Position numbers and translations under genes: made by a program. Below are positions 1-53,929 of a stretch of 53,929 bases of DNA, one piece after another. This stretch comes from Caldilineaceae bacterium (GTDB lineage Bacteria; Chloroflexota; Anaerolineae; Caldilineales; Caldilineaceae), in contig JAGRCP010000040.1 of assembly GCA_020433455.1 (NCBI GenBank), positions 1-53,929 of the forward strand. The letters are read 5' to 3'. Numbering within the stretch: the stretch's first letter is position 1; every line of letters begins with the position of its first letter. Under the pieces are notes generated by a model that saw only the letters and a program-made list of their open reading frames with translations, was not told the origin of the DNA and made no database searches.

Positions 1-30
1 AAATTATCCCCAATCTTCGGTTACCGCACA

Positions 31-66
31 ACTTGCGACTTGCCCACTTGCGACTTGCGACTTGCC
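31..66. repeat. Heptamer tandem array (ACTTGCG family)
   Basis: Five copies of the 7-base unit ACTTGCG/ACTTGCC lie head to tail, with one extra C between units two and three. The array sits just beyond the 3' end of argG, so it is intergenic. It is one of several 7-base-period arrays of unrelated sequence in this window. Confidence 0.8.
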
Positions 67-81
67 ACCCCGCATCCCCGC

Positions 82-1350
<1,269 letters not shown>

Positions 1351-1413
1351 GAGAGAAGTTTCCTCGTTTAGAATGGAATAAAACGTTGATTGGGTAACTT
1401 TTGAATACAGAAT

Positions 1414-1450
1414 AAAAAAACGCCACGCGGGCGAAATCCCGAGTGACGTT
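1414..1450 (-). terminator. Rho-independent terminator/attenuator in the argG leader
   Basis: On the minus strand the 8-bp stem AACGTCAC/GTGGCGTT (one G-U pair) encloses a second CGGG/CCCG stem and is followed at once by seven T residues. It ends 64 bases before the argG start and no gene lies between it and the upstream promoter region, so it would terminate argG transcripts early unless opened. Together with the two hairpins upstream it looks like an attenuator. The stem and T-run are seen directly; the control function is inferred. Confidence 0.7.
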
Positions 1451-1470
1451 GGGTAGCGGACGGCAGGCCA

Positions 1471-1537
1471 GTTCAAGCGGAACGCCTGGGCGCTCCGAAC
1501 GGTCGCTTATGCAGACACGTGTCCGCTCCCGGCGGAC
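1471..1537 (-). promoter_or_regulatory. Structured argG leader: two hairpins upstream of the attenuator
   Basis: Two further self-complementary elements precede the terminator in the leader. GTCCGC/GCGGAC forms a 6-bp stem with a 5-base loop (1521-1537). A second hairpin (1471-1500) pairs GGAGCGCC with GGCGTTCC inside an outer GTTC/GAAC. A 10-codon reading frame (1507-1539) overlaps the first hairpin, but its AGGAGG lies directly against the ATG, so translation is doubtful and it contains no Arg codon. I do not see the T-box consensus or an obvious known riboswitch class. Confidence 0.5.
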
Positions 1538-1539
1538 AT

Positions 1540-1881
1540 CCTCCTGAACTGAGACATAATGGTATTGATAATCTGTCTGACACAATTTTTGGCAAGTTGA
1601 TATCCAGTACGCAGCAAAGCATAGCCCATCTTGCCCCACGCGTCAAAATCGATTTGGGCGCATTGGCGATGAGACGGCTGAAACGACCCGTCCGTCATCA
1701 AAAGCAGATCCCAATTCTGTTTGAAAACAGGAATGAAACGTCCGGACCGGGATTTTCTCTTCGCTGGCCTAATTCGCATATTCATACTATACTAAAGTTA
1801 CTTTCATCGAAAGAGAAAGCAAAACTTGAGGAATCTCTGGACCAAACAGGGCGCATGAGACAGGAATTCGGGAGAAAATCT
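1540..1881. other. Divergent intergenic region, no gene recognised
   Basis: This stretch separates the argG leader from the plus-strand gene starting at 1882. The reading frame of that gene stays open through here, but the translation has no family resemblance and the good ribosome-binding site lies at 1871. The region should hold the promoters of both divergent units; I see only weak -35/-10 matches and do not assign them. Confidence 0.5.
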
Positions 1882-2811
1882 ATGAAACACCCCTTTGAAG
1901 TAGGCGAAAGCTACCGGAATCGTGACGGCGAGTATGAGGTTATCGATATTACCGACGATATGATGACGCTTGAATACCCTTCAGGAAGGACGATCGAATC
2001 TTCCATCGCGCTCCAGCAGCGAATTTGGCAGAATCTTCAGATCGAGAAGGAGATTAAGAAGGAGAAGAAGTCGGTTGCAAAAAAGCAGCGCGCCCCGTCA
2101 TTGCCTAGCCGCAAGGCCGCATTTAGCGGCTTTGAAGCAGCTGACTTCGGCCAGGTGAAGGGCTCGCACTGGCGCAGCCGCACGGCTTTGGGCGGTGTGT
2201 TGGGCAATCATCTGCGGGATCAAACCCACACGCCCTTTCACTCATGGGCCGTGCCGCGGCGGATTGAGATGCACGTCGCCCGCCCCGACCAGTACGATTA
2301 TCGTTCGTCACAGCCGTGCGTAAAGCTCTTCGTTTACGCTTACGATGAGTTGGCCTTTGGATTTTATATCGAAGCGCCGGAAGCGGAAACGCCCCGAGAA
2401 GAAGTCGAGAAATATCGCCACTGGAAGCGCTTTCAGGACAAGATAACCGGTGACGAGGCCATGCAAAACATGGTTCTGCAGGCCATGGAGGAGCACGACC
2501 TGCAACTGACCGACTATTATCAGAGCGATGCAGAGGGGACGAACTTTGGCGGGGCCCTGGGCGGCGCGTTCCAATTCAGAGAATCTGATCTACGGTGGCG
2601 CAGCCGTTCATCGCGCCAATGGGAAAGCGTTGAGCCGGCCGCGATGTTTGCGCGAATCGGGGCGCTGCCCGGCGATGAGTGGGTGAATCTGCATCTCTTC
2701 GCCGCCGTTCCCCAACCCGAGGCGATAGAGCAGGAAGCCGGAATCATCAACCCGATTCTGGATACTTTGACCGCGCTGATTCCCGTCTATCAAATGACGG
2801 TCGTTAATTGA
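1882..2811 (+). CDS. Conserved-looking protein of unknown function
   Basis: I do not recognise this 309-residue protein. It starts at an ATG with GGAG seven bases upstream. Residues 1-45 form a small basic/acidic domain with the pattern 'VGESYRNRDGEYEVIDITDD', resembling short beta-rich domains that read 'G..Y.NR.GeY.V..I'. A Lys-rich linker follows (residues 50-75), then a mixed alpha/beta region with many Trp and Arg residues. There is no signal peptide or membrane segment, so it is probably cytosolic. It is convergent with the CcmI-like gene. Reading frame and start are secure; function is unknown. Confidence 0.75.
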   Translation: MKHPFEVGESYRNRDGEYEVIDITDDMMTLEYPSGRTIESSIALQQRIWQNLQIEKEIKKEKKSVAKKQRAPSLPSRKAAFSGFEAADFGQVKGSHWRSRTALGGVLGNHLRDQTHTPFHSWAVPRRIEMHVARPDQYDYRSSQPCVKLFVYAYDELAFGFYIEAPEAETPREEVEKYRHWKRFQDKITGDEAMQNMVLQAMEEHDLQLTDYYQSDAEGTNFGGALGGAFQFRESDLRWRSRSSRQWESVEPAAMFARIGALPGDEWVNLHLFAAVPQPEAIEQEAGIINPILDTLTALIPVYQMTVVN

Positions 2812-2844
2812 TAGCGAGGAATTGAGAGGCGGGTAAGGCGCTCG

Positions 2845-3399
2845 TCACTCTTCCCGCAGCCGCGTTCCGCACGCGCGACAGAATCGATCTCCCGGCTCTA
2901 CAGGCGCGCCGCAGTGATGACAAAAAGATGCGCTCCTTTGCATCACAACTTCCTTTGCCCCGCCTGCTTCTGTCGCTTGCTTCGTTGTCGCATCATCTGT
3001 TCCCGCGATCTCCGTTACGCTCGCGGCTGTTGCCGCGGCTGCGTCTGAAACGGGCGCAGCCGCCACCTTGCGACGGGCGGCAATGGCCGCTTCCAATTGC
3101 GTATCCAGATCGCCGGCCCCGGGTGCGATCTGATCGATGCGCTTAAGCAGGCTCAGCGCCTGACCGCGCAGACGCTGGTTGTACTGAGCGTAGTCCTCTG
3201 TATTGAGCTTTCCCGTTTGGTGATCAAACTCAATTTCCTTGATGTTGCTCAGCACCGTATCCTTGCGCGCCAGGAGATCGCCCAACCGGCTGTCATCCGT
3301 GGCGTAGAGCAGGCGCGCCGGCGTAAAGAGCGGCCGGGCCACATAAGCGATAACGGGCAGTGCGATAATCAACCCGATCGCGAGGGATAACCAAGTCAT
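2845..3399 (-). CDS. CcmI-like membrane protein with C-terminal zinc ribbon
   Basis: This 184-residue protein begins with a membrane segment (residues 3-22), followed by a charged helical stretch (residues 40-90: 'LLARKDTVLSNIKEIEFDHQTGKL'), the pattern seen in the N-terminal domain of CcmI/NrfG-type cytochrome c maturation proteins. An Ala-rich linker leads to a C-terminal double CxxC zinc ribbon (CHHCGAP...CRACGTR). It starts 12 bases after the ccmF stop with a strong AGGAGG, so it is surely co-transcribed. The usual CcmI TPR domain, which holds apocytochrome, is absent and a zinc ribbon stands in its place. A role in apocytochrome handling is inferred from context. Confidence 0.75.
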   Translation of the reverse strand: MTWLSLAIGLIIALPVIAYVARPLFTPARLLYATDDSRLGDLLARKDTVLSNIKEIEFDHQTGKLNTEDYAQYNQRLRGQALSLLKRIDQIAPGAGDLDTQLEAAIAARRKVAAAPVSDAAAATAASVTEIAGTDDATTKQATEAGGAKEVVMQRSASFCHHCGAPVEPGDRFCRACGTRLREE

Positions 3400-3411
3400 C
3401 GATGCAGCCTC

Positions 3412-5397
3412 CTATGCCCGTACCGGAACGCCGGCGGGAGCGGGGACGGTTTTTCGTCGGGGATGGGGCCACAAGGCAATGAGCGTCCCCAGTACGATGA
3501 GCACCCCGCCCACCCAAAGCCACAGCGTCAGCGGATTCACGAAGATAGAGAAGGTTGCGCTGTTCTCACTCCAGCCGTTGAGCACCACGTACAGATCCTC
3601 GCTCGGCAATACGTAAATGCCGACTTCACTGGTAGGCATATCGGGATTCTTATCATAGACATTGCGTTGGGGACTGACCGTACGCAACAGCCTGGCCCCG
3701 TCATCTGCGAAAATGGAGACGTAAGCCCGATATTCAACCCGATTGTCCTGATGCTCGGCGCTGAGACCGTTGTAGGTGAAGCGATAGCCGGCCAAATCTG
3801 CGCTCTCTCCCTGCGCCAGGGTGACGTTGGTAGTTTGGACGTAAAACTGATTGCCGATAACGGCCGCGCCGATCAGGACAATGCCCAGATGAACAATATA
3901 GCCACCATAACGCTGACCGTTGCGGCGCATGAGTTGCCACGTTGCTGTAAACGGATTCTCGCCCGTAGCGGCCCGTCGAGCCAATACGCCCCGCAAAAAC
4001 TCCTGAACAATGGTCGCCGTGACAAAGAGACAGGCTGTCAGACCCATCATAGGATAAAACTGCTTGCTTACCAGCAGCCAATAAACAAGGGCAAAGAGAA
4101 GGGAGAGCAACAGCGGCCAGGTAAATTGTTCGCGCAGTTTGTTGGCGCTGGTACGCCGCCATCCCAGCAGCGGTCCGATTCCCATCATGACAAAAAGCAG
4201 CAGGAAGAGGGGACCCGTCACTTTGTTAAACCAGGGGGCGGCTACGCTAATGCGCTGGCCGGTGATGATCTCGCTGAACATGGGAAAAAACGTGCCCCAG
4301 AGCACGGCAAAAGCAATCCCCGTGAAGAGCCAGTTGTTGGCCAGAAACGCAGCTTCCCGGCTAAGAACCGAGTCCATGGCGCTTTCGCTGCGCAGAAGCG
4401 GCATGCGATCAAAGAGCAGCCAGATAAAGCTGAAAATGATGAGAATGAGGAAGCCCAAAAAGTACGGCCCCACATCACTCTGGGCAAAGCTGTGAACGCT
4501 CTCCAGGATGCCGCTGCGGGTGGTAAAGGTGCCCAGAATGACCAACACATAGGTCAGCCAGACCAGGACCATATTCCATACTTTGAGCATCCCCCGCCGT
4601 TCCTGGATGATGATGCTGTGGAGGAAGGCGGTCGCCGTGAGCCAGGGCAGAAAGCTTGCGTTCTCCACGGGATCCCACGCCCAGTAGCCGCCCCAGCCAA
4701 GTTCCATGTAGGCCCACTGACTGCCCATAATAATGCCCGCGGAAAGGAACATCCACGGGATCAGCGTCCAACGGCGTACGATGCGCACCCAGTTGTTGCC
4801 CAGCTTTTTGCTCAGGAGAGAAGCCACAGCAAAAGCGAAGGGCACCGTCAACCCCACCCATCCCATGTAGAGCATGATCGGATGGATGACCATCCAGTAA
4901 TTTTGCAGCAGGGGATTGAGCCCTTGTCCGTCTGCCGGACGAAATTCGTATTGCTCAAAGGGATGGACGCTGAAGACCAGCAGCACCAGAAAGAAGAAGC
5001 TGGTGATAAGAAGCGTCGCGTTGACGAAGGGCATGAGCGCAGCCTGCCGGGTACGGAAAGTCAGGGCCACGGCCACACTGTAGCCGCTAAGGAGGAGCGT
5101 CCAGAAAAGAAGGCTGCCCGCCTGCCCGCCCCACAGCGCGGAAAATTTATAGAAAAGGGGCAGCGCACGCTCCGAATGGTTCCAGACGTAGGCGAGTTGG
5201 AACTGATCGGCCAGCAGTCCATACCAGAGAATGACGGCCGCAGCCAGCACCAGACCGGCCACAGCATAGACGGCGTGAAAGCTGCTTGCCGCCAAATTGG
5301 CTGATCGCGTCCGCCCGCCCCAATAGCCGACCACTGTACCGAAAAAGGAGACAACCAGCGCGATAACGAGCAGCAGAGAACCAATGTGAAAGATCAT
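3412..5397 (-). CDS. ccmF: Cytochrome c maturation haem lyase CcmF
   Basis: A 661-residue polytopic membrane protein of the CcmF/NrfE family, which transfers haem from the chaperone CcmE to apocytochrome c on the outer face of the membrane. The tryptophan-rich WWD haem-handling motif is intact ([18 protein letters not shown], about residues 220-240). Around fifteen hydrophobic segments are visible and a soluble domain lies near residues 540-620. Length matches the family. It sits between the CcmG-type thioredoxin (141 bases upstream) and the CcmI-like gene. CcmA-E are not in the window, so the rest of the system must be elsewhere. Confidence 0.95.
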
Positions 5398-5538
5398 AAA
5401 ATCCTCAAATCTTATCTGATCGGCTATTAACCAAGGCCAGTGAAATTATAAATGCGGTCCAACCGGATTCCTTGTGATTGACTGATGGAGCAATACGTGA
5501 ATATTTGATACGTGACGGTGCGTCATAAATATCTGTAC

Positions 5539-6147
5539 TCACGGCCGGATTTCATCAAGGCGCCGATCCAGATCGGCTTGGCTTACGATGGGACCGATGA
5601 CCTGGCTCTGAATCTTGCCGTCCGGGCTGATGAAGAAAGTCTCAGGCACGCCCTTGATGCCGTATGAGCGGGCAGCCTGACTTTGTATATCCGCGCCGTT
5701 CGGGTAGGTAATGTCATATTCGGCCATGTACTTCAGCGCGGCGTGCTCCTGGTCCAGATAATCCAGACCGATGAAAGTAATGCCGTTGTTCTGCTCCCGC
5801 CGCCAGGTCTGCTCCAGCAAATCGGCCTCTGCACGGCACGGATCGCACCAGCTGGCCCAAAAATTGAGCACCACGCCCTGGCCCGCTAAGTCAGCCAAGC
5901 TGATGGCCTCGCCGTCGAAGGTGGTAAATTCGAAATCGGGCGCCATGCCGCTGGCCCGCTGCTGGGAGACATTCTGGCGCTGTAGGCCCAGAACCAAAAA
6001 GGCGACAAAAGCAAGCAGCACACCCACAATAATGAGCCGCCACATGGCCATCCGCCGCTGGTGTGCGGCCTTCTCCGGGGTAAGGACGTCTTCTGCCGGG
6101 GCGTGGGAAACGGCCGGCTGTTCATCGAGTCGGGTCATCTCAGTCAT
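5539..6147 (-). CDS. ccmG: CcmG/DsbE-type membrane-anchored thioredoxin
   Basis: This protein keeps apocytochrome c haem-binding cysteines reduced before haem attachment. It has a cytoplasmic tail, one membrane anchor (about residues 36-54) and an extracytoplasmic thioredoxin fold with the redox motif WASWCDPC (Cys101 and Cys104) and the cis-proline region '[11 protein letters not shown]'. I choose the ATG ending at 6147 (202 residues): it overlaps the ccmH stop codon and has AGGAG ten bases upstream; the longer open frame only reads through ccmH. The overlap implies translational coupling. A general TlpA/ResA role is the alternative, but position between ccmH and ccmF makes CcmG the better call. 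Confidence 0.9.
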
Positions 6148-6628
6148 GGCGGGCCAACTCCTCATCCAGGCGCCGGGCATAGTCGTCATCCGGCACTGGA
6201 CGTTCGCTGGACGCTACTGGAGCCGGGCGGATATCCTGCATCATGCTGCGACCGCGGGTAAGAACAAAGAGGCCGCCCCCCAGGAGCACAGCAACGGGCA
6301 GAATCCATGCCAGCAGGTTAAAGCCGCTCCGGGGCGGTTCGCCCAACACCTGGGGACCGTACTGGGTGACAAAATAACTTTTGATACTCTCCGTATCATC
6401 GCCCGCGGCCAGTTTGATCGCAATTTCGTCCTTCATCTGATCGCAGGCTTTTAGCTCGCAGCCGTCCAGACGCACGCCCGAACAGAGGGGGCACCAAAGC
6501 TCACGCGCCACTTCGTTGACTTGATCGGCCGTGACGGTTGACGCGTCCTGTGCGTAGAGGGGTTGGCCCAGAGCCAGAAAGACAAAGAGCAGCAGGGTAA
6601 GGCGGAGCAGGTGAATTACTCGATTCAT
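6140..6628 (-). CDS. ccmH: Cytochrome c maturation protein CcmH/NrfF
   Basis: A 162-residue secreted and membrane-anchored redox protein that works with CcmG and CcmF to present reduced apocytochrome to the haem lyase. A signal peptide is clear ([21 protein letters not shown]); the redox motif is CPLC; a single C-terminal membrane segment follows ([19 protein letters not shown]). Downstream of CPLC lie two more cysteines in the pattern '[11 protein letters not shown]', which classical CcmH proteins lack. The start is the ATG ending at 6628, directly before the signal peptide. It is the first ccm gene and lies 69 bases after the yqeC-mocA fusion on the same strand. Confidence 0.92.
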
Positions 6629-6697
6629 ATCGTTTGCATCTCGTGAAAATCGAAACAGAGTGACAGATCGAACACAGGCAAACAAGAGTAGCCAAAA

Positions 6698-8176
6698 TTA
6701 TAGCACAACCACATCATCTGGGCAGTCCCAGTCGCGCAGTCGTTCGGCGTCAAGCGTGATGGACGCGACAAGATCGGCATGACGACGCAGCAGCCCGCGC
6801 CCGCCCACGTCGCCGGTCAGCTTGATCAGTTCCGGCCAGTATGCCCGATCAAAGAGCGCTGGCGCGCCCCGCAGTTCTCCATTCGCGCGGGGCGCAGCCA
6901 GCCCGGCCCCGCCCTCCCACAGGCGGATCAGGCCGCGCAGGAGCCATGCCGGCGCAAAGGGTTGATCGACGGGGAGGAAGACGGCGGCGCGTGTTGTTCC
7001 CTCCATACGCGTGAATTCCCACGGAAATTCGCCTGCGGATTCTGTCAGAGGCAGGTCCGGCGAGCTTCCGCTGGGAGATCCGCGCCGGACGATATGGGCC
7101 AGGCCGGCCGCTACGCTGGAAGCCTGTCCGCTGGGCCAGCGGGGATTGTGGACGATGTCCACTCGTTCAGTATGCAGCAAGCCGTAATCCGCCAGCGCAG
7201 CCGTTACTTCCGCCTGATACGCGCCCAAAACCACCGCCACCCAATCGGCGCCGCCCGCCAGCGCAGTCTCCACGGCCCGCACCACGAGCGGGACGCCGGC
7301 CAGCGTAAGCAACTGCTTGGGACGCCCCATGCGTGCGCTCTCCCCCGCGGCCAGAATGACCGCGGCCACCGGCCCGTGTCGGCTGTTGACAGGATAATCG
7401 CCTTCCGTCTGCAGATGGGTCAACATGCTCTCCGCCCCGCTTGCCGTCAAGGCATCAGCCATGAGGCGGCCTACAGCCCGGCGTGGCGACGTATCGGCCT
7501 TGTTGAGGAGAAAAATGCGTCGGGTCCCCTGGACGCGACCTTTATCGCCGCCCGCGGGATGCAGGAGGAGGCGTGCGGCCTGCTCAGGCGTCAAGCGTGC
7601 GCTATCATCGTCAGGCAAATTGAGAAGCCGGCGCATGATTTCAGGTCGATGGAGACGGCCGGCGGCAAGCGGCTGACCAACGCTATCCAGCCCCAGAACG
7701 GGGACCAGCAGCGTGGTTGAAGCGGGGACGACCGGCTCATGTTCGGCGGGCGCTTTGGCCGGCAGCATGTGGCTGCCGTCGGCCTCAACGAGGATAGCGC
7801 CCAAGCCCAGGTCGGCTGCGCACGCGGCCAGGCGATCTACGACATGGGGCGCAACGCCGGCCCGCTTATGCACCGGTCCTTGCTCGATGGTCTCCCGCCC
7901 AATGAGAAGAACCTGGCCATGTGCGTCCAGCGCTCTGCGCAATGCTTCCTCGGGCAACTCGCCGGCCGGGGCGGAAACCACCGCCGGCGCCTGGCGGATC
8001 TGCGTTTCGGCCATGCGCGTCGTGGTCGTGGTGACGACGCGCCGGCCTGCCGCCTGTAACTCAGTGGTCAGGCGGAAGAGCGCGCTGCTCTTGCCGCCCG
8101 CGCCCGTAAACGCGACGACTTCCGGTCGCCCCTCGTCCGGCTGTATACCAAGCGCTTGGGCCAGCAGCATGGCCAT
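6698..8176 (-). CDS. YqeC-MocA fusion: molybdenum/selenium cofactor protein
   Basis: Two domains are joined in 492 residues. Residues 1-250 match the YqeC family found with selenium-dependent molybdenum hydroxylases and carry the nucleotide-binding loop FTGAGGKSSALF. Residues 270-492 are a MobA/MocA-like nucleotidyltransferase (VILAAGESARMGRPKQLL), the type that adds CMP or GMP to molybdopterin. The start lies one base after the npdG stop codon, so the pair is tightly coupled. About residues 360-390 hold a Ser/Pro/Glu-rich stretch ('SPSGSSPDLPLTESAGEF') that looks inserted between the usual 'GL..I' and 'FLPVDQP' motifs. No molybdenum hydroxylase gene is in the window. Confidence 0.88.
   Translation of the reverse strand: MAMLLAQALGIQPDEGRPEVVAFTGAGGKSSALFRLTTELQAAGRRVVTTTTTRMAETQIRQAPAVVSAPAGELPEEALRRALDAHGQVLLIGRETIEQGPVHKRAGVAPHVVDRLAACAADLGLGAILVEADGSHMLPAKAPAEHEPVVPASTTLLVPVLGLDSVGQPLAAGRLHRPEIMRRLLNLPDDDSARLTPEQAARLLLHPAGGDKGRVQGTRRIFLLNKADTSPRRAVGRLMADALTASGAESMLTHLQTEGDYPVNSRHGPVAAVILAAGESARMGRPKQLLTLAGVPLVVRAVETALAGGADWVAVVLGAYQAEVTAALADYGLLHTERVDIVHNPRWPSGQASSVAAGLAHIVRRGSPSGSSPDLPLTESAGEFPWEFTRMEGTTRAAVFLPVDQPFAPAWLLRGLIRLWEGGAGLAAPRANGELRGAPALFDRAYWPELIKLTGDVGGRGLLRRHADLVASITLDAERLRDWDCPDDVVVL
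7020..7085. other. Probable in-frame insertion within the MocA domain
   Basis: The DNA here encodes a roughly 25-30 residue low-similarity segment between two conserved parts of the nucleotidyltransferase domain. It is bounded by the partly self-complementary TCCGGCG and CGCCGGA. It keeps the frame open. I read it as an inserted small element or an expanded loop, judging from family motif spacing only. Confidence 0.35.
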
Positions 8177-8177
8177 G

Positions 8178-8849
8178 CTACGACCGGGGAATACCGGTAA
8201 TGCGGATGCCGCTGCCCTTGACCTTGTTGCGGATGTTGATGCCGATGAGCAGGGCAGTCAGACCTTCGATAACCGAGGCGTTGGTCAGCGGCCCGGCATC
8301 AACGGCAAAGAAGCCCGCAGCCTGAGCAAGCTCCGCCGCGACGGCCTTGGCCTCTTTGTCATCCCCGGCAATAAGGACGTCGCAATTCGGCTCCCACGCC
8401 AAATCAAACAGATGGGTGGCGGAGATGTTCTGGAATGCAGCAACGACGCGCACGTTTTCCCCCAATTGCGCTTGGGCCTCGGCTGCGGCCGATCCCGCTT
8501 CCGGCTGCCAGACGACGGAAACCTTGGGCGGTTTCAACGGTACGCAAACGGTGACGACGACCTTATCCCGGCTTGCGTCGGCAATCTGCGCAATGGTGCC
8601 TTCTTGCGCGCTGTAGGGTACGCTGAGGACGATGATGTCGCCCGCGGCCGCGGCGGGGCCGTTCTCCAGGCCGGTAAGGAGGGCGCTGCCGGAAGGCAGT
8701 TGCCCGGCCAGTTCTTCGCCGCGGGCCGCGGCTTTTTCTGCACTGCGGCTGCCGATAACCACGGGATAACCGGCCGCGGCCCAGCGTACGGCCAGGCCCG
8801 AACCTTCTGCGCCCGTCCCGCCGATAAGTGCAATAGTGGGTTTTGTCAT
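8178..8849 (-). CDS. npdG: NADPH-dependent F420 reductase
   Basis: A 223-residue enzyme that moves hydride between coenzyme F420 and NADP. The N-terminal Rossmann motif is IALIGGTGAEGSGLA, followed by GSRSAEKAA, typical of the F420-NADP oxidoreductase family, with 'DVLIAGDDKEAK' and 'VIEGLTALLIGIN' further on. I choose the ATG ending at 8849, which has GGAG eight bases upstream; the longer frame adds 21 unrelated residues. It lies in the B12 gene string, before yqeC-mocA. It implies that the organism makes or uses F420. Confidence 0.9.
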   Translation of the reverse strand: MTKPTIALIGGTGAEGSGLAVRWAAAGYPVVIGSRSAEKAAARGEELAGQLPSGSALLTGLENGPAAAAGDIIVLSVPYSAQEGTIAQIADASRDKVVVTVCVPLKPPKVSVVWQPEAGSAAAEAQAQLGENVRVVAAFQNISATHLFDLAWEPNCDVLIAGDDKEAKAVAAELAQAAGFFAVDAGPLTNASVIEGLTALLIGINIRNKVKGSGIRITGIPRS

Positions 8850-8891
8850 AGTTGTTGCTCCGAATCTGGGTTGGAACTTCATCTGCTGGGG

Positions 8892-8965
8892 ACCGACGCC
8901 CGGGATCGTCAAACGTCGGTTTGGCGTTGTCGCCGGACTGGAGTCCGGCGCTCCCGGGACAAGGC
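8892..8965. repeat. Intergenic palindromic repeat, GCCGGACT/AGTCCGGC type
   Basis: A perfect 8-bp inverted repeat with a 2-base centre, GCCGGACTGGAGTCCGGC (8932-8949), follows a 7-bp inverted repeat ACCGACG/CGTCGGT. The core 'CTGGAGTCCGGCG' recurs at 49665-49678, so this is a dispersed repeat family. It lies between the adenosyltransferase and npdG genes. Confidence 0.7.
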
Positions 8966-8969
8966 CGTT

Positions 8970-9533
8970 TTACGCGCCGGGCTGCCAGAGAGGCTCAGCC
9001 ACGCCCTGCACGTGATTCTCATAGCGGGCCATGACGAAAAGCGCATCCGAAAGGCGGTTGAGATAGGCGATCACGTGCCGACCGACGGCTTCTTCCCGCG
9101 CCAAGGTAGCCGCCTCGCGCTCGGCCCGGCGACAAACGGTGCGCGCGACGTGAAGTTGGGCCGCGCCCATACAGCCGCCGGGTAAAATAAAATTGTCCAG
9201 CGAACCGACGACAGCTTGCAATTCGTCCATCAGCGCCTCCAGCGCGGCAACGTGGCGCGCCTCGATCTGGGGGATGCTGTACCTGGTTTTGTCTTCTTCG
9301 ATAAAGCAGAGGTCCGAGCCCAAATCAAAGAGCTGATTCTGAATGGCAGACAATTCCATCGTCAACCGCTCGCTCATGCCTGCGGCCAACGCAACGCCGA
9401 TCTGGGAATTGAGTTCATCCACCGCACCGTAGACCTGAACGCGCAGGTGGCCCTTGGCAACCCGCTGGCCGCCGCCCAATGCAGTCGTCCCTGCATCGCC
9501 GGTTTTGGTATAAATTTTGGTTAGTCTCGGCAT
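8970..9533 (-). CDS. PduO-type cob(I)alamin adenosyltransferase
   Basis: A 187-residue enzyme that uses ATP to attach the adenosyl group to cob(I)alamin, giving adenosylcobalamin. The N-terminal ATP-binding motif ([20 protein letters not shown]), the '[10 protein letters not shown]' helix and the '[10 protein letters not shown]' motif of the PduO/MMAB family are all present. The start follows a strong AAAGGAGG. It is downstream of the ECF transporter genes and of the adenosylcobalamin riboswitch, so its product is the ligand that would switch the operon off. Confidence 0.95.
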
Positions 9534-9550
9534 AGGAGCCTCCTTTAAAT

Positions 9551-9656
9551 ACAAAATGAGAAACGAGAAATCAGGAATGAGGAATGCGTGATTTTGCGGT
9601 GCATGCGTTGTCTTGGAACCTGATTAGACCATTTCTTATTTCTCATTTCTGATTCT
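9551..9656. repeat. Inverted pair of GAAATCA-type heptamer arrays after ecfA
   Basis: The left array (9551-9586) reads AAATGAG/AAACGAG/AAATCAG/GAATGAG in 7-base steps; the right array (9631-9656) is the same family inverted. Together they can fold back with a loop of about 45 bases. The right array encodes the last residues (ENQK) and the stop codon of ecfA. A sister pair lies at 11275-11375. Confidence 0.75.
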
Positions 9657-11268
9657 CCGCCCCCAACACATCCTCAACCGTCAGCCAGCCCGTATCAGGA
9701 TAAAGCCGCGCGACCTGGGGCGCAAATAGGGGCGATGCGCCCATCACCTGCGCGGGCGGGCCGTCGGCAATGATCTCGCCCTGGCTCATAATGATAACCC
9801 GGTCGGCCAGTTGGGCAGCGAGTTCCACATCATGGGTGACGACCATGATGGCCAATCCCTCGTCGCGCCAACCGCGCAGGAGCGCCGTCAGCGCATCCTT
9901 GGCCGCGTAGTCCAGACCCCGGGTCGGCTCATCCAACAGCAATACTTCCGGCTTCGTGACCAGAAGCGCGGCCAGCGCCGCCCGCTGACGTTCGCCGATG
10001 CTCAGATCCCGGGGATAAGCGTCGGCCTTACGGGCCAACCCCAGACGCGTCAACAGCGCCATGGGCTCTACCGGCGGCGCGCCGCCCTGCCCGGGATGCA
10101 GGCCGTGATTACGCAGGGTAATATCCAGCTCTTCCCCCACGGTTTCGGCAAAGAGCAGGTTATCGGGATTCTGGGGCAGGTACCCGATACGCCGGCAGAT
10201 TTCGGCAACCGGCTTTTGCGTGATCTCTTCGCCGTTCAGGAGGATATGCCCCCTTGCCGGCCGCGTCAGCCCGGCGATACTCCGAAGCAGGGTCGTCTTG
10301 CCCGCGCCGTTGCGCCCCATGAGGGCCGTCACCTCGCCCCCCCGCAACGTCAGGCTGACGCCCTTGAGGACTGCATTGCGCCCATATCCGCCCTCCACAT
10401 TTTGCACCGTCAACTCCGTCGCACCGAAGCTCCGCTCCTCCACCGCCGTCTCCGCCGTCCCAAGGCTCCGCTCCTCCGCGCGCACAAAGCGCAGCCCTTC
10501 CTTAATCGTCAGCGGCAAGGGCGTCCAGCCTTTCGCTTTTCCCAGGCGAATCAGCGGCGGGCCCAGCGCCGTCTGGGCTAGCACATCCCGGGGATCACCG
10601 CTCAGCACCGCGCCCTGCGCGGGCAGGTAGAGGAGCGTATCCACGAAGGGAAGCACCCGCTCCAGCCGATGTTCAGCCAGGACGATAGTCAGCCCCAGGT
10701 CTGCGTTGAGGCGCACCAGCGCCGTAAGCACGTCTTCCGCCGATTTGGGATCGAGCTGGGAAGTGGGTTCGTCCAGGACTAAAATCGGCGGACGCAGGGC
10801 TAGGGCCGCGGCAATGGCAACCCGCTGCTTCTCGCCGCCGGACAGGTCCGTAAGCGGGCGATCCCGCAGGTGGGCCAGGTCCAGGAGGTCCAGCGTTTCC
10901 TCTACGCGGATGCGCATCTCCTGAGGAGCCATGGCCGCATTTTCCAGGGCAAAGGCAATCTCATCCTCTACCCGGTCCAGAACGAATTGGGCTTCGGGAT
11001 CCTGAAAAACAAAGCCCACGTGCGTGCTCATACCTGCCGGCGAGGCCGCCACGGGATCCAATCCCGCTACGCGCACCTCGCCGGTGATGAGGCCGCCGCT
11101 AAAGTGGGGCGTTAAGCCGTTGAGGCAGCGAAGCAGCGTCGATTTCCCTGCTCCCGACGGACCGACCAACAGGGCGAAATCGCCTGCCGGCACGTCCAGA
11201 TTAACATTGTCCAGCGCGGGCTGTTCGGCCCCAGGGTAAGTAAATGAAAGGTTGGTAAAGTGGATCAT
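9643..11268 (-). CDS. ecfA: ECF transporter ATPase, fused double ABC protein
   Basis: A 541-residue protein with two complete ABC ATPase domains that drive vitamin import through EcfT and the S component. Domain 1 (residues 1-240) has Walker [10 protein letters not shown], signature LSGGEKQR and Walker B ILVLDEPT; domain 2 (about 285-530) has [17 protein letters not shown] and [12 protein letters not shown]. The fused layout resembles YkoD-type ATPases rather than separate EcfA1/EcfA2 genes. It lies downstream of ecfT and upstream of the adenosyltransferase. Its last four codons and stop fall in a heptamer repeat array. Confidence 0.95.
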
Positions 11269-11274
11269 GGACTT

Positions 11275-11375
11275 AAAATCAGAAATCAGAAATGAATAAT
11301 CAGGAATGAGTAATGCGCTTCTGTCAACATAGTTCGGGACGGAGTGACCAATTTCTCATTCCTCATTTCTCATTA
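11275..11375. repeat. Inverted pair of GAAATCA-type heptamer arrays between ecfT and ecfA
   Basis: Left array 11275-11314 and right array 11351-11375 are inverted relatives in 7-base units of the form AAATCAG/AAATGAA/GGAATGAG. The right array encodes the end of EcfT (MRNEE and its stop). The pair could form a long imperfect hairpin in the mRNA. Confidence 0.75.
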
Positions 11376-12414
11376 CGTCAAAAATAAGCGCCGCGGCCGG
11401 CGCAAGCAGACCCCAGGTTGCCAGGCCCAGCCAGAGGTTAAAATCCGGCCACAGAGATTGATAATAAGGATAGTAATAAATCGACTCACGGGAAAGGCCG
11501 GGTACGGGTAAGAAGAAGAGGAGCAGCGTGAGCAACGCCGCCAGCCCAACCAATAAGCCCGTCGGGGTCCATGCGTCCGGCCGGTAGACCGTATGGGGGT
11601 GGCGCCGACCCGTCTCCCGCAGCGCAATCGCCAGCATAACGCCTCCTGCAAGCATGAGCGTTCCGCCCGGCAATGCCTGCTGCCAGACAAGACGCAGCAG
11701 CCAGCCGGCGAGAATCGCGGCCAGGCCGGCCAGAGCAAGCAGGCGCGGATAAAGGGGCGTCTCTTCCTCCGGCGTCCCGGCAAAGCCCCGGGCCATCATG
11801 GCTTCCGCCAGTTGCAGCGCGCGCTCCAGCCCGCCGATGAGGAGAGGCAACGCCAGGGGCAGCCAACTCCTCGTACTGGTCATGGCGTGGCCGCGAATAG
11901 CCTGGGCTTCCCGCACCTGCTCAAAATGGCGGCGGGTAGCAGGTACGTACGTGACGGCAATCGATGCCACCACGGCCGCCGCGTAGTAGGCTCTGGGCGC
12001 CAGGCGAATCAGCGCACGGACGCCCACCACCCGGCTGACGACGGCAAAGGCAACGAAGAGTCCCGCCAGAGCCGCGCCGTTGAGCGCGCCGTAGAGCAGC
12101 GCCTCGCCTGTCACCTTCCCGCCCAACAAAGGAATAGAGGGCGGAAGGGTAAAGAGCGTCAAGCGCCCTACGTGAACCGTCAAGCCGTTAAAAATGGTAG
12201 AAACGAGGATCACAAAGAGAGCAAAGGCGAGCGGCGAAAAAATGGGGGCGCCGGCCGACTCGCGCCAAAAACGCTTAACAATGGCGTAGGTCAGGCCAAC
12301 CCAAAGCAGCGTCAGTCCGAGATAAATGGGATTACGCGTCACGGTGAGGACAGCCACCGCGGCCAAAAGCCAGATCAACCAGGCCAACGGGTGAATGAAG
12401 AGCCTCTCGCTCAC
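11356..12414 (-). CDS. ecfT: ECF transporter T component (EcfT)
   Basis: A 352-residue membrane protein that couples the ATPase to the substrate-binding S component. At least six hydrophobic segments are visible, with the coupling-helix region 'REAQAIRGHAM' (an Ala-Arg-Gly signature) and a later 'LAEAMMARGF', as in CbiQ/EcfT. The annotated frame extends far upstream, but that part is a shadow of the S-component gene. I choose the GTG at 12414, whose GTGA overlaps the upstream stop codon and yields VSERLFIHPLAWLIWLL. Confidence 0.9.
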   Translation of the reverse strand: MSERLFIHPLAWLIWLLAAVAVLTVTRNPIYLGLTLLWVGLTYAIVKRFWRESAGAPIFSPLAFALFVILVSTIFNGLTVHVGRLTLFTLPPSIPLLGGKVTGEALLYGALNGAALAGLFVAFAVVSRVVGVRALIRLAPRAYYAAAVVASIAVTYVPATRRHFEQVREAQAIRGHAMTSTRSWLPLALPLLIGGLERALQLAEAMMARGFAGTPEEETPLYPRLLALAGLAAILAGWLLRLVWQQALPGGTLMLAGGVMLAIALRETGRRHPHTVYRPDAWTPTGLLVGLAALLTLLLFFLPVPGLSRESIYYYPYYQSLWPDFNLWLGLATWGLLAPAAALIFDVMRNEE

Positions 12415-13292
12415 GCGGCCGCCTTGCGGTAAGCGGCAGTTGCCACGGGCCGAGACTCCTCGGTCGGCGTCGGCGCGGGCCTGTAGACAAAGATGAAGCG
12501 TCGGCGGAAGCGATGCAGCACGCGCAGCACCGGCATCCCGGCGACCAGCATCAGCGCAACGTTGCCCCCGAAGCGCATAAGGTCCCAAAGCAGGGAAGTG
12601 GCCAGGTAGAAAGCGCCGAAGCGGCGCAGGGTCATAGCGATACTCATGCCGGGCGACCAGTAAAGACCCGGGCCGCCGCCGTCTGATGCGGTTAAGTAAG
12701 GCCAGAACCAAATATTCATGACCGCGCCGTAAAGTAAGCCCCATATGCCCGCAAAAAGAGCCAGCAGCGCCACTTCCGTCCACTTGCCCTCACCTCCCAG
12801 AAGCCGCACCAGCGGCCGACAGAGGACAGCGCTCATGCCCATCCAGCCGGCAGTAAACATCTGGTAAGGCAGCCAAGGCCCGGCACTGCCGGTAATGATC
12901 CCCGAGACAAAGAGCGTCAACGCGCCCATCAAAAAGCCCATGCGCCCGCCGAAGACGTAGCCGGTGAGGACAATGAGAAGAAAGATGGGGCTGAAGCCGC
13001 CGGGGCCGGGAATCGCAACCTCGGCAAAGCGCAGCACGCTGTTGATGGCCACCAGCACGCCCAACAGCGCAACAACCTTGGCATTGGCGGCGACATCCTG
13101 CACTTCCAGCAGGAGAACGGCAAAAGCGCAGCCCGCCAGCAGCGTCAGCACCAGCGGCGCATCCCCTGCATGGGCCAGACCGACATTGTTTTGGGCGGCT
13201 ACAGCCGGCAGCCAAAAGGGGTAGAGAAACGCGGCCACGCCCATGAGGCTGGTCATGACGTAAATAGACGCGCTGAGCAGGCGACGGGTCAT
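12411..13292 (-). CDS. ECF transporter substrate-binding (S) component, probably for cobalamin
   Basis: A 293-residue polytopic membrane protein with about seven hydrophobic segments. The 'GPGGFSPIFLLIVLTGYVFGGRMGFLMGAL' region (quoted in parts: GPGGFSPIF, GYVFGGRMGFLMG) has the look of ECF S components. The gene overlaps its upstream and downstream neighbours by four bases, so stoichiometric expression with EcfT is likely. Substrate assignment rests on context: an adenosylcobalamin riboswitch heads the operon and a cobalamin adenosyltransferase ends the transport block. The binding residues cannot be read from sequence alone. Confidence 0.82.
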   Translation of the reverse strand: MTRRLLSASIYVMTSLMGVAAFLYPFWLPAVAAQNNVGLAHAGDAPLVLTLLAGCAFAVLLLEVQDVAANAKVVALLGVLVAINSVLRFAEVAIPGPGGFSPIFLLIVLTGYVFGGRMGFLMGALTLFVSGIITGSAGPWLPYQMFTAGWMGMSAVLCRPLVRLLGGEGKWTEVALLALFAGIWGLLYGAVMNIWFWPYLTASDGGGPGLYWSPGMSIAMTLRRFGAFYLATSLLWDLMRFGGNVALMLVAGMPVLRVLHRFRRRFIFVYRPAPTPTEESRPVATAAYRKAAA

Positions 13293-14719
13293 GTATCGCC
13301 GTCCTTGCGGCTTTGCAGGTAGAGGAAGGCCGCTGCACCCAACAGCAAGGGCACGCTCAGGATAATGAGCAGACCGGGATAGATGCGCCGAACCTGACCG
13401 ACGGGCGCGGCCCCGATTTCGGCTGTGGGAACGCCTCCGTTCGGGATGACGGTATTGTCCCCGTTCATGTCGTTCCCGTCCATCGCGCCGTCGCCCGGCG
13501 GCAGGACGACCGGCTCGTCGGTTGATGCGGTGGGCAGCAGGACGACGGGCGTGTCTGCTTCCGGGGCCGTCGGGCTGGGGAGCGCTTCAGTGGCGGACGC
13601 GGCGTCGTCCGCGGGCGTGGCCGTCGGCGCGGGAGCGGGCGGCTCAGCGGACGTCGGGAGCGGGGTCGGCGTATTGACGATGATGACGGCAGGCGAGGTG
13701 TTCGTCGCTGCAGGGAGAGGCGTATTAACGACGATAATCGTCGGCGTATTGACCACGCCGCTTGCGCCGGGATCGTCCAGTTCGGGCGGCATTGTGGGCG
13801 AAACCATCGTTTCCACGGGGACCGGCGTGGTCGGAACCGGCCCTGGCTCTACGTTGACGGTTACGTTTACCCGATCTTCGCCCGCGGCATTGCGTGCAAC
13901 GAGCTGATAGGTCGTCGTCTGGTTCGGAGCCAGCGTGCTGCTGCCGCTGGCGGCCACGGCTTGCTCATTACCGTTCGTAATAAGGAGAACCGTCGTCGCG
14001 CCCTGGGTTTCCCAGATCAGGGTAACCTGCTCACCGGCTCGGATCGATTCCCGATCCGGGGCCAGATAGGTAATGATTGGCGGTCCCTGGGGCGTCGGCG
14101 TTACGGTGGGTGCGGTCGTAACCGCGGCGGCTGTGGTTGCGCTGGGCGTGGACGATGCAGTCGGTTGCGCAGAAGCGGTTGCATGAGCCGCCGCCGTCTC
14201 GGTCGCCACCTGCTCGGGCTCGCAGATTTCGGCGTAGGTATAGACGGGCGGCGCATTTTCGGCATTGAGGTTGAGCGTGCCCACGCTCCACGACCAGCCC
14301 TCGACTGAGCCGGGAATCGCCTGACGATTGCTCGCACCAAGTTGGGAATACCGCCACTCGCCATCTTCCCACAACCAGTATGACCAATATTTACAGGGCG
14401 AACTCTCACATCCGCAGAAACAGTTCTGCTGGGGATAAGAGCAGCCTTCATCATCGATCCCGCAGACAGCCGACCCGATTGCCTGGGCCTCAATACTCGT
14501 TTCAAGACCCGAATTAACCAATACATCAAGGCCGGTTGCGCCGTTGTCGATCTCCACGCAGCGGGTGACCGCGCTGCCGTCATCATAACGAATGACCAGC
14601 CCCACCCGACCGCTTTCCTGCCCATCCGCGGGCGCGGCCAACAAGGCCAGCAGCAGCAGCGCGCCGGCGGCCAGTAAAACACGAGTATTCTGCACGGATT
14701 GGGCAAGTAAGCGAGTCAT
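13289..14719 (-). CDS. Membrane-anchored DUF4430 (transcobalamin beta-domain-like) protein
   Basis: A 476-residue exported protein. After a signal peptide (LLAAGALLLLALLAAPADG), residues 38-150 form a DUF4430 domain, the fold of the C-terminal domain of animal transcobalamin. It carries a Cys-rich block (CGIDDEGC...NCFCGC) and an aromatic block (YWSYWLWEDGEW...EGWSW). An Ig-like domain follows (about 220-295), then a long Thr/Pro/Val stalk and a single C-terminal membrane helix with a basic tail. This reads as a cell-surface stalked ligand-binding protein. It overlaps the S component gene by ATGA, so it is part of the transporter. B12 binding is inferred. Confidence 0.82.
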   Translation of the reverse strand: MTRLLAQSVQNTRVLLAAGALLLLALLAAPADGQESGRVGLVIRYDDGSAVTRCVEIDNGATGLDVLVNSGLETSIEAQAIGSAVCGIDDEGCSYPQQNCFCGCESSPCKYWSYWLWEDGEWRYSQLGASNRQAIPGSVEGWSWSVGTLNLNAENAPPVYTYAEICEPEQVATETAAAHATASAQPTASSTPSATTAAAVTTAPTVTPTPQGPPIITYLAPDRESIRAGEQVTLIWETQGATTVLLITNGNEQAVAASGSSTLAPNQTTTYQLVARNAAGEDRVNVTVNVEPGPVPTTPVPVETMVSPTMPPELDDPGASGVVNTPTIIVVNTPLPAATNTSPAVIIVNTPTPLPTSAEPPAPAPTATPADDAASATEALPSPTAPEADTPVVLLPTASTDEPVVLPPGDGAMDGNDMNGDNTVIPNGGVPTAEIGAAPVGQVRRIYPGLLIILSVPLLLGAAAFLYLQSRKDGDT

Positions 14720-14747
14720 GGAAGATCAGAAGCGTGATGCATAATTT

Positions 14748-14789
14748 GTGGAGCGGGATTCGAGGGCATTACCTCGGATCCCGCTCCAC
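14748..14789 (-). promoter_or_regulatory. 18-bp intercistronic hairpin
   Basis: GTGGAGCGGGAT pairs perfectly with ATCCCGCTCCAC, continues through one T-G pair and CGAGG/CCTCG, and closes on a 6-base loop. It lies between the stop of the transcobalamin-like gene and the start of the membrane DUF4430 gene. It is not followed by a T-run on the minus strand, so it is more likely an mRNA-stabilising or partial attenuation hairpin than a full terminator. Confidence 0.75.
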
Positions 14790-14798
14790 GTTCATTTC

Positions 14799-16166
14799 CT
14801 ATTGGGCGGCGCTAATCATCGGCAGGAAAATTTCACTGCACGCGGTCACATTGTCGGTAACGAAAGACGTGCGCAGGAGCGCGGGCACGGCTTGATGGGT
14901 TGCCAGGGGATTAGCGCCCTGGCCCGTCATCCAGGCAAAGCTGCCGTCGGCCAACTGGAGCGAGGCAAGCGCGTCAAAGGGCGTATTACCGTTGACGCTC
15001 CAGGCGGCGCTTGTGGGATCCTGTCCCGCAGCCAGGATTGCCTGAATCACGTAGGCGGTGGAGTTGGCGTCGGTCTCCGCGTCCAGATCGTTGCCGAAGC
15101 CGCCGTCCTCATTTTGCGCGCTGCGCAGGTAGATCAGGCCGTCGGGCGAACAGACGCCGGCCGCGCGCAGGGCCTGGACGGCCAACGCGGTGCTATTGGT
15201 ATCACCGAACGCTTCACCCTCAGCGCTGGGCGGCAGATACCCCCACGAGCCGTCCGGATTGGCCTGGTCAACCAGAGTTTGGACCATTTCCACGGGCAGC
15301 GGTTCATCCGCTATCCCGGCCATGGCCAACATGCCGAAAGCCTGATCCCAGTTGGTAGGACCAAACGCGCCACTCATATCATCGTAATTGGCTTTCACGG
15401 CGGCAACGATGTCCTCCCCGGCAAAAGCCTGGGGATCGGCCCCCGCGCTGACCGCGGCCAGATAAAGCTTGCCCGCGGCCGCGGGTGAGGCAGCCGCGTA
15501 GCGCGCGGCATTGGTTGGGTGCTCATCGCCGTCAATATCGTCCTGAGACCAGTAATCGAGAAGCGAGAAGCCGTCGGGCGGGGCCTGCCAGGCAGAGGCT
15601 GCTTCATGATTGGCGCCGAGGGCCAGCATGACGTCGGCCGTCGAGCCGAGGCTGCCAAAGCCGCCGGTCGGCTGCTGGGTAGAGGCAATCTGGTCGAGCG
15701 CGAGTTCGGCGCTCAGCGCTTCCGGCGCAGGCGCAACCGCGGCGCCGAACTCGCCCCAGCGCCAGCCTTCAATCGCGCCGGTTTGGCTGATAACGGAAGA
15801 GGCCGCGCCGGTCATGTACCCCTGCCACGCGCCGTCTCCCCAATAATTATAGCCCCAATAGGAACTGCTGCAGAAGCAGTCTTCAGCGGGGCAGCCTACG
15901 CCGTCAATGCTGCACACCAGCGTGCCGTAATCGGATGTCGCCGTAATCACATCCAGGCCGCTCATTTCCAACGCACGCAGGCCGGAGATGGAATCCGTAA
16001 AGGTGATGCTGCGAATGGCCACATTCTGATCGCCGAACTGAACGATGACGTCCGCGTCCTTTTCGTCCTGAGCCAATGCGCCGGGCGCGCCCATAGCCAG
16101 GAAGAGCGCGGCCAGCAGCCATGCGCCTATGCCAATTCCGACCCAACGTGTCAATTGTTTGGACAT
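14799..16166 (-). CDS. Secreted transcobalamin-like protein: DUF4430 plus alpha/alpha-barrel repeats
   Basis: A 455-residue secreted protein with a signal peptide ending at ALAQ (residue 33). Residues 38-150 are a DUF4430 domain with the Cys block CSIDGVGCPAEDCFCSS and aromatic block YWGYNYWGDGAW...EGWRW shared with the next gene. Residues 160-435 are repeats of the prenyltransferase/squalene-cyclase type (GGFGSLGSTAD, GAFGPTNWDQA, PDGSWGY, EDGGFGN, ADGSFAW), as in the alpha6/alpha6 barrel of transcobalamin and intrinsic factor. The two domains are in the opposite order from the animal proteins. It is the first gene after the cobalamin riboswitch and ends in the Chloroflexota-type tail IFLPMI. 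GGAAGG precedes the ATG. Confidence 0.85.
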   Translation of the reverse strand: MSKQLTRWVGIGIGAWLLAALFLAMGAPGALAQDEKDADVIVQFGDQNVAIRSITFTDSISGLRALEMSGLDVITATSDYGTLVCSIDGVGCPAEDCFCSSSYWGYNYWGDGAWQGYMTGAASSVISQTGAIEGWRWGEFGAAVAPAPEALSAELALDQIASTQQPTGGFGSLGSTADVMLALGANHEAASAWQAPPDGFSLLDYWSQDDIDGDEHPTNAARYAAASPAAAGKLYLAAVSAGADPQAFAGEDIVAAVKANYDDMSGAFGPTNWDQAFGMLAMAGIADEPLPVEMVQTLVDQANPDGSWGYLPPSAEGEAFGDTNSTALAVQALRAAGVCSPDGLIYLRSAQNEDGGFGNDLDAETDANSTAYVIQAILAAGQDPTSAAWSVNGNTPFDALASLQLADGSFAWMTGQGANPLATHQAVPALLRTSFVTDNVTACSEIFLPMISAAQ

Positions 16167-16217
16167 GCGTTTACTTCCTTCCCTTTAGCAAGGTTGATGA
16201 GATCAACTCCGCCAATC

Positions 16218-16246
16218 AAAAAACCTTTCCGTCTATGACGAAAAGG
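16218..16246 (-). terminator. Riboswitch expression-platform terminator
   Basis: On the minus strand CCTTTTCGTC pairs with GACGGAAAGG (10 bp, one G-T pair, 3-base loop) and is followed by TTTTTT. It lies between the cobalamin aptamer and the first gene. This is the expected OFF-state terminator. The GTGGTAT/ATACCAC stem just upstream is in a position to compete during the switch. Confidence 0.88.
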
Positions 16247-16251
16247 TGTGG

Positions 16252-16438
16252 TATGTCCTGAGAAGGGCAATACCACATCCTGACCGCGAGGTTGTGGCAT
16301 CTTTCCGGCAGGCGGGCGACCTGGCTTCCTGATTCAGCGACAAGCTGCTGAACAGGTTACAGTTGCGGGACAGCGCCGGACTTTCACCGGCTTCGCCTTT
16401 GCCGTCTGCGCCATCCGGGGCGACAGACACCTGCAAGA
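16252..16438 (-). ncRNA. Adenosylcobalamin riboswitch
   Basis: The minus strand holds the conserved core: GCCGGTGAAAGTCCGGCGC, then the B12-box sequence TGTCCCGCAACTGT (16359-16391 together), followed by 'AATCAGGAAGCCAGGTCGCCCGCCTGCC' (quoted in parts: AATCAGGAAGCCAGG, TCGCCCGCCTGCC). High cellular adenosylcobalamin should fold the aptamer and favour the downstream terminator at 16218-16246. The operon behind it contains the putative B12 import and adenosylation genes, which matches the ligand. Confidence 0.96.
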
Positions 16439-16463
16439 ATGATTTGATTGTCTAACGGAAGTC

Positions 16464-16493
16464 AGTATAGGCGTTGGGCATTGATTGTGTCAA
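16464..16493 (-). promoter_or_regulatory. Consensus promoter of the cobalamin operon
   Basis: On the minus strand a perfect TTGACA (16488-16493) is followed after 18 bases by TATACT (16464-16469). Transcription would start near 16457, directly before the riboswitch aptamer. It lies just past the stop codon of the upstream glutaryl-CoA dehydrogenase gene, so the B12 operon has its own start. Confidence 0.85.
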
Positions 16494-16505
16494 AAGCAAA
16501 ACGTT

Positions 16506-17720
16506 TTATTCCGCCGTAAACGCCTGAATTCCGGTCTGCGCACGGCCCAGAATGAGCGCGTGGATATCGTGGGTGCCCTCATACGTGTTGACCGCTTCCA
16601 GGTTCATCATATGGCGAATAACGTGGAACTCATCAGAGATGCCGTTGCCGCCGTGCATGTCCCGGGCCATGCGCGCGATATCCAGCGCCTTGCCGCATGA
16701 GTTGCGCTTGACCAGAGAAACCATCTCCGGAGCAGCCTTGCCCTCATCCATGAGGCGGCCGACGCGCAGTGCGCCTTGCAGACCAAGGGTGATTTCCGTC
16801 ATCATGTTGGCCAGCTTGAGCTGGATGAGCTGATTTGCGGCCAGCGGACGGCCAAACTGACGCCGATCCAACGTATACTGGCGCGCGGCGTGCCAACAGA
16901 ACTCGGCTGCGCCCAACGCGCCCCAGGAGATGCCGTAGCGCGCCTTGTTCAGACAGCCGAACGGCCCCTTGAGCCCCTTGACGTTGGGCAACAAATTCTC
17001 AGCCGGCACAAAGACTTCGTCCATGACGATCTCGCCGGTAATGCTGGCGCGCAGGCTGAATTTGCCTTCGGTTTTGGGCGCGCTCAGACCGTCCATGCCC
17101 TTTTCCAGGATAAAGCCGCGGATGTCGCCGTCCTGCGCGCCCGCTTCGTTTTCTCCCTCGCCGTACGCCTTGGCCCAGACGATAAAAACGTCGGCAATCG
17201 GCGAGTTGGTGATCCACATCTTGTTGCCGTGGAGAATCCAGCCGCCGCCGATTTTGGTCGCCCGGCTCTCCATGCCGCCGGGATCGCTGCCGTGATTCGG
17301 CTCGGTGAGGCCGAAGCAGCCTACCAGTTCGCCCGTCGCCAGTTTGGGCAGATATTTTTGGCGCTGCGCTTCGGTCCCGTACGCGTAGATGGGGTGCATG
17401 ACCAGAGAACTTTGCACGCTCATCGCGCTGCGATAGCCGCTGTCCACCCGCTCTACCTCCCGGGCAATGAGGCCATAGCAGACGTGGTTCAGGCCGACCG
17501 CGCCATATTCTTCCGGGATGGTGACGCCCAGCATGCCCAAATCACCCATCTCGTAGAGAATGTTCCGGTCAAACTCCTCATTTCGATTCGCTTCCAATAT
17601 CCGAGGCATGAGCTTGTCCTGACAGTAATCGCGCGCGGCGTCGCGCACCATTCGCTCTTCATCGGATAGCTGATCGTTGAGCAAAAACGGATCCTGCCAG
17701 GAAAATTTTGGTTTGGCCAT
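16506..17720 (-). CDS. gcdH: Glutaryl-CoA dehydrogenase
   Basis: A 404-residue FAD enzyme of the acyl-CoA dehydrogenase superfamily that oxidises and decarboxylates glutaryl-CoA to crotonyl-CoA in lysine/tryptophan and aromatic degradation. The family signatures are all present: '[17 protein letters not shown]' (flavin loop), '[16 protein letters not shown]', the '[20 protein letters not shown]' region and the C-terminal '[18 protein letters not shown]', which contains the catalytic Glu. The ATG has AAGGGG upstream. It seems to be a single-gene unit. Confidence 0.95.
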
Positions 17721-17748
17721 TGGTCGCCCCTTCGGAAAGATGTAGGTG

Positions 17749-17780
17749 ATGAGAAATGAAAAACGAGAAACGGGTCAGGA
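17749..17780. repeat. Heptamer array upstream of gcdH
   Basis: AAATGAA/AAACGAG/AAACGGG-like units in 7-base steps belong to the same family as the arrays at 9551 and 11275. The array lies in the divergent gap between gcdH and the secreted protein gene. Confidence 0.55.
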
Positions 17781-17966
17781 AAGCAAATTGTCGGTTTCCC
17801 TATTCTACTCGTCTCAGGCATCAATCCCAACAATTTCCCCGCAGGATCTTCATATTTCCCACACAATCACTGCCTATACTCAAGCCACGCCAGCCGAACA
17901 GGGGCCGGCGCAATCAAGGGGGCGGGAATCAGCGCCCTCGCTAACTAAGGAATAAGGAGTTCAAAC

Positions 17967-18806
17967 ATGGATACAAGTCTTTGGTGGAAGCGTACAGTTA
18001 TCGGCGGCGCAGCAGCCTTGACGCTGGGCGCAGGCCTGGCCGTTGCTTCTGCATCAGTCTTTGCCCAGAATACGGATGCCACGGCCACGCCGACCGCGCC
18101 GACAAACGGCTTTATGCAGCGCGGCGGGATGGATTTCCATCATGGCTTCGGTGATTGGCGCGGTGGAAATCGGGATGAAGCGCTGGCCGAGCAGTTGGGT
18201 ATCAGCGTGGAAGAGCTGGATGCCGCGCAGGCGGCCATACGCGAACAGGCCTTGGCCGATGCAGTGGCTGCCGGCGAAATCTCCCAGGAGCAGGTCGATC
18301 TCATGACCGCGGCCCAGGCGCTGCGCGATTATATCGATGAGGATGCAATTCTGGCCGGCGCCCTGGGCGTGACCACGGATGAGGTGGCGACAGCCCGCCA
18401 GGACGGTACGCTGCGCGATCTCATGGCCGACATGGACAGGACCGAGTTGCAGACCGCCATGCAGACAGCGGTGAATGAGGCGTTGGCCCAGGCAGTTGCT
18501 GACGGCGTCATCACCCAGGCGCAAGCCGACCTGCTGACTGAGACCGGCAGCCGCTTTAGCAACTTCGGCTTCAATGGTCGGGGCTTCGGCAACTGGGACT
18601 TTGACGGTCAAGGCTTTGATCGCCCGGACTTCGACGGCGATGGCTTTGGTGACAGAGGCGAGCGGGGCCATGATCACGGCTTTAACGGCATGCCCGGCGA
18701 CAGTTTCAACGTTGCGCCCGACGGCGACCTGGGGTTCGATTTTGTGCCCGACGCTAATGCGACGCCCGGTGCGGACACTGAAGCCCAGCAGGGCCAGGGC
18801 TTGTAA
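17967..18806 (+). CDS. Secreted Gly/Asp-rich protein with DUF2680-like helical repeats
   Basis: A 279-residue exported protein with a signal peptide (VIGGAAALTLGAGLAVASASVFAQ) and AAGGAATAAGGAG upstream of the ATG. Residues 65-190 contain two related helical units of the form 'LADAVAAGEISQEQVDLM' and 'LAQAVADGVITQAQADLL', a pattern seen in small secreted DUF2680-like proteins. Residues 195-245 are a Phe/Gly/Asp-rich tract (NGRGFGNWDFDGQGF...FDGDGFGD). No catalytic motif is seen. A hairpin terminator follows. Function unknown; a calcium- or polymer-binding surface role is only a guess from composition. Confidence 0.7.
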   Translation: MDTSLWWKRTVIGGAAALTLGAGLAVASASVFAQNTDATATPTAPTNGFMQRGGMDFHHGFGDWRGGNRDEALAEQLGISVEELDAAQAAIREQALADAVAAGEISQEQVDLMTAAQALRDYIDEDAILAGALGVTTDEVATARQDGTLRDLMADMDRTELQTAMQTAVNEALAQAVADGVITQAQADLLTETGSRFSNFGFNGRGFGNWDFDGQGFDRPDFDGDGFGDRGERGHDHGFNGMPGDSFNVAPDGDLGFDFVPDANATPGADTEAQQGQGL

Positions 18807-18821
18807 TCAAAATTCGGCTTT

Positions 18822-18863
18822 GAGCGGCGCACACGATCACCCGGTGTACGCCGCTCATTTTCT
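18822..18863 (+). terminator. Rho-independent terminator after the secreted protein gene
   Basis: GAGCGGCG pairs with CGCCGCTC, with a further ACAC/GTGT pairing inside, and the stem is followed by ATTTTCT. It lies 16 bases after the stop codon. Confidence 0.75.
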
Positions 18864-18892
18864 GCATATCCTCGGCTGTATGATGGCAGGCA

Positions 18893-18944
18893 GTGTGATG
18901 GTATGATGGCATTGTGCATCGACCATGTACAATTACCATCACAC
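18893..18944 (+). promoter_or_regulatory. Inverted repeat and -10 box upstream of the response regulator
   Basis: GTGTGATGGTA (18893-18903) and TACCATCACAC (18934-18944) are perfect 11-bp inverted arms 30 bases apart. A TACAAT -10-like hexamer (18928-18933) abuts the right arm and there is no good -35, as expected for an activated promoter. The start codon of the response regulator is 16 bases downstream. Autoregulation by the response regulator is a reasonable inference. Confidence 0.5.
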
Positions 18945-18959
18945 AGTCGAGGGTAATCA

Positions 18960-19643
18960 ATGAGCAAAATGATTTTAGTCGTAGACGATAAGCGTGAAAT
19001 CCGCTTTTTGCTAAATCAATATTTGACCCAGGAAGGCTTTCGCGTGGCGGAAGCAGCGGACGGGCAGGAGGCGCTTTACATCGCCCGCCAGGAGCGGCCG
19101 GATCTGATCATTCTGGATCTCATGATGCCCAACATGGGCGGTTACGAATTCATGCGCGTCTACGGCAAGGATGCCGACACCCCCATCATCATCCTCACCG
19201 CCAAGCTGGAAGAAAGCGAGAAGGTCTTGGGGTTGGAACTGGGCGCCGACGACTACGTGACAAAGCCCTTCAGCATGCGGGAGCTGACGGCCCGGGTGCG
19301 GGCCGTCCTGCGCCGGCTGGAGAAGCAGCAAAACGGCGATGAACCCCTGCTGCGCGTCGCCGACATTACGCTGGACAAAACCATGCGTCAGGTCACAGTC
19401 GATGGAAACGCAATTGACCTCACGCCGTCGGAGTTTGACCTGCTGGCCGTCTTTATGGGCAATCCCGGCCGCGTCTTCTCCCGCAGCGAACTGCTGGACT
19501 ATCTTCAGGGCGACGCTTACGAAGGATACGAGCGCACCATTGACGTTCATATCCGTAATCTGCGCAGCAAAATTGAAGAAGATACTCGCAACCCGCGCTA
19601 TATTGAGACGGTTTACGGCGTGGGATACCGATTAAAACGATAA
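18960..19643 (+). CDS. OmpR/PhoB-family response regulator
   Basis: A 227-residue two-component regulator. The receiver domain (residues 4-115) has the acidic pair DD9-10, the phospho-acceptor Asp53 (LIILDLMMP), Thr80 and Lys102 (DDYVTKPF). The C-terminal winged-helix DNA-binding domain (130-225) has the typical 'LTPSEFDLLAVFMGNPGRV' and 'RTIDVHIRNLRSKIE...VYGVGYRL' motifs. The histidine kinase gene follows after 39 bases. Confidence 0.95.
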   Translation: MSKMILVVDDKREIRFLLNQYLTQEGFRVAEAADGQEALYIARQERPDLIILDLMMPNMGGYEFMRVYGKDADTPIIILTAKLEESEKVLGLELGADDYVTKPFSMRELTARVRAVLRRLEKQQNGDEPLLRVADITLDKTMRQVTVDGNAIDLTPSEFDLLAVFMGNPGRVFSRSELLDYLQGDAYEGYERTIDVHIRNLRSKIEEDTRNPRYIETVYGVGYRLKR

Positions 19644-19682
19644 GGATTTTGACGAACGCTCATCTGATTTCTCACCGCCCTT

Positions 19683-21038
19683 ATGCGCACACTTTCGACC
19701 AAACTCACTCTTGCATTCCTCCTTGTCAGTATTCTGGGCGTGCTCCTAATGGCGCTCCTGGTGGATGCGCGCACGACGAGCGAGTTTGATCTCTTTCTCT
19801 CCCGACGCGATAACGATCGCGTGGCGCAGCTGCTGGAAGAATATTACGCAACCTACGGCAACTGGGACGGCGTTGCCGGGGCCCTGGAAGAGGCCATGCC
19901 CCGGCTGAGCGGCCAGATTCTCCGCTCCATCACCATTCTGGACGCCAATGGAAGAATCGTTCTTGGTCAATCCCTGCCCCGCATTGGACGCGACGATTTT
20001 CTGCGCAAGGAATTTATACGTCCCCTGGAGGTAAACGGTGAAATCGTGGGAAGCCTGGTGTTGGACGTGCCGCCCTCTCGCCCCCATGAAAACGCAACTG
20101 CTGAACAGGCATTTCGCCAAAGCATACGCCGCGCCATCATGGGCAGCGCATTGGGCGCCGCATTGGGCGCGCTGCTCATCGGCACGCTCCTGGCCCGTAC
20201 CATCACCCGCCCCGTACGCGAGCTGACTGCGGCGACCGAAGCGCTGGCGGCAGGCGACCTGGGGTATCAGGTTCCCGTGACCGGAAAAGATGAAATCGGC
20301 GAACTGGCCGGCTCCTTCAATCGCATGAGCAGCGACCTGGCCCGAGCCACGCGCCTACGACGCCAAATGACGGCCGACATCGCCCACGATCTGCGCACGC
20401 CTCTCAGCGTCATTCTAGGGTATACCGAAGCGCTCAGCGACGGCAAGCTGCGGGGTTCGCCGCAGATGTATGACGTGCTGCACGGCGAAGCGCAACAGCT
20501 CAGCCGCCTGATTGACGATCTGCGCACCCTTTCCCTGGCCGATGCAGGCGAGTTGGCCCTGAACCTGACGCCCCTGGCGCCCCACCGTATCCTAGAACGC
20601 GCCCAAACCGCGTTCAGCGATCTTGCGGCCGCCGCGGATATTGCCCTCACGGTTCAAGTTGATGAGAATCTGCCTCTGATTGAGGTTGATCCCGATCGCA
20701 TTGCCCAGGTGCTGGGCAACCTCATCAGCAATGCATTGCGCTATACGCCTGCCGGCGGTCAGATTACTCTCTCCGCCGCCGCGGCTGACGACGCGGTGCT
20801 CATGAGCGTGCAGGATACCGGGGAAGGCATTGCGCCCGAAGACTTAGATCTGATTTTCGAGCGCTTCTATCGCAGCGATCAGGCCCGCCCCGATAACGGC
20901 GAATCAGGCCTGGGGCTGGCGATTGCAAAATCTATCGTCGAAGCCCACGGCGGAACCATTGCCGTCACCAGTCGCCCCGGCACGGGCACGACCTTCCAAC
21001 TACACATGCCGGTCGCGGCCGGGGACGATAGCGAATAA
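19683..21038 (+). CDS. HAMP-domain sensor histidine kinase
   Basis: A 451-residue membrane kinase that pairs with the preceding response regulator. It has an N-terminal membrane helix (8-28), an extracytoplasmic sensor region (30-150), a second helix (152-172), a HAMP linker, the phospho-acceptor His235 (MTADIAHDLRTPLS), an N-box (NLISNALRYTPAGG), G1 (DTGEGIAPEDL) and G2 (GLGLAIAKSIVEAHGG). The sensor domain is about 120 residues, with no family I recognise. The signal is unknown; the next genes are envelope glycosyltransferases. Confidence 0.95.
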   Translation: MRTLSTKLTLAFLLVSILGVLLMALLVDARTTSEFDLFLSRRDNDRVAQLLEEYYATYGNWDGVAGALEEAMPRLSGQILRSITILDANGRIVLGQSLPRIGRDDFLRKEFIRPLEVNGEIVGSLVLDVPPSRPHENATAEQAFRQSIRRAIMGSALGAALGALLIGTLLARTITRPVRELTAATEALAAGDLGYQVPVTGKDEIGELAGSFNRMSSDLARATRLRRQMTADIAHDLRTPLSVILGYTEALSDGKLRGSPQMYDVLHGEAQQLSRLIDDLRTLSLADAGELALNLTPLAPHRILERAQTAFSDLAAAADIALTVQVDENLPLIEVDPDRIAQVLGNLISNALRYTPAGGQITLSAAAADDAVLMSVQDTGEGIAPEDLDLIFERFYRSDQARPDNGESGLGLAIAKSIVEAHGGTIAVTSRPGTGTTFQLHMPVAAGDDSE

Positions 21039-21086
21039 GCCCCGCGCTTTTGGGCCATCCACGCCATGAATCTATAATGCAGGGCT

Positions 21087-22205
21087 ATGCGTGTCGTTAT
21101 GGTGAGCAAGGCGCTGGTGGTCGGCGCCTATCAACGGAAGGCCGAAGAGATCGCCCGTCTGGGCATTGACTTAACCGTCTTGACGCCGCCCGCCTGGGGC
21201 GATCGGCGCGGGCGCAATACGGCCGCGCCGCGTCACGTAGAAGGATATGACTTCCGCACCATCCCCATTCGCTTCGCCAATAACTTTCACCTGCATCACT
21301 ACCCTACACTGGGTGATGAACTGACGCGCCTGCGGCCCCACGTGCTTCACATGGACGAGGAACCGTACAATACGGCTACGTGGCAGGGCTTGCGTCTGGC
21401 CCATCGCCTGGGTATTGCCGGCACCTTTTTTACGTGGCAGAATTTGCTGCGCCGCTATCCGCCGCCCTTTCGCCAGATGGAAGCAAGCAACTATCGCCGC
21501 GCGGCCATGGCCATGGCCGGCAGCGAAGATGCGGCCGCCGTGCTTCGGGCCAAGGGCTACACCGGTGGAATATCCGTTATCCCCCAGTTCGGCGTGGATC
21601 CGGACGTCTTCTCGCCGGGGCAGACGCCGCGCCCGCCCGGTCCGCTGATCATCGGGTACGCCGGCGGCCTGCTGCCCGAAAAAGGCGTGGATCTGCTTTT
21701 GCGCGCGTGCGCTGGGCTCGCGGGCGAGTGGCGGCTGCGCATTGCCGGCGAGGGCGGCGAACGGGCCAATCTCGTCGAGTTGGCGGCCCAATTGGGCATT
21801 GCCGCACAGTGCGCTTTTTTGGGCCGATTTGACAGCGGACAGATGGCAGATTTCCTGCGCACGCTGGACGTGCTGGTCCTGCCCAGCCGCACCACCCCAA
21901 GCTGGAAAGAACAGTTCGGCCGGGTGCTCATCGAAGCCATGGCCTGCGGCGTCCCCGTGATCGGCAGCGACAGCGGCGAGATTCCCGTCGTCATCGGCCA
22001 GGGCGGGCTCATCTTCCCCGAAGAGAGCGTAGCGGACCTACGCGCCTGCCTTCAATCGCTCATGGACAACCCCAATTTACGACGCACAATAGGCGCTCGG
22101 GGACGCAACCGCGTTCTCGAGCACTACACTATGGCGGCCATCGCCCGGTCAACTGTCAATCTCTATTCCGCCTTATGCACATCGCCCTCAACGCCCAACT
22201 CCTGA
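21087..22205 (+). CDS. GT4-family glycosyltransferase
   Basis: A 372-residue GT-B fold enzyme that transfers a sugar from a nucleotide donor. The C-terminal donor-binding half shows 'IGYAGGLLPEKGVDLLLRA' and the E-x7-E motif region 'GRVLIEAMACGVPVIGSDSGEIPVV'. The N-terminal half has 'LHMDEEPYNTATWQGLRLA'. It overlaps the next glycosyltransferase gene by 31 bases. The sugar and acceptor cannot be told from sequence. Confidence 0.9.
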   Translation: MRVVMVSKALVVGAYQRKAEEIARLGIDLTVLTPPAWGDRRGRNTAAPRHVEGYDFRTIPIRFANNFHLHHYPTLGDELTRLRPHVLHMDEEPYNTATWQGLRLAHRLGIAGTFFTWQNLLRRYPPPFRQMEASNYRRAAMAMAGSEDAAAVLRAKGYTGGISVIPQFGVDPDVFSPGQTPRPPGPLIIGYAGGLLPEKGVDLLLRACAGLAGEWRLRIAGEGGERANLVELAAQLGIAAQCAFLGRFDSGQMADFLRTLDVLVLPSRTTPSWKEQFGRVLIEAMACGVPVIGSDSGEIPVVIGQGGLIFPEESVADLRACLQSLMDNPNLRRTIGARGRNRVLEHYTMAAIARSTVNLYSALCTSPSTPNS

Positions 22206-23320
22206 GCACTGCGCCCGGCTATCGCAGCGCGGGCGTCAGCGTTTACAGCCGCCACCTCCTGGGGGAATTGGGCGCGTTGGCCGTAACCGGCGCAACGGAG
22301 CACAGCTTCAGCGCATGGCTCAACGATCCCCGTTTCCAGGCGGAAGGCGTGGAGTTGATGCGCACCTCGACGCTACTGGCCCGACCGCCTGCGCGCATCG
22401 TCTGGGAGCAGACCCTCTTCCCACGCGAGCTGGAACGAACGGGCGCGGCATTAGTTCACGGGCTGGTCAACGTCCTGCCCCTGCGTACATCTGTTCCCGG
22501 CGTGGCGACCGTTCACGATCTGAGCTTTGTGCGCATGCCGGAGACCCTGCCCCGGGCCAAGCGCGTCTATTTGCGCCGTCTGTGCGCTGCGAGCGTGGCC
22601 CGGGCCGCACGCGTCATCGCCGTCAGCCGCCAGACTGCCGATGATCTCGTGGCCGAATTCGGCGCACCTCCAGCCAAAATTGAGGTCGTTCCCAACGGTG
22701 TAGATGCAATGTTTACGCCTGGTACGGCCGCGGACAGCATGGCGTTTCGCGACGCTATGAGGCTGCCCGACCGCTTCATTTTGTACGTAGGGACGCTGGA
22801 GCCGCGTAAAAACCTGGCCATGCTCCTGCGCGGCTATGCCCGCTATCGCAATGCTGACCCCGAGCCGGCTCCGCTCATCCTCGCCGGCGGCAAGGGCTGG
22901 TTTTATGATGAAATCTTCACGCTTGTGGAAGAATTGGGCATAGAAGAGAGCGTCTCGTTTCCCGGCTACATTCCGGCTGAAGAGTTGCCGAACTGGTATC
23001 GGGCGGCGACGGTTTTCGTCTACCCCAGCCGCTTTGAGGGCTTTGGTCTGCCCGTGCTGGAAGCAATGGCCTGCGCCACGCCCGTCATTTGCAGCGATGC
23101 GCCCAGCCTGACGGAACTGGTCGGTGACGCCGCGCTCATCGTCACGCGTGCAGAAGAGCCGGGAGCGGACGAACTGGCCGCTGCCCTGACGCGCGTACTG
23201 GCTGACAGCGCACTGCATCAGGAGCTAAGTCAACGCGGCGCGGCCCGGGCTGCCCGGTTCACGTGGGTGCGAACAGCGCAGGAAACGCTGGCGGTATATG
23301 AGCAAGCCGCGAACAGCTGA
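22175..23320 (+). CDS. GT4-family glycosyltransferase (mannosyltransferase-like)
   Basis: A 381-residue GT-B enzyme. It has the donor-domain motif 'FILYVGTLEPRKNLAMLLRGY', typical of GT4 mannosyl/glucosyltransferases, and the E-x7-E region 'FEGFGLPVLEAMACATPVIC'. The middle linker 'VIAVSRQTADDLVAEFG' is also characteristic. It starts inside the 3' end of the previous gene in another frame, so the two are co-expressed. Confidence 0.9.
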   Translation: MHIALNAQLLSTAPGYRSAGVSVYSRHLLGELGALAVTGATEHSFSAWLNDPRFQAEGVELMRTSTLLARPPARIVWEQTLFPRELERTGAALVHGLVNVLPLRTSVPGVATVHDLSFVRMPETLPRAKRVYLRRLCAASVARAARVIAVSRQTADDLVAEFGAPPAKIEVVPNGVDAMFTPGTAADSMAFRDAMRLPDRFILYVGTLEPRKNLAMLLRGYARYRNADPEPAPLILAGGKGWFYDEIFTLVEELGIEESVSFPGYIPAEELPNWYRAATVFVYPSRFEGFGLPVLEAMACATPVICSDAPSLTELVGDAALIVTRAEEPGADELAAALTRVLADSALHQELSQRGAARAARFTWVRTAQETLAVYEQAANS

Positions 23321-23382
23321 TAGCAGGTAAAAAGCGCCTGTCCGGTAATAGCGATTTGCATACTTCTGCCCCGGCCATTTTG

Positions 23383-23391
23383 TGGTACACT
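23383..23391 (+). promoter_or_regulatory. Extended -10 promoter candidate for the sugar-transferase gene
   Basis: TGGTACACT matches the TGnTATAAT extended -10 form, 108 bases upstream of the start codon. The leader that follows contains a TCGGAT/ATCCGA stem. No convincing -35 is seen. Confidence 0.35.
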
Positions 23392-23498
23392 ATCGCGGCA
23401 TTGAGAGCCCGTTCGGATGCTCACCCGAGTGTTTGATCCGAAAATCCGTAAGTGAGCGGCGATCTGCCACAATACAGCGCCTATCTCTTGAGGCTACC

Positions 23499-25034
23499 AT
23501 GCAGCAAAAAACTATGGCAACCGCTGACAGCATCAATCTGCCCGACTCGGGAATCGAGCGGTCGCAGAGAAAATCCATCAACAAGCCCAGCCGTCTTGTT
23601 CGGTGGATAGGGCAGGCCAACCCAAGCGTTTGGACCCCCCTTTTATTCCTGACCGATATGGCGCTGATTGTGGCGGCCTTTGGGGCGGCTTACTTAATCC
23701 GCTATCGCCTGCAATGGTTCCGCTCGGTGGAGCCGTCCTTTAATGTTGCTTTCGAGGAATATGGACGATTTCTAATCGCCCTGCTGATTATTCTGCCCAT
23801 TACGTACTATCTCTCAGACGTCTACCCCTATCGCCGCGATCGCAGCTGGATTGAGCAGGTCTACGACATCGCCACGGCCACAACGTTGGGCGTGATGGTC
23901 GTAATTATCGTCTCCCTCTTTTTCAACACTTCTCTCTATAGCCGCCTTATTTTTCTCTATGCCGCATTTCTGATTACCCTCCTGTTGGGCATCAGCCGCC
24001 TGCTCATCCAGCAGACCCTGGCGCATCTGAGCCGGTACGGCATAGGCGTGGAGAAGCTGCTGCTGGTAGGAGCCGGCGATGTAGGACGCATGGTTCTGCG
24101 CAACATAACCGCCCGGCCCGACTATGGCTATCAAGTAGTGGGGTTTGTCGATGACAATCCCGTCAAGAGCGGAACCGACATTGGTCCCTTCAAGGCCCTC
24201 GGCCCTATCGAAAACTTTGATGAGCTGGTCCGCCATCATGCAATTGATTCGGTCGTCATCTGCCTGCCGTGGCAGTCCCATCGCATGATCCAGCGCCTTT
24301 TGCGTACATGCGATCAGTATGATGTGCGCGCGCTGGTCGTTCCGGATCTTTTCCAGCTGACCAAAAACCAGATGCAGGTAGAGGACCTCAACGGAATTCC
24401 CCTGATCAGCAGCCGGGAGGTTTCCATTCAGGGGACGAACTTTGTGGTCAAGCGGGCCGCGGATCTGCTGGTTTCCGGCCTGGCCGCCTTCTTGCTCTCG
24501 CCCCTCTTTTTGGCCATTGCCGTGGCCATCCGCCTGGATTCGCCCGGCCCCATTTTCTTTGTTCAGAAGCGCATCGGACGCAACGGAGAACCCTTTCGCT
24601 GTTACAAGTTCCGCTCCATGATCCAGGATGCGGATCATATGCGGGCGGAGATGACCGATCTCAACGAAGCTACCGGGCCTCTTTTTAAGGTGAGAGAGGA
24701 TCCGCGTCGCACCCGGGTTGGTCGTTTTCTCCGTCGCTACAGCCTGGACGAACTGCCCCAACTCTTTAATGTTATCCTCGGCGATATGAGCCTGATCGGC
24801 CCGCGGCCCAACCTCCCCGAAGAAGTTGCCGCTTATCAGGAATGGCATAAAAAACGCCTTTCCGTCAATCCCGGCATTACCGGGCTGTGGCAGGTGAGCG
24901 GCCGCAGCGAATTGACCTTTGACGAGATGGTCCTGCTCGACATTTATTACGTGGAAAACTGGACGCTCTTCATGGATATCAAAATTTTTCTGCGTTCTAT
25001 TCCGGCCGTTCTGCGTGGACGCGGAGCGTATTAG
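23499..25034 (+). CDS. Polyprenyl-phosphate sugar-1-phosphate transferase for exopolysaccharide
   Basis: A 511-residue membrane enzyme that starts polysaccharide assembly by moving hexose-1-phosphate from a UDP-sugar onto undecaprenyl phosphate. Four membrane segments occupy about residues 45-165, a nucleotide-binding-like domain follows (LLLVGAGDVGRMVLRN), then the catalytic bacterial sugar transferase domain (about 315-511) with 'KRAADLLVSGLAAFLLSPLF', 'CYKFRSM', 'RRYSLDELPQLFNV' and 'MSLIGPRPNLPEE'. I choose the ATG at 23499, preceded by TTGAGG. Confidence 0.93.
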   Translation: MQQKTMATADSINLPDSGIERSQRKSINKPSRLVRWIGQANPSVWTPLLFLTDMALIVAAFGAAYLIRYRLQWFRSVEPSFNVAFEEYGRFLIALLIILPITYYLSDVYPYRRDRSWIEQVYDIATATTLGVMVVIIVSLFFNTSLYSRLIFLYAAFLITLLLGISRLLIQQTLAHLSRYGIGVEKLLLVGAGDVGRMVLRNITARPDYGYQVVGFVDDNPVKSGTDIGPFKALGPIENFDELVRHHAIDSVVICLPWQSHRMIQRLLRTCDQYDVRALVVPDLFQLTKNQMQVEDLNGIPLISSREVSIQGTNFVVKRAADLLVSGLAAFLLSPLFLAIAVAIRLDSPGPIFFVQKRIGRNGEPFRCYKFRSMIQDADHMRAEMTDLNEATGPLFKVREDPRRTRVGRFLRRYSLDELPQLFNVILGDMSLIGPRPNLPEEVAAYQEWHKKRLSVNPGITGLWQVSGRSELTFDEMVLLDIYYVENWTLFMDIKIFLRSIPAVLRGRGAY

Positions 25035-25061
25035 ACTCAAAGCTTTACGAGAATCACTATC

Positions 25062-26252
25062 TTGGCGCGTCGACGTATTCTTATCCTCATGAGCAACACG
25101 GGCTCCGGCCACCGTGCCAGCGCCTTGGCTCTGCGTGCAGAACTCAAGCGCGCCTTTGACCGACAGGTCCGCGTCTCCATTATCGACCTGTTAAGCGACT
25201 ATTTGCCGCCGCCTTTGCGCTATGCGCCCAATGCCTACCCCTTTCTCTCCCAGGATGCGCCGTGGATGTGGAAAAGCCTGTGGCAACTGGACATGCGCAT
25301 CGCGGCGCCGGCTATGCGAACCGCTGCACGTGCGGCGCGACACTCCGTCCTGCGTACGCTTCAGGCCTACAATCCCGACCTCATCATCTCCGTCCACCCC
25401 TTAGTACAGCATCTGGTCGCGGCAGCCAGCCGGCAACGCTTTCCCTCCATACCCTTTGTCACCGTCGTAACGGATCTGGGCGGCATTCATCCGCTCTGGT
25501 TTCATCGGTCCGTCACGCGCTGCTACGTACCCAATGACGACGCCTATCAGTTGGCCTGCCGCTCAGGGCTGCTGCCCGGCCAGGTCCGCAATTACGGTCT
25601 GCCCATTCGTCCCGGTTTTGGCGACCGGCTGCACCAGCGCATGGCGATTCGTCGGGAATTGGGCCTGCTGCCGGAAGAGCAGGCCGTGCTGCTTATGGGA
25701 AATGGCGTGAAGCGAGCCAGGGTGATAAAGACGGCTCGGTCAATAGCCCGCGGGCTGGGAGCCGGCGGCGAGGGGCGCGGCCAACTGGTCATCATCTGCG
25801 GGCGCAATGAGCGGCTCGTTGCCGAATTGTCGGCCATAAGCTGGCCTGCGCCTACTCGCATATTGGGCTTTGTGGAGGAAATGGCGACCTGGATGCAGGC
25901 CTGCGACTGTATGGTGACCAAAGCCGGGCCCGGAACCATCGCCGAAGCCATGGCCAGCGGACTACCTCTCATCCTCAACGGGTATATTCCCGGTCAGGAA
26001 GCGGGCAACGTGACCTATGTGGTAGAGCAGGGAGCAGGGCGTTATCTGGTCGATCCGAATGAAGCGGCGCATCAGGTCACGCGCTGGTTTACGCATGAAC
26101 AGGCGGAGATGGAACTCATGGCCCAGCGCGCCCTGACACTGGCGCGTCCCCACGCCACCCGCGACATCGTAGCGGATCTCGGCGCGTTGCTGGACATGCG
26201 CGCCTACTCGCCTGCTCTGCTGGCGGACGATTCACTTTCCGCGTCCAGATAA
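25062..26252 (+). CDS. MGDG-synthase-like processive glycosyltransferase
   Basis: A 396-residue GT28/MGDG synthase family protein, likely to glycosylate diacylglycerol and make membrane glycolipids. The N-terminal motif 'RILILMSNTGSGHRASALAL' is characteristic, with 'DLIISVHPLVQHL' and 'VTVVTDLGGIHPLWFH', and a donor-binding C-terminal half 'DCMVTKAGPGTIAEAMASGLPLIL'. The start appears to be a TTG at 25062, 27 bases after the previous stop; an internal ATG at 25089 would cut into the motif. Its last 49 bases overlap the opposite-strand gene. Confidence 0.9.
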   Translation: MARRRILILMSNTGSGHRASALALRAELKRAFDRQVRVSIIDLLSDYLPPPLRYAPNAYPFLSQDAPWMWKSLWQLDMRIAAPAMRTAARAARHSVLRTLQAYNPDLIISVHPLVQHLVAAASRQRFPSIPFVTVVTDLGGIHPLWFHRSVTRCYVPNDDAYQLACRSGLLPGQVRNYGLPIRPGFGDRLHQRMAIRRELGLLPEEQAVLLMGNGVKRARVIKTARSIARGLGAGGEGRGQLVIICGRNERLVAELSAISWPAPTRILGFVEEMATWMQACDCMVTKAGPGTIAEAMASGLPLILNGYIPGQEAGNVTYVVEQGAGRYLVDPNEAAHQVTRWFTHEQAEMELMAQRALTLARPHATRDIVADLGALLDMRAYSPALLADDSLSASR

Positions 26253-27409
26253 TCAGCCATGGTCTCCATGAGCAGAGTGGGCTGCCCCTGTGCATCAAAC
26301 AGATCGCCGCTGGAAAACTCGGGGAAGTTGGTGCTGAACCAGAGCCAGCGTTGGACCAGGCGGTAATCGTCAGCCGGGTATCCCGTCTGCTCATCGCGCA
26401 GACGATCAAAAAGCTCGAAACTTCGGCCCATGAACCCGGAAATTACGTCCGGTGTAAAGCCGAAGCGCTCCGAAAGCAGAATGCCGTACTCGCTCACCCA
26501 CAGCGGCTTATCCTGCTGGCCGTGATTCGCCATCCATTGGCGCATGAGGCGCACCTGTTCTTCCACTATACCCACATCATCGTGATCCGCAACGGTCCAT
26601 AATTGCCCCTGCCTGATGGCCGGATCCAGGCCGGGCGGAACGCCCACGCCCCACACGCCGGCTTCTTCACGCAGAATAAACGCATGCATAGTCCACACGT
26701 CCATCGGCATCGGTACGCCGAATTGGGTCAGATAGGAATCCCACACCGCGTCCAGATACTGCAGGCGCAAAGGCGTTACCTGGCTGAGGCTGCCGCCGCC
26801 CACCAGTGCGGTGGGGTCGCCCGCCTTGATGGCCTGATAGCCGCGATGATAGGCCGCGGCATACTGTTCGGGCGTGGCCCAATCCTGGGAGCGGTTGTCC
26901 GGCTCATTGCCGATGATCCACGTGCGGCCCGGATGATTTGCCGCAACCTGAGTGATAATTTCCTCGCTGAAGAAAAACTCGCCGCCCGGCGAACGCAGGA
27001 CCGGCACGTATTCCATGCCTGCGGCCACTTCTTGCCCCACCGCCTCCAGCCGCATCTCATCCACCGTCTGGGGAATGCCCTGCAGTCCGATGATGCCCAG
27101 GGTCCAGTTGAGGTACCAGCCGGGACGCGCCGCAGGCCAATCGAAGCCGAGGATGGTCATCTCCGGCACGCCTGCGCCCATGCGCCAGCGCAGGCTATAG
27201 GGTTCGGGCAGGGGTTGAGGCTCAGGCGTATAAAAGCGAGCCGGCAGGCGGACGCCGTCACGCCGGACGTCGTCGCCCACAACCGTACCGGCATAGACGG
27301 CGCGTTCCAGCGGCGTCATCCGGTCAATTTCAGTTGTGGACGGTGAGGAGGAAAATGAAAGCAGTAGTGCACCGAGCAGAAGAAGCCATTCGGGCAGAAA
27401 GAAAATCAT
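26204..27409 (-). CDS. Exported TIM-barrel (GH-A-like) protein
   Basis: A 401-residue protein with an N-terminal signal anchor (FFLPEWLLLLGALLLSF). It shows the two glutamate motifs of clan GH-A glycosidases: 'TWIIGNEPDN', with the acid/base Glu about residue 168, and 'PLWVSEYGIL', with the nucleophile Glu about residue 308. I do not recognise a specific GH family. It is followed upstream by a patatin gene only 3 bases away, so they are probably co-transcribed. Substrate unknown; the polysaccharide genes next door suggest a cell-surface glycan. Confidence 0.7.
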   Translation of the reverse strand: MIFFLPEWLLLLGALLLSFSSSPSTTEIDRMTPLERAVYAGTVVGDDVRRDGVRLPARFYTPEPQPLPEPYSLRWRMGAGVPEMTILGFDWPAARPGWYLNWTLGIIGLQGIPQTVDEMRLEAVGQEVAAGMEYVPVLRSPGGEFFFSEEIITQVAANHPGRTWIIGNEPDNRSQDWATPEQYAAAYHRGYQAIKAGDPTALVGGGSLSQVTPLRLQYLDAVWDSYLTQFGVPMPMDVWTMHAFILREEAGVWGVGVPPGLDPAIRQGQLWTVADHDDVGIVEEQVRLMRQWMANHGQQDKPLWVSEYGILLSERFGFTPDVISGFMGRSFELFDRLRDEQTGYPADDYRLVQRWLWFSTNFPEFSSGDLFDAQGQPTLLMETMADYLDAESESSASRAGE

Positions 27410-27412
27410 GGA

Positions 27413-28684
27413 CTAAAAGGAGGCCCCCAGGGTTGTGTCAGAAACGTGAAGACCGGCGTAGGGATCGATGGCGGCAGACGGTACTGCGTGCGCCTCCGCG
27501 TCCATAATCTGTTGAATTTTTTCCAGAGCGTCTTCGCTTTCGCGCAGCTCTGCAAGCTCAATGCTGACCAGGTCCTGAGTAAGCTGAATGTTGTGGCGCA
27601 ACAGCGCATGATAAAAATAATCGTAGTTGTTGAGCAAGCCCATACCTACCGACTCAAAACCGTGTTCGGCCACAGCCAGACGGCTGCCGTAGTACATGGG
27701 GTTAAAGCCGAACATATGGTAATCATCCCATTCAGGCTGAATCAGAATGATATCGACGTCAGGATACTTGATGCGCAGGTTTTTTATGTGATAGCGCACC
27801 CCGGCATGAAGCAGCGTGCGCACCGTTTGGTTGAGTACGGCTTGAATTCCGCGCTGGCCGATGTAGTGGGATTCGCCCAGGTCCGTGGTATCCAGCGGAA
27901 CCATGGGGTTGATGCAGACGACCAGCTTGGCGCCCGCCTCGATGGCCAAATCCAGGCTGGCTGAGCCGTGCAGCCCGCCGTCCAGATAGTCGCGGTCAAA
28001 AATGCGCACCGGGCGATAAAGAATGGGGACTGCGCTGCTGGCTGCCACCGCCTGGCTGATGGGAACGATGCGACGCCCGCCCTGGCCGAAGACGGCCCGC
28101 TTGCCGGTTTCCAGTTCGGTGGCGACGATGTAGAGTTCTTTCTCCAGCCAATCAAAACGATTGGAGCGCCCCGTCTCGGTCAGCACGCTGCGGACATAGC
28201 GTTCCAGCCCTTCGCCGCTGTAGAGGCCGTTGGGCAGCATACGCGCCAATTCCCACGCAATATCAGAGAGCGCAATATCGCCGCGGCTGACAAGCACATT
28301 ACGGGCAATATCTATGAGCGCGCCCGGCAGTCTGGTGGTGCGGCGCACCATGTCCAGCGGGTTGATCTGGAAAATATCGCGTACGCGTATGCCGTGAATT
28401 TCGGGATGGCGAGCGTCAATAACCTGAAGAATTTCCCGGGGCGACAGGCCATTGGCAATGAGAGACGTAACCAACGCGCCGGCGCTGGTTCCCACATAAA
28501 TATCGAAGTCATTGACCGTGTAGTCAACCAGCATGTCGTTGATCGCGCGCAGCGCGCCGATCTCATAGACTGCGCCGGTAATTCCGCCGCCGGCCAAAAC
28601 CAACGCGGTTTTCGAGCGCTTATCAAACATGCGCAATCCATTCATAGAAAGACCCGACCTGCTTCGTTGCCCATTGAGACTCAT
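27413..28684 (-). CDS. Patatin-like phospholipase
   Basis: A 423-residue cytosolic acyl hydrolase with the Ser/Asp dyad: oxyanion hole '[16 protein letters not shown]', nucleophile elbow G-T-S-A-G and catalytic Asp in '[12 protein letters not shown]'. The extended C-terminus (about residues 300-423) is larger than in minimal patatins, with '[24 protein letters not shown]'. GAGG lies seven bases before the ATG. It lies behind phaR, so a link to membrane lipid or polyhydroxyalkanoate turnover is possible. Confidence 0.92.
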
Positions 28685-28731
28685 AAGACGGCCTCGTTAT
28701 CACTTTGTTTTGGCGATCGCGATTTTGGCGA

Positions 28732-29364
28732 TCACTTTGTTGTGGAGGAAGGCAGCTCACTCTCTTCAGATATACTCTTTTCATCGGCGAGCTGCTCATC
28801 ATCCTGCTCCAGCATCTCCTCCAAACGCTGGGAGAGTACGGCCAGCTGCACCTGAAGCTTTTCCACATCCTTGCGCGAGGGCATATTGATCCAGTGCAGC
28901 ATCTCGGCAAAACTATCGTCGGCAAGCTGGCGGGCGCGTTCGATGTTGTTGCGGGCGTCTTCGATATCCTCGGCAATGCGTTCGGCGGCCCGGGCAGACA
29001 GACCGTTCACGCCGGGCTTCTCCTTCTTCGCCTCGTCAGGCGGGCTATCCGCCTCCGCCGCCTTATCCGCGGCAGGACGACTAATGCCCGCCTGAATGGA
29101 GCGGACCATCTGTTCCACCGTATCGCCGCCGGTACGAATCAGGTTGATGAGCAAATTGTGGGGAAGGAAGCCTGCGCTCTTTTTTTCCTGCTCCAGGATA
29201 ATCTGGGTCAGAGTCAGGGTAGTCAGATCATCGCCGCTTTCGTGGTCAATTACCTGCACATTATTGCCCGCCTGAATCAATTCCGTAATTTCATCCAGGG
29301 TGACGTAGCGCTTGGATTCAGTATTGTAGAGCTTACGATTTGGGTATCGTTTGATGACGAGCAT
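28732..29364 (-). CDS. phaR: Polyhydroxyalkanoate synthesis regulator PhaR-like
   Basis: A 210-residue protein whose N-terminal 60 residues (IKRYPNRKLYNTESKRYVTLDEI, given in parts: IKRYPNRKLYN, KRYVTLDEI) are the PHB accumulation regulator DNA-binding domain. Known PhaR proteins bind the granule polymer and repress phasin genes. The C-terminal half has an acidic, coiled-coil-like tail ('DVEKLQVQLAVLSQRLEEMLEQ'). No PHA synthase is in the window. A near-consensus promoter lies 53 bases upstream, so it begins its own unit with the patatin. Confidence 0.88.
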   Translation of the reverse strand: MLVIKRYPNRKLYNTESKRYVTLDEITELIQAGNNVQVIDHESGDDLTTLTLTQIILEQEKKSAGFLPHNLLINLIRTGGDTVEQMVRSIQAGISRPAADKAAEADSPPDEAKKEKPGVNGLSARAAERIAEDIEDARNNIERARQLADDSFAEMLHWINMPSRKDVEKLQVQLAVLSQRLEEMLEQDDEQLADEKSISEESELPSSTTK

Positions 29365-29416
29365 GGGAAAAAAGGTAAATCCAAATTAAATAATAAAAAC
29401 AAGTGAGAAGACGATC

Positions 29417-29446
29417 AGTATAGCATGCCTTAACGCAGCGCGTCAA
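29417..29446 (-). promoter_or_regulatory. Near-consensus promoter of phaR
   Basis: On the minus strand TTGACG (29441-29446) and TATACT (29417-29422) are separated by 18 bases. The start codon is about 50 bases downstream, with a T-rich leader and no strong Shine-Dalgarno sequence. Confidence 0.8.
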
Positions 29447-29462
29447 AATTTTTAAAAACCGA

Positions 29463-29620
29463 TTCTGCCGGGCGCTACGGAAAACTCCACAGGTCTCTCC
29501 GATGGGTTTGGAGAGAATGCGCCGATCCCAGAGAGACCTTCCGGAGGCTGCCCGGCAGCCCGCGACGGAAAGCTATATGGAAAGGCGCTTCAGCCTGTTC
29601 AGCGAAGCGCCTTGATTCAG
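29463..29620. other. Large nested-hairpin intergenic element
   Basis: The 29.46-29.56 kb part folds into nested perfect stems: CTGCCGGGC/GCCCGGCAG (9 bp), CGGAA/TTCCG (5 bp) and GGTCTCTC/GAGAGACC (8 bp). About 20 bases further on a 10-bp stem AAGGCGCTTC/GAAGCGCCTT (29582-29613) follows. This is more structure than a simple terminator needs. It may be a non-coding RNA, a MITE-like element or a strong terminator of the metallopeptidase gene. I recognise no known RNA family. Confidence 0.55.
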
Positions 29621-29646
29621 CATATTCCAATCGAGGAACAGGCTGC

Positions 29647-30348
29647 CTAATCGCGCCGTCCCAACAGAAGATAGGCATAATAGAGTACGGTCATAATGGC
29701 CTGGAGCGCGCCCGCGACATACGTCAGCGCCGCGGCATCCAGCATCCTGTCCACGCCTTTAATTTCCTGAGCTGAAACAATGCCGTCCTCAACCAGCAGC
29801 TTTTTGGCCCGTCGGCTGGCGTCGAACTCAACCGGCAGCGTAACGATGGCAAAGGCCGCGGTCAGCCCAAAGAGGATCAGGCCCAGCCAGGCAATGGTAT
29901 TGCCGGCCACGCTGTTCATAAACAGGCCGGCCATGAAGACAATCGGGCCAAGCCAACTGCCGATCCCAACCGTGGGCACCATGGCGCTGCGCAGGCGCAA
30001 CATGCTGTAGCTGGCCTGGTCCTGGAGCGCGTGTCCCGCTTCATGTGCGGCCACGCCCACGGCGGCAATGCTGGGCGTGCTGTAGACTGCATCGCTCAGG
30101 CGCAAGGTTTTGCTGCGGGGATCGTAATGATCCGAAAGCATGCCGTTCACCCGCTCTACGGGAACGTTCTGAAGGCCGTGGCTGTCCAAAATACGCCGTG
30201 CAGCCTGCGCCCCGGTCATGCCCGTGGCGCTGCGCACCTTCGTATACTTGTTAAAGGCCGACCGTACGCGGGATTGAGCCCAGAGACCCAATAACAGCGG
30301 CGGTAAGGCAAAGACAAAATACATGGGGTTAAAATACAATCCGCCCAT
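29647..30348 (-). CDS. YugP-type membrane zinc metallopeptidase
   Basis: A 233-residue membrane protein with the zinc-binding HEAGH motif (VAAHEAGHALQDQ, about residue 100), an N-terminal membrane segment (FVFALPPLLLGLWAQS) and three more hydrophobic stretches in the C-terminal half. These match the neutral zinc metallopeptidase family named after YugP. Its substrates are not known. It appears monocistronic, followed by a large hairpin element. Confidence 0.92.
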   Translation of the reverse strand: MGGLYFNPMYFVFALPPLLLGLWAQSRVRSAFNKYTKVRSATGMTGAQAARRILDSHGLQNVPVERVNGMLSDHYDPRSKTLRLSDAVYSTPSIAAVGVAAHEAGHALQDQASYSMLRLRSAMVPTVGIGSWLGPIVFMAGLFMNSVAGNTIAWLGLILFGLTAAFAIVTLPVEFDASRRAKKLLVEDGIVSAQEIKGVDRMLDAAALTYVAGALQAIMTVLYYAYLLLGRRD

Positions 30349-30534
30349 TGATTTATTTACTCCTTCTCGGACAAATCTCCGAAATGCGAACTGTTTCGCA
30401 CGACGTACTCACTGTACCACAAAATTATATAGAATTTCCTATACGTTTGATTAGCTTTCCGTTAGAGATAACCTTACAAATTCCTCCGGGAGGGTCTGGG
30501 GAAAACGCACCGCTTCCCGAGAGCATCGCCTCAC

Positions 30535-31125
30535 TCAGCGAATGATCTTTACCACATTCTCAGCCAGGGTGACACTGTTCATCTCGCCGATCCAAATGCC
30601 CTGGATCACGCCGTCGCCGTCAATAAAGAAGGTTGTAGGCAGGCCGCGCACGTTGTAACGATCGGCAACCGCCATGGAGGCGTCCAGAGGAATGGGAAAG
30701 GTAAGGCCCAATTCGTCTGCATAGCGCTGAACGGTCTCCGGATCCTCGGCTTGATCCACGCCGATGACCAGCACCTTGCCTTGCCAGCGCTCGGCCGCGG
30801 CCTGAAGCGCGGGCAGCTCCCGCCGACAGGGCGTACACCAGGTTGCCCAGAAGTTGAGCACGATGGGCGTACCGGCCTGCTCGGACAGCGAGAAGGTTCC
30901 GCCGTCCAGCGTGGCCAGCGTAAAATCGGGCGCGGGATGGCTGATGGCCGGCTCGGCCGCGCCGATGCCGTCTTCCTCGACAGCCGGAGCCCGGTGCCAC
31001 CAAATCCAGCCGCTCCCCAGGATGAGTAAAACGGGAAACAGGAGCAGCCAACCGTTGATTCGCCCGCCGGATGGCGCGGATTGGGGCGGCGACAGGTGTG
31101 CCTCTCCTGAGCTATTCATCGTCAT
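30535..31125 (-). CDS. TlpA/ResA-type membrane-anchored thioredoxin
   Basis: This 196-residue protein has a short cytoplasmic N-terminus, a membrane anchor (residues 25-43) and an extracytoplasmic thioredoxin domain with 'NFWATWCTPC' (Cys97, Cys100) and the cis-Pro region 'VRGLPTTFFID'. It is a second one of this type besides the CcmG at 5539. The start is placed at the ATG ending at 31125, which overlaps the end of the upstream acidic protein. The partner gene encodes a thioredoxin-like protein without cysteines. Confidence 0.9.
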   Translation of the reverse strand: MTMNSSGEAHLSPPQSAPSGGRINGWLLLFPVLLILGSGWIWWHRAPAVEEDGIGAAEPAISHPAPDFTLATLDGGTFSLSEQAGTPIVLNFWATWCTPCRRELPALQAAAERWQGKVLVIGVDQAEDPETVQRYADELGLTFPIPLDASMAVADRYNVRGLPTTFFIDGDGVIQGIWIGEMNSVTLAENVVKIIR

Positions 31126-31780
31126 TGTCTTCGTCCTCATCACTTTCGTCATCGCTCCGGATCTCTTCCAGGAGGCCCAAAATTTCATCCACGCATTCTT
31201 TATTCAGCCCCGAGTTATACCAGACGCGCATAGTATGAGTCAGTTCATCCAGCAGCGCTGCATAGGCAGTTTGCCCCGCATCACTCTCATCATCGGAGAG
31301 CGTATCGTACAGGGGATGATCGTCCAGCCAGGCTTGCAGCTTGACGTCCGCCTGCTCCGGCCGGGGACCCCACGTCTCCTGAAGGGCCCACTCCTCATCC
31401 AGAATACACAAGAGAGGCAGGTCGATCTCATCCAGATTGCCGGAAAGATCGACCTCTTCGAGCAACCCGTCCAGGAGAGTCAGATCATCATCATCGGTTA
31501 AAATTTGGAGGTTAATGCGCGGCGAGGCTTCGGCCATGCGCACCAGCAGGGGCAGTACCGCGACCGTATCCGGATCATCCACGCTAAGTAGGACAAGAAA
31601 GCGGAGGATGTCAGGGTAGAGGCTCAACCGCAGCTGCTGGTCGCCCGTGAGATGCACCTCGTCCAAACGGCGGCGAATCAAGTCGCTGTAATCGGAATCG
31701 AGCGCCAGAAATTCCACAAAGGACATGGCGGCAGTAAACGTCAATGACGTGACGTTGCGAACGAGAGAAATCTGTTTCAT
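31112..31780 (-). CDS. Acidic protein with a cysteine-free thioredoxin-like fold
   Basis: This 222-residue protein resembles the Thioredoxin_9-type family: 'LRFLVLLSVDDPDTVAVLPLLVRMAEASPRINLQIL' (parts: FLVLLSVDDPDT, LPLLVRMAEAS, RINLQIL), then 'DLPLLCILDEEWALQETWGPRP'. The position that carries the redox cysteines in the family reads SVDDPD here, so it is not a disulfide enzyme. The C-terminus is extremely acidic (SDDESDEDEDNDDE). It overlaps the TlpA gene start. The fold call is my reading of motifs and needs a profile search. Confidence 0.6.
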   Translation of the reverse strand: MKQISLVRNVTSLTFTAAMSFVEFLALDSDYSDLIRRRLDEVHLTGDQQLRLSLYPDILRFLVLLSVDDPDTVAVLPLLVRMAEASPRINLQILTDDDDLTLLDGLLEEVDLSGNLDEIDLPLLCILDEEWALQETWGPRPEQADVKLQAWLDDHPLYDTLSDDESDAGQTAYAALLDELTHTMRVWYNSGLNKECVDEILGLLEEIRSDDESDEDEDNDDE

Positions 31781-31894
31781 GGCAGGGCATCATCTCAAAG
31801 TAGACATGGAAAAGAAAAGGCTGCCGATCATCTTAACACAGCCGGTCATCCACGCCACAGCGCCCTGCCCCTCTGCCGGCGGAATACAAATTTG

Positions 31895-31903
31895 TGGTAA
31901 AAT
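31895..31903 (+). promoter_or_regulatory. Extended -10 promoter candidate of ctaA
   Basis: TGGTAAAAT fits the TGnTATAAT extended -10 form and lies 46 bases before the ctaA start codon. No clear -35 box is seen. Confidence 0.4.
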
Positions 31904-31948
31904 GCACAAAGCAGAATGAAAACTCCCAATCATCTACAGGAGCGTCTC

Positions 31949-32908
31949 ATGATCAATCGGCGTTTTGCCAACTTTGCCTGGGGGGTGCTGGCCTATAACA
32001 TCCTGGTGATCTTGTGGGGCGCATTTGTGCGCGCTACGGGCTCGGGCGCAGGCTGCGGCAGCCACTGGCCGCTCTGCAACGGTGAATTGATGCCCCGGGC
32101 GCCACGGGTGGAAACCCTCATTGAATATTCCCACCGCATTACCAGCGGCATTGCTCTCTTTCTGGTGATTGGGCTGATGGTCTGGGCCATACGCGCCTAT
32201 CCGCCGGGCCATCGGGTGCGCAAGGCTGCCATTGTCGCCACGATTTTTATGATTATCGAAGCCCTGGTGGGCGCGGGCCTGGTGCTGCTGGAGCTGGTGG
32301 CCTACAACGAATCCATCGCCCGGGCCTATTGGATGGCCGCTCATCTGATCAATACATTCCTGCTTTTGGGCGCGCTGACCTTGACCGCGGCATGGGCCAC
32401 GGGGCAACCCGGCATGCGACTGCGCAATCAGGGTGCGCTGCCCTGGCTGGGCGGGCTGGCGCTTCTGGCCATGCTGATCCTGGGTGCGAGCGGCGGCGTT
32501 ACTGCGTTGGGCGATACCCTGGCCCTCAGCGGTGGAATCGATCCCGCCGATTCGCCCTTCGTCGCCGAATTGGTCGGCATGAGAATCTACCATCCCCTGA
32601 TTGCCTTCGTGGTCGGCGGCACGCTGGCGCTGGCTGCATTCGCGGCGCTGCGCCGACATCCAACCGATGCGACCCGCCGGTACGTCTACATGTTGGGCGG
32701 CCTTTACGTCGCCCAATTGATGCTGGGCGCGCTCAATGTTGCGCTCAAAGCGCCGGTTTGGGTTCAGCTGGTCCACCTTCTATTGTCAAACCTGATCTGG
32801 ATTGTCTTGATTCTTCTTCTCGCCAACGCGCTGGCCGATGAAGAGCCGGTTACAGATAAGCACGAAAGCCCAGCCGCGGCACAGGCTCTACCCTTGCCCA
32901 GCCGGTAG
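31949..32908 (+). CDS. ctaA: Haem A synthase (COX15/CtaA family)
   Basis: A 319-residue integral membrane enzyme that oxidises the haem O methyl group to give haem A for cytochrome oxidase. About eight membrane segments are visible. The conserved 'FVRATGSGAGCGSHWPLCNG' loop with its cysteine pair and the haem-ligand His in 'LIEYSHRITSG' are present. The ATG at 31949 has AGGAG eight bases upstream; the open frame begins 11 codons earlier without one. Transcription ends in a 56-bp palindrome. Confidence 0.92.
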   Translation: MINRRFANFAWGVLAYNILVILWGAFVRATGSGAGCGSHWPLCNGELMPRAPRVETLIEYSHRITSGIALFLVIGLMVWAIRAYPPGHRVRKAAIVATIFMIIEALVGAGLVLLELVAYNESIARAYWMAAHLINTFLLLGALTLTAAWATGQPGMRLRNQGALPWLGGLALLAMLILGASGGVTALGDTLALSGGIDPADSPFVAELVGMRIYHPLIAFVVGGTLALAAFAALRRHPTDATRRYVYMLGGLYVAQLMLGALNVALKAPVWVQLVHLLLSNLIWIVLILLLANALADEEPVTDKHESPAAAQALPLPSR

Positions 32909-32927
32909 ATCGCTACAAGAATGAGCC

Positions 32928-32983
32928 AAACAGAAAGGGGGGCGGATGATCTGACGTCAGATCATCCGCCCCCCTTTCTGTTT
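32928..32983. terminator. Bidirectional terminator: 56-bp perfect palindrome
   Basis: Two perfect 28-base arms meet at the GACGTC centre with no loop: AAACAGAAAGGGGGGC... and its exact complement ...GCCCCCCTTTCTGTTT. It lies between the convergent ends of ctaA and the small membrane protein gene. T-rich tails on both strands fit two-way termination. Such length without any mismatch is unusual for a terminator. Confidence 0.85.
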
Positions 32984-33002
32984 GTTGTACGATCAAAACT
33001 GC

Positions 33003-33377
33003 CTATTCTTCCGCACCGGTCGGAACGCCTTCGGTCACGCCGGGCGGCCGCGGCTGCTCACGCTTGCGCGGGGCGGAGCGTCGGCTGGACGGCTTCAAGT
33101 TGATGTCAGACGTTAGGGAACGAACCGTAGCCCGAAAACCGACCACCGAACGCGAGCTGCGTATGACCGGTTCCACAACTGTATCGCCCACGAAGACGGC
33201 CGTATCTTTTAAAATGTTGATGGTATCGTACGCATCATCGACCATGGGCTTGATTTCACGACGCACGATCTGGAACAGGCGATAGACTTGCCAGATCAAA
33301 ATCGCCAGCAGAATATTCACGATTAGAACCTGAACGGCCAGTAAAATAATCGTAATATCGCGAATCGTTGCACTCAT
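33003..33377 (-). CDS. Small single-pass membrane protein, unknown function
   Basis: A 124-residue protein with an N-terminal membrane helix (residues 9-30), then an amphipathic helical stretch with 'IVRREIKPMVDDAYDTINILKD' and a basic C-terminal tail (SSRRSAPRKREQPRPP). The arrangement resembles DUF948-type proteins. It is convergent with ctaA. Function unknown. Confidence 0.7.
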   Translation of the reverse strand: MSATIRDITIILLAVQVLIVNILLAILIWQVYRLFQIVRREIKPMVDDAYDTINILKDTAVFVGDTVVEPVIRSSRSVVGFRATVRSLTSDINLKPSSRRSAPRKREQPRPPGVTEGVPTGAEE

Positions 33378-33497
33378 TCCGGAAAACTCCTGTTACGACA
33401 ATAAAATCCAGTTCAATTCAACCGCTGAAGCGCCCAATCTCGCAACGAAGGTCGGGTGGGGAAAGCCCAGAAATTATACCCCATCCATTGTATGTCC

Positions 33498-33773
33498 CTA
33501 ATCGGCCTGACGCCAAGCCCGAGCCACAATCAGCGCAAAAAGCGCGCCGAGGCTGCCTTCAACGACGTGCAGCTGGCCGATCTGCAAAACGGGAATGCGA
33601 ATGAGCTGACCCAACGCCTGCCCCACGGCGAAGCCGATGCAGGCGGCCGCCCAAAAAAAGAAAAGCTCTCCCAGGCTGCGCCCGCCCCAAAAATGAAATA
33701 CCCCGGCCAAGGCGGTTGCCAATAGAAAGCCCAGCAGCAAAGCCGGCGAATCAAGTCCCATATCCTGCCTCAC
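33498..33773 (-). CDS. Small membrane protein, unknown function
   Basis: A 91-residue protein with three hydrophobic segments ([39 protein letters not shown], and [14 protein letters not shown]). The GTG start overlaps the mnmA stop codon as GTGA; an ATG four codons later is the alternative. Co-transcribed with mnmA. I do not recognise the family. Confidence 0.7.
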
Positions 33774-34870
33774 TCACGGCTGATGACGCCGCCGCCCAGA
33801 CAGAGGTCGCCCTGATAAAAGACCGCGCCCTGCCCCGGCGTTATGTCCCGTTGGGGTGTGGCGAAACGCACATGGACCACGCCGTCGGCCTGAGGAAAAA
33901 GCCGGCAGGCAACGGCCTGCGCGCGATAGCGAATCTTGCATTCCGCCTCGGTCCCCGGCGCGACGGGCGCATCCAACGTCCAGTTGACATCCCGCGCCGT
34001 CAACGCATCCGTGCCCAACTCTCGGGCCGTGCCCACAATCAGCGTGTTCTGTGCGTGATCCAGCTCCAATACGTAGAGGGGCTCTGCGCTGCCGGCAATG
34101 CCCAGCCCTTTCCGCTGGCCGATGGTGTAACCGGGCAGCCCGGCATGCTCGCCGTAGACCACGCCTTGGCGGTCCATGATCGGGCCGGGGCGCATGGCCT
34201 CCCCGGCCCAATCGCGCAGAAAGCGCCGATAGTCGTCATCGGCAATGAAGCAGAGGTCCATGGAGTCATGCTTGGACGCGACGGGCAGCCCCCGGGCCGC
34301 GGCCATCTCCCGCAGCTCGCGCTTCATATAATGGCCTACGGGGAAAAGGACGTCCCCCAATTCCGCCTGCCCCATGACGCTGAGTACGTAGCTCTGATCC
34401 TTGCCCGGATCCACGGCCTTGAGCAGGTGAACCATGCCGTCCGCCTGGGTTTCCACCCGGGCATGATGCCCTGTAGCCAGATAATCCGCGCCCAGGGTGC
34501 GGGCATAATTGAGCAGGTAATCAAAGCGAATATGGCGGTTGCACGCCAGGCAGGGATTGGGCGTGACGCCCCGACTGTAGCCGTCAATGAAAAAATCGAC
34601 GACGCGCTGCTTGAAGGGTTGCTCCACATTGATGAGGTAAAAAGGAATATCCAGGGCATCGGCCACCTGGCGCGCATCGTGGACGCTCTCCAGGCTGCAG
34701 CACTTATTGGTGGAGCCTTCGCCCGCACCGGTTTCCGCCCACAGGCGCATCATCACGCCAATGACGCGGTAGCCCTGCTCGACAAGCAGGGCTGCGGCGA
34801 CGGAACTATCTACGCCGCCGCTCATGGCGACGACAACGGTGGCTGCGGCTGGCGAACTGGTAACGGTCAT
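33770..34870 (-). CDS. mnmA: tRNA-specific 2-thiouridylase MnmA
   Basis: A 366-residue enzyme that puts sulfur on C2 of the wobble uridine in tRNA Lys, Glu and Gln. The PP-loop '[18 protein letters not shown]', the catalytic Cys in '[17 protein letters not shown]' and the second catalytic Cys in '[17 protein letters not shown]' are present, followed by the C-terminal beta-barrel. Length matches the family. It heads a two-gene unit with the small membrane protein. Confidence 0.97.
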
Positions 34871-34874
34871 GAGG

Positions 34875-34921
34875 ATTAGAAATCAGGAACGAGAAATGAG
34901 AAATCAGAAACCAGGAATCGG
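34875..34921. repeat. Heptamer array upstream of mnmA
   Basis: Units such as AGAAATC/AGGAACG/AGAAATG/AGAAATC/AGAAACC/AGGAATC run in 7-base steps directly in front of the mnmA start codon. They belong to the same family as the arrays around ecfA. Confidence 0.75.
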
Positions 34922-35045
34922 GAGCAGGTTAACGGCCTGACGGCGATTTTAGATTCTGCATTGTACATGATCCGCACGCTTGATTCCCAGCCGGCGGAAC
35001 CTTCTCGCTTAAATCAATCAATTCAGGTGCGGTTCCGGCGGCCAA

Positions 35046-35804
35046 TCATCCTTCACAGGATTGAACGCAAAATTGCCAAAACCATTGGCTTTGGAGCCAA
35101 TCTTCCTCACCCTGAATCGTGATGGTCGCGTCGTAGCGTCCCGGCGGCCAGTTCGCGCCGTCGGCGCCCAGCGTAATGCCGGGGCAAGCCGGGTCATTCC
35201 CGCCGAATAAACAGTAAGGGGCCTGCTCCTCCGTCTTCTGATAGGAGCCGGCCGCGCCCACAACCTCAAAGGTGACGGTATCAATACCGAAACCGTCCTC
35301 CTTGACTGACCCGCGATCGTCGAACACCTTTACCCGCGCGGTCAGTTCATCCCCAAAGACAACCAAAGAGCCGTCTGTCGTGATGCGTATACCGGGCACA
35401 AGGACGGCGCGGCCAAACTCGCTGATGAGAATCTCACGCCCCTCTCCGACGCTGCCGTCCACAGGAATAACCGCTGCGACAATCGGCGTAGGCGTAGGAG
35501 ACGGCGCTTCCGTAAGCGCCGGGACAACCGTTGCAACAATCGGCGTGGGCGTGGGCGGCGGCTCTGTCGGCGCTGGAGCGGCCGTGGCGGGAATCGGCGT
35601 GGACGTAGGCGGCGCGACCGCGGCATCGTTGCCGCCTGCTGCCGCGGTAAGGGTCGCGGCAACGGCTTGCTCCTCTGCAACCCGGGTCGCAATGCGATCT
35701 TCCTCCTGCACGCGCCCTGAACCGCAGGCCGCCGGCAGGAACATAAGCATCGTCAGCCACAGCGCCAAGGCCAACGCGGGTAGCCCAATCTTCCTCTCGT
35801 TCAT
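35046..35804 (-). CDS. Lipoprotein with Thr/Pro stalk, last gene of the CHAT operon
   Basis: A 252-residue protein with a lipoprotein signal (LTMLMFLPAACGSG; the Cys would be lipid-modified), a Thr/Pro/Ala linker (TPTPIVATV repeated twice), and a C-terminal domain (about 120-252) with four cysteines ('YCLFGGNDPACPG', 'FCVQSC'). The start is the ATG ending at 35804, after AAAGGATTGATC. It lies 10 bases after the TPR gene and is probably in the same mRNA. The domain family is not recognised. Confidence 0.75.
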   Translation of the reverse strand: MNERKIGLPALALALWLTMLMFLPAACGSGRVQEEDRIATRVAEEQAVAATLTAAAGGNDAAVAPPTSTPIPATAAPAPTEPPPTPTPIVATVVPALTEAPSPTPTPIVAAVIPVDGSVGEGREILISEFGRAVLVPGIRITTDGSLVVFGDELTARVKVFDDRGSVKEDGFGIDTVTFEVVGAAGSYQKTEEQAPYCLFGGNDPACPGITLGADGANWPPGRYDATITIQGEEDWLQSQWFWQFCVQSCEG

Positions 35805-35814
35805 GATCAATCCT

Positions 35815-37350
35815 TTATGATTCGGCCAGCGCGGCCTCCACTGCCTGGCGCAGAGGCAGGCAGGATGCGGCAATGATGCGCTCGCGCAACAACTCATCGA
35901 ACCCGCCGTTCAGCGCCTGTTCAGCGCAGGCCTCGAACGCGGTCCGGGCCGCATCCAAATCGGCGCGCCGGGCAAGCAAATCGCCCTGCTCCCGCATGAT
36001 GTCGGCCCGCTGAAAATAGGTCAGCCCCAATGACTCATACGCCTGGGCTGTCAGACGGTAGTGAGAGGCGCCGGCGAAGTAGTCGCGCGCCTGGGTCAAT
36101 TGGGCCTCGGCCTGGGCAAAAGAGGCCAGCGCATCATCAAACGCATGTTGGACATAGGCGCTCTCGCCCTGCAGGCGGGCGGTCATGCCCAGGCCGAGAG
36201 TCGCCAACTCCTCCACCAGTTCATCGCCCTGGGCCCGGGCCAGTTCCTGAGCCGTAGCGTAGGCAGTCGCAGCCGCGTCCAGTTCAGACGGCGAGTCCAG
36301 GCGCTCTTGGGGCGAAATTTCCTGGGCGCGGAAAAAGTGTACGCTGCCCAGGCCGTTATGGGCCCGGGCGTAATCGGGACGCACGGTAACCGCGGTTTGA
36401 AATGCCGTTTCCGCCGCATCATCATTGCCCAGAAAAAGCTCCTCGCGCCCGATGAAAAAGTAGAGGATTTCCCGACCCTCGTCAGCCTGCCAGTCGCCCA
36501 GGGCCTCTTCGCCCCGGCGCAGCAGAACCAGGGCCTCTTCCGTCCGCCCCAGCACCTCGTGGGTCAATCCCGCGGTGAGCCAAAAAAGCGCTTCTGTACG
36601 CGTGCGCAGACGTTCGCCCACAGTCGCGTTGACGATTGGATCGCCGACGTCAAAGGCCGCCGGAAGGGTGATGGGACTCCCCAACGCATAAGGGCCGACA
36701 ATGGTCGCTGTCTCATCATTCATGCGCGGGCTGAGATAAAATTCCAGGTCCAGCCCCGTGGGGGAATTTTCCACCACATAACCGTAAATGACCATGTGCG
36801 CGCCGATGCGCTCGGCCAGCTTGCGGGCATGCTCGGCCCGCGCCTGGGGCGTTGCGCCGCGAATCGCCCGGAGCGCCACGTTTTGGGCCGTATCCGTGCG
36901 CGAGTCATGCCAAATGACGGTTGAATCGATCAGCGGCACATCGGGCGTTTCCGCGTAGACCGCAGCCAATTGTTCATAAAACCAGGCGCTCAAGGCGCGG
37001 CTCTCATCCGTCACCCGAACCGTATCGCCGTCCAGCGCGCCAAATTGGGCCACGGCGATATTAAACTGGCCCTGCATTTGGGCCGGATTCCAAAGCGGCT
37101 CCGCCAGCGGATAACCGAAATACCCGACGAGAAGGAGCAGCGCCAGCAAAATGCCCGCGACGTAGGGCGTAATGTTGCGGCCGCCCACGTTGAGCTGGAA
37201 AATGTTCTTGCCCACCGCCACGTTGGATGCGCCTGCATCCACATCCGCAATGATGACGTCGCGCCAGCGTCCGCTGCGCAATCGTTCCCACGTGCGCCGG
37301 AGCCAACTTTCGGCTGGATTCGGTTCGCGGTCAGGCGGTTGTATGGTCAT
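35815..37350 (-). CDS. Membrane TPR protein of the CHAT operon
   Basis: A 511-residue protein with one membrane helix (about 62-83). The basic N-terminal segment points to a cytosolic side and carries the motif 'DVIIADVDAGASNVAVGKNI' (31-50). Outside, residues 95-240 form an alpha/beta domain and residues 245-500 contain TPR-like helices ('AFQTAVTVRPDYARAHNGLGSVHF'). The gene overlaps the CHAT gene by ATGA. The cytosolic motif is nearly identical to one in the CHAT protein, so I infer a scaffold or sensor that recruits the protease. Function not established. Confidence 0.75.
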   Translation of the reverse strand: MTIQPPDREPNPAESWLRRTWERLRSGRWRDVIIADVDAGASNVAVGKNIFQLNVGGRNITPYVAGILLALLLLVGYFGYPLAEPLWNPAQMQGQFNIAVAQFGALDGDTVRVTDESRALSAWFYEQLAAVYAETPDVPLIDSTVIWHDSRTDTAQNVALRAIRGATPQARAEHARKLAERIGAHMVIYGYVVENSPTGLDLEFYLSPRMNDETATIVGPYALGSPITLPAAFDVGDPIVNATVGERLRTRTEALFWLTAGLTHEVLGRTEEALVLLRRGEEALGDWQADEGREILYFFIGREELFLGNDDAAETAFQTAVTVRPDYARAHNGLGSVHFFRAQEISPQERLDSPSELDAAATAYATAQELARAQGDELVEELATLGLGMTARLQGESAYVQHAFDDALASFAQAEAQLTQARDYFAGASHYRLTAQAYESLGLTYFQRADIMREQGDLLARRADLDAARTAFEACAEQALNGGFDELLRERIIAASCLPLRQAVEAALAES

Positions 37351-38954
37351 TGATCAAAACGCAGGCGAACCCATTCGACGACCTCGCCGTCGCTCCGGCC
37401 CAGGATGCGCCCCACCGCGGCCAGGCCAAAAAGTTCGCCCAGCCCGGAGCCCAATTCAGGCAGATTCTCCAGCAGCCAGTCTCCCGCTTTCATGATGGTG
37501 CGGCTGCGGGGCGCTTCGTCCTCGTCAAGCCCGGTCAATTCCTCCTCCAGGCGGCGCAATTGATAAGCGCCCTCCTCGCGCCGGGCCGGGTCCGCCCCTG
37601 CCAGGACGGCGTACAGTTGCGCAAACCGGTTCGCGATGGCCGCCGGGTCATCGGGCTGGGACGGACCCAGGACTGCATGGATTTTCTGGGTGATGTTCTT
37701 CCCAATCGCAACATTGCGGGCTCCCGACCCCACAGAGGCGATAATCACGTCGCCGCTCACGTTGCCGCCCGGGCTGGGCCCGCCTGCTTGGCCTGGGTCG
37801 TCGGGCAGCCGAGTCCACCAGGGCGCGGACTGCGGGTTGTTCATGCTTGCCTCCTCCACTGCGGGCTGAAAGAGCGCGCCGTCAGGCGCGCGTAAATGGA
37901 GCGTAGGCGTGGCCCACTCCACGGAAGCGGGCTCGGCCAGGTTCATAGCCTTGCGCGCTTCGGCAACGGCCCCATCGACCGGATAAAAATTGGCCAACGC
38001 AGCGTAGAATGCCCGGCTGAATTCTGTGGCGGCGTCATCGCTTACGGGGTACTGCATGGCCACAACCGCGGGCAGCCCCCGCTGCACCAATGCCCCGGCC
38101 ATACTGGAAAAACGGCCTGCCGCATGACCCGCCGCGCTCTGACACGCATTCAGCACAATCAGCCGCAAGGAATGCAGGTCGCCCAGCAGGTGGGCAAGCT
38201 GCATGGCGCTGCGCCGGGCCGCCAGGCCCGCGGCATCATGCAGCGCCATTTCGCCTGTCCCATCATAACGATTAAATTCAGCGTGACCTATGAAGTGGAT
38301 CACATGCCACCGATCTGCCTGCAGTGCGGCCTGCAAGGCGGGCCAGGTAGGCGGCTCCAGCCACGTGAGGGTCAGCAATCCGGCATCTATCGGCCCTGCA
38401 AGCGCCTGGGCCATGCGTTGCTTTTCCCTATCAATGTCCAATGTCTCCAAATCAGCCGGACTTGCCGCCACGCCCAGCAGATTGACAGGCGGCTCGAGAG
38501 TCAGGGTTTGGGACGGCGCGTTCACTTCCAGGAAACGCACGATGGGCGTATGGCGCGATAGACCCACGAACGCGCCCGCCTGCTCATCGAAGAGCAACTC
38601 CCACGGCATCAGCGCCAATTCAGGCGGATTAACGCGCAGCTGAAGGCGCAGACCTTGGCCACGATCTTTGGCTACGCGCAGGGAGACATCCCACGCGCTG
38701 CGTAACTCGTCATGAAAGAGCGCGTCAAAGAGGACCGCGCCCGCCTCCCGGGCCAGCGAGGGCGCCTGGGCCGAGAAATTCAGCCGTGCGTCATCCAGCG
38801 CGGCCAGTAGTTGCTGAAAGCGAGACATATCCGAGGGCAGCGCCAGTGCGCCCCGGGCCTGACCGGCGGGAGAGTTGAGCACGGCAACGACGTACTCACC
38901 CGCGCCGCCGCTATTGACGGCAAGTTCCAGCGTTTGGTAGGTAAGTGCGGACAT
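37347..38954 (-). CDS. CHAT-domain caspase-like protease
   Basis: A 535-residue protein with a CHAT peptidase domain (about 150-360). The catalytic His224 (HVIHFIGHAEF) and Cys271 (IVLNACQSAAG) are intact. The N-terminal 130 residues have the usual beta-rich CHAT-associated region ending in 'PPELALMPWELLFDE'. After a Gly/Pro linker comes the motif 'VSGDVIIASVGSGARNVAIG' (399-418), then an all-helical tail (430-535). I use the ATG ending at 38954; the open frame continues to a TTG upstream without support. CHAT proteases in bacteria are often activated effectors; the target is unknown. Confidence 0.88.
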   Translation of the reverse strand: MSALTYQTLELAVNSGGAGEYVVAVLNSPAGQARGALALPSDMSRFQQLLAALDDARLNFSAQAPSLAREAGAVLFDALFHDELRSAWDVSLRVAKDRGQGLRLQLRVNPPELALMPWELLFDEQAGAFVGLSRHTPIVRFLEVNAPSQTLTLEPPVNLLGVAASPADLETLDIDREKQRMAQALAGPIDAGLLTLTWLEPPTWPALQAALQADRWHVIHFIGHAEFNRYDGTGEMALHDAAGLAARRSAMQLAHLLGDLHSLRLIVLNACQSAAGHAAGRFSSMAGALVQRGLPAVVAMQYPVSDDAATEFSRAFYAALANFYPVDGAVAEARKAMNLAEPASVEWATPTLHLRAPDGALFQPAVEEASMNNPQSAPWWTRLPDDPGQAGGPSPGGNVSGDVIIASVGSGARNVAIGKNITQKIHAVLGPSQPDDPAAIANRFAQLYAVLAGADPARREEGAYQLRRLEEELTGLDEDEAPRSRTIMKAGDWLLENLPELGSGLGELFGLAAVGRILGRSDGEVVEWVRLRFDQ

Positions 38955-39217
38955 GGGCTTGGAATCGACAAAAAAAGTGACATTTACATGAATTATTACG
39001 GGTAGAGCGGGGACTGTCAAGCGTCATTTGAGGGTTGCAGCAATGCCAAATGAGTTCCCCATGGGCGATTGCGCGCCACGGAGAGATGAAAATGATCCTA
39101 TTTTCAGGGCAGGAATTATGGAGGGGAATGCCAGATTTCCAGACCGTCAATCATGAAATCGAAAAGCTCAGGACAAGGGTGAAGCGTTTGGTGACGAGGC
39201 CGCTGAAGGCGCTGCCC

Positions 39218-39245
39218 CGGTTGCCGCTCCTTCGACAGGCTCGGG
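39218..39245. repeat. Dispersed micro-repeat copy (CCTTCGACAGGCTC type)
   Basis: CCTTCGACAGGCTCGGGACAGGCT is inserted in the RHS fragment at the YYYP codons; net insertion relative to the intact RHS copy is 23 bases. The same site is filled in the second fragment at 42431-42460. Related copies lie at 39319-39342 (inverse) and 39492-39517. Confidence 0.8.
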
Positions 39246-39318
39246 ACAGGCTCCGGGGTAGTAATACTCCCGCTCAGCAATGGTTCCGTCCTGGCGAATG
39301 ATGACGCTGCTGGAGCCT

Positions 39319-39342
39319 AAACTTGTCCTGAGCTTATCGAAG
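39319..39342. repeat. Dispersed micro-repeat copy (CTTGTCCTGAGC type)
   Basis: ACTTGTCCTGAGCTTATCGAAGG is the reverse-complement form of the micro-repeat, inserted between 'LLRDH' and 'GSSSV' of the RHS frame. The intact RHS copy reads straight through this point, giving a 23-base net insertion. Confidence 0.8.
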
Positions 39343-39489
39343 GATGGTCGCGCAAAAGGGAGAAGACGCCGTTACTGGTGGCGTATCCCGTGCGGCGCAG
39401 GGCGATGACGCCGTCGGGTCCGGCGTAATAGCGGGTGTTGGCGCCACCGGGTTGCCATTCGTAGAGGCCGTCAAGATAGACGGTGGTCA

Positions 39490-39520
39490 GTGCTTGGCCC
39501 GAGCCTGCCGAAGGATTGAC
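39490..39520. repeat. Dispersed micro-repeat copy, in-frame
   Basis: GTGCTTGGCCCGAGCCTGCC and the following GAAGGATT are a divergent inverse copy. It adds 21 bases, so the frame stays open and the peptide gains 'PSAGSGQA'. The intact RHS copy lacks it. Confidence 0.75.
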
Positions 39521-39726
39521 GGTTCCTACGGTGCGGTTGCCGTCTGCGTCGTAGACGAATTCACCGATGAGGGTGCTGCCCTGCTTGACCGCTGTCAGCC
39601 GATTCTCATAGTCGAAGTCCACAGTGTAGGCTGTGCCGGAGATGGTGCGACTGGTCTGGTTGCCGTTGGCGTCATAGCCGTAGCTGTTGCCGTGGGCGGC
39701 CGTGACGGCGTGGGGCTGAGGAATAA

Positions 39727-39765
39727 AAAAACGGGTCAGTCGATTGAATCGACTGACCCGTTTTT
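39727..39765. terminator. Two-way hairpin terminator beside RHS fragment 1
   Basis: AAAAACGGGTCAGTCGATT and AATCGACTGACCCGTTTTT are perfect 19-base arms with one base between them. Poly-A and poly-T ends make it functional on both strands. On the minus strand it directly follows a sequence like a tmRNA 3' end (39766-39790). Confidence 0.85.
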
Positions 39766-40162
39766 AGTGCGGAGACGACGGGAGTCGCCCCCTCACGTGT
39801 ACACAATCGGTCATGATATTTCCCAAACATCGATCGCCAGGCATTGGCAAGCTTTTGCGGGCTACGACTCTGCTCTAGACGCCGAGCCCGGATAACTTTA
39901 TGTGTTATACTGCGTGCAATTTGAGACCAGTAGTTTTCTCTGCGGATAGGTCTGGTGACAAACTGCGGGTTTCATTCTGATTTCAGTATAGAAATTGTGG
40001 TTCTTCCTATGGTTTTTAAAAACACCGTCTTTCGCTGAAGGTCCGTCCTGCCTCTCTCTGGTCGATGCGTTGGGGCGATCCATTCTAAAGCCGCTATTTC
40101 CATGGTGTGGGCGGTATGGTCTGAGTTGAGTGGCATGGTATCAGACGGACTTGTCCTGCCAC
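39766..40162. other. Intergenic stretch without recognised gene; possible att remnant and small RNA
   Basis: The minus strand at 39768-39790 reads GACTCCCGTCGTCTCCGCA, similar to the 3' end of bacterial tmRNA genes, but the T-loop is defective and no tmRNA body or tag codons are found upstream. A TATAAC -10-like box (39904-39909) could start a transcript of about 130-170 bases ending at the terminator. A short frame at 39972-40166 overlaps the antitoxin-like gene by ATGA, but its translation resembles no protein I know. Confidence 0.35.
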
Positions 40163-40342
40163 TCATTGGGACATAGCCTCGCCATATTTTTCGTTCACTA
40201 CTTGCTGGCGGGTATCTCTCAATTCCTCTAGGAGTGCATCCTCGGTTAGGCCTTGAGCAACTGCTTCATGACCGACTTCTTTGGATAGATCTCGATGAAG
40301 ATGTGTTATCTGGAGACGCCGAAATGCCTCGTACTTTTTCAT
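40163..40342 (-). CDS. Small antitoxin-like protein
   Basis: A 59-residue protein: 'GLTEDALLEELRDTRQQVVNEKYGEA' (quoted in parts: GLTEDALLEELRDTRQ, QVVNEKYGEA) resembles the C-terminal helix of type II antitoxins that end in 'R..v..erYg'. The start is the ATG ending at 40342, one base after the stop of the upstream small gene. No toxin gene of recognisable family follows, so it may be an orphan. Call is by resemblance only. Confidence 0.5.
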   Translation of the reverse strand: MKKYEAFRRLQITHLHRDLSKEVGHEAVAQGLTEDALLEELRDTRQQVVNEKYGEAMSQ

Positions 40343-40343
40343 G

Positions 40344-40538
40344 TTAATCACGCGTACTTCTGGATAGATAATCAGTATAGCGGTCGGATAATTCAGCGTC
40401 TTCGCTGACGAATTCACCGGAAACAGGTTTGAGCATGCCTCGCACTCGATCTAGCGAATTTTCAGACGCATCGGACTTCATTACCCGGCGGTTGATTAGG
40501 CGAATCAGTGTCTCGACGAGCGACAACTGTTCCTCCAT
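40344..40538 (-). CDS. Small protein, antitoxin-like
   Basis: A 64-residue protein with a helical N-terminus (EEQLSLVETLIRLINRR) and the C-terminal pattern 'RGMLKPVSGEFVSEDAELSDRYTDYL', given in parts RGMLKP and DAELSDRYTDYL. Small antitoxins often carry 'irGmlkp..p.sDaEl...y..yL'. It has no good Shine-Dalgarno sequence. It is coupled to the next gene by a one-base gap. Confidence 0.45.
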   Translation of the reverse strand: MEEQLSLVETLIRLINRRVMKSDASENSLDRVRGMLKPVSGEFVSEDAELSDRYTDYLSRSTRD

Positions 40539-40915
40539 CGGTAATTTTCAATTTCGGCAACAAGCTCTTGATAAACCATGATTCACGTCTCGAAAGCATA
40601 TACTACAGATTCAGTCGCTTCAATCGGTTTCCCGCGCTTTCCCATCCACTGAGACCACAAAGACCCGTGATCTTCGTTCGGTCAGTTCTTGCGCCAGCCA
40701 GCTGATCGACCTCAGGATTAGCTGGCTGGTTACCCGTTTATGTAACCAGCCAGCAACCCTGTGGCGGCAACGGCATCGATGACATCTTCTTGGCGATTGC
40801 TATCGATTGTTTGAACGGCTTCACTCTATTTCATGGATCCGCTATCCGCCGTTGGGATGGCTCTATCAAAACGGCGATCTGACTGTAACATGTCTGGACT
40901 GCCACAACGATCGCA
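40539..40915. other. Intergenic stretch with a three-part palindrome, no gene
   Basis: No coding sequence is recognised here. At 40692-40754 three mutually complementary segments stand in line: CCAGCCAGCT, AGCTGGCTGGTTAC and GTAACCAGCCAGC. The last two form a perfect 13-bp stem with an 8-base loop (40721-40754); the first two form a competing 10-bp stem. Confidence 0.65.
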
Positions 40916-41203
40916 CTAATGACCTCGATGCTGGGCAACGTATGCATCCAGGAGGTTTCGGATCATGCGCTGATAGGGTGCGCCCAATTCCTGCGCCTTC
41001 TCGCGAAAAAAGGTCACAGATTCCTTACTGAGCGCAATCGTGATCTTCTCCGTTTCCGGTTCCTTGAGCACAAGCGCCTCAGGCGAAGGAAGAAAGTCCT
41101 TTACAATCACCATTTCATTCTCGGCAACTTCGCCGAAGTCAAATGGATCATCTTGATATTGAGCAACTTCATCAGCCTTTCTTGGCGGTTCGAGTTCTTT
41201 CAT
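40916..41203 (-). CDS. brnA: BrnA-family antitoxin
   Basis: A 95-residue antitoxin. The C-terminal half is a ribbon-helix-helix-like domain ('KITIALSKESVTFFREKAQELGAPYQRMIRNLLDAY', in parts: KITIALSKESVTFF, GAPYQRMIRNLLDAY), the part that binds DNA; the acidic N-terminus contacts the toxin. The ATG ending at 41203 overlaps the brnT stop codon. Known BrnA proteins repress their own operon; the palindrome over the brnT start is the likely site. Confidence 0.88.
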   Translation of the reverse strand: MKELEPPRKADEVAQYQDDPFDFGEVAENEMVIVKDFLPSPEALVLKEPETEKITIALSKESVTFFREKAQELGAPYQRMIRNLLDAYVAQHRGH

Positions 41204-41484
41204 GGTTGTCCTTTCTGCCGATAGTACAGACCGCGCATCTTGCGCCAGTATCCGGCACCGAAGATCCTGATCGTTGAGGCGCGCATCGTGAAGCGTACAG
41301 TCACGATACCCGTTCCGATATCGCCAACACAGAACCATCTATCTTCGGTTTCGCTATGCAACGAGTCTTGGATGATGAGACGATAAGGATCCTGAAATGC
41401 ACGCTGCGCTTCCTCGAAGCCGACACCGTGCTTCTCCTGGTTTTCGTGATTCTTCTTCTCATCCCACTCAAAATTTGCTACCAT
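41200..41484 (-). CDS. brnT: BrnT-family ribonuclease toxin
   Basis: A 94-residue toxin with the BrnT signature 'FEWDEKKNHENQEKHGVGFEEA', in parts FEWDEKKNHENQEKHGV and FEEAQRAF, then 'DRWFCVGD...VRFTMRASTIRIF' and 'RKMRGLYY'. BrnT has a RelE-like fold and is an RNase that stops translation. The ATG ending at 41484 lies inside a 22-base palindrome. Toxin-first order is normal for this family. Confidence 0.9.
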   Translation of the reverse strand: MVANFEWDEKKNHENQEKHGVGFEEAQRAFQDPYRLIIQDSLHSETEDRWFCVGDIGTGIVTVRFTMRASTIRIFGAGYWRKMRGLYYRQKGQP

Positions 41485-41498
41485 ATAGATATGGTAGC
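41477..41498. promoter_or_regulatory. Palindromic operator over the brnT start codon
   Basis: GCTACCATAT, the 2-base centre AG and ATATGGTAGC form a perfect palindrome that contains the brnT ATG. It is the expected place for BrnA autoregulation and could also block ribosome binding as an RNA hairpin. Confidence 0.7.
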
Positions 41499-41624
41499 AT
41501 GTATTGCCATTTTTGCAATACTTTTTTTGTGGCGTGTCAAATAACGGGCGATAATGTACCACCCATTCACACCCAAGATGTCGTATGGTCAAAAAACCTC
41601 ATCTGCGGTGCATTTCAGTCGAGT

Positions 41625-42035
41625 ATGATCATCCGTATTTTCCAGCCCGAGACTGTCCTTGGCCGGCATCGTCAGTTGGTGAAACGCAAGTGGACCTACA
41701 ATTCAAAAGGTCGCGGTGGCCGACCAAGGATCGATCAGGAGCTTGAACGTCTGGTTATTCGGTTTACTCAGGAGAATCATGACTGGGGCTATGACCGAAT
41801 TGAAGGTGAGTATCTCGACAAGATCATCGTTGTCAACCAAGCACATTTGCGCTCAGTGCTGACTGAATACGTTGAGCTCTATAGTGCGCGTCGACCTCAT
41901 CAAGGAATTGGTCAGCAATCTCCGATCATTCGGTTGCCTGAAAAGCCGGAAGGTTTGGTGCAGAGACGGCCTGTGCTGGGTGGCCTCATTAACACAATCA
42001 CCATCAGCACACGCTGCTGTGGTGCTGCCGGTTAA
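41625..42035 (+). pseudogene. Internally deleted integrase-core transposase
   Basis: The N-terminal half reads 'RHRQLVKRKWTYNSKGRGGRP...GYDRIEGE' (helix-turn-helix and start of the catalytic domain). It then jumps to the C-terminal part 'VLTEYVELYSARRPHQGIGQ' and 'GLVQRRPVLGGLI'. The stretch that should hold the Asp-Asp catalytic residues is missing, while the frame stays open. The 3' end runs into RHS-derived sequence on the other strand near 41990. Confidence 0.8.
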
Positions 42036-42547
42036 CCATTTGGCAGCCAATGGAATCAAACGAGCGGCTTGTCTTCCGACGCCCCATCCACCGACCAAGC
42101 CTGCAGCAAGCGTAGCCGGATCGCGCCAGCCGGTTTGCAGCTTCGCATTTCCGCCCCAGTCAACATACACTCCGGGTGTTACACGGTTGTAGATTAGCGT
42201 GTTGCGGAATGGCGCTAAAACGCAGAGGGTTATTCCGCACGTACGCCAGCCGATTGAGGTCTTGCGGATTGCCCGGATCCGGCACAAGCGTATCCGCGCT
42301 GACAAACCGGCCAAGCTGCGCGTCATACCAACGCGCATTGTAGTAGCTCAGCCCCTCACCGCCGAGCAGGCCGGCTTCGTGGTATTGCCCGATGAATCGT
42401 TTGGTCGTAAGACTGCTGAAGGCGCTGCCCCGGTTGCCGCTCCTTCGTCAGGCTCAGGACAGGCTCCGGGGTAGTAGTACTCTCGCTTGGCAATGGTTCC
42501 GTCCTGGCGAATGATGACGCTGCTACTTGGTCTCTGTTAAAGCTCAT
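41990..42547 (-). pseudogene. RHS fragment 2 with micro-insertion and frameshifts
   Basis: Minus-strand frames give RHS tip sequence: SSSVIIRQDGTIAKREYYYP, then the same micro-repeat as fragment 1, then after a frameshift 'GQYHEAGLLGGEGLSYYNAR', 'VSADTLVPDPGNPQDLNR' and 'AYVRNNPL'. A further shift leads to 'VDWGGNAKLQTGWRDP' and 'ACADGDCVNEA', typical of pre-toxin linkers. The toxin domain itself is gone, cut off by the transposase remnant. Confidence 0.82.
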
Positions 42548-43033
42548 TCAGGTACATTCCTCCTTGGATACATCAGAGCGCCGGGGTGCAACTACACGGA
42601 CAATATAAATTGTAGAATACTGCCCGTCGAACTCCACGGCAGCATCTGTTAGTACAGAAATCCATAGGCGGTCACCAGAAATTTCCAAAACGAAAGGTTC
42701 ATCCATTACCAGTGTGATTGATTTAGGGCCTTCTGAATGAACAGTCCAAGTATTCGGATCGAGAGAGGATTTATAATAATCTATTACTCCTTCTAAATCA
42801 GATCCGTTTGTACCAAACAATTGCTGTATAGAAACGGACGCGCACTTAGCAACAAGTGCACCATTCGTTCCGGATTTCTCTTCGAGTAGAACGCTATCTG
42901 GAGGCATCGGCAACTGAGTTGCGATATCCTTTACTCGATCCAATTGACCACAACTACTAACAATTATTAGACAGCAAGCACATAAAACCAATCGCAAACC
43001 TAAATATGTTTTCTTCCAAAGATACATAATCAA
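42548..43033 (-). CDS. Lipoprotein next to the RHS toxin; candidate immunity protein
   Basis: A 161-residue lipoprotein (signal 'LRLVLCACCLIIVSSCGQ'; Cys in VSSC lipidated). The mature part is a small alpha/beta domain ('VIDYYKSSLDPNTWTVHSEG', 'ISGDRLWISVL', 'YSTIYIVRVV'). It starts right at the RHS stop codon, so it is translationally linked. It is visibly AT-richer than the surroundings, like the RHS C-terminal module, suggesting the two arrived together. Outer-face location would suit protection against a cell-wall-directed toxin; that role is inferred. Confidence 0.65.
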   Translation of the reverse strand: MIMYLWKKTYLGLRLVLCACCLIIVSSCGQLDRVKDIATQLPMPPDSVLLEEKSGTNGALVAKCASVSIQQLFGTNGSDLEGVIDYYKSSLDPNTWTVHSEGPKSITLVMDEPFVLEISGDRLWISVLTDAAVEFDGQYSTIYIVRVVAPRRSDVSKEECT

Positions 43034-45691
43034 TCACCTATTTCTGTATTCTTGGAGACGTTTTAGAAAAAGGGTCCCTTGTACTTTACCAATTACGCTT
43101 GCGTTCTGATAAGCGTTAATCCCACCATATCCTAATTCGATTCCCGCACGATAGGCCCCAAAAATAACGGACATATCAAGATCGGTTAAATTATCGACAT
43201 GCGGCTCAGTACTACCTGTACGCAAATCGGCGAGAAGTCGCAAGTGCGCAGCAGCATAGCGAATATTACCATCGGTACTAAATAAGGTTTCTAGCACCTC
43301 AGGCATTGTTTTCCCGGGTTGTACAAACCAGGACATTAATGTATCGGGGTAGGTCTGAGCAAAGTACTGTTCGGTCTCTCGAACTGTATCAATATGGATA
43401 TTTTGAGCACCAATACCCGGAGATCCATGCCACCGTTCAACAGTATCTACAGCGAGCAATGTACTCCACCCAAGGACATAGGGAGTCGCAGATCCATGGT
43501 AGGTTGGCATTCGATATAAACCTAGCCCGATAGAATTAACAAAATCTGCTGCTTCGCCAAGAAAACTCTGATCATCAATTGCCTCAAGAAGTAATGTTGT
43601 ACCGAGTAAATCCTCGGGTATTTCATAAACACCTGCATAGTAATGAATTGTAGAAGTAATTTGTGGATCTCTGCAGGTATTTTTTCGACAATCTGGTTCT
43701 AGTTGGGTTGAGACATAGCAACCAGAATATGGCCCACATAATCCGCCGCCGCCACCGGAATGTTGCGCATATGCATGGCCGCTGGGGTCAACCAGTCTAA
43801 GAGGATTGTTCACAACATAGGCAAAACGATTCAGCGCCTGCGGATTGCCCGGATCCGGTACAATCGTGTCCGCGCTGACAAAGCGGCCGAGCTGCCCATC
43901 ATACCAACGCGCGTTGTAGTAACTCAGCCCCTCACCGCCGGGCAGGCCGGCTTCGTGGTATTGCCCGGTGAATCGTTTGGTCGTAAGACTGCTGAAGGCT
44001 GTGCCCCGGTTGCCGCCATATGGGTAGTAATACTCCCGCTTGACGACGGTTCCGCTGCTGTTGATGATGACGCTTGAGGAGCCCAAATGGTCGCGCAAAA
44101 GGGAGAAGACGCCGTTGCCCGAAGCGTACCCCGTGCGGCGGATGGCTACGACGCCGTCGGGTCCGGTGTAATAGCGGGTGTTGGCGCCGCCGGGCTGCCA
44201 TTCGTAGACGCCGTCGATGTAGACGGTGGTGACGCCACTAACGGTTCCCGCCACGCGGTTGCCGTTGGCGTCGTAGAGGAAGGAGCCCATGGTTGTGCTC
44301 CCCTGCTTCACCGCACTTAGCCGGTTCTCCTGGTCGAAAATCTGGGTGTAGATCACGCCGCCAATCGTGCGGCTGGTCTGGTTGCCGTTGGCGTCGTAGC
44401 CGTAGGCGTTGCCGTGGGCGGCGATGACGGCATGGGGTTGGGCGCTGCTGTAGGTGTAGCTGTTTCCCGCCATACTCGTGATGTTGCCAATGGCGTCGTA
44501 GCTGTAGGCGTGGCTATACTGGCCTGTGCCCGCGGCATTCGTGCTCGCCGAGGTCAGACGGTCCAGCCAGTCATAGCCGAAGCTCTGCACCTGGCCGCTG
44601 TTGCGGGCATCAGTCAGGCTCGTGATGTTGCCGTTGTTGTCGTAAGCGTAATGCAGTTCCTGGCGGTTGGTCCAGGGCGCGGCCGTGCCCGCGCGGATGA
44701 CGCTCAGGCGCAAGGTGGCGCTGTCATACACATACTGGCGCGTGAAGCCGGCACCGTTGCTCAGTTGGACGAGCTGTCCTCGAGCGTTGTAAGCGGCCGC
44801 GGCCACGTATTGCGCCCACCCTCCGCTGACGCCGGTCAATTGGCCCATGCTGTTGTAGCTCTGAGTCACGACTTCGCCCAGACCATTGGCGTTGTTGCCG
44901 GGATAGGTGACACTGGTCCCCTGGTCCGCGGCGTTGTAGGCGTAGGCCATGCGGAAGGTTCCCTGGCCGGTGATCATCCATTGGCGTTCCGTGGGGCGAT
45001 AACGATTATCCAGCCCGGAAACGCGCGTCTCCACGGTCACGTTGCCGCCGGTGTCATACGCCTTGGTTGCGTAGAGTTGTCCCTTGGCCAGGGTGTCATA
45101 GACGTAGGTGGCCAGCCAAGAGCCGGACGCGCTGTCCTGCCGCTTGCCGGTCAGCCGGTGCAGGTTGTCATATTCCAGATAAATCCAGTTGCCGTTGCCG
45201 TCCTGTTGACGGGTCAGGCTGCCCACGTTGTTGTAGGCATAACTCCAACTGCCCATGTCCGGATCGGTCATGGCGGTCTTGCGCCCCAACAGGTCGTAGC
45301 TCATGGACGTCACGTTGCCGGCATGGTCGGCGACCTGGGTCAGGTTGCCGACTGTGTCGTACTGATAGGCGGTGACGTACGTCACCGCACTGCCGCCCGG
45401 ATTGTTGTGCTCGGTCACCGCGATGAGTTGACCAAAGGCGTCATACGCATAGTCGGTAGCGTGACCGTTGGGGTCGGTCACGGTTTGGTTCCAGCCGTCA
45501 TACGCGGCCACGCTGTGCCAGAGCGCGCTGCCGCTTGACTGGGTTTCATCCTTCACCTGCCGTCCCAGCGCGTCGTAGGTAAAGACATGCACGCCCGCCA
45601 GGGTTGACCAGACCGGAGATAGGGAACCGCTGCCTGCCGTGCCATCGGCCTCATAGGTTGGACTGCTGCGTGCGGTCTGTCCCACGTTCAC
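43034..45691 (-). CDS. RHS/YD-repeat protein with lysozyme-like C-terminal domain
   Basis: An 885-residue open frame. Residues 20-600 are YD repeats (YDALGRQVKDE, YDANGNQTSRT, FDQENRLSAVKQGS), followed by the RHS core hallmark 'GLSYYNARWYDGQLGRFVSADTIVPDPGNP' in parts GLSYYNARWYD and GRFVSADT, ending DPSG at residue 638. The 247-residue tail resembles lytic-transglycosylase-like domains: 'EIPEDLLGTTLLLEAIDDQS' (candidate catalytic Glu703), 'GIGAQNIHIDTVRETEQYF' and 'GNIRYAAAHLRLLADLR'. The tail is AT-richer than the repeats. The frame starts at a GTG four bases inside the preceding frame; the true N-terminus lies in the upstream fragments, so the gene is broken or frameshifted. Confidence 0.82.
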   Translation of the reverse strand: MNVGQTARSSPTYEADGTAGSGSLSPVWSTLAGVHVFTYDALGRQVKDETQSSGSALWHSVAAYDGWNQTVTDPNGHATDYAYDAFGQLIAVTEHNNPGGSAVTYVTAYQYDTVGNLTQVADHAGNVTSMSYDLLGRKTAMTDPDMGSWSYAYNNVGSLTRQQDGNGNWIYLEYDNLHRLTGKRQDSASGSWLATYVYDTLAKGQLYATKAYDTGGNVTVETRVSGLDNRYRPTERQWMITGQGTFRMAYAYNAADQGTSVTYPGNNANGLGEVVTQSYNSMGQLTGVSGGWAQYVAAAAYNARGQLVQLSNGAGFTRQYVYDSATLRLSVIRAGTAAPWTNRQELHYAYDNNGNITSLTDARNSGQVQSFGYDWLDRLTSASTNAAGTGQYSHAYSYDAIGNITSMAGNSYTYSSAQPHAVIAAHGNAYGYDANGNQTSRTIGGVIYTQIFDQENRLSAVKQGSTTMGSFLYDANGNRVAGTVSGVTTVYIDGVYEWQPGGANTRYYTGPDGVVAIRRTGYASGNGVFSLLRDHLGSSSVIINSSGTVVKREYYYPYGGNRGTAFSSLTTKRFTGQYHEAGLPGGEGLSYYNARWYDGQLGRFVSADTIVPDPGNPQALNRFAYVVNNPLRLVDPSGHAYAQHSGGGGGLCGPYSGCYVSTQLEPDCRKNTCRDPQITSTIHYYAGVYEIPEDLLGTTLLLEAIDDQSFLGEAADFVNSIGLGLYRMPTYHGSATPYVLGWSTLLAVDTVERWHGSPGIGAQNIHIDTVRETEQYFAQTYPDTLMSWFVQPGKTMPEVLETLFSTDGNIRYAAAHLRLLADLRTGSTEPHVDNLTDLDMSVIFGAYRAGIELGYGGINAYQNASVIGKVQGTLFLKRLQEYRNR

Positions 45692-46425
45692 CGGGAGCGA
45701 TCCACGATATAGGCGGAGGTGTTGTAGAGATAGGCCGTGGCCACGAAGCGGTCGTCTGCGGTGGTGGAGAGATCGCCGTGCAGAATCTCGCGCGTGGGAT
45801 TGCCGTAGCTGTCATATTCGTATTCGGTGCGGGTCGTCTTGTTGACCGTGCCGTAAACCGTCTCTTCCACCTTGGCGGGAGCCACGAATCTGGCCCCGTA
45901 GATGCCGCTGCCCGCAGTGGCCGTTGCTGTATACCAGTTGACGGTGCGGGTCAGGGGGTTGTTGTTGGCATCCAGTTGGCGACTCTCGGCAACAAGACCG
46001 GCCAGCCAGTTGGAATCAGTACGCGTGCTGCTGTCGCTCAGCGTGATATTCGCCGAATAGGATCCGCCGGACGTGTTTAGCCGATCTCCGTCCATGCCTT
46101 GATAGAAACGATATTCGGTCTTGGTCCCGGCTGCGTCGGTCACCGTCACCATGGCATGACCCCGGAAGTCATTCCAGAGATGGGCGCCGCAAGTGGTGCA
46201 ACCGATATCCTCCCAGTAGTGCCAGGTCGGCGTGCTGTATGTGTAAGTCAGCGTCTGGGCGGCATTACCTGAAAAATTATCGGAAGTGGTCATCTGCATG
46301 ACCTTCCATTTTTGCCACCATACATAGCCGCCACTGTTGGTAAACGCGTCGTAGGAGATAAAGCAGCCGAGCAATCCGGCTGTAGTCGATCTCCGCTTGC
46401 AGGCCCACCGGCCCGGCAGACCCAA
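45688..46425 (-). pseudogene. RHS gene, middle fragment in another frame
   Basis: The frame encodes RHS N-terminal region sequence ('YTYSTPTWHYWEDIGCTTCG', 'YRFYQGMDGDRLNTSGGSYS', 'EYEYDSYGNPTREILHGDLS'). It ends in 'TSAYIVDRSR' and a stop codon, where the -1/+1 frame would continue 'LPVNVGQTARSS' into the main RHS frame. A single-base indel near 45706 explains the break. The first ~25 residues of the frame are out-of-frame sequence. Confidence 0.75.
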
Positions 46426-46759
46426 TCTCAGTGGCCGAATCCGCCCGCAGACGAAAGGCCAATCTCATGGGCGAGAGGGCAACGGCCTGATCCGCCTGAA
46501 CGGCTTCAACGCGTACCGAAACGCCGGCCGCGGTCAGTTCTTCGCCGCCCAACAGACGCACGGGCAGGTCATCCTGGAGGGGCGAAACGCTATCCTGCCG
46601 ATAGGGCGCAGCGGGCGCTGATGCCTCCGGCCGGGGTAGGGTATCGGTTGCAGCGTGAGTTGGTTGTAGAGATGAGGCGAAAGCGCTAGCCGCCGGCCCG
46701 GCATAGGCCAGGGACGAAAACAGAAGAAAGAGCGAGTTTGGGATTCCTCTCGGGTGCAT
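46277..46759 (-). pseudogene. RHS gene, N-terminal fragment with signal peptide
   Basis: The frame begins with a signal peptide (SLFLLFSSLAYAGPAASAFA) and continues with a proline/alanine-rich segment and a beta-rich part ('RLLGGEELTAAGVSVRVEAV', 'GLQAEIDYS') like RHS N-terminal regions of Chloroflexota. It leaves the coding frame at about 46385, where the middle fragment takes over ('GLLGCFISYDAF'). A deletion with frame change between 'DYS' and 'GLLG' is likely. Confidence 0.65.
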
Positions 46760-46879
46760 TTCACGCTGGGGGCAGGATACCCCGGCACGTTATGCCCCCA
46801 AATTGATAACAAACTTATAACGTTTCTGCGACGCTATTCTGACACGCGTGGCGTATAAATTGGGGAGAACTTATGCGAA

Positions 46880-46917
46880 TTTGCCGCGTGGTCAATCTAC
46901 CATTTTTGGGCGGCAAA
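46880..46917 (+). promoter_or_regulatory. Hairpin in the clpB leader
   Basis: TTTGCCGC (46880-46887) and GCGGCAAA (46910-46917) are perfect inverted arms in the 5' leader of clpB, about 30 bases before the start codon. No CIRCE element is seen. It could be a thermosensor-type or mRNA-stability hairpin; function not established. Confidence 0.4.
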
Positions 46918-46947
46918 CGATTACATTATTGAAGGGGAAATCGCACG

Positions 46948-49539
46948 ATGCGTACTGATAAATTTACCCAAAAATCGCGGGAAGCGCTGCTGGACGCCCA
47001 GGAACTGGCGCAGGAGTATGGGCAATCCACGCTGGAGCCCGCCCACCTGCTGGCCGCGCTGCTGCGGCAGGAAGGCGGCGTCGTGCCCTCGGTGCTGGAC
47101 CGTATCGGCGTCGACTCGGCGCTGCTCGGCCGCAACGTGGACCAGGCGCTGGCCGCTTTGCCGCGCCAGCAGGGCGCAACAGTGCAGGTTGCCATGGGCC
47201 GTGACGTATCCGCAATCCTGCAGGAGGCGGCCAAGATCGCCGAAAACATGAAGGACGACTATCTGTCCACCGAGCACATGCTTATGGCCATGGCCGCGCT
47301 GCCCGGCGCGATGCACGATCTGCTGGCGCGCCACGGTGCGGACTACAATGCCATCATGCAGGCGTTGGCCGGCGTACGCGGCAACCAACGCATCACCACG
47401 GACAACCCGGAAAGCCAATACGAAGCCCTGACCAAGTACGGCCGCAATCTGACTGACGAGGCACGCAAAGGCAAGCTCGATCCCGTTATCGGTCGGGACG
47501 AAGAGATTCGCCGGGTCATCCAGATTTTGAGTCGGCGCACCAAGAACAATCCCGTTCTTATCGGTGAGCCGGGCGTGGGCAAGACCGCCATCGTAGAGGG
47601 GCTGGCCCAGCGCATCGTCAACGGCGATGTGCCCACTGGCCTCAAGGATAAAGACCTGGTAGCTCTGGACCTGGGCGCGCTGGTGGCGGGAGCCAAGTAC
47701 CGGGGCGAGTTTGAAGAGCGCCTCAAGGCGGTCCTCAACGAAATCAAGGGCGCGGAGGGCCGCATCATTCTCTTCATCGACGAGATGCACACCCTCGTGG
47801 GCGCAGGCGCGGCTGAAGGCAGCATGGACGCGTCGAACATGCTCAAGCCCATGCTGGCCCGGGGCGAGCTGCACACTATCGGCGCGACCACGCTGGATGA
47901 ATACCGCAAGCACATTGAAAAGGATGCCGCGCTGGAACGACGCTTCCAGCCGGTGATGGTTACCGAGCCCAATGTGGAAGACACCATCAGCATCCTGCGC
48001 GGCCTGAAAGAGCGTTATGAGGTGCACCACGGCGTGCGCATTACCGACAGCGCCGCCATTGCCGCGGCCACGCTGAGCGACCGCTACATCAACGATCGCT
48101 TCCTGCCTGATAAGGCCATCGACCTCATCGATGAGGCGGCCAGCCGTCTGCGCATGCAGATCGATTCCAAACCCCAGGAACTGGACGAAATCGACCGGGA
48201 CATCCTGACGCTGGAAATTGAGCGGGAGGCGCTCAAAAAAGAGAAGGACGACGCCAGCAAGGCGCGGCTGGAAGTGCTGGAGGAAGAGCTGGCCAATCTC
48301 AAGGAGGAGAGCGCACGCATCACGACTCGCTGGGAGGCCGAGCGCGAGGCCATCACCCGGGTGCAGGACATGAAGGAGCAGATCGAAGGCGTGCGCACCG
48401 AAATCGAGCAGGCCGAACGCAATTACGACCTGCAGAAGGCGGCCGAACTGCGCTACGGCAAAATGCGTCAGCTGGAAAGCGATCTGGCGGAAGCCGAAGC
48501 CCGGGTGCGTCAGTTGCAGAGCGAAGGCGCTTTACTCAAGGAAGAGGTGGACGGCGACGAAATCGCCGCGGTGGTGAGCAAGTGGACGGGCATCCCGGTT
48601 TCAAAGCTCATGGAGGGCGAGCGAGCCAAGCTCATCCGTATGGAAGATGAGCTGCACAAGCGGGTCGTAGGCCAGGACGAGGCCGTCAGCGCGGTCTCTG
48701 CCGCGATTCGCCGCAGCCGCGCCGGCCTGCAGGATCCCAACCGGCCCATCGGCAGCTTCATCTTTTTGGGCCCCACGGGCGTGGGCAAGACGGAGCTGGC
48801 CCGGGCATTGGCCGAGTTCCTCTTTGATGACGAACAGGCTGTGGTGCGCATTGATATGAGCGAGTACCAGGAACGCCATACCGTGGCCCGCCTCATCGGC
48901 GCTCCGCCGGGATATGTGGGGTATGACGAAGGCGGTCAGTTGACCGAGGCGGTGCGCCGACGGCCCTATTCGGTGGTGCTTTTCGACGAGATCGAAAAGG
49001 CCCATCCGGAGGTCTTCAACGTGCTGCTTCAGGTGCTGGACGACGGTCGGCTCACCGATAGCCAGGGGCGCACGGTCGATTTCCGCAACACCATCATCAT
49101 CATGACCAGCAATCTGGGCAGCCGGCACATTTTGGATGAGAGCGTATCCGATGCGGAGACGGAGGAGCAGGTGATGACCGCGCTGCGCCAACACTTCCGC
49201 CCCGAATTCCTAAACCGGGTGGATGAGATCGTCATCTTCCACTCTCTGGATCGGGAGCAGCTCAAGTCCATCGTGGACATTCTGTTGGGACGCTTGCGCC
49301 GGCTGCTGGCCGGTCGGGGAATCACCCTGGAGTTGACCGATGGGGCCAGGGAGCTGATTGTGAACGAAGGTTACGACCCGGCCTACGGCGCGCGGCCCCT
49401 CAAGCGGGCCATCCAACAGCTTGTGGCTGATCCCCTGGCTGTGGAGATTCTGGAGGGCCGCATTCACGACGACGAGCGCCTGGTCGCGGATCGGTATGGC
49501 GACCGATTGACCTTCACCGGCGTGGAGGTTTTGGCATAG
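46948..49539 (+). CDS. clpB: ClpB disaggregase (AAA+ chaperone)
   Basis: An 863-residue chaperone that, with DnaK, pulls proteins out of aggregates. It has the N-terminal Clp repeat domain (1-145), AAA1 with Walker A GEPGVGKT and Walker B '[15 protein letters not shown]', the long coiled-coil middle domain (about 405-520; '[17 protein letters not shown]') that marks ClpB rather than ClpA/C, and AAA2 with GPTGVGKT and '[16 protein letters not shown]'. GAAGGGG precedes the ATG. It appears monocistronic. Confidence 0.97.
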
Positions 49540-49631
49540 GCTACGCTGGTTTAAGCGCTGCCCGCATGAATGTGGAATGAATGAGGCGCGGGATCGGGTT
49601 CGGCAACCATTCGTAATTGTCCATCATCCGG

Positions 49632-49690
49632 GAGCGTCAGGCTCCAGCCCGGCGATAATGCCGGGCTGGAGTCCGGCGATAATGCCGGGG
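49632..49690. repeat. Palindromic intergenic repeat after clpB
   Basis: CTCCAGCCCGGC (49642-49653) pairs with GCCGGGCTGGAG (49660-49671) over a GATAAT loop, and CCGGC-GATAAT-CCGG-type hairpin repeats once more behind it. The shared piece CTGGAGTCCGGCG also occurs at 8937-8950, so this is a dispersed family. It may serve as the clpB terminator. Confidence 0.75.
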
Positions 49691-49772
49691 ACCTTTTCAC
49701 ATTACTCCTCAATGCGCTACAATAGTCTCTGTCGGACACTGGTCCGATGTCGGTTTCAGGTTAGATTTGCCC

Positions 49773-51131
49773 ATGTCGGAACTCGTTCCATCTCCACAGT
49801 ACGCCCCATCCAGTCGGTCCTCTCTCCCCTTTTTTCTGACGGAAGAACAGGTATTGAGTCTGACCAGCGGCCTTGGCGCGCGCCGTCAGGTACGCGCCAT
49901 TCTCAGCAAAAATGCCTGGCTCAAGCGGGGCCGGGCCGGGTCGGTCATCTGGGGCGAGTATCCGGTGAACAACCGCGACCCGATTCTGGTGCAGTGCGAC
50001 CTGACGACCTTCAGCGTCCGCTGTAGCTGCGCCTCACGCGTGCGCCCGTGCAACCACGCACTGGCGCTCTATCTGGACTACGTAAAACAGCCCCCTGCAT
50101 TTTTTGCGGGCCCATCTCCTGTCTGGCTGCGGGAGGCAACCGATACGCCGTCGGCCGACTCGCTCCCCGTCACCTCCTACGCGGCGGTCATGCAGGGGCT
50201 GGATGACCTGGAGCGCTGGCTCCACGATCTCATGCGCGCGGGCATGGCCGATCTGCCCGGTAAGCCCAAGGATTTCTGGCCAGCCATTTCCCACCGCCTG
50301 GCCGATGTGCAGCTGGACGAACTGGCGCGCACGGTCAAACGCCTGGGGAGCCTGCCGGGCTCAACCCGGGAATGGCCCACCACGCTGCTGCCTGAGCTGG
50401 GCCGGATTCAACTCCAAATCCAGGCTTTCCGGCGCTGGGATGACCTGACGCCGGAAGAGCAGGGCGATCTGCGCCTGGCAACAGGGTGGCTGGATGAGAC
50501 GGCGTGGGCCGCGGGCGAGGCGACATACGATCGCCGACAAGTGGTGGCCGACGAAATTCGCCAGGACGGCCTTGTCACCCTGCGCCGCACGTGGCTGTGG
50601 GGCGAGGCGAGCAACCGGCCGGTTGAGTTGCGCCGCGTCACTCGGGGCGTGACGCCCGGCGGCCGACAGGACGGCCTGAGCCAGGCAGCGCATCTTTTGC
50701 CCACGGGAACAGGCATCGCCGGATCTGTCTGTTTTTTCCCGGCCACAACGCGGGTATGCGGCCGTATCGGCCGGACGGATTCCCCCGAATTTTACCAACC
50801 GACGACACGACTGATCGGTCTCTCCTCTCTGGATGAGGCCCAGGCGCAATTTCGCACCGCGCTGATCGCCAATCCCTGGCTGATGGAGCTGCCCGTGCTC
50901 CTCTCGGACATGACCGCGCGCCGGCAGGACGACGACTGGCTCCTCCATGACAGGCAGGGCGCGGCCGTTCCCCTGCCCGATGACTTTAGCCGGGGCTGGC
51001 ACCTGGCGGCCCTGGGCCAGGCGCCTGACAGCGCTCTTTTTGGCCTGTGGGAGAGCAGCGGTTTTCGCCCCCTCAGCGTGCGGACGGCAGATCGCTGGGT
51101 TAAGCTGGATACGCTGCGAGGCGTGAAATGA
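49773..51131 (+). CDS. SWIM zinc-finger protein
   Basis: A 452-residue protein with a SWIM zinc-binding motif (CxC...CxH: 'VRCSCASRVRPCNHALAL', about residues 83-100). The rest ('DDLERWLHDLMRAGMADLPG', 'KDFWPAISHRLADVQLDELA') is characteristic of SWIM proteins encoded next to DUF5691 and MoxR genes. I take the ATG at 49773; a TTG two codons earlier is possible. It overlaps the next gene by ATGA. SWIM domains bind DNA or proteins; the role here is unknown. Confidence 0.85.
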   Translation: MSELVPSPQYAPSSRSSLPFFLTEEQVLSLTSGLGARRQVRAILSKNAWLKRGRAGSVIWGEYPVNNRDPILVQCDLTTFSVRCSCASRVRPCNHALALYLDYVKQPPAFFAGPSPVWLREATDTPSADSLPVTSYAAVMQGLDDLERWLHDLMRAGMADLPGKPKDFWPAISHRLADVQLDELARTVKRLGSLPGSTREWPTTLLPELGRIQLQIQAFRRWDDLTPEEQGDLRLATGWLDETAWAAGEATYDRRQVVADEIRQDGLVTLRRTWLWGEASNRPVELRRVTRGVTPGGRQDGLSQAAHLLPTGTGIAGSVCFFPATTRVCGRIGRTDSPEFYQPTTRLIGLSSLDEAQAQFRTALIANPWLMELPVLLSDMTARRQDDDWLLHDRQGAAVPLPDDFSRGWHLAALGQAPDSALFGLWESSGFRPLSVRTADRWVKLDTLRGVK

Positions 51132-52699
51132 ATCGACTACACGAATTTACCCGCGCCGCGCTGCTGGGGCTGGACCGGGCGCCGCTGCCCGATTTCGACA
51201 ATGATCCGGGCCCGGATTCCGAACTCCGGCAATTGTTGGCGCAAGTCAGCTGCGCCGCGCCCGCAGCCGCGCTGCTCACTGCAGCAGGCGTCCTGGGCGT
51301 TTATGAGCGGGCGGGCGCAACGCCCGTCCTGCACATCCGCCTGCCGGATGCAGCGCCTTCCCTGGACCAGACGAAACGCCCCTGCCCGGCGTCGGCCGCC
51401 TACCATCTGGGCGCCATGCTCAACGGACGCAACACGCCCCTGCTGGATGAGTTGCTGACGGCCCTGGCCGCCGGCAATTACGCCGCGCCATCCGTGCTTC
51501 TGCCCGCTCTGCTGGAGAGGGGCGCAAAGCAGAGCCGTCAACGGGTCGCGATCATCAAGCTGCTGGACGACGATCAGCGTGCGTTAGCCGCTGAAAATCC
51601 GACCTGGCGCTATGCCGGACCCGCGACCGACAGCTATTCGGGTCTGCGCGCGCTCTGGCGCACGACGTCAGAGACCAGGGAATTACAGGGGCTGCTAATC
51701 CAGAGTCGAGGAATGGAGCCGGCATGGGGGCGGCGCCTGCTGGCGGGAAGTTGGAAAAGCCTGGCGGATAACCAACGCTCCGCCCTGATTGCACTGCCGG
51801 CAGACGGCCTTGGCCCGGATGATGAACCTTTTCTGGAAGCGGCGCTGGACGATCGCAGCCAGACCGTGCGACGCAAAGCCGCTGAGTTGCTGGCCCATTT
51901 GCCCGATTCGGCCCTGGCCCGGCGTATGGCTGCGCGCATGGATGACATCATCCGCCGCACGCATGAGGGCGAACACGCGGTTGTTCCCCGCTTCCCGGAA
52001 GAATTCAGCCCCGAACTGATCCGTGACGGCGTCCTGCCCCGCAGCGGCAAAAACGTGGCGCACCTGCGCGGCATGCAGCTCATGGAGATGGTGGGCGCGA
52101 CGCCCCTGGATCACTGGAGCGAGGCATGGCGCATGCCCCCTGACGAGGTCGTCAAGACCATGCGCGACAGCCTATGGCCGCGCACGCTGACCCAGGCGCT
52201 CTGTACCGCGGCCGTACGCCAACAGCGGGAAGATTGGGCCATGGCGCTGCTGGAGGCGACGGATATTCATGAGCATGCCCTCGGGGTCGTGCCGGCTCTC
52301 TCCCCTGCGGCGTGCGACGATCTGCTGCGCCGCAGGCCCCAACGCTTTCCCGTCGATGAGCCTCTCACCAGAAAGTCATTACTGGTCCTTTTCCTGCGTC
52401 AGCAAAAGGAGATGTGGTCGCCGCTCTTCATCCGCCGCTTCTGGGAGCAGCTTGGCTATCAGGCGGATGGGAAGAGCGTTGACGACGAAGAAAAGAAAGA
52501 TTTTCTGGTCGATTCCCTGATCAAGCAATCGGCGCGCAGTTGCCCGCCGGAACTTTTAGACGAAGGAATCGTACTGCTGCGCAACTTGCCCGCATCGGAC
52601 TCACGCGCCCGCACCCTGGGCGAAACAATATCCGTCATGGAGTTTCGCCGGGCCATGCTGGCGGATATTGAAATCATGAGTCCGCGCACGCAAAATTAA
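51128..52699 (+). CDS. DUF5691-family protein
   Basis: A 523-residue protein of mainly helical make-up: 'LHEFTRAALLGLDRAPLPD' at the N-terminus, then HEAT-like repeats ('TVRRKAAELLAHLPDSALARRMAARM') and 'WAMALLEATDIHEHALGVVP'. This is the family found between SWIM and MoxR genes. No enzyme motif is seen. Translational overlap with the SWIM gene and a 45-base gap to the MoxR gene indicate one operon. Confidence 0.8.
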   Translation: MNRLHEFTRAALLGLDRAPLPDFDNDPGPDSELRQLLAQVSCAAPAAALLTAAGVLGVYERAGATPVLHIRLPDAAPSLDQTKRPCPASAAYHLGAMLNGRNTPLLDELLTALAAGNYAAPSVLLPALLERGAKQSRQRVAIIKLLDDDQRALAAENPTWRYAGPATDSYSGLRALWRTTSETRELQGLLIQSRGMEPAWGRRLLAGSWKSLADNQRSALIALPADGLGPDDEPFLEAALDDRSQTVRRKAAELLAHLPDSALARRMAARMDDIIRRTHEGEHAVVPRFPEEFSPELIRDGVLPRSGKNVAHLRGMQLMEMVGATPLDHWSEAWRMPPDEVVKTMRDSLWPRTLTQALCTAAVRQQREDWAMALLEATDIHEHALGVVPALSPAACDDLLRRRPQRFPVDEPLTRKSLLVLFLRQQKEMWSPLFIRRFWEQLGYQADGKSVDDEEKKDFLVDSLIKQSARSCPPELLDEGIVLLRNLPASDSRARTLGETISVMEFRRAMLADIEIMSPRTQN

Positions 52700-52700
52700 C

Positions 52701-52735
52701 CATTCACCATTTATCGTTCGCCATTACCCATTAGG
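52701..52735. repeat. Heptamer array (CATTCAC family) between DUF5691 and MoxR genes
   Basis: Five 7-base units run CATTCAC, CATTTAT, CGTTCGC, CATTACC, CATTAGG. The family differs from the GAAATCA arrays but has the same period. Confidence 0.8.
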
Positions 52736-52744
52736 AAATCCTGC

Positions 52745-53815
52745 ATGACCGCCATCCTCCGCTCCCACGCTGAAGATCAATACGCTGAAGAATTAACTGA
52801 ACTGGCTCGTTATGACATCCGACCGCGTCCCCAAAACTGGCGGCTCTCCCCTTGGGCGGTAGCCATGTACATCCTGGGCGGCACGCTGGACAACGGCTTC
52901 GTTATTACGCCCAAATATATCGGCAATGCCCGGCTGATTGAAGTCGCCATTGCCACCCTGACCACCGATCGCGCGCTCCTTCTGCTGGGCGTACCGGGGA
53001 CGGGAAAAACGTGGGTCAGCGAGCATCTGGCCGCTGCCGTCTCGGGCGACTCTACCCTGCTGGTTCAGGGAACGGCCGGCGCCGGCGAGGAGGTCATCCG
53101 CTACGGCTGGAATTATGCTTCGCTCATTGCCAAAGGCCCCACAAACGAAGCGCTGGTGGCCAGCCCCATCATGCGCGCCATGGACGCGGGCAAGTTGGCC
53201 CGGGTCGAGGAGTTGACCCGCATCCCCGCCGACGTGCAGGATGCGCTCATCACCGTGCTGTCGGAAAAGACCCTGCCTATTCCCGAATTGGGGCAGGAAG
53301 TCCAGGCCGTGCGCGGCTTCAACGTCATCGCGACGGCAAATGACCGGGACCGAGGCGTTAACGACCTCTCTAGCGCGCTCAAGCGACGCTTTAACACCGT
53401 GGTTCTGCCCTTACCCGCAACCGCAGAAGAGGAAGTGACCATCGTGCAGCAGCGTGTGGCCGAATTGGGGCAGGCGCTGGATTTGCCCGCGGAAGCGCCC
53501 GCCCTGGAGGAAATTCGCCGAGTGGTGACCATCTTTCGGGAATTGCGCAGCGGACTTACCGAGGACGGCACGGCCAAGCTTAAGAGTCCGTCCAGCACGC
53601 TGAGCACGGCCGAAGCCATCTCAGTGGTCAACAGCGGACTCGCACTGGCCGCTCACTTCGGGGACGGCGTCCTCCGCGCGGGCGACCTGGCGGCGGGCCT
53701 CACCGGCGCCATCGTCAAAGACCCGGTCCAGGATAGCGTTGTCTGGCAGGAATATCTGGAAACCGTCGTACGCGAGCGGGAAGCGTGGGCGGATTTGTAT
53801 GAGGCGTTGGCGTAA
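52745..53815 (+). CDS. MoxR-family AAA+ ATPase
   Basis: A 356-residue AAA+ ATPase of the MoxR type, chaperone-like machines that usually work with a von Willebrand factor A protein. Walker A is 'LLGVPGTGKTW' (residues 81-90), followed by 'MDAGKLARVEELTRIPADVQ' (the Walker B/pore region with Glu) and sensor 'FNVIATANDRDRGVNDLSSALKRRF'. The expected DUF5682 and VWA genes would lie beyond the window. Confidence 0.9.
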   Translation: MTAILRSHAEDQYAEELTELARYDIRPRPQNWRLSPWAVAMYILGGTLDNGFVITPKYIGNARLIEVAIATLTTDRALLLLGVPGTGKTWVSEHLAAAVSGDSTLLVQGTAGAGEEVIRYGWNYASLIAKGPTNEALVASPIMRAMDAGKLARVEELTRIPADVQDALITVLSEKTLPIPELGQEVQAVRGFNVIATANDRDRGVNDLSSALKRRFNTVVLPLPATAEEEVTIVQQRVAELGQALDLPAEAPALEEIRRVVTIFRELRSGLTEDGTAKLKSPSSTLSTAEAISVVNSGLALAAHFGDGVLRAGDLAAGLTGAIVKDPVQDSVVWQEYLETVVREREAWADLYEALA

Positions 53816-53849
53816 GGATAAAGATCAAAGATTGAAGATTAAAGATTGG
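53815..53849. repeat. Heptamer array (AGATTGA family) after the MoxR gene
   Basis: Five units AGGATAA, AGATCAA, AGATTGA, AGATTAA, AGATTGG follow the MoxR stop codon without a gap. This is a fourth sequence family with the same 7-base period. Confidence 0.8.
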
Positions 53850-53929
53850 GGGGAGTAGCCCTTGATTTCAAAACAACCACCATGTGTCCAGAGCGGTATG
53901 CAACCCAATCTTGACTTCACTGCGAGAAG

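Follow-up and report, generated by a model that had tools for sequence, protein, structure and literature searches.

A transcobalamin-type beta-domain in two exported proteins of a putative B12 import operon from a Caldilineaceae bacterium

Two neighbouring genes in the 53,929-nucleotide window (the whole stretch of DNA analysed) from a Caldilineaceae bacterium encode exported proteins, here called P1 and P2, which very likely form an extracytoplasmic corrinoid-capture module, a transcobalamin-type B12 clamp, for an ECF B12 importer. Structure modelling showed the domain shared by P1 and P2 to have the beta-domain fold of transcobalamin, haptocorrin and intrinsic factor, from which, with the genetic setting, we infer corrinoid binding. 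The operon runs from a cobalamin riboswitch through P1, P2 and the ECF S, T and A components to an adenosyltransferase, as follows:

16294..16449, minus strand: cobalamin riboswitch aptamer RF00174 at the operon head (60.6 bits, gathering 31.5; 127 nt upstream of P1)
14799..16166, minus strand: P1, exported, 455 aa; transcobalamin-type beta-domain, then alpha/alpha barrel
15753..16061, minus strand: P1 beta-domain, aa 36-138; Cys 85/92/97/99 and Trp block (local pLDDT mostly >90)
14847..15731, minus strand: P1 alpha/alpha toroid, aa 146-440 (structure comparison and NCBIfam SCO2321_fam)
13289..14719, minus strand: P2, exported, 476 aa; beta-domain, Ig-like stretch, Thr/Pro-rich stalk, C-terminal membrane helix
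14276..14617, minus strand: P2 beta-domain, aa 35-148; Cys 54/86/93/100/102/104/109 (model pLDDT 95.2, pTM 0.88)
13844..14083, minus strand: P2 Ig-like stretch, roughly aa 213-292 (judged by eye from sequence; no Pfam match)
13316..13381, minus strand: P2 C-terminal membrane helix, aa 447-468, then a charged tail (from sequence)
12411..13292, minus strand: ECF S component, the substrate-specific membrane subunit (PF12822, 4.2e-10); its start overlaps the P2 stop
11356..12783, minus strand: ECF T component, CbiQ-like (PF02361, 8.5e-8); the listed ORF start is probably too far upstream
9643..11268, minus strand: fused ECF A1-A2 ATPases (TIGR04520, 3.2e-105; two ABC_tran stretches)
8970..9554, minus strand: PduO-type cob(I)alamin adenosyltransferase (PF01923, 1.5e-59; TIGR00636 above cut-off)

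The original prediction had described one duplicated domain with a common Cys and aromatic signature in a corrinoid setting, with a barrel attached to one copy and a membrane stalk to the other, and our analyses bear this out. In a literal motif scan, all four sub-motifs were common to P1 and P2, whose genes are adjacent and in the same direction: C-x-ID-xx-GC (aa 85 in P1, aa 86 in P2), CFC (aa 97 and 100), YW-x-Y-xx-W-x-DG-x-W (aa 103 and 111), and EGW-x-W (aa 133 and 140). The spacing was near-equal except between CFC and YW, where 3 residues lie in P1 and 8 in P2. Searching the host genome with P1 returned only P1 itself and the P2 domain, the latter with 35% identity at E 2.3e-15, a likeness far beyond chance. 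The signature is widely conserved in its underlying positions (two Trp, four Cys and G-x-V-x-G-W-x-W, ∼82-99% among 72 non-redundant relatives), but the exact letters are local, the literal YW block occurring in 3/72 and EGWxW in 9/72. In a quick tree, P1-type domains clustered with other Chloroflexota P1-type domains (support 90), apart from P2; judged from the sequences, the duplication is old and not local. A recent local duplication is disfavoured by this tree, which was built by a quick method and has few well-supported branches. A hydrophobic C-terminal segment was also found in 61 of the 79 relatives passing the P2-domain cut-off, and P2 is best explained as an additional beta-domain that its stalk anchors to the membrane.

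A PDB sequence search with the domain profile (A1) gave chance matches only (e.g., collagen), and fold comparison was therefore needed. The first 18 Foldseek matches of the P2-domain model were transcobalamin, haptocorrin, intrinsic factor or the R. gnavus structure 3u7z; Z ranged from 13.6 (4kki, 97 residues, 2.1 A) down to 12.1, with haptocorrin at the top, and the next unrelated structure scored 6.4. The model has the fold of the beta-domain superfamily CATH 2.170.130.30, including the extra hairpin, in the strand order bb-[abb]-bb given for the transcobalamin/intrinsic factor beta-domain superfamily (PMC13385337). The P1 barrel matched intrinsic factor 2pmv at Z 19.6 over 230 residues and squalene-hopene cyclase at a higher Z of 23.7, so the barrel fold alone is no pointer to B12. 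A barrel profile retrieved cyclases and prenyltransferases from the PDB, with neither transcobalamin nor intrinsic factor among the matches up to E 0.1. At the family level, P1 reached 0.0038 with Pfam Cobalamin_bind (below cut-off), the P1 barrel 7.8e-26 with NCBIfam SCO2321_fam (90.9 of 300 bits, under the curated cut-off), and the beta-domain 5.9e-8 with NCBIfam SCO2322_fam (33.2 of 85 bits, also under the curated cut-off). On the models, P1 is a beta-domain plus an alpha/alpha barrel, i.e., both transcobalamin modules in swapped order, and is best explained as a bacterial transcobalamin analogue in which the domains have changed places (beta first, alpha second).

The RF00174 riboswitch of this operon is one of only two in the host genome, and the makeup of the ECF importer is complete (S, T and two ATPase domains). 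The S component matches the broad ECF_trnsprt family only; the putative B12 specificity of the importer is supported by the riboswitch, the adenosyltransferase and a host genome in which CbiD and CobS were not found. The lack of these two, together with nine B12-binding-domain matches above cut-off, is indicative that the host probably imports B12. Given the beta-domain fold, the riboswitch and the adjacent membrane importer, capture of B12 outside the cell and its feeding to the importer is the most likely function. Under B12 scarcity the riboswitch would permit expression of the operon; B12 would be clamped between the barrel and the disulfide-braced, exported beta-domain in a transcobalamin-like manner, the tethered P2 may keep or receive it beside the S component, which would carry it inside, and the operon's adenosyltransferase would make the coenzyme within the cell. 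In what order B12 would pass among P1, P2 and S is speculative. In the animal system, TC-alpha and TC-beta expressed separately join only with cobalamin, and TC-beta alone binds cobalamin (PMC5599065).

Conceivably, the module captures another corrinoid or a precursor (cobinamide, pseudo-B12 or norcobamides) and the importer is a general corrinoid salvager, which we consider rather unlikely. Haptocorrin accepts corrinoid analogues and is the top structural match, TC-beta binds cobinamide (PMC5599065), and the host carries a riboswitch-linked reductive dehalogenase, which belongs to a corrinoid enzyme class; nevertheless, a host without CobS could not finish cobinamide by the known route, and it is complete cobamides that would be possible.

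Similar loci occur repeatedly in Chloroflexota, in most cases with separate barrel and beta-domain genes. In 36 Chloroflexota loci, the riboswitch was present in 29, an ECF gene was detected in 31, and the barrel was adjacent or fused in 30. The corresponding numbers for barrel and ECF genes were 35/39 and 28/39 in named loci, which were found with a four-sequence profile and are biased toward carriers of CxYPAExC and GDVxGWxW. The riboswitch heads the P1/P2-type operons of L078, L080 and L087 too, and none was found at threshold in L092, L093, L096 and L085. Three loci (L050, L056 and L116) have the alpha then beta order, opposite to the beta-alpha of P1; the occurrence of separate, beta-alpha and alpha-beta arrangements within one phylum would, should the operon encode such a carrier, hint at how the two-domain form was assembled. 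In two Polyangium loci the domain is found with neither a barrel nor an ECF gene nor a riboswitch.

The shared domain had been labelled DUF4430, which stands as a remote kinship: profile-profile comparison by hhalign gave probabilities of 61.8-90.5 (E 7.7e-5 to 1.4e-6), compared with no more than 2.1 in 40 shuffles, and the fold agrees, but neither P1 nor P2 matched Pfam DUF4430 (PF14478) at E<=1, and the host genome had no match. Against the PDB, the DUF4430 profile (A8) reached haptocorrin with an E of only 0.24 and TC-beta with 1.1, too weak alone. True DUF4430 proteins adjoin ECF genes too (L113 and L115), and no described bacterial role for DUF4430 was found in the literature consulted. 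The original prediction had the clustered Trp residues possibly stacking on a corrin ring, unless the motif ran throughout DUF4430. In part it does: residues conserved throughout DUF4430 stand opposite W104 (the Trp in YW) and opposite GW in EGWxW. The stretch bearing W114, on the other hand, aligns with a gap in DUF4430, making W114 a trait of the P1/P2 branch. Direct stacking of the Trp/Tyr block on the corrin ring, as the binding site, is favoured by the branch-specific W114 and by the conservation of P1 W104 and W114 (99% in the 72 sequences), but is doubtful because W104 and GW, general to DUF4430, and YW, recurring in haptocorrin, point to scaffold and the known contact hairpin lies elsewhere. 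In haptocorrin this hairpin contributes R357, W359 and Y362 (PMC4350170). In our hand alignment, the matching hairpin consists largely of Gly/Ala/Ile/Leu and includes a Tyr in P1; W359 faces Ile (P2) or Tyr (P1) and Y362 faces Ala or Leu, such that these bulky contacts are not conserved. The contact residues also differ from one animal carrier to another (PMC4350170), so bulky hairpin contacts are not superfamily-defining. The Trp/Tyr block is best explained as mostly conserved scaffold of the beta-domain.

For the cysteines, the suggested disulfides are supported by the gain and loss of four Cys pairs together. Counting both, first only, second only and neither in the 72 sequences (P2 numbering), we obtained 62/0/0/10 for C93-C102, 28/0/0/44 for C104-C109, 68/1/0/3 for C86-C100 and 45/5/0/22 for C54-C166. 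The pair C86-C100 was kept in six sequences without C93-C102, and C104-C109 toggles by itself. In a sign test on independent Cys changes, these went in the same direction, but with only 1-2 of them per pair on the starred branches the test lacks power. The partner Cys166 of P2 lies just outside the beta-domain (aa 35-148). A metal site, also suggested originally, was rejected in view of this pairwise loss, the ligand cysteines not being conserved as one set. That the cluster binds metal, or that one Cys is an axial cobalt ligand, is very improbable: the four Cys are close together and the B12 transporter BtuM has a Cys cobalt ligand (PMC6072759), yet the cysteines are kept or lost by pairs, and the cluster is entirely missing from L050 and L056, which retain the riboswitch, the ECF operon and the fused barrel. 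Equally hard to credit are P1 and P2 as surface proteins with another job (wall attachment or polysaccharide binding) that are simply co-regulated with the importer. In favour of this, the barrel fold is common to many enzymes, the P2 stalk resembles wall proteins and the Polyangium copies are situated away from B12 loci; against it, the beta-domain has the fold of B12 carriers, all other structures scoring far lower, and in most loci the barrel-plus-beta pair goes together with riboswitch and ECF genes.

The B12 carriers of animals are textbook proteins; none of the papers found describes a P1/P2-type system. We tentatively suggest, as somewhat short of an even prospect, that a split, ligand-assembled transcobalamin is the obligate capture stage of an ECF importer class of Chloroflexota and relatives, the first binder-dependent ECF type, and that the animal carriers share ancestry with the bacterial pair. 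If both halves of such a carrier do lead a riboswitch-controlled ECF importer operon, a DUF4430-type domain would gain a function, B12 scavenging by these B12-dependent bacteria would be explained, and a transporter class so far studied with no capture stage would acquire one. Weighing against a capture module are the studied ECF case CbrT, which needs no soluble binder (PMC5997447), the Polyangium domain copies outside B12 loci, and a barrel fold closer to cyclase.

Compared with known systems, transcobalamin, haptocorrin and intrinsic factor have a beta-domain fold like that of P1/P2 (Z 12-13.6) and, for their second half, an alpha/alpha barrel, and P1 likely forms the same two-sided cobalamin clamp. 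The animal carriers have the order alpha-beta in one chain, whereas P1 is beta-alpha and in most bacterial relatives each half has a gene of its own; the beta-domain of P2 is membrane-stalked, the partner here is an ECF importer and not an endocytic receptor, and the haptocorrin corrin-contact residues are not conserved. DUF4430 (PF14478) and R. gnavus 3u7z share the fold with detectable profile kinship, and some true members in Chloroflexota adjoin ECF genes or follow a barrel; P1/P2, lacking a PF14478 match, gain a Cys-rich insertion and the extra Trp-bearing stretch. The Streptomyces families SCO2321_fam and SCO2322_fam match barrel and beta-domain, respectively, both under cut-off, and their names give no function. 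ECF-CbrT of L. delbrueckii is likewise an ECF importer, and its B12 gene cluster includes a pduO gene (PMC5997447), but it works without an extracytoplasmic binder, whereas the P1/P2 operon is led by two binder genes. BtuG and BtuH (DUF4465) of Bacteroides are extracytoplasmic B12 binders in B12 loci from families different from P1/P2, serving TonB-dependent uptake at the outer membrane, unlike the ECF importer here; in Eubacterium siraeum, an ECF-like cobamide transporter has a btuH homologue nearby (PMC8941943).

The two exported proteins of the window, P1 (455 aa; a beta-domain followed by an alpha/alpha barrel) and P2 (476 aa; a beta-domain, a stalk and a C-terminal membrane helix), are encoded by neighbouring genes downstream of a cobalamin riboswitch:

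127 nt upstream of P1, cobalamin riboswitch (60.6 bits)
16166-14799, minus strand, P1, neighbour gene of P2
14719-13289, minus strand, P2, neighbour gene of P1

The operon continues with ECF S, whose start overlaps the stop of P2, then ECF T, the fused ATPases and a PduO adenosyltransferase. Downstream of the latter lies a co-directional NpdG-type NADPH-dependent F420 reductase (8178-8912, minus strand). When P1 was used as query against the entire host genome, the only matches were P1 itself and, at 35% identity (E 2.3e-15), the domain of P2, which indicates from sequence that the shared domain is real and beyond chance. All four sub-motifs on which the original prediction of a common domain was built are present once in each protein, at aa 85, 97, 103 and 133 of P1 and aa 86, 100, 111 and 140 of P2. 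At the N-terminus each protein has a signal-like hydrophobic helix, and P2 ends in a membrane helix and a charged tail; a hydrophobic C-terminal segment was found in 61 of the 79 relatives above the P2-domain cut-off, which is indicative that a membrane tether is the rule among them. The tail of P1 (IFLPMI) resembles the YLPLV/YVPLV-like tails of extra short beta-domain proteins in three related loci (L047, L066, L060), and other such proteins (L036:8526-9125, L074:1940-2506, L075:4279-4827, L077:8038-8595) carry an apparent PEP-CTERM sorting tail (e.g., EIPEPATLFLFGSGLLGAAAYFRSRMAA).

The label DUF4430 (PF14478) was only partly sustained. No Pfam match to PF14478 was found for P1 or P2, even at E 1, nor anywhere in the host genome; below threshold, NCBIfam models matched the barrel (SCO2321_fam, 7.8e-26) and the P2 domain (SCO2322_fam, 5.9e-8). 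However, profile-profile comparison with true DUF4430 proteins of Chloroflexota (present in 6/400 genomes) gave probabilities of 61.8-90.5 (E 7.7e-5 to 1.4e-6), whereas 40 column shuffles reached at most 2.1. By these profiles the domain is remotely related to DUF4430 and, by Pfam's own criterion, no member.

AlphaFold2 models were confident for whole P1 (pLDDT 89.9, pTM 0.85) and for the P2 domain (pLDDT 95.2, pTM 0.88). The top 18 Foldseek matches of the P2 domain in the PDB were all transcobalamin, haptocorrin and intrinsic factor, plus R. gnavus 3u7z. With VIA-align 2, the domain matched haptocorrin (Z 13.6, 97 residues, 2.1 A), transcobalamin (13.0), 3u7z (12.9) and intrinsic factor (12.6), the next unrelated entry reaching only 6.4. 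Its element order, bb-a-bb-bb, is that given for CATH 2.170.130.30, a cobalamin-binding superfamily in which an added hairpin supplies a cobalamin-coordinating surface (PMC13385337). The P1 barrel is modelled as an alpha/alpha toroid (intrinsic factor, Z 19.6, 230 residues), but this fold is not diagnostic because squalene-hopene cyclases score higher (Z 23.7).

The clustered Cys and Trp residues had been proposed to form disulfides, coordinate a metal or stack on a corrin ring. We tallied cysteines in 72 sequences of <85% identity (P2 numbering). C93-C102 (both 62, neither 10) and C104-C109 (both 28, neither 44) never occurred singly; C86-C100 was 68 both, one first only, none second only and three neither, and C54-C166 was 45, five, none and 22, some of the five perhaps being cut sequences. 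On a tree built by a quick method, 7 and 12 changes were counted for the two perfect pairs, both partners together on every pairing, few such branches being well supported. In P1 the two central pairs alone are retained. Such co-occurrence is what four distinct disulfides of an exported domain would produce; the ligands of a four-Cys metal site would be expected to persist or vanish all at once, and such a site is disfavoured since the cysteines come and go pairwise. Among the aromatics, conservation over the 72 sequences is 99% for P1 W104 and W114 and about 90% for the G-W-x-W Trp. In the profile alignment, W104 and GW fall on positions conserved across DUF4430 in general, but W114 and the Cys loop sit in stretches absent from it; W114 is thus specific to the P1/P2 branch. 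Haptocorrin has YW at the equivalent place, and its corrin contacts (R357, W359, Y362) lie on a different hairpin (PMC4350170), aligning by hand with mostly small residues in the P1/P2-type domain. The Trp/Tyr block would therefore appear to be chiefly scaffold; the branch-specific W114 might have a ligand role.

Using the SCO2322 model, the domain was found in 36/301 Chloroflexota genomes; the 36 loci built from the matches (one stop-containing match set aside) had a riboswitch in 29, a same-strand ECF gene in 31 and an adjacent or fused barrel in 30. Among 84,980 named genomes scanned, 39 loci were found, chiefly from Chloroflexota and Thermomicrobiota with two each from Actinomycetota and Polyangium, the barrel being adjacent or fused in 35 (script's criterion) and an ECF gene present in 28. 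These counts are minima because contig ends cut several loci. Barrel and beta-domain are on separate genes in most loci; the P1-like fusion occurs in L078, L080 and L087, all three with a riboswitch, and in L085/L044 and L092. The animal-like order, barrel then beta-domain, occurs in L050, L056 and, with a true DUF4430, L116. In small-genome Chloroflexota, true DUF4430 proteins adjoin ECF T/A/S genes or, in one chain, follow the barrel as in animal transcobalamin (L113:4122-5192, L115:6169-7206, L116:5157-7112), with no cobalamin riboswitch at threshold in these loci. In three loci (L085:9482-13462, L044:8434-12414, L092:10215-14450) a single ORF of ~1330-1410 aa has matches to all of ECF S, T and A, so the whole importer appears to be one polypeptide there. 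In the myxobacterium Polyangium (L090:8842-9390, L095:8818-9387) the domain stands alone, with neither barrel nor ECF gene nor riboswitch; in L095 it adjoins a ferric-reductase-like oxidoreductase.

The host genome (99% complete) has two cobalamin riboswitches. CobS and CbiD were not found in it and nine B12-binding-domain matches exceeded the cut-off, so the host is predicted to use B12 and probably cannot make it. Immediately downstream of the second riboswitch (L135 = G000:C38:8000-22000; 5683-5814) comes a gene for a TAT-signal reductive dehalogenase of a corrinoid-enzyme family (5841-7439, plus strand; TIGR02486, 179 bits, above cut-off), followed by an FMN-binding/4Fe-4S membrane protein (9650-10870). 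Elsewhere, a cluster of beta-propeller protein, periplasmic binding protein, FecCD permease and a further ORF (L136:1042-5187, G000:C58) is possibly a second corrinoid or siderophore importer.

When expressed apart, TC-alpha and TC-beta assemble only upon cobalamin addition, and TC-beta by itself binds cobalamin (PMC5599065). By analogy, a barrel and a tethered beta-domain are just what a ligand-closed clamp would need. B12 binding by P1 and P2 is predicted from fold and context: the pair would catch B12 at the outer face and, more speculatively, hand it on to ECF S. In the lineage of the window the barrel has its own beta-domain (P1), the tethered copy (P2) being kept, possibly as dock or acceptor. 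Six of the open-licence papers searched name DUF4430, and in them we found no bacterial function for it; none names SCO2322. ECF-CbrT functions without a binder (PMC5997447). For a btuH homologue, a location close to an ECF-like transporter has been reported (PMC8941943), which gives accessory binders of ECF systems a precedent, in a family different from that of P1/P2.
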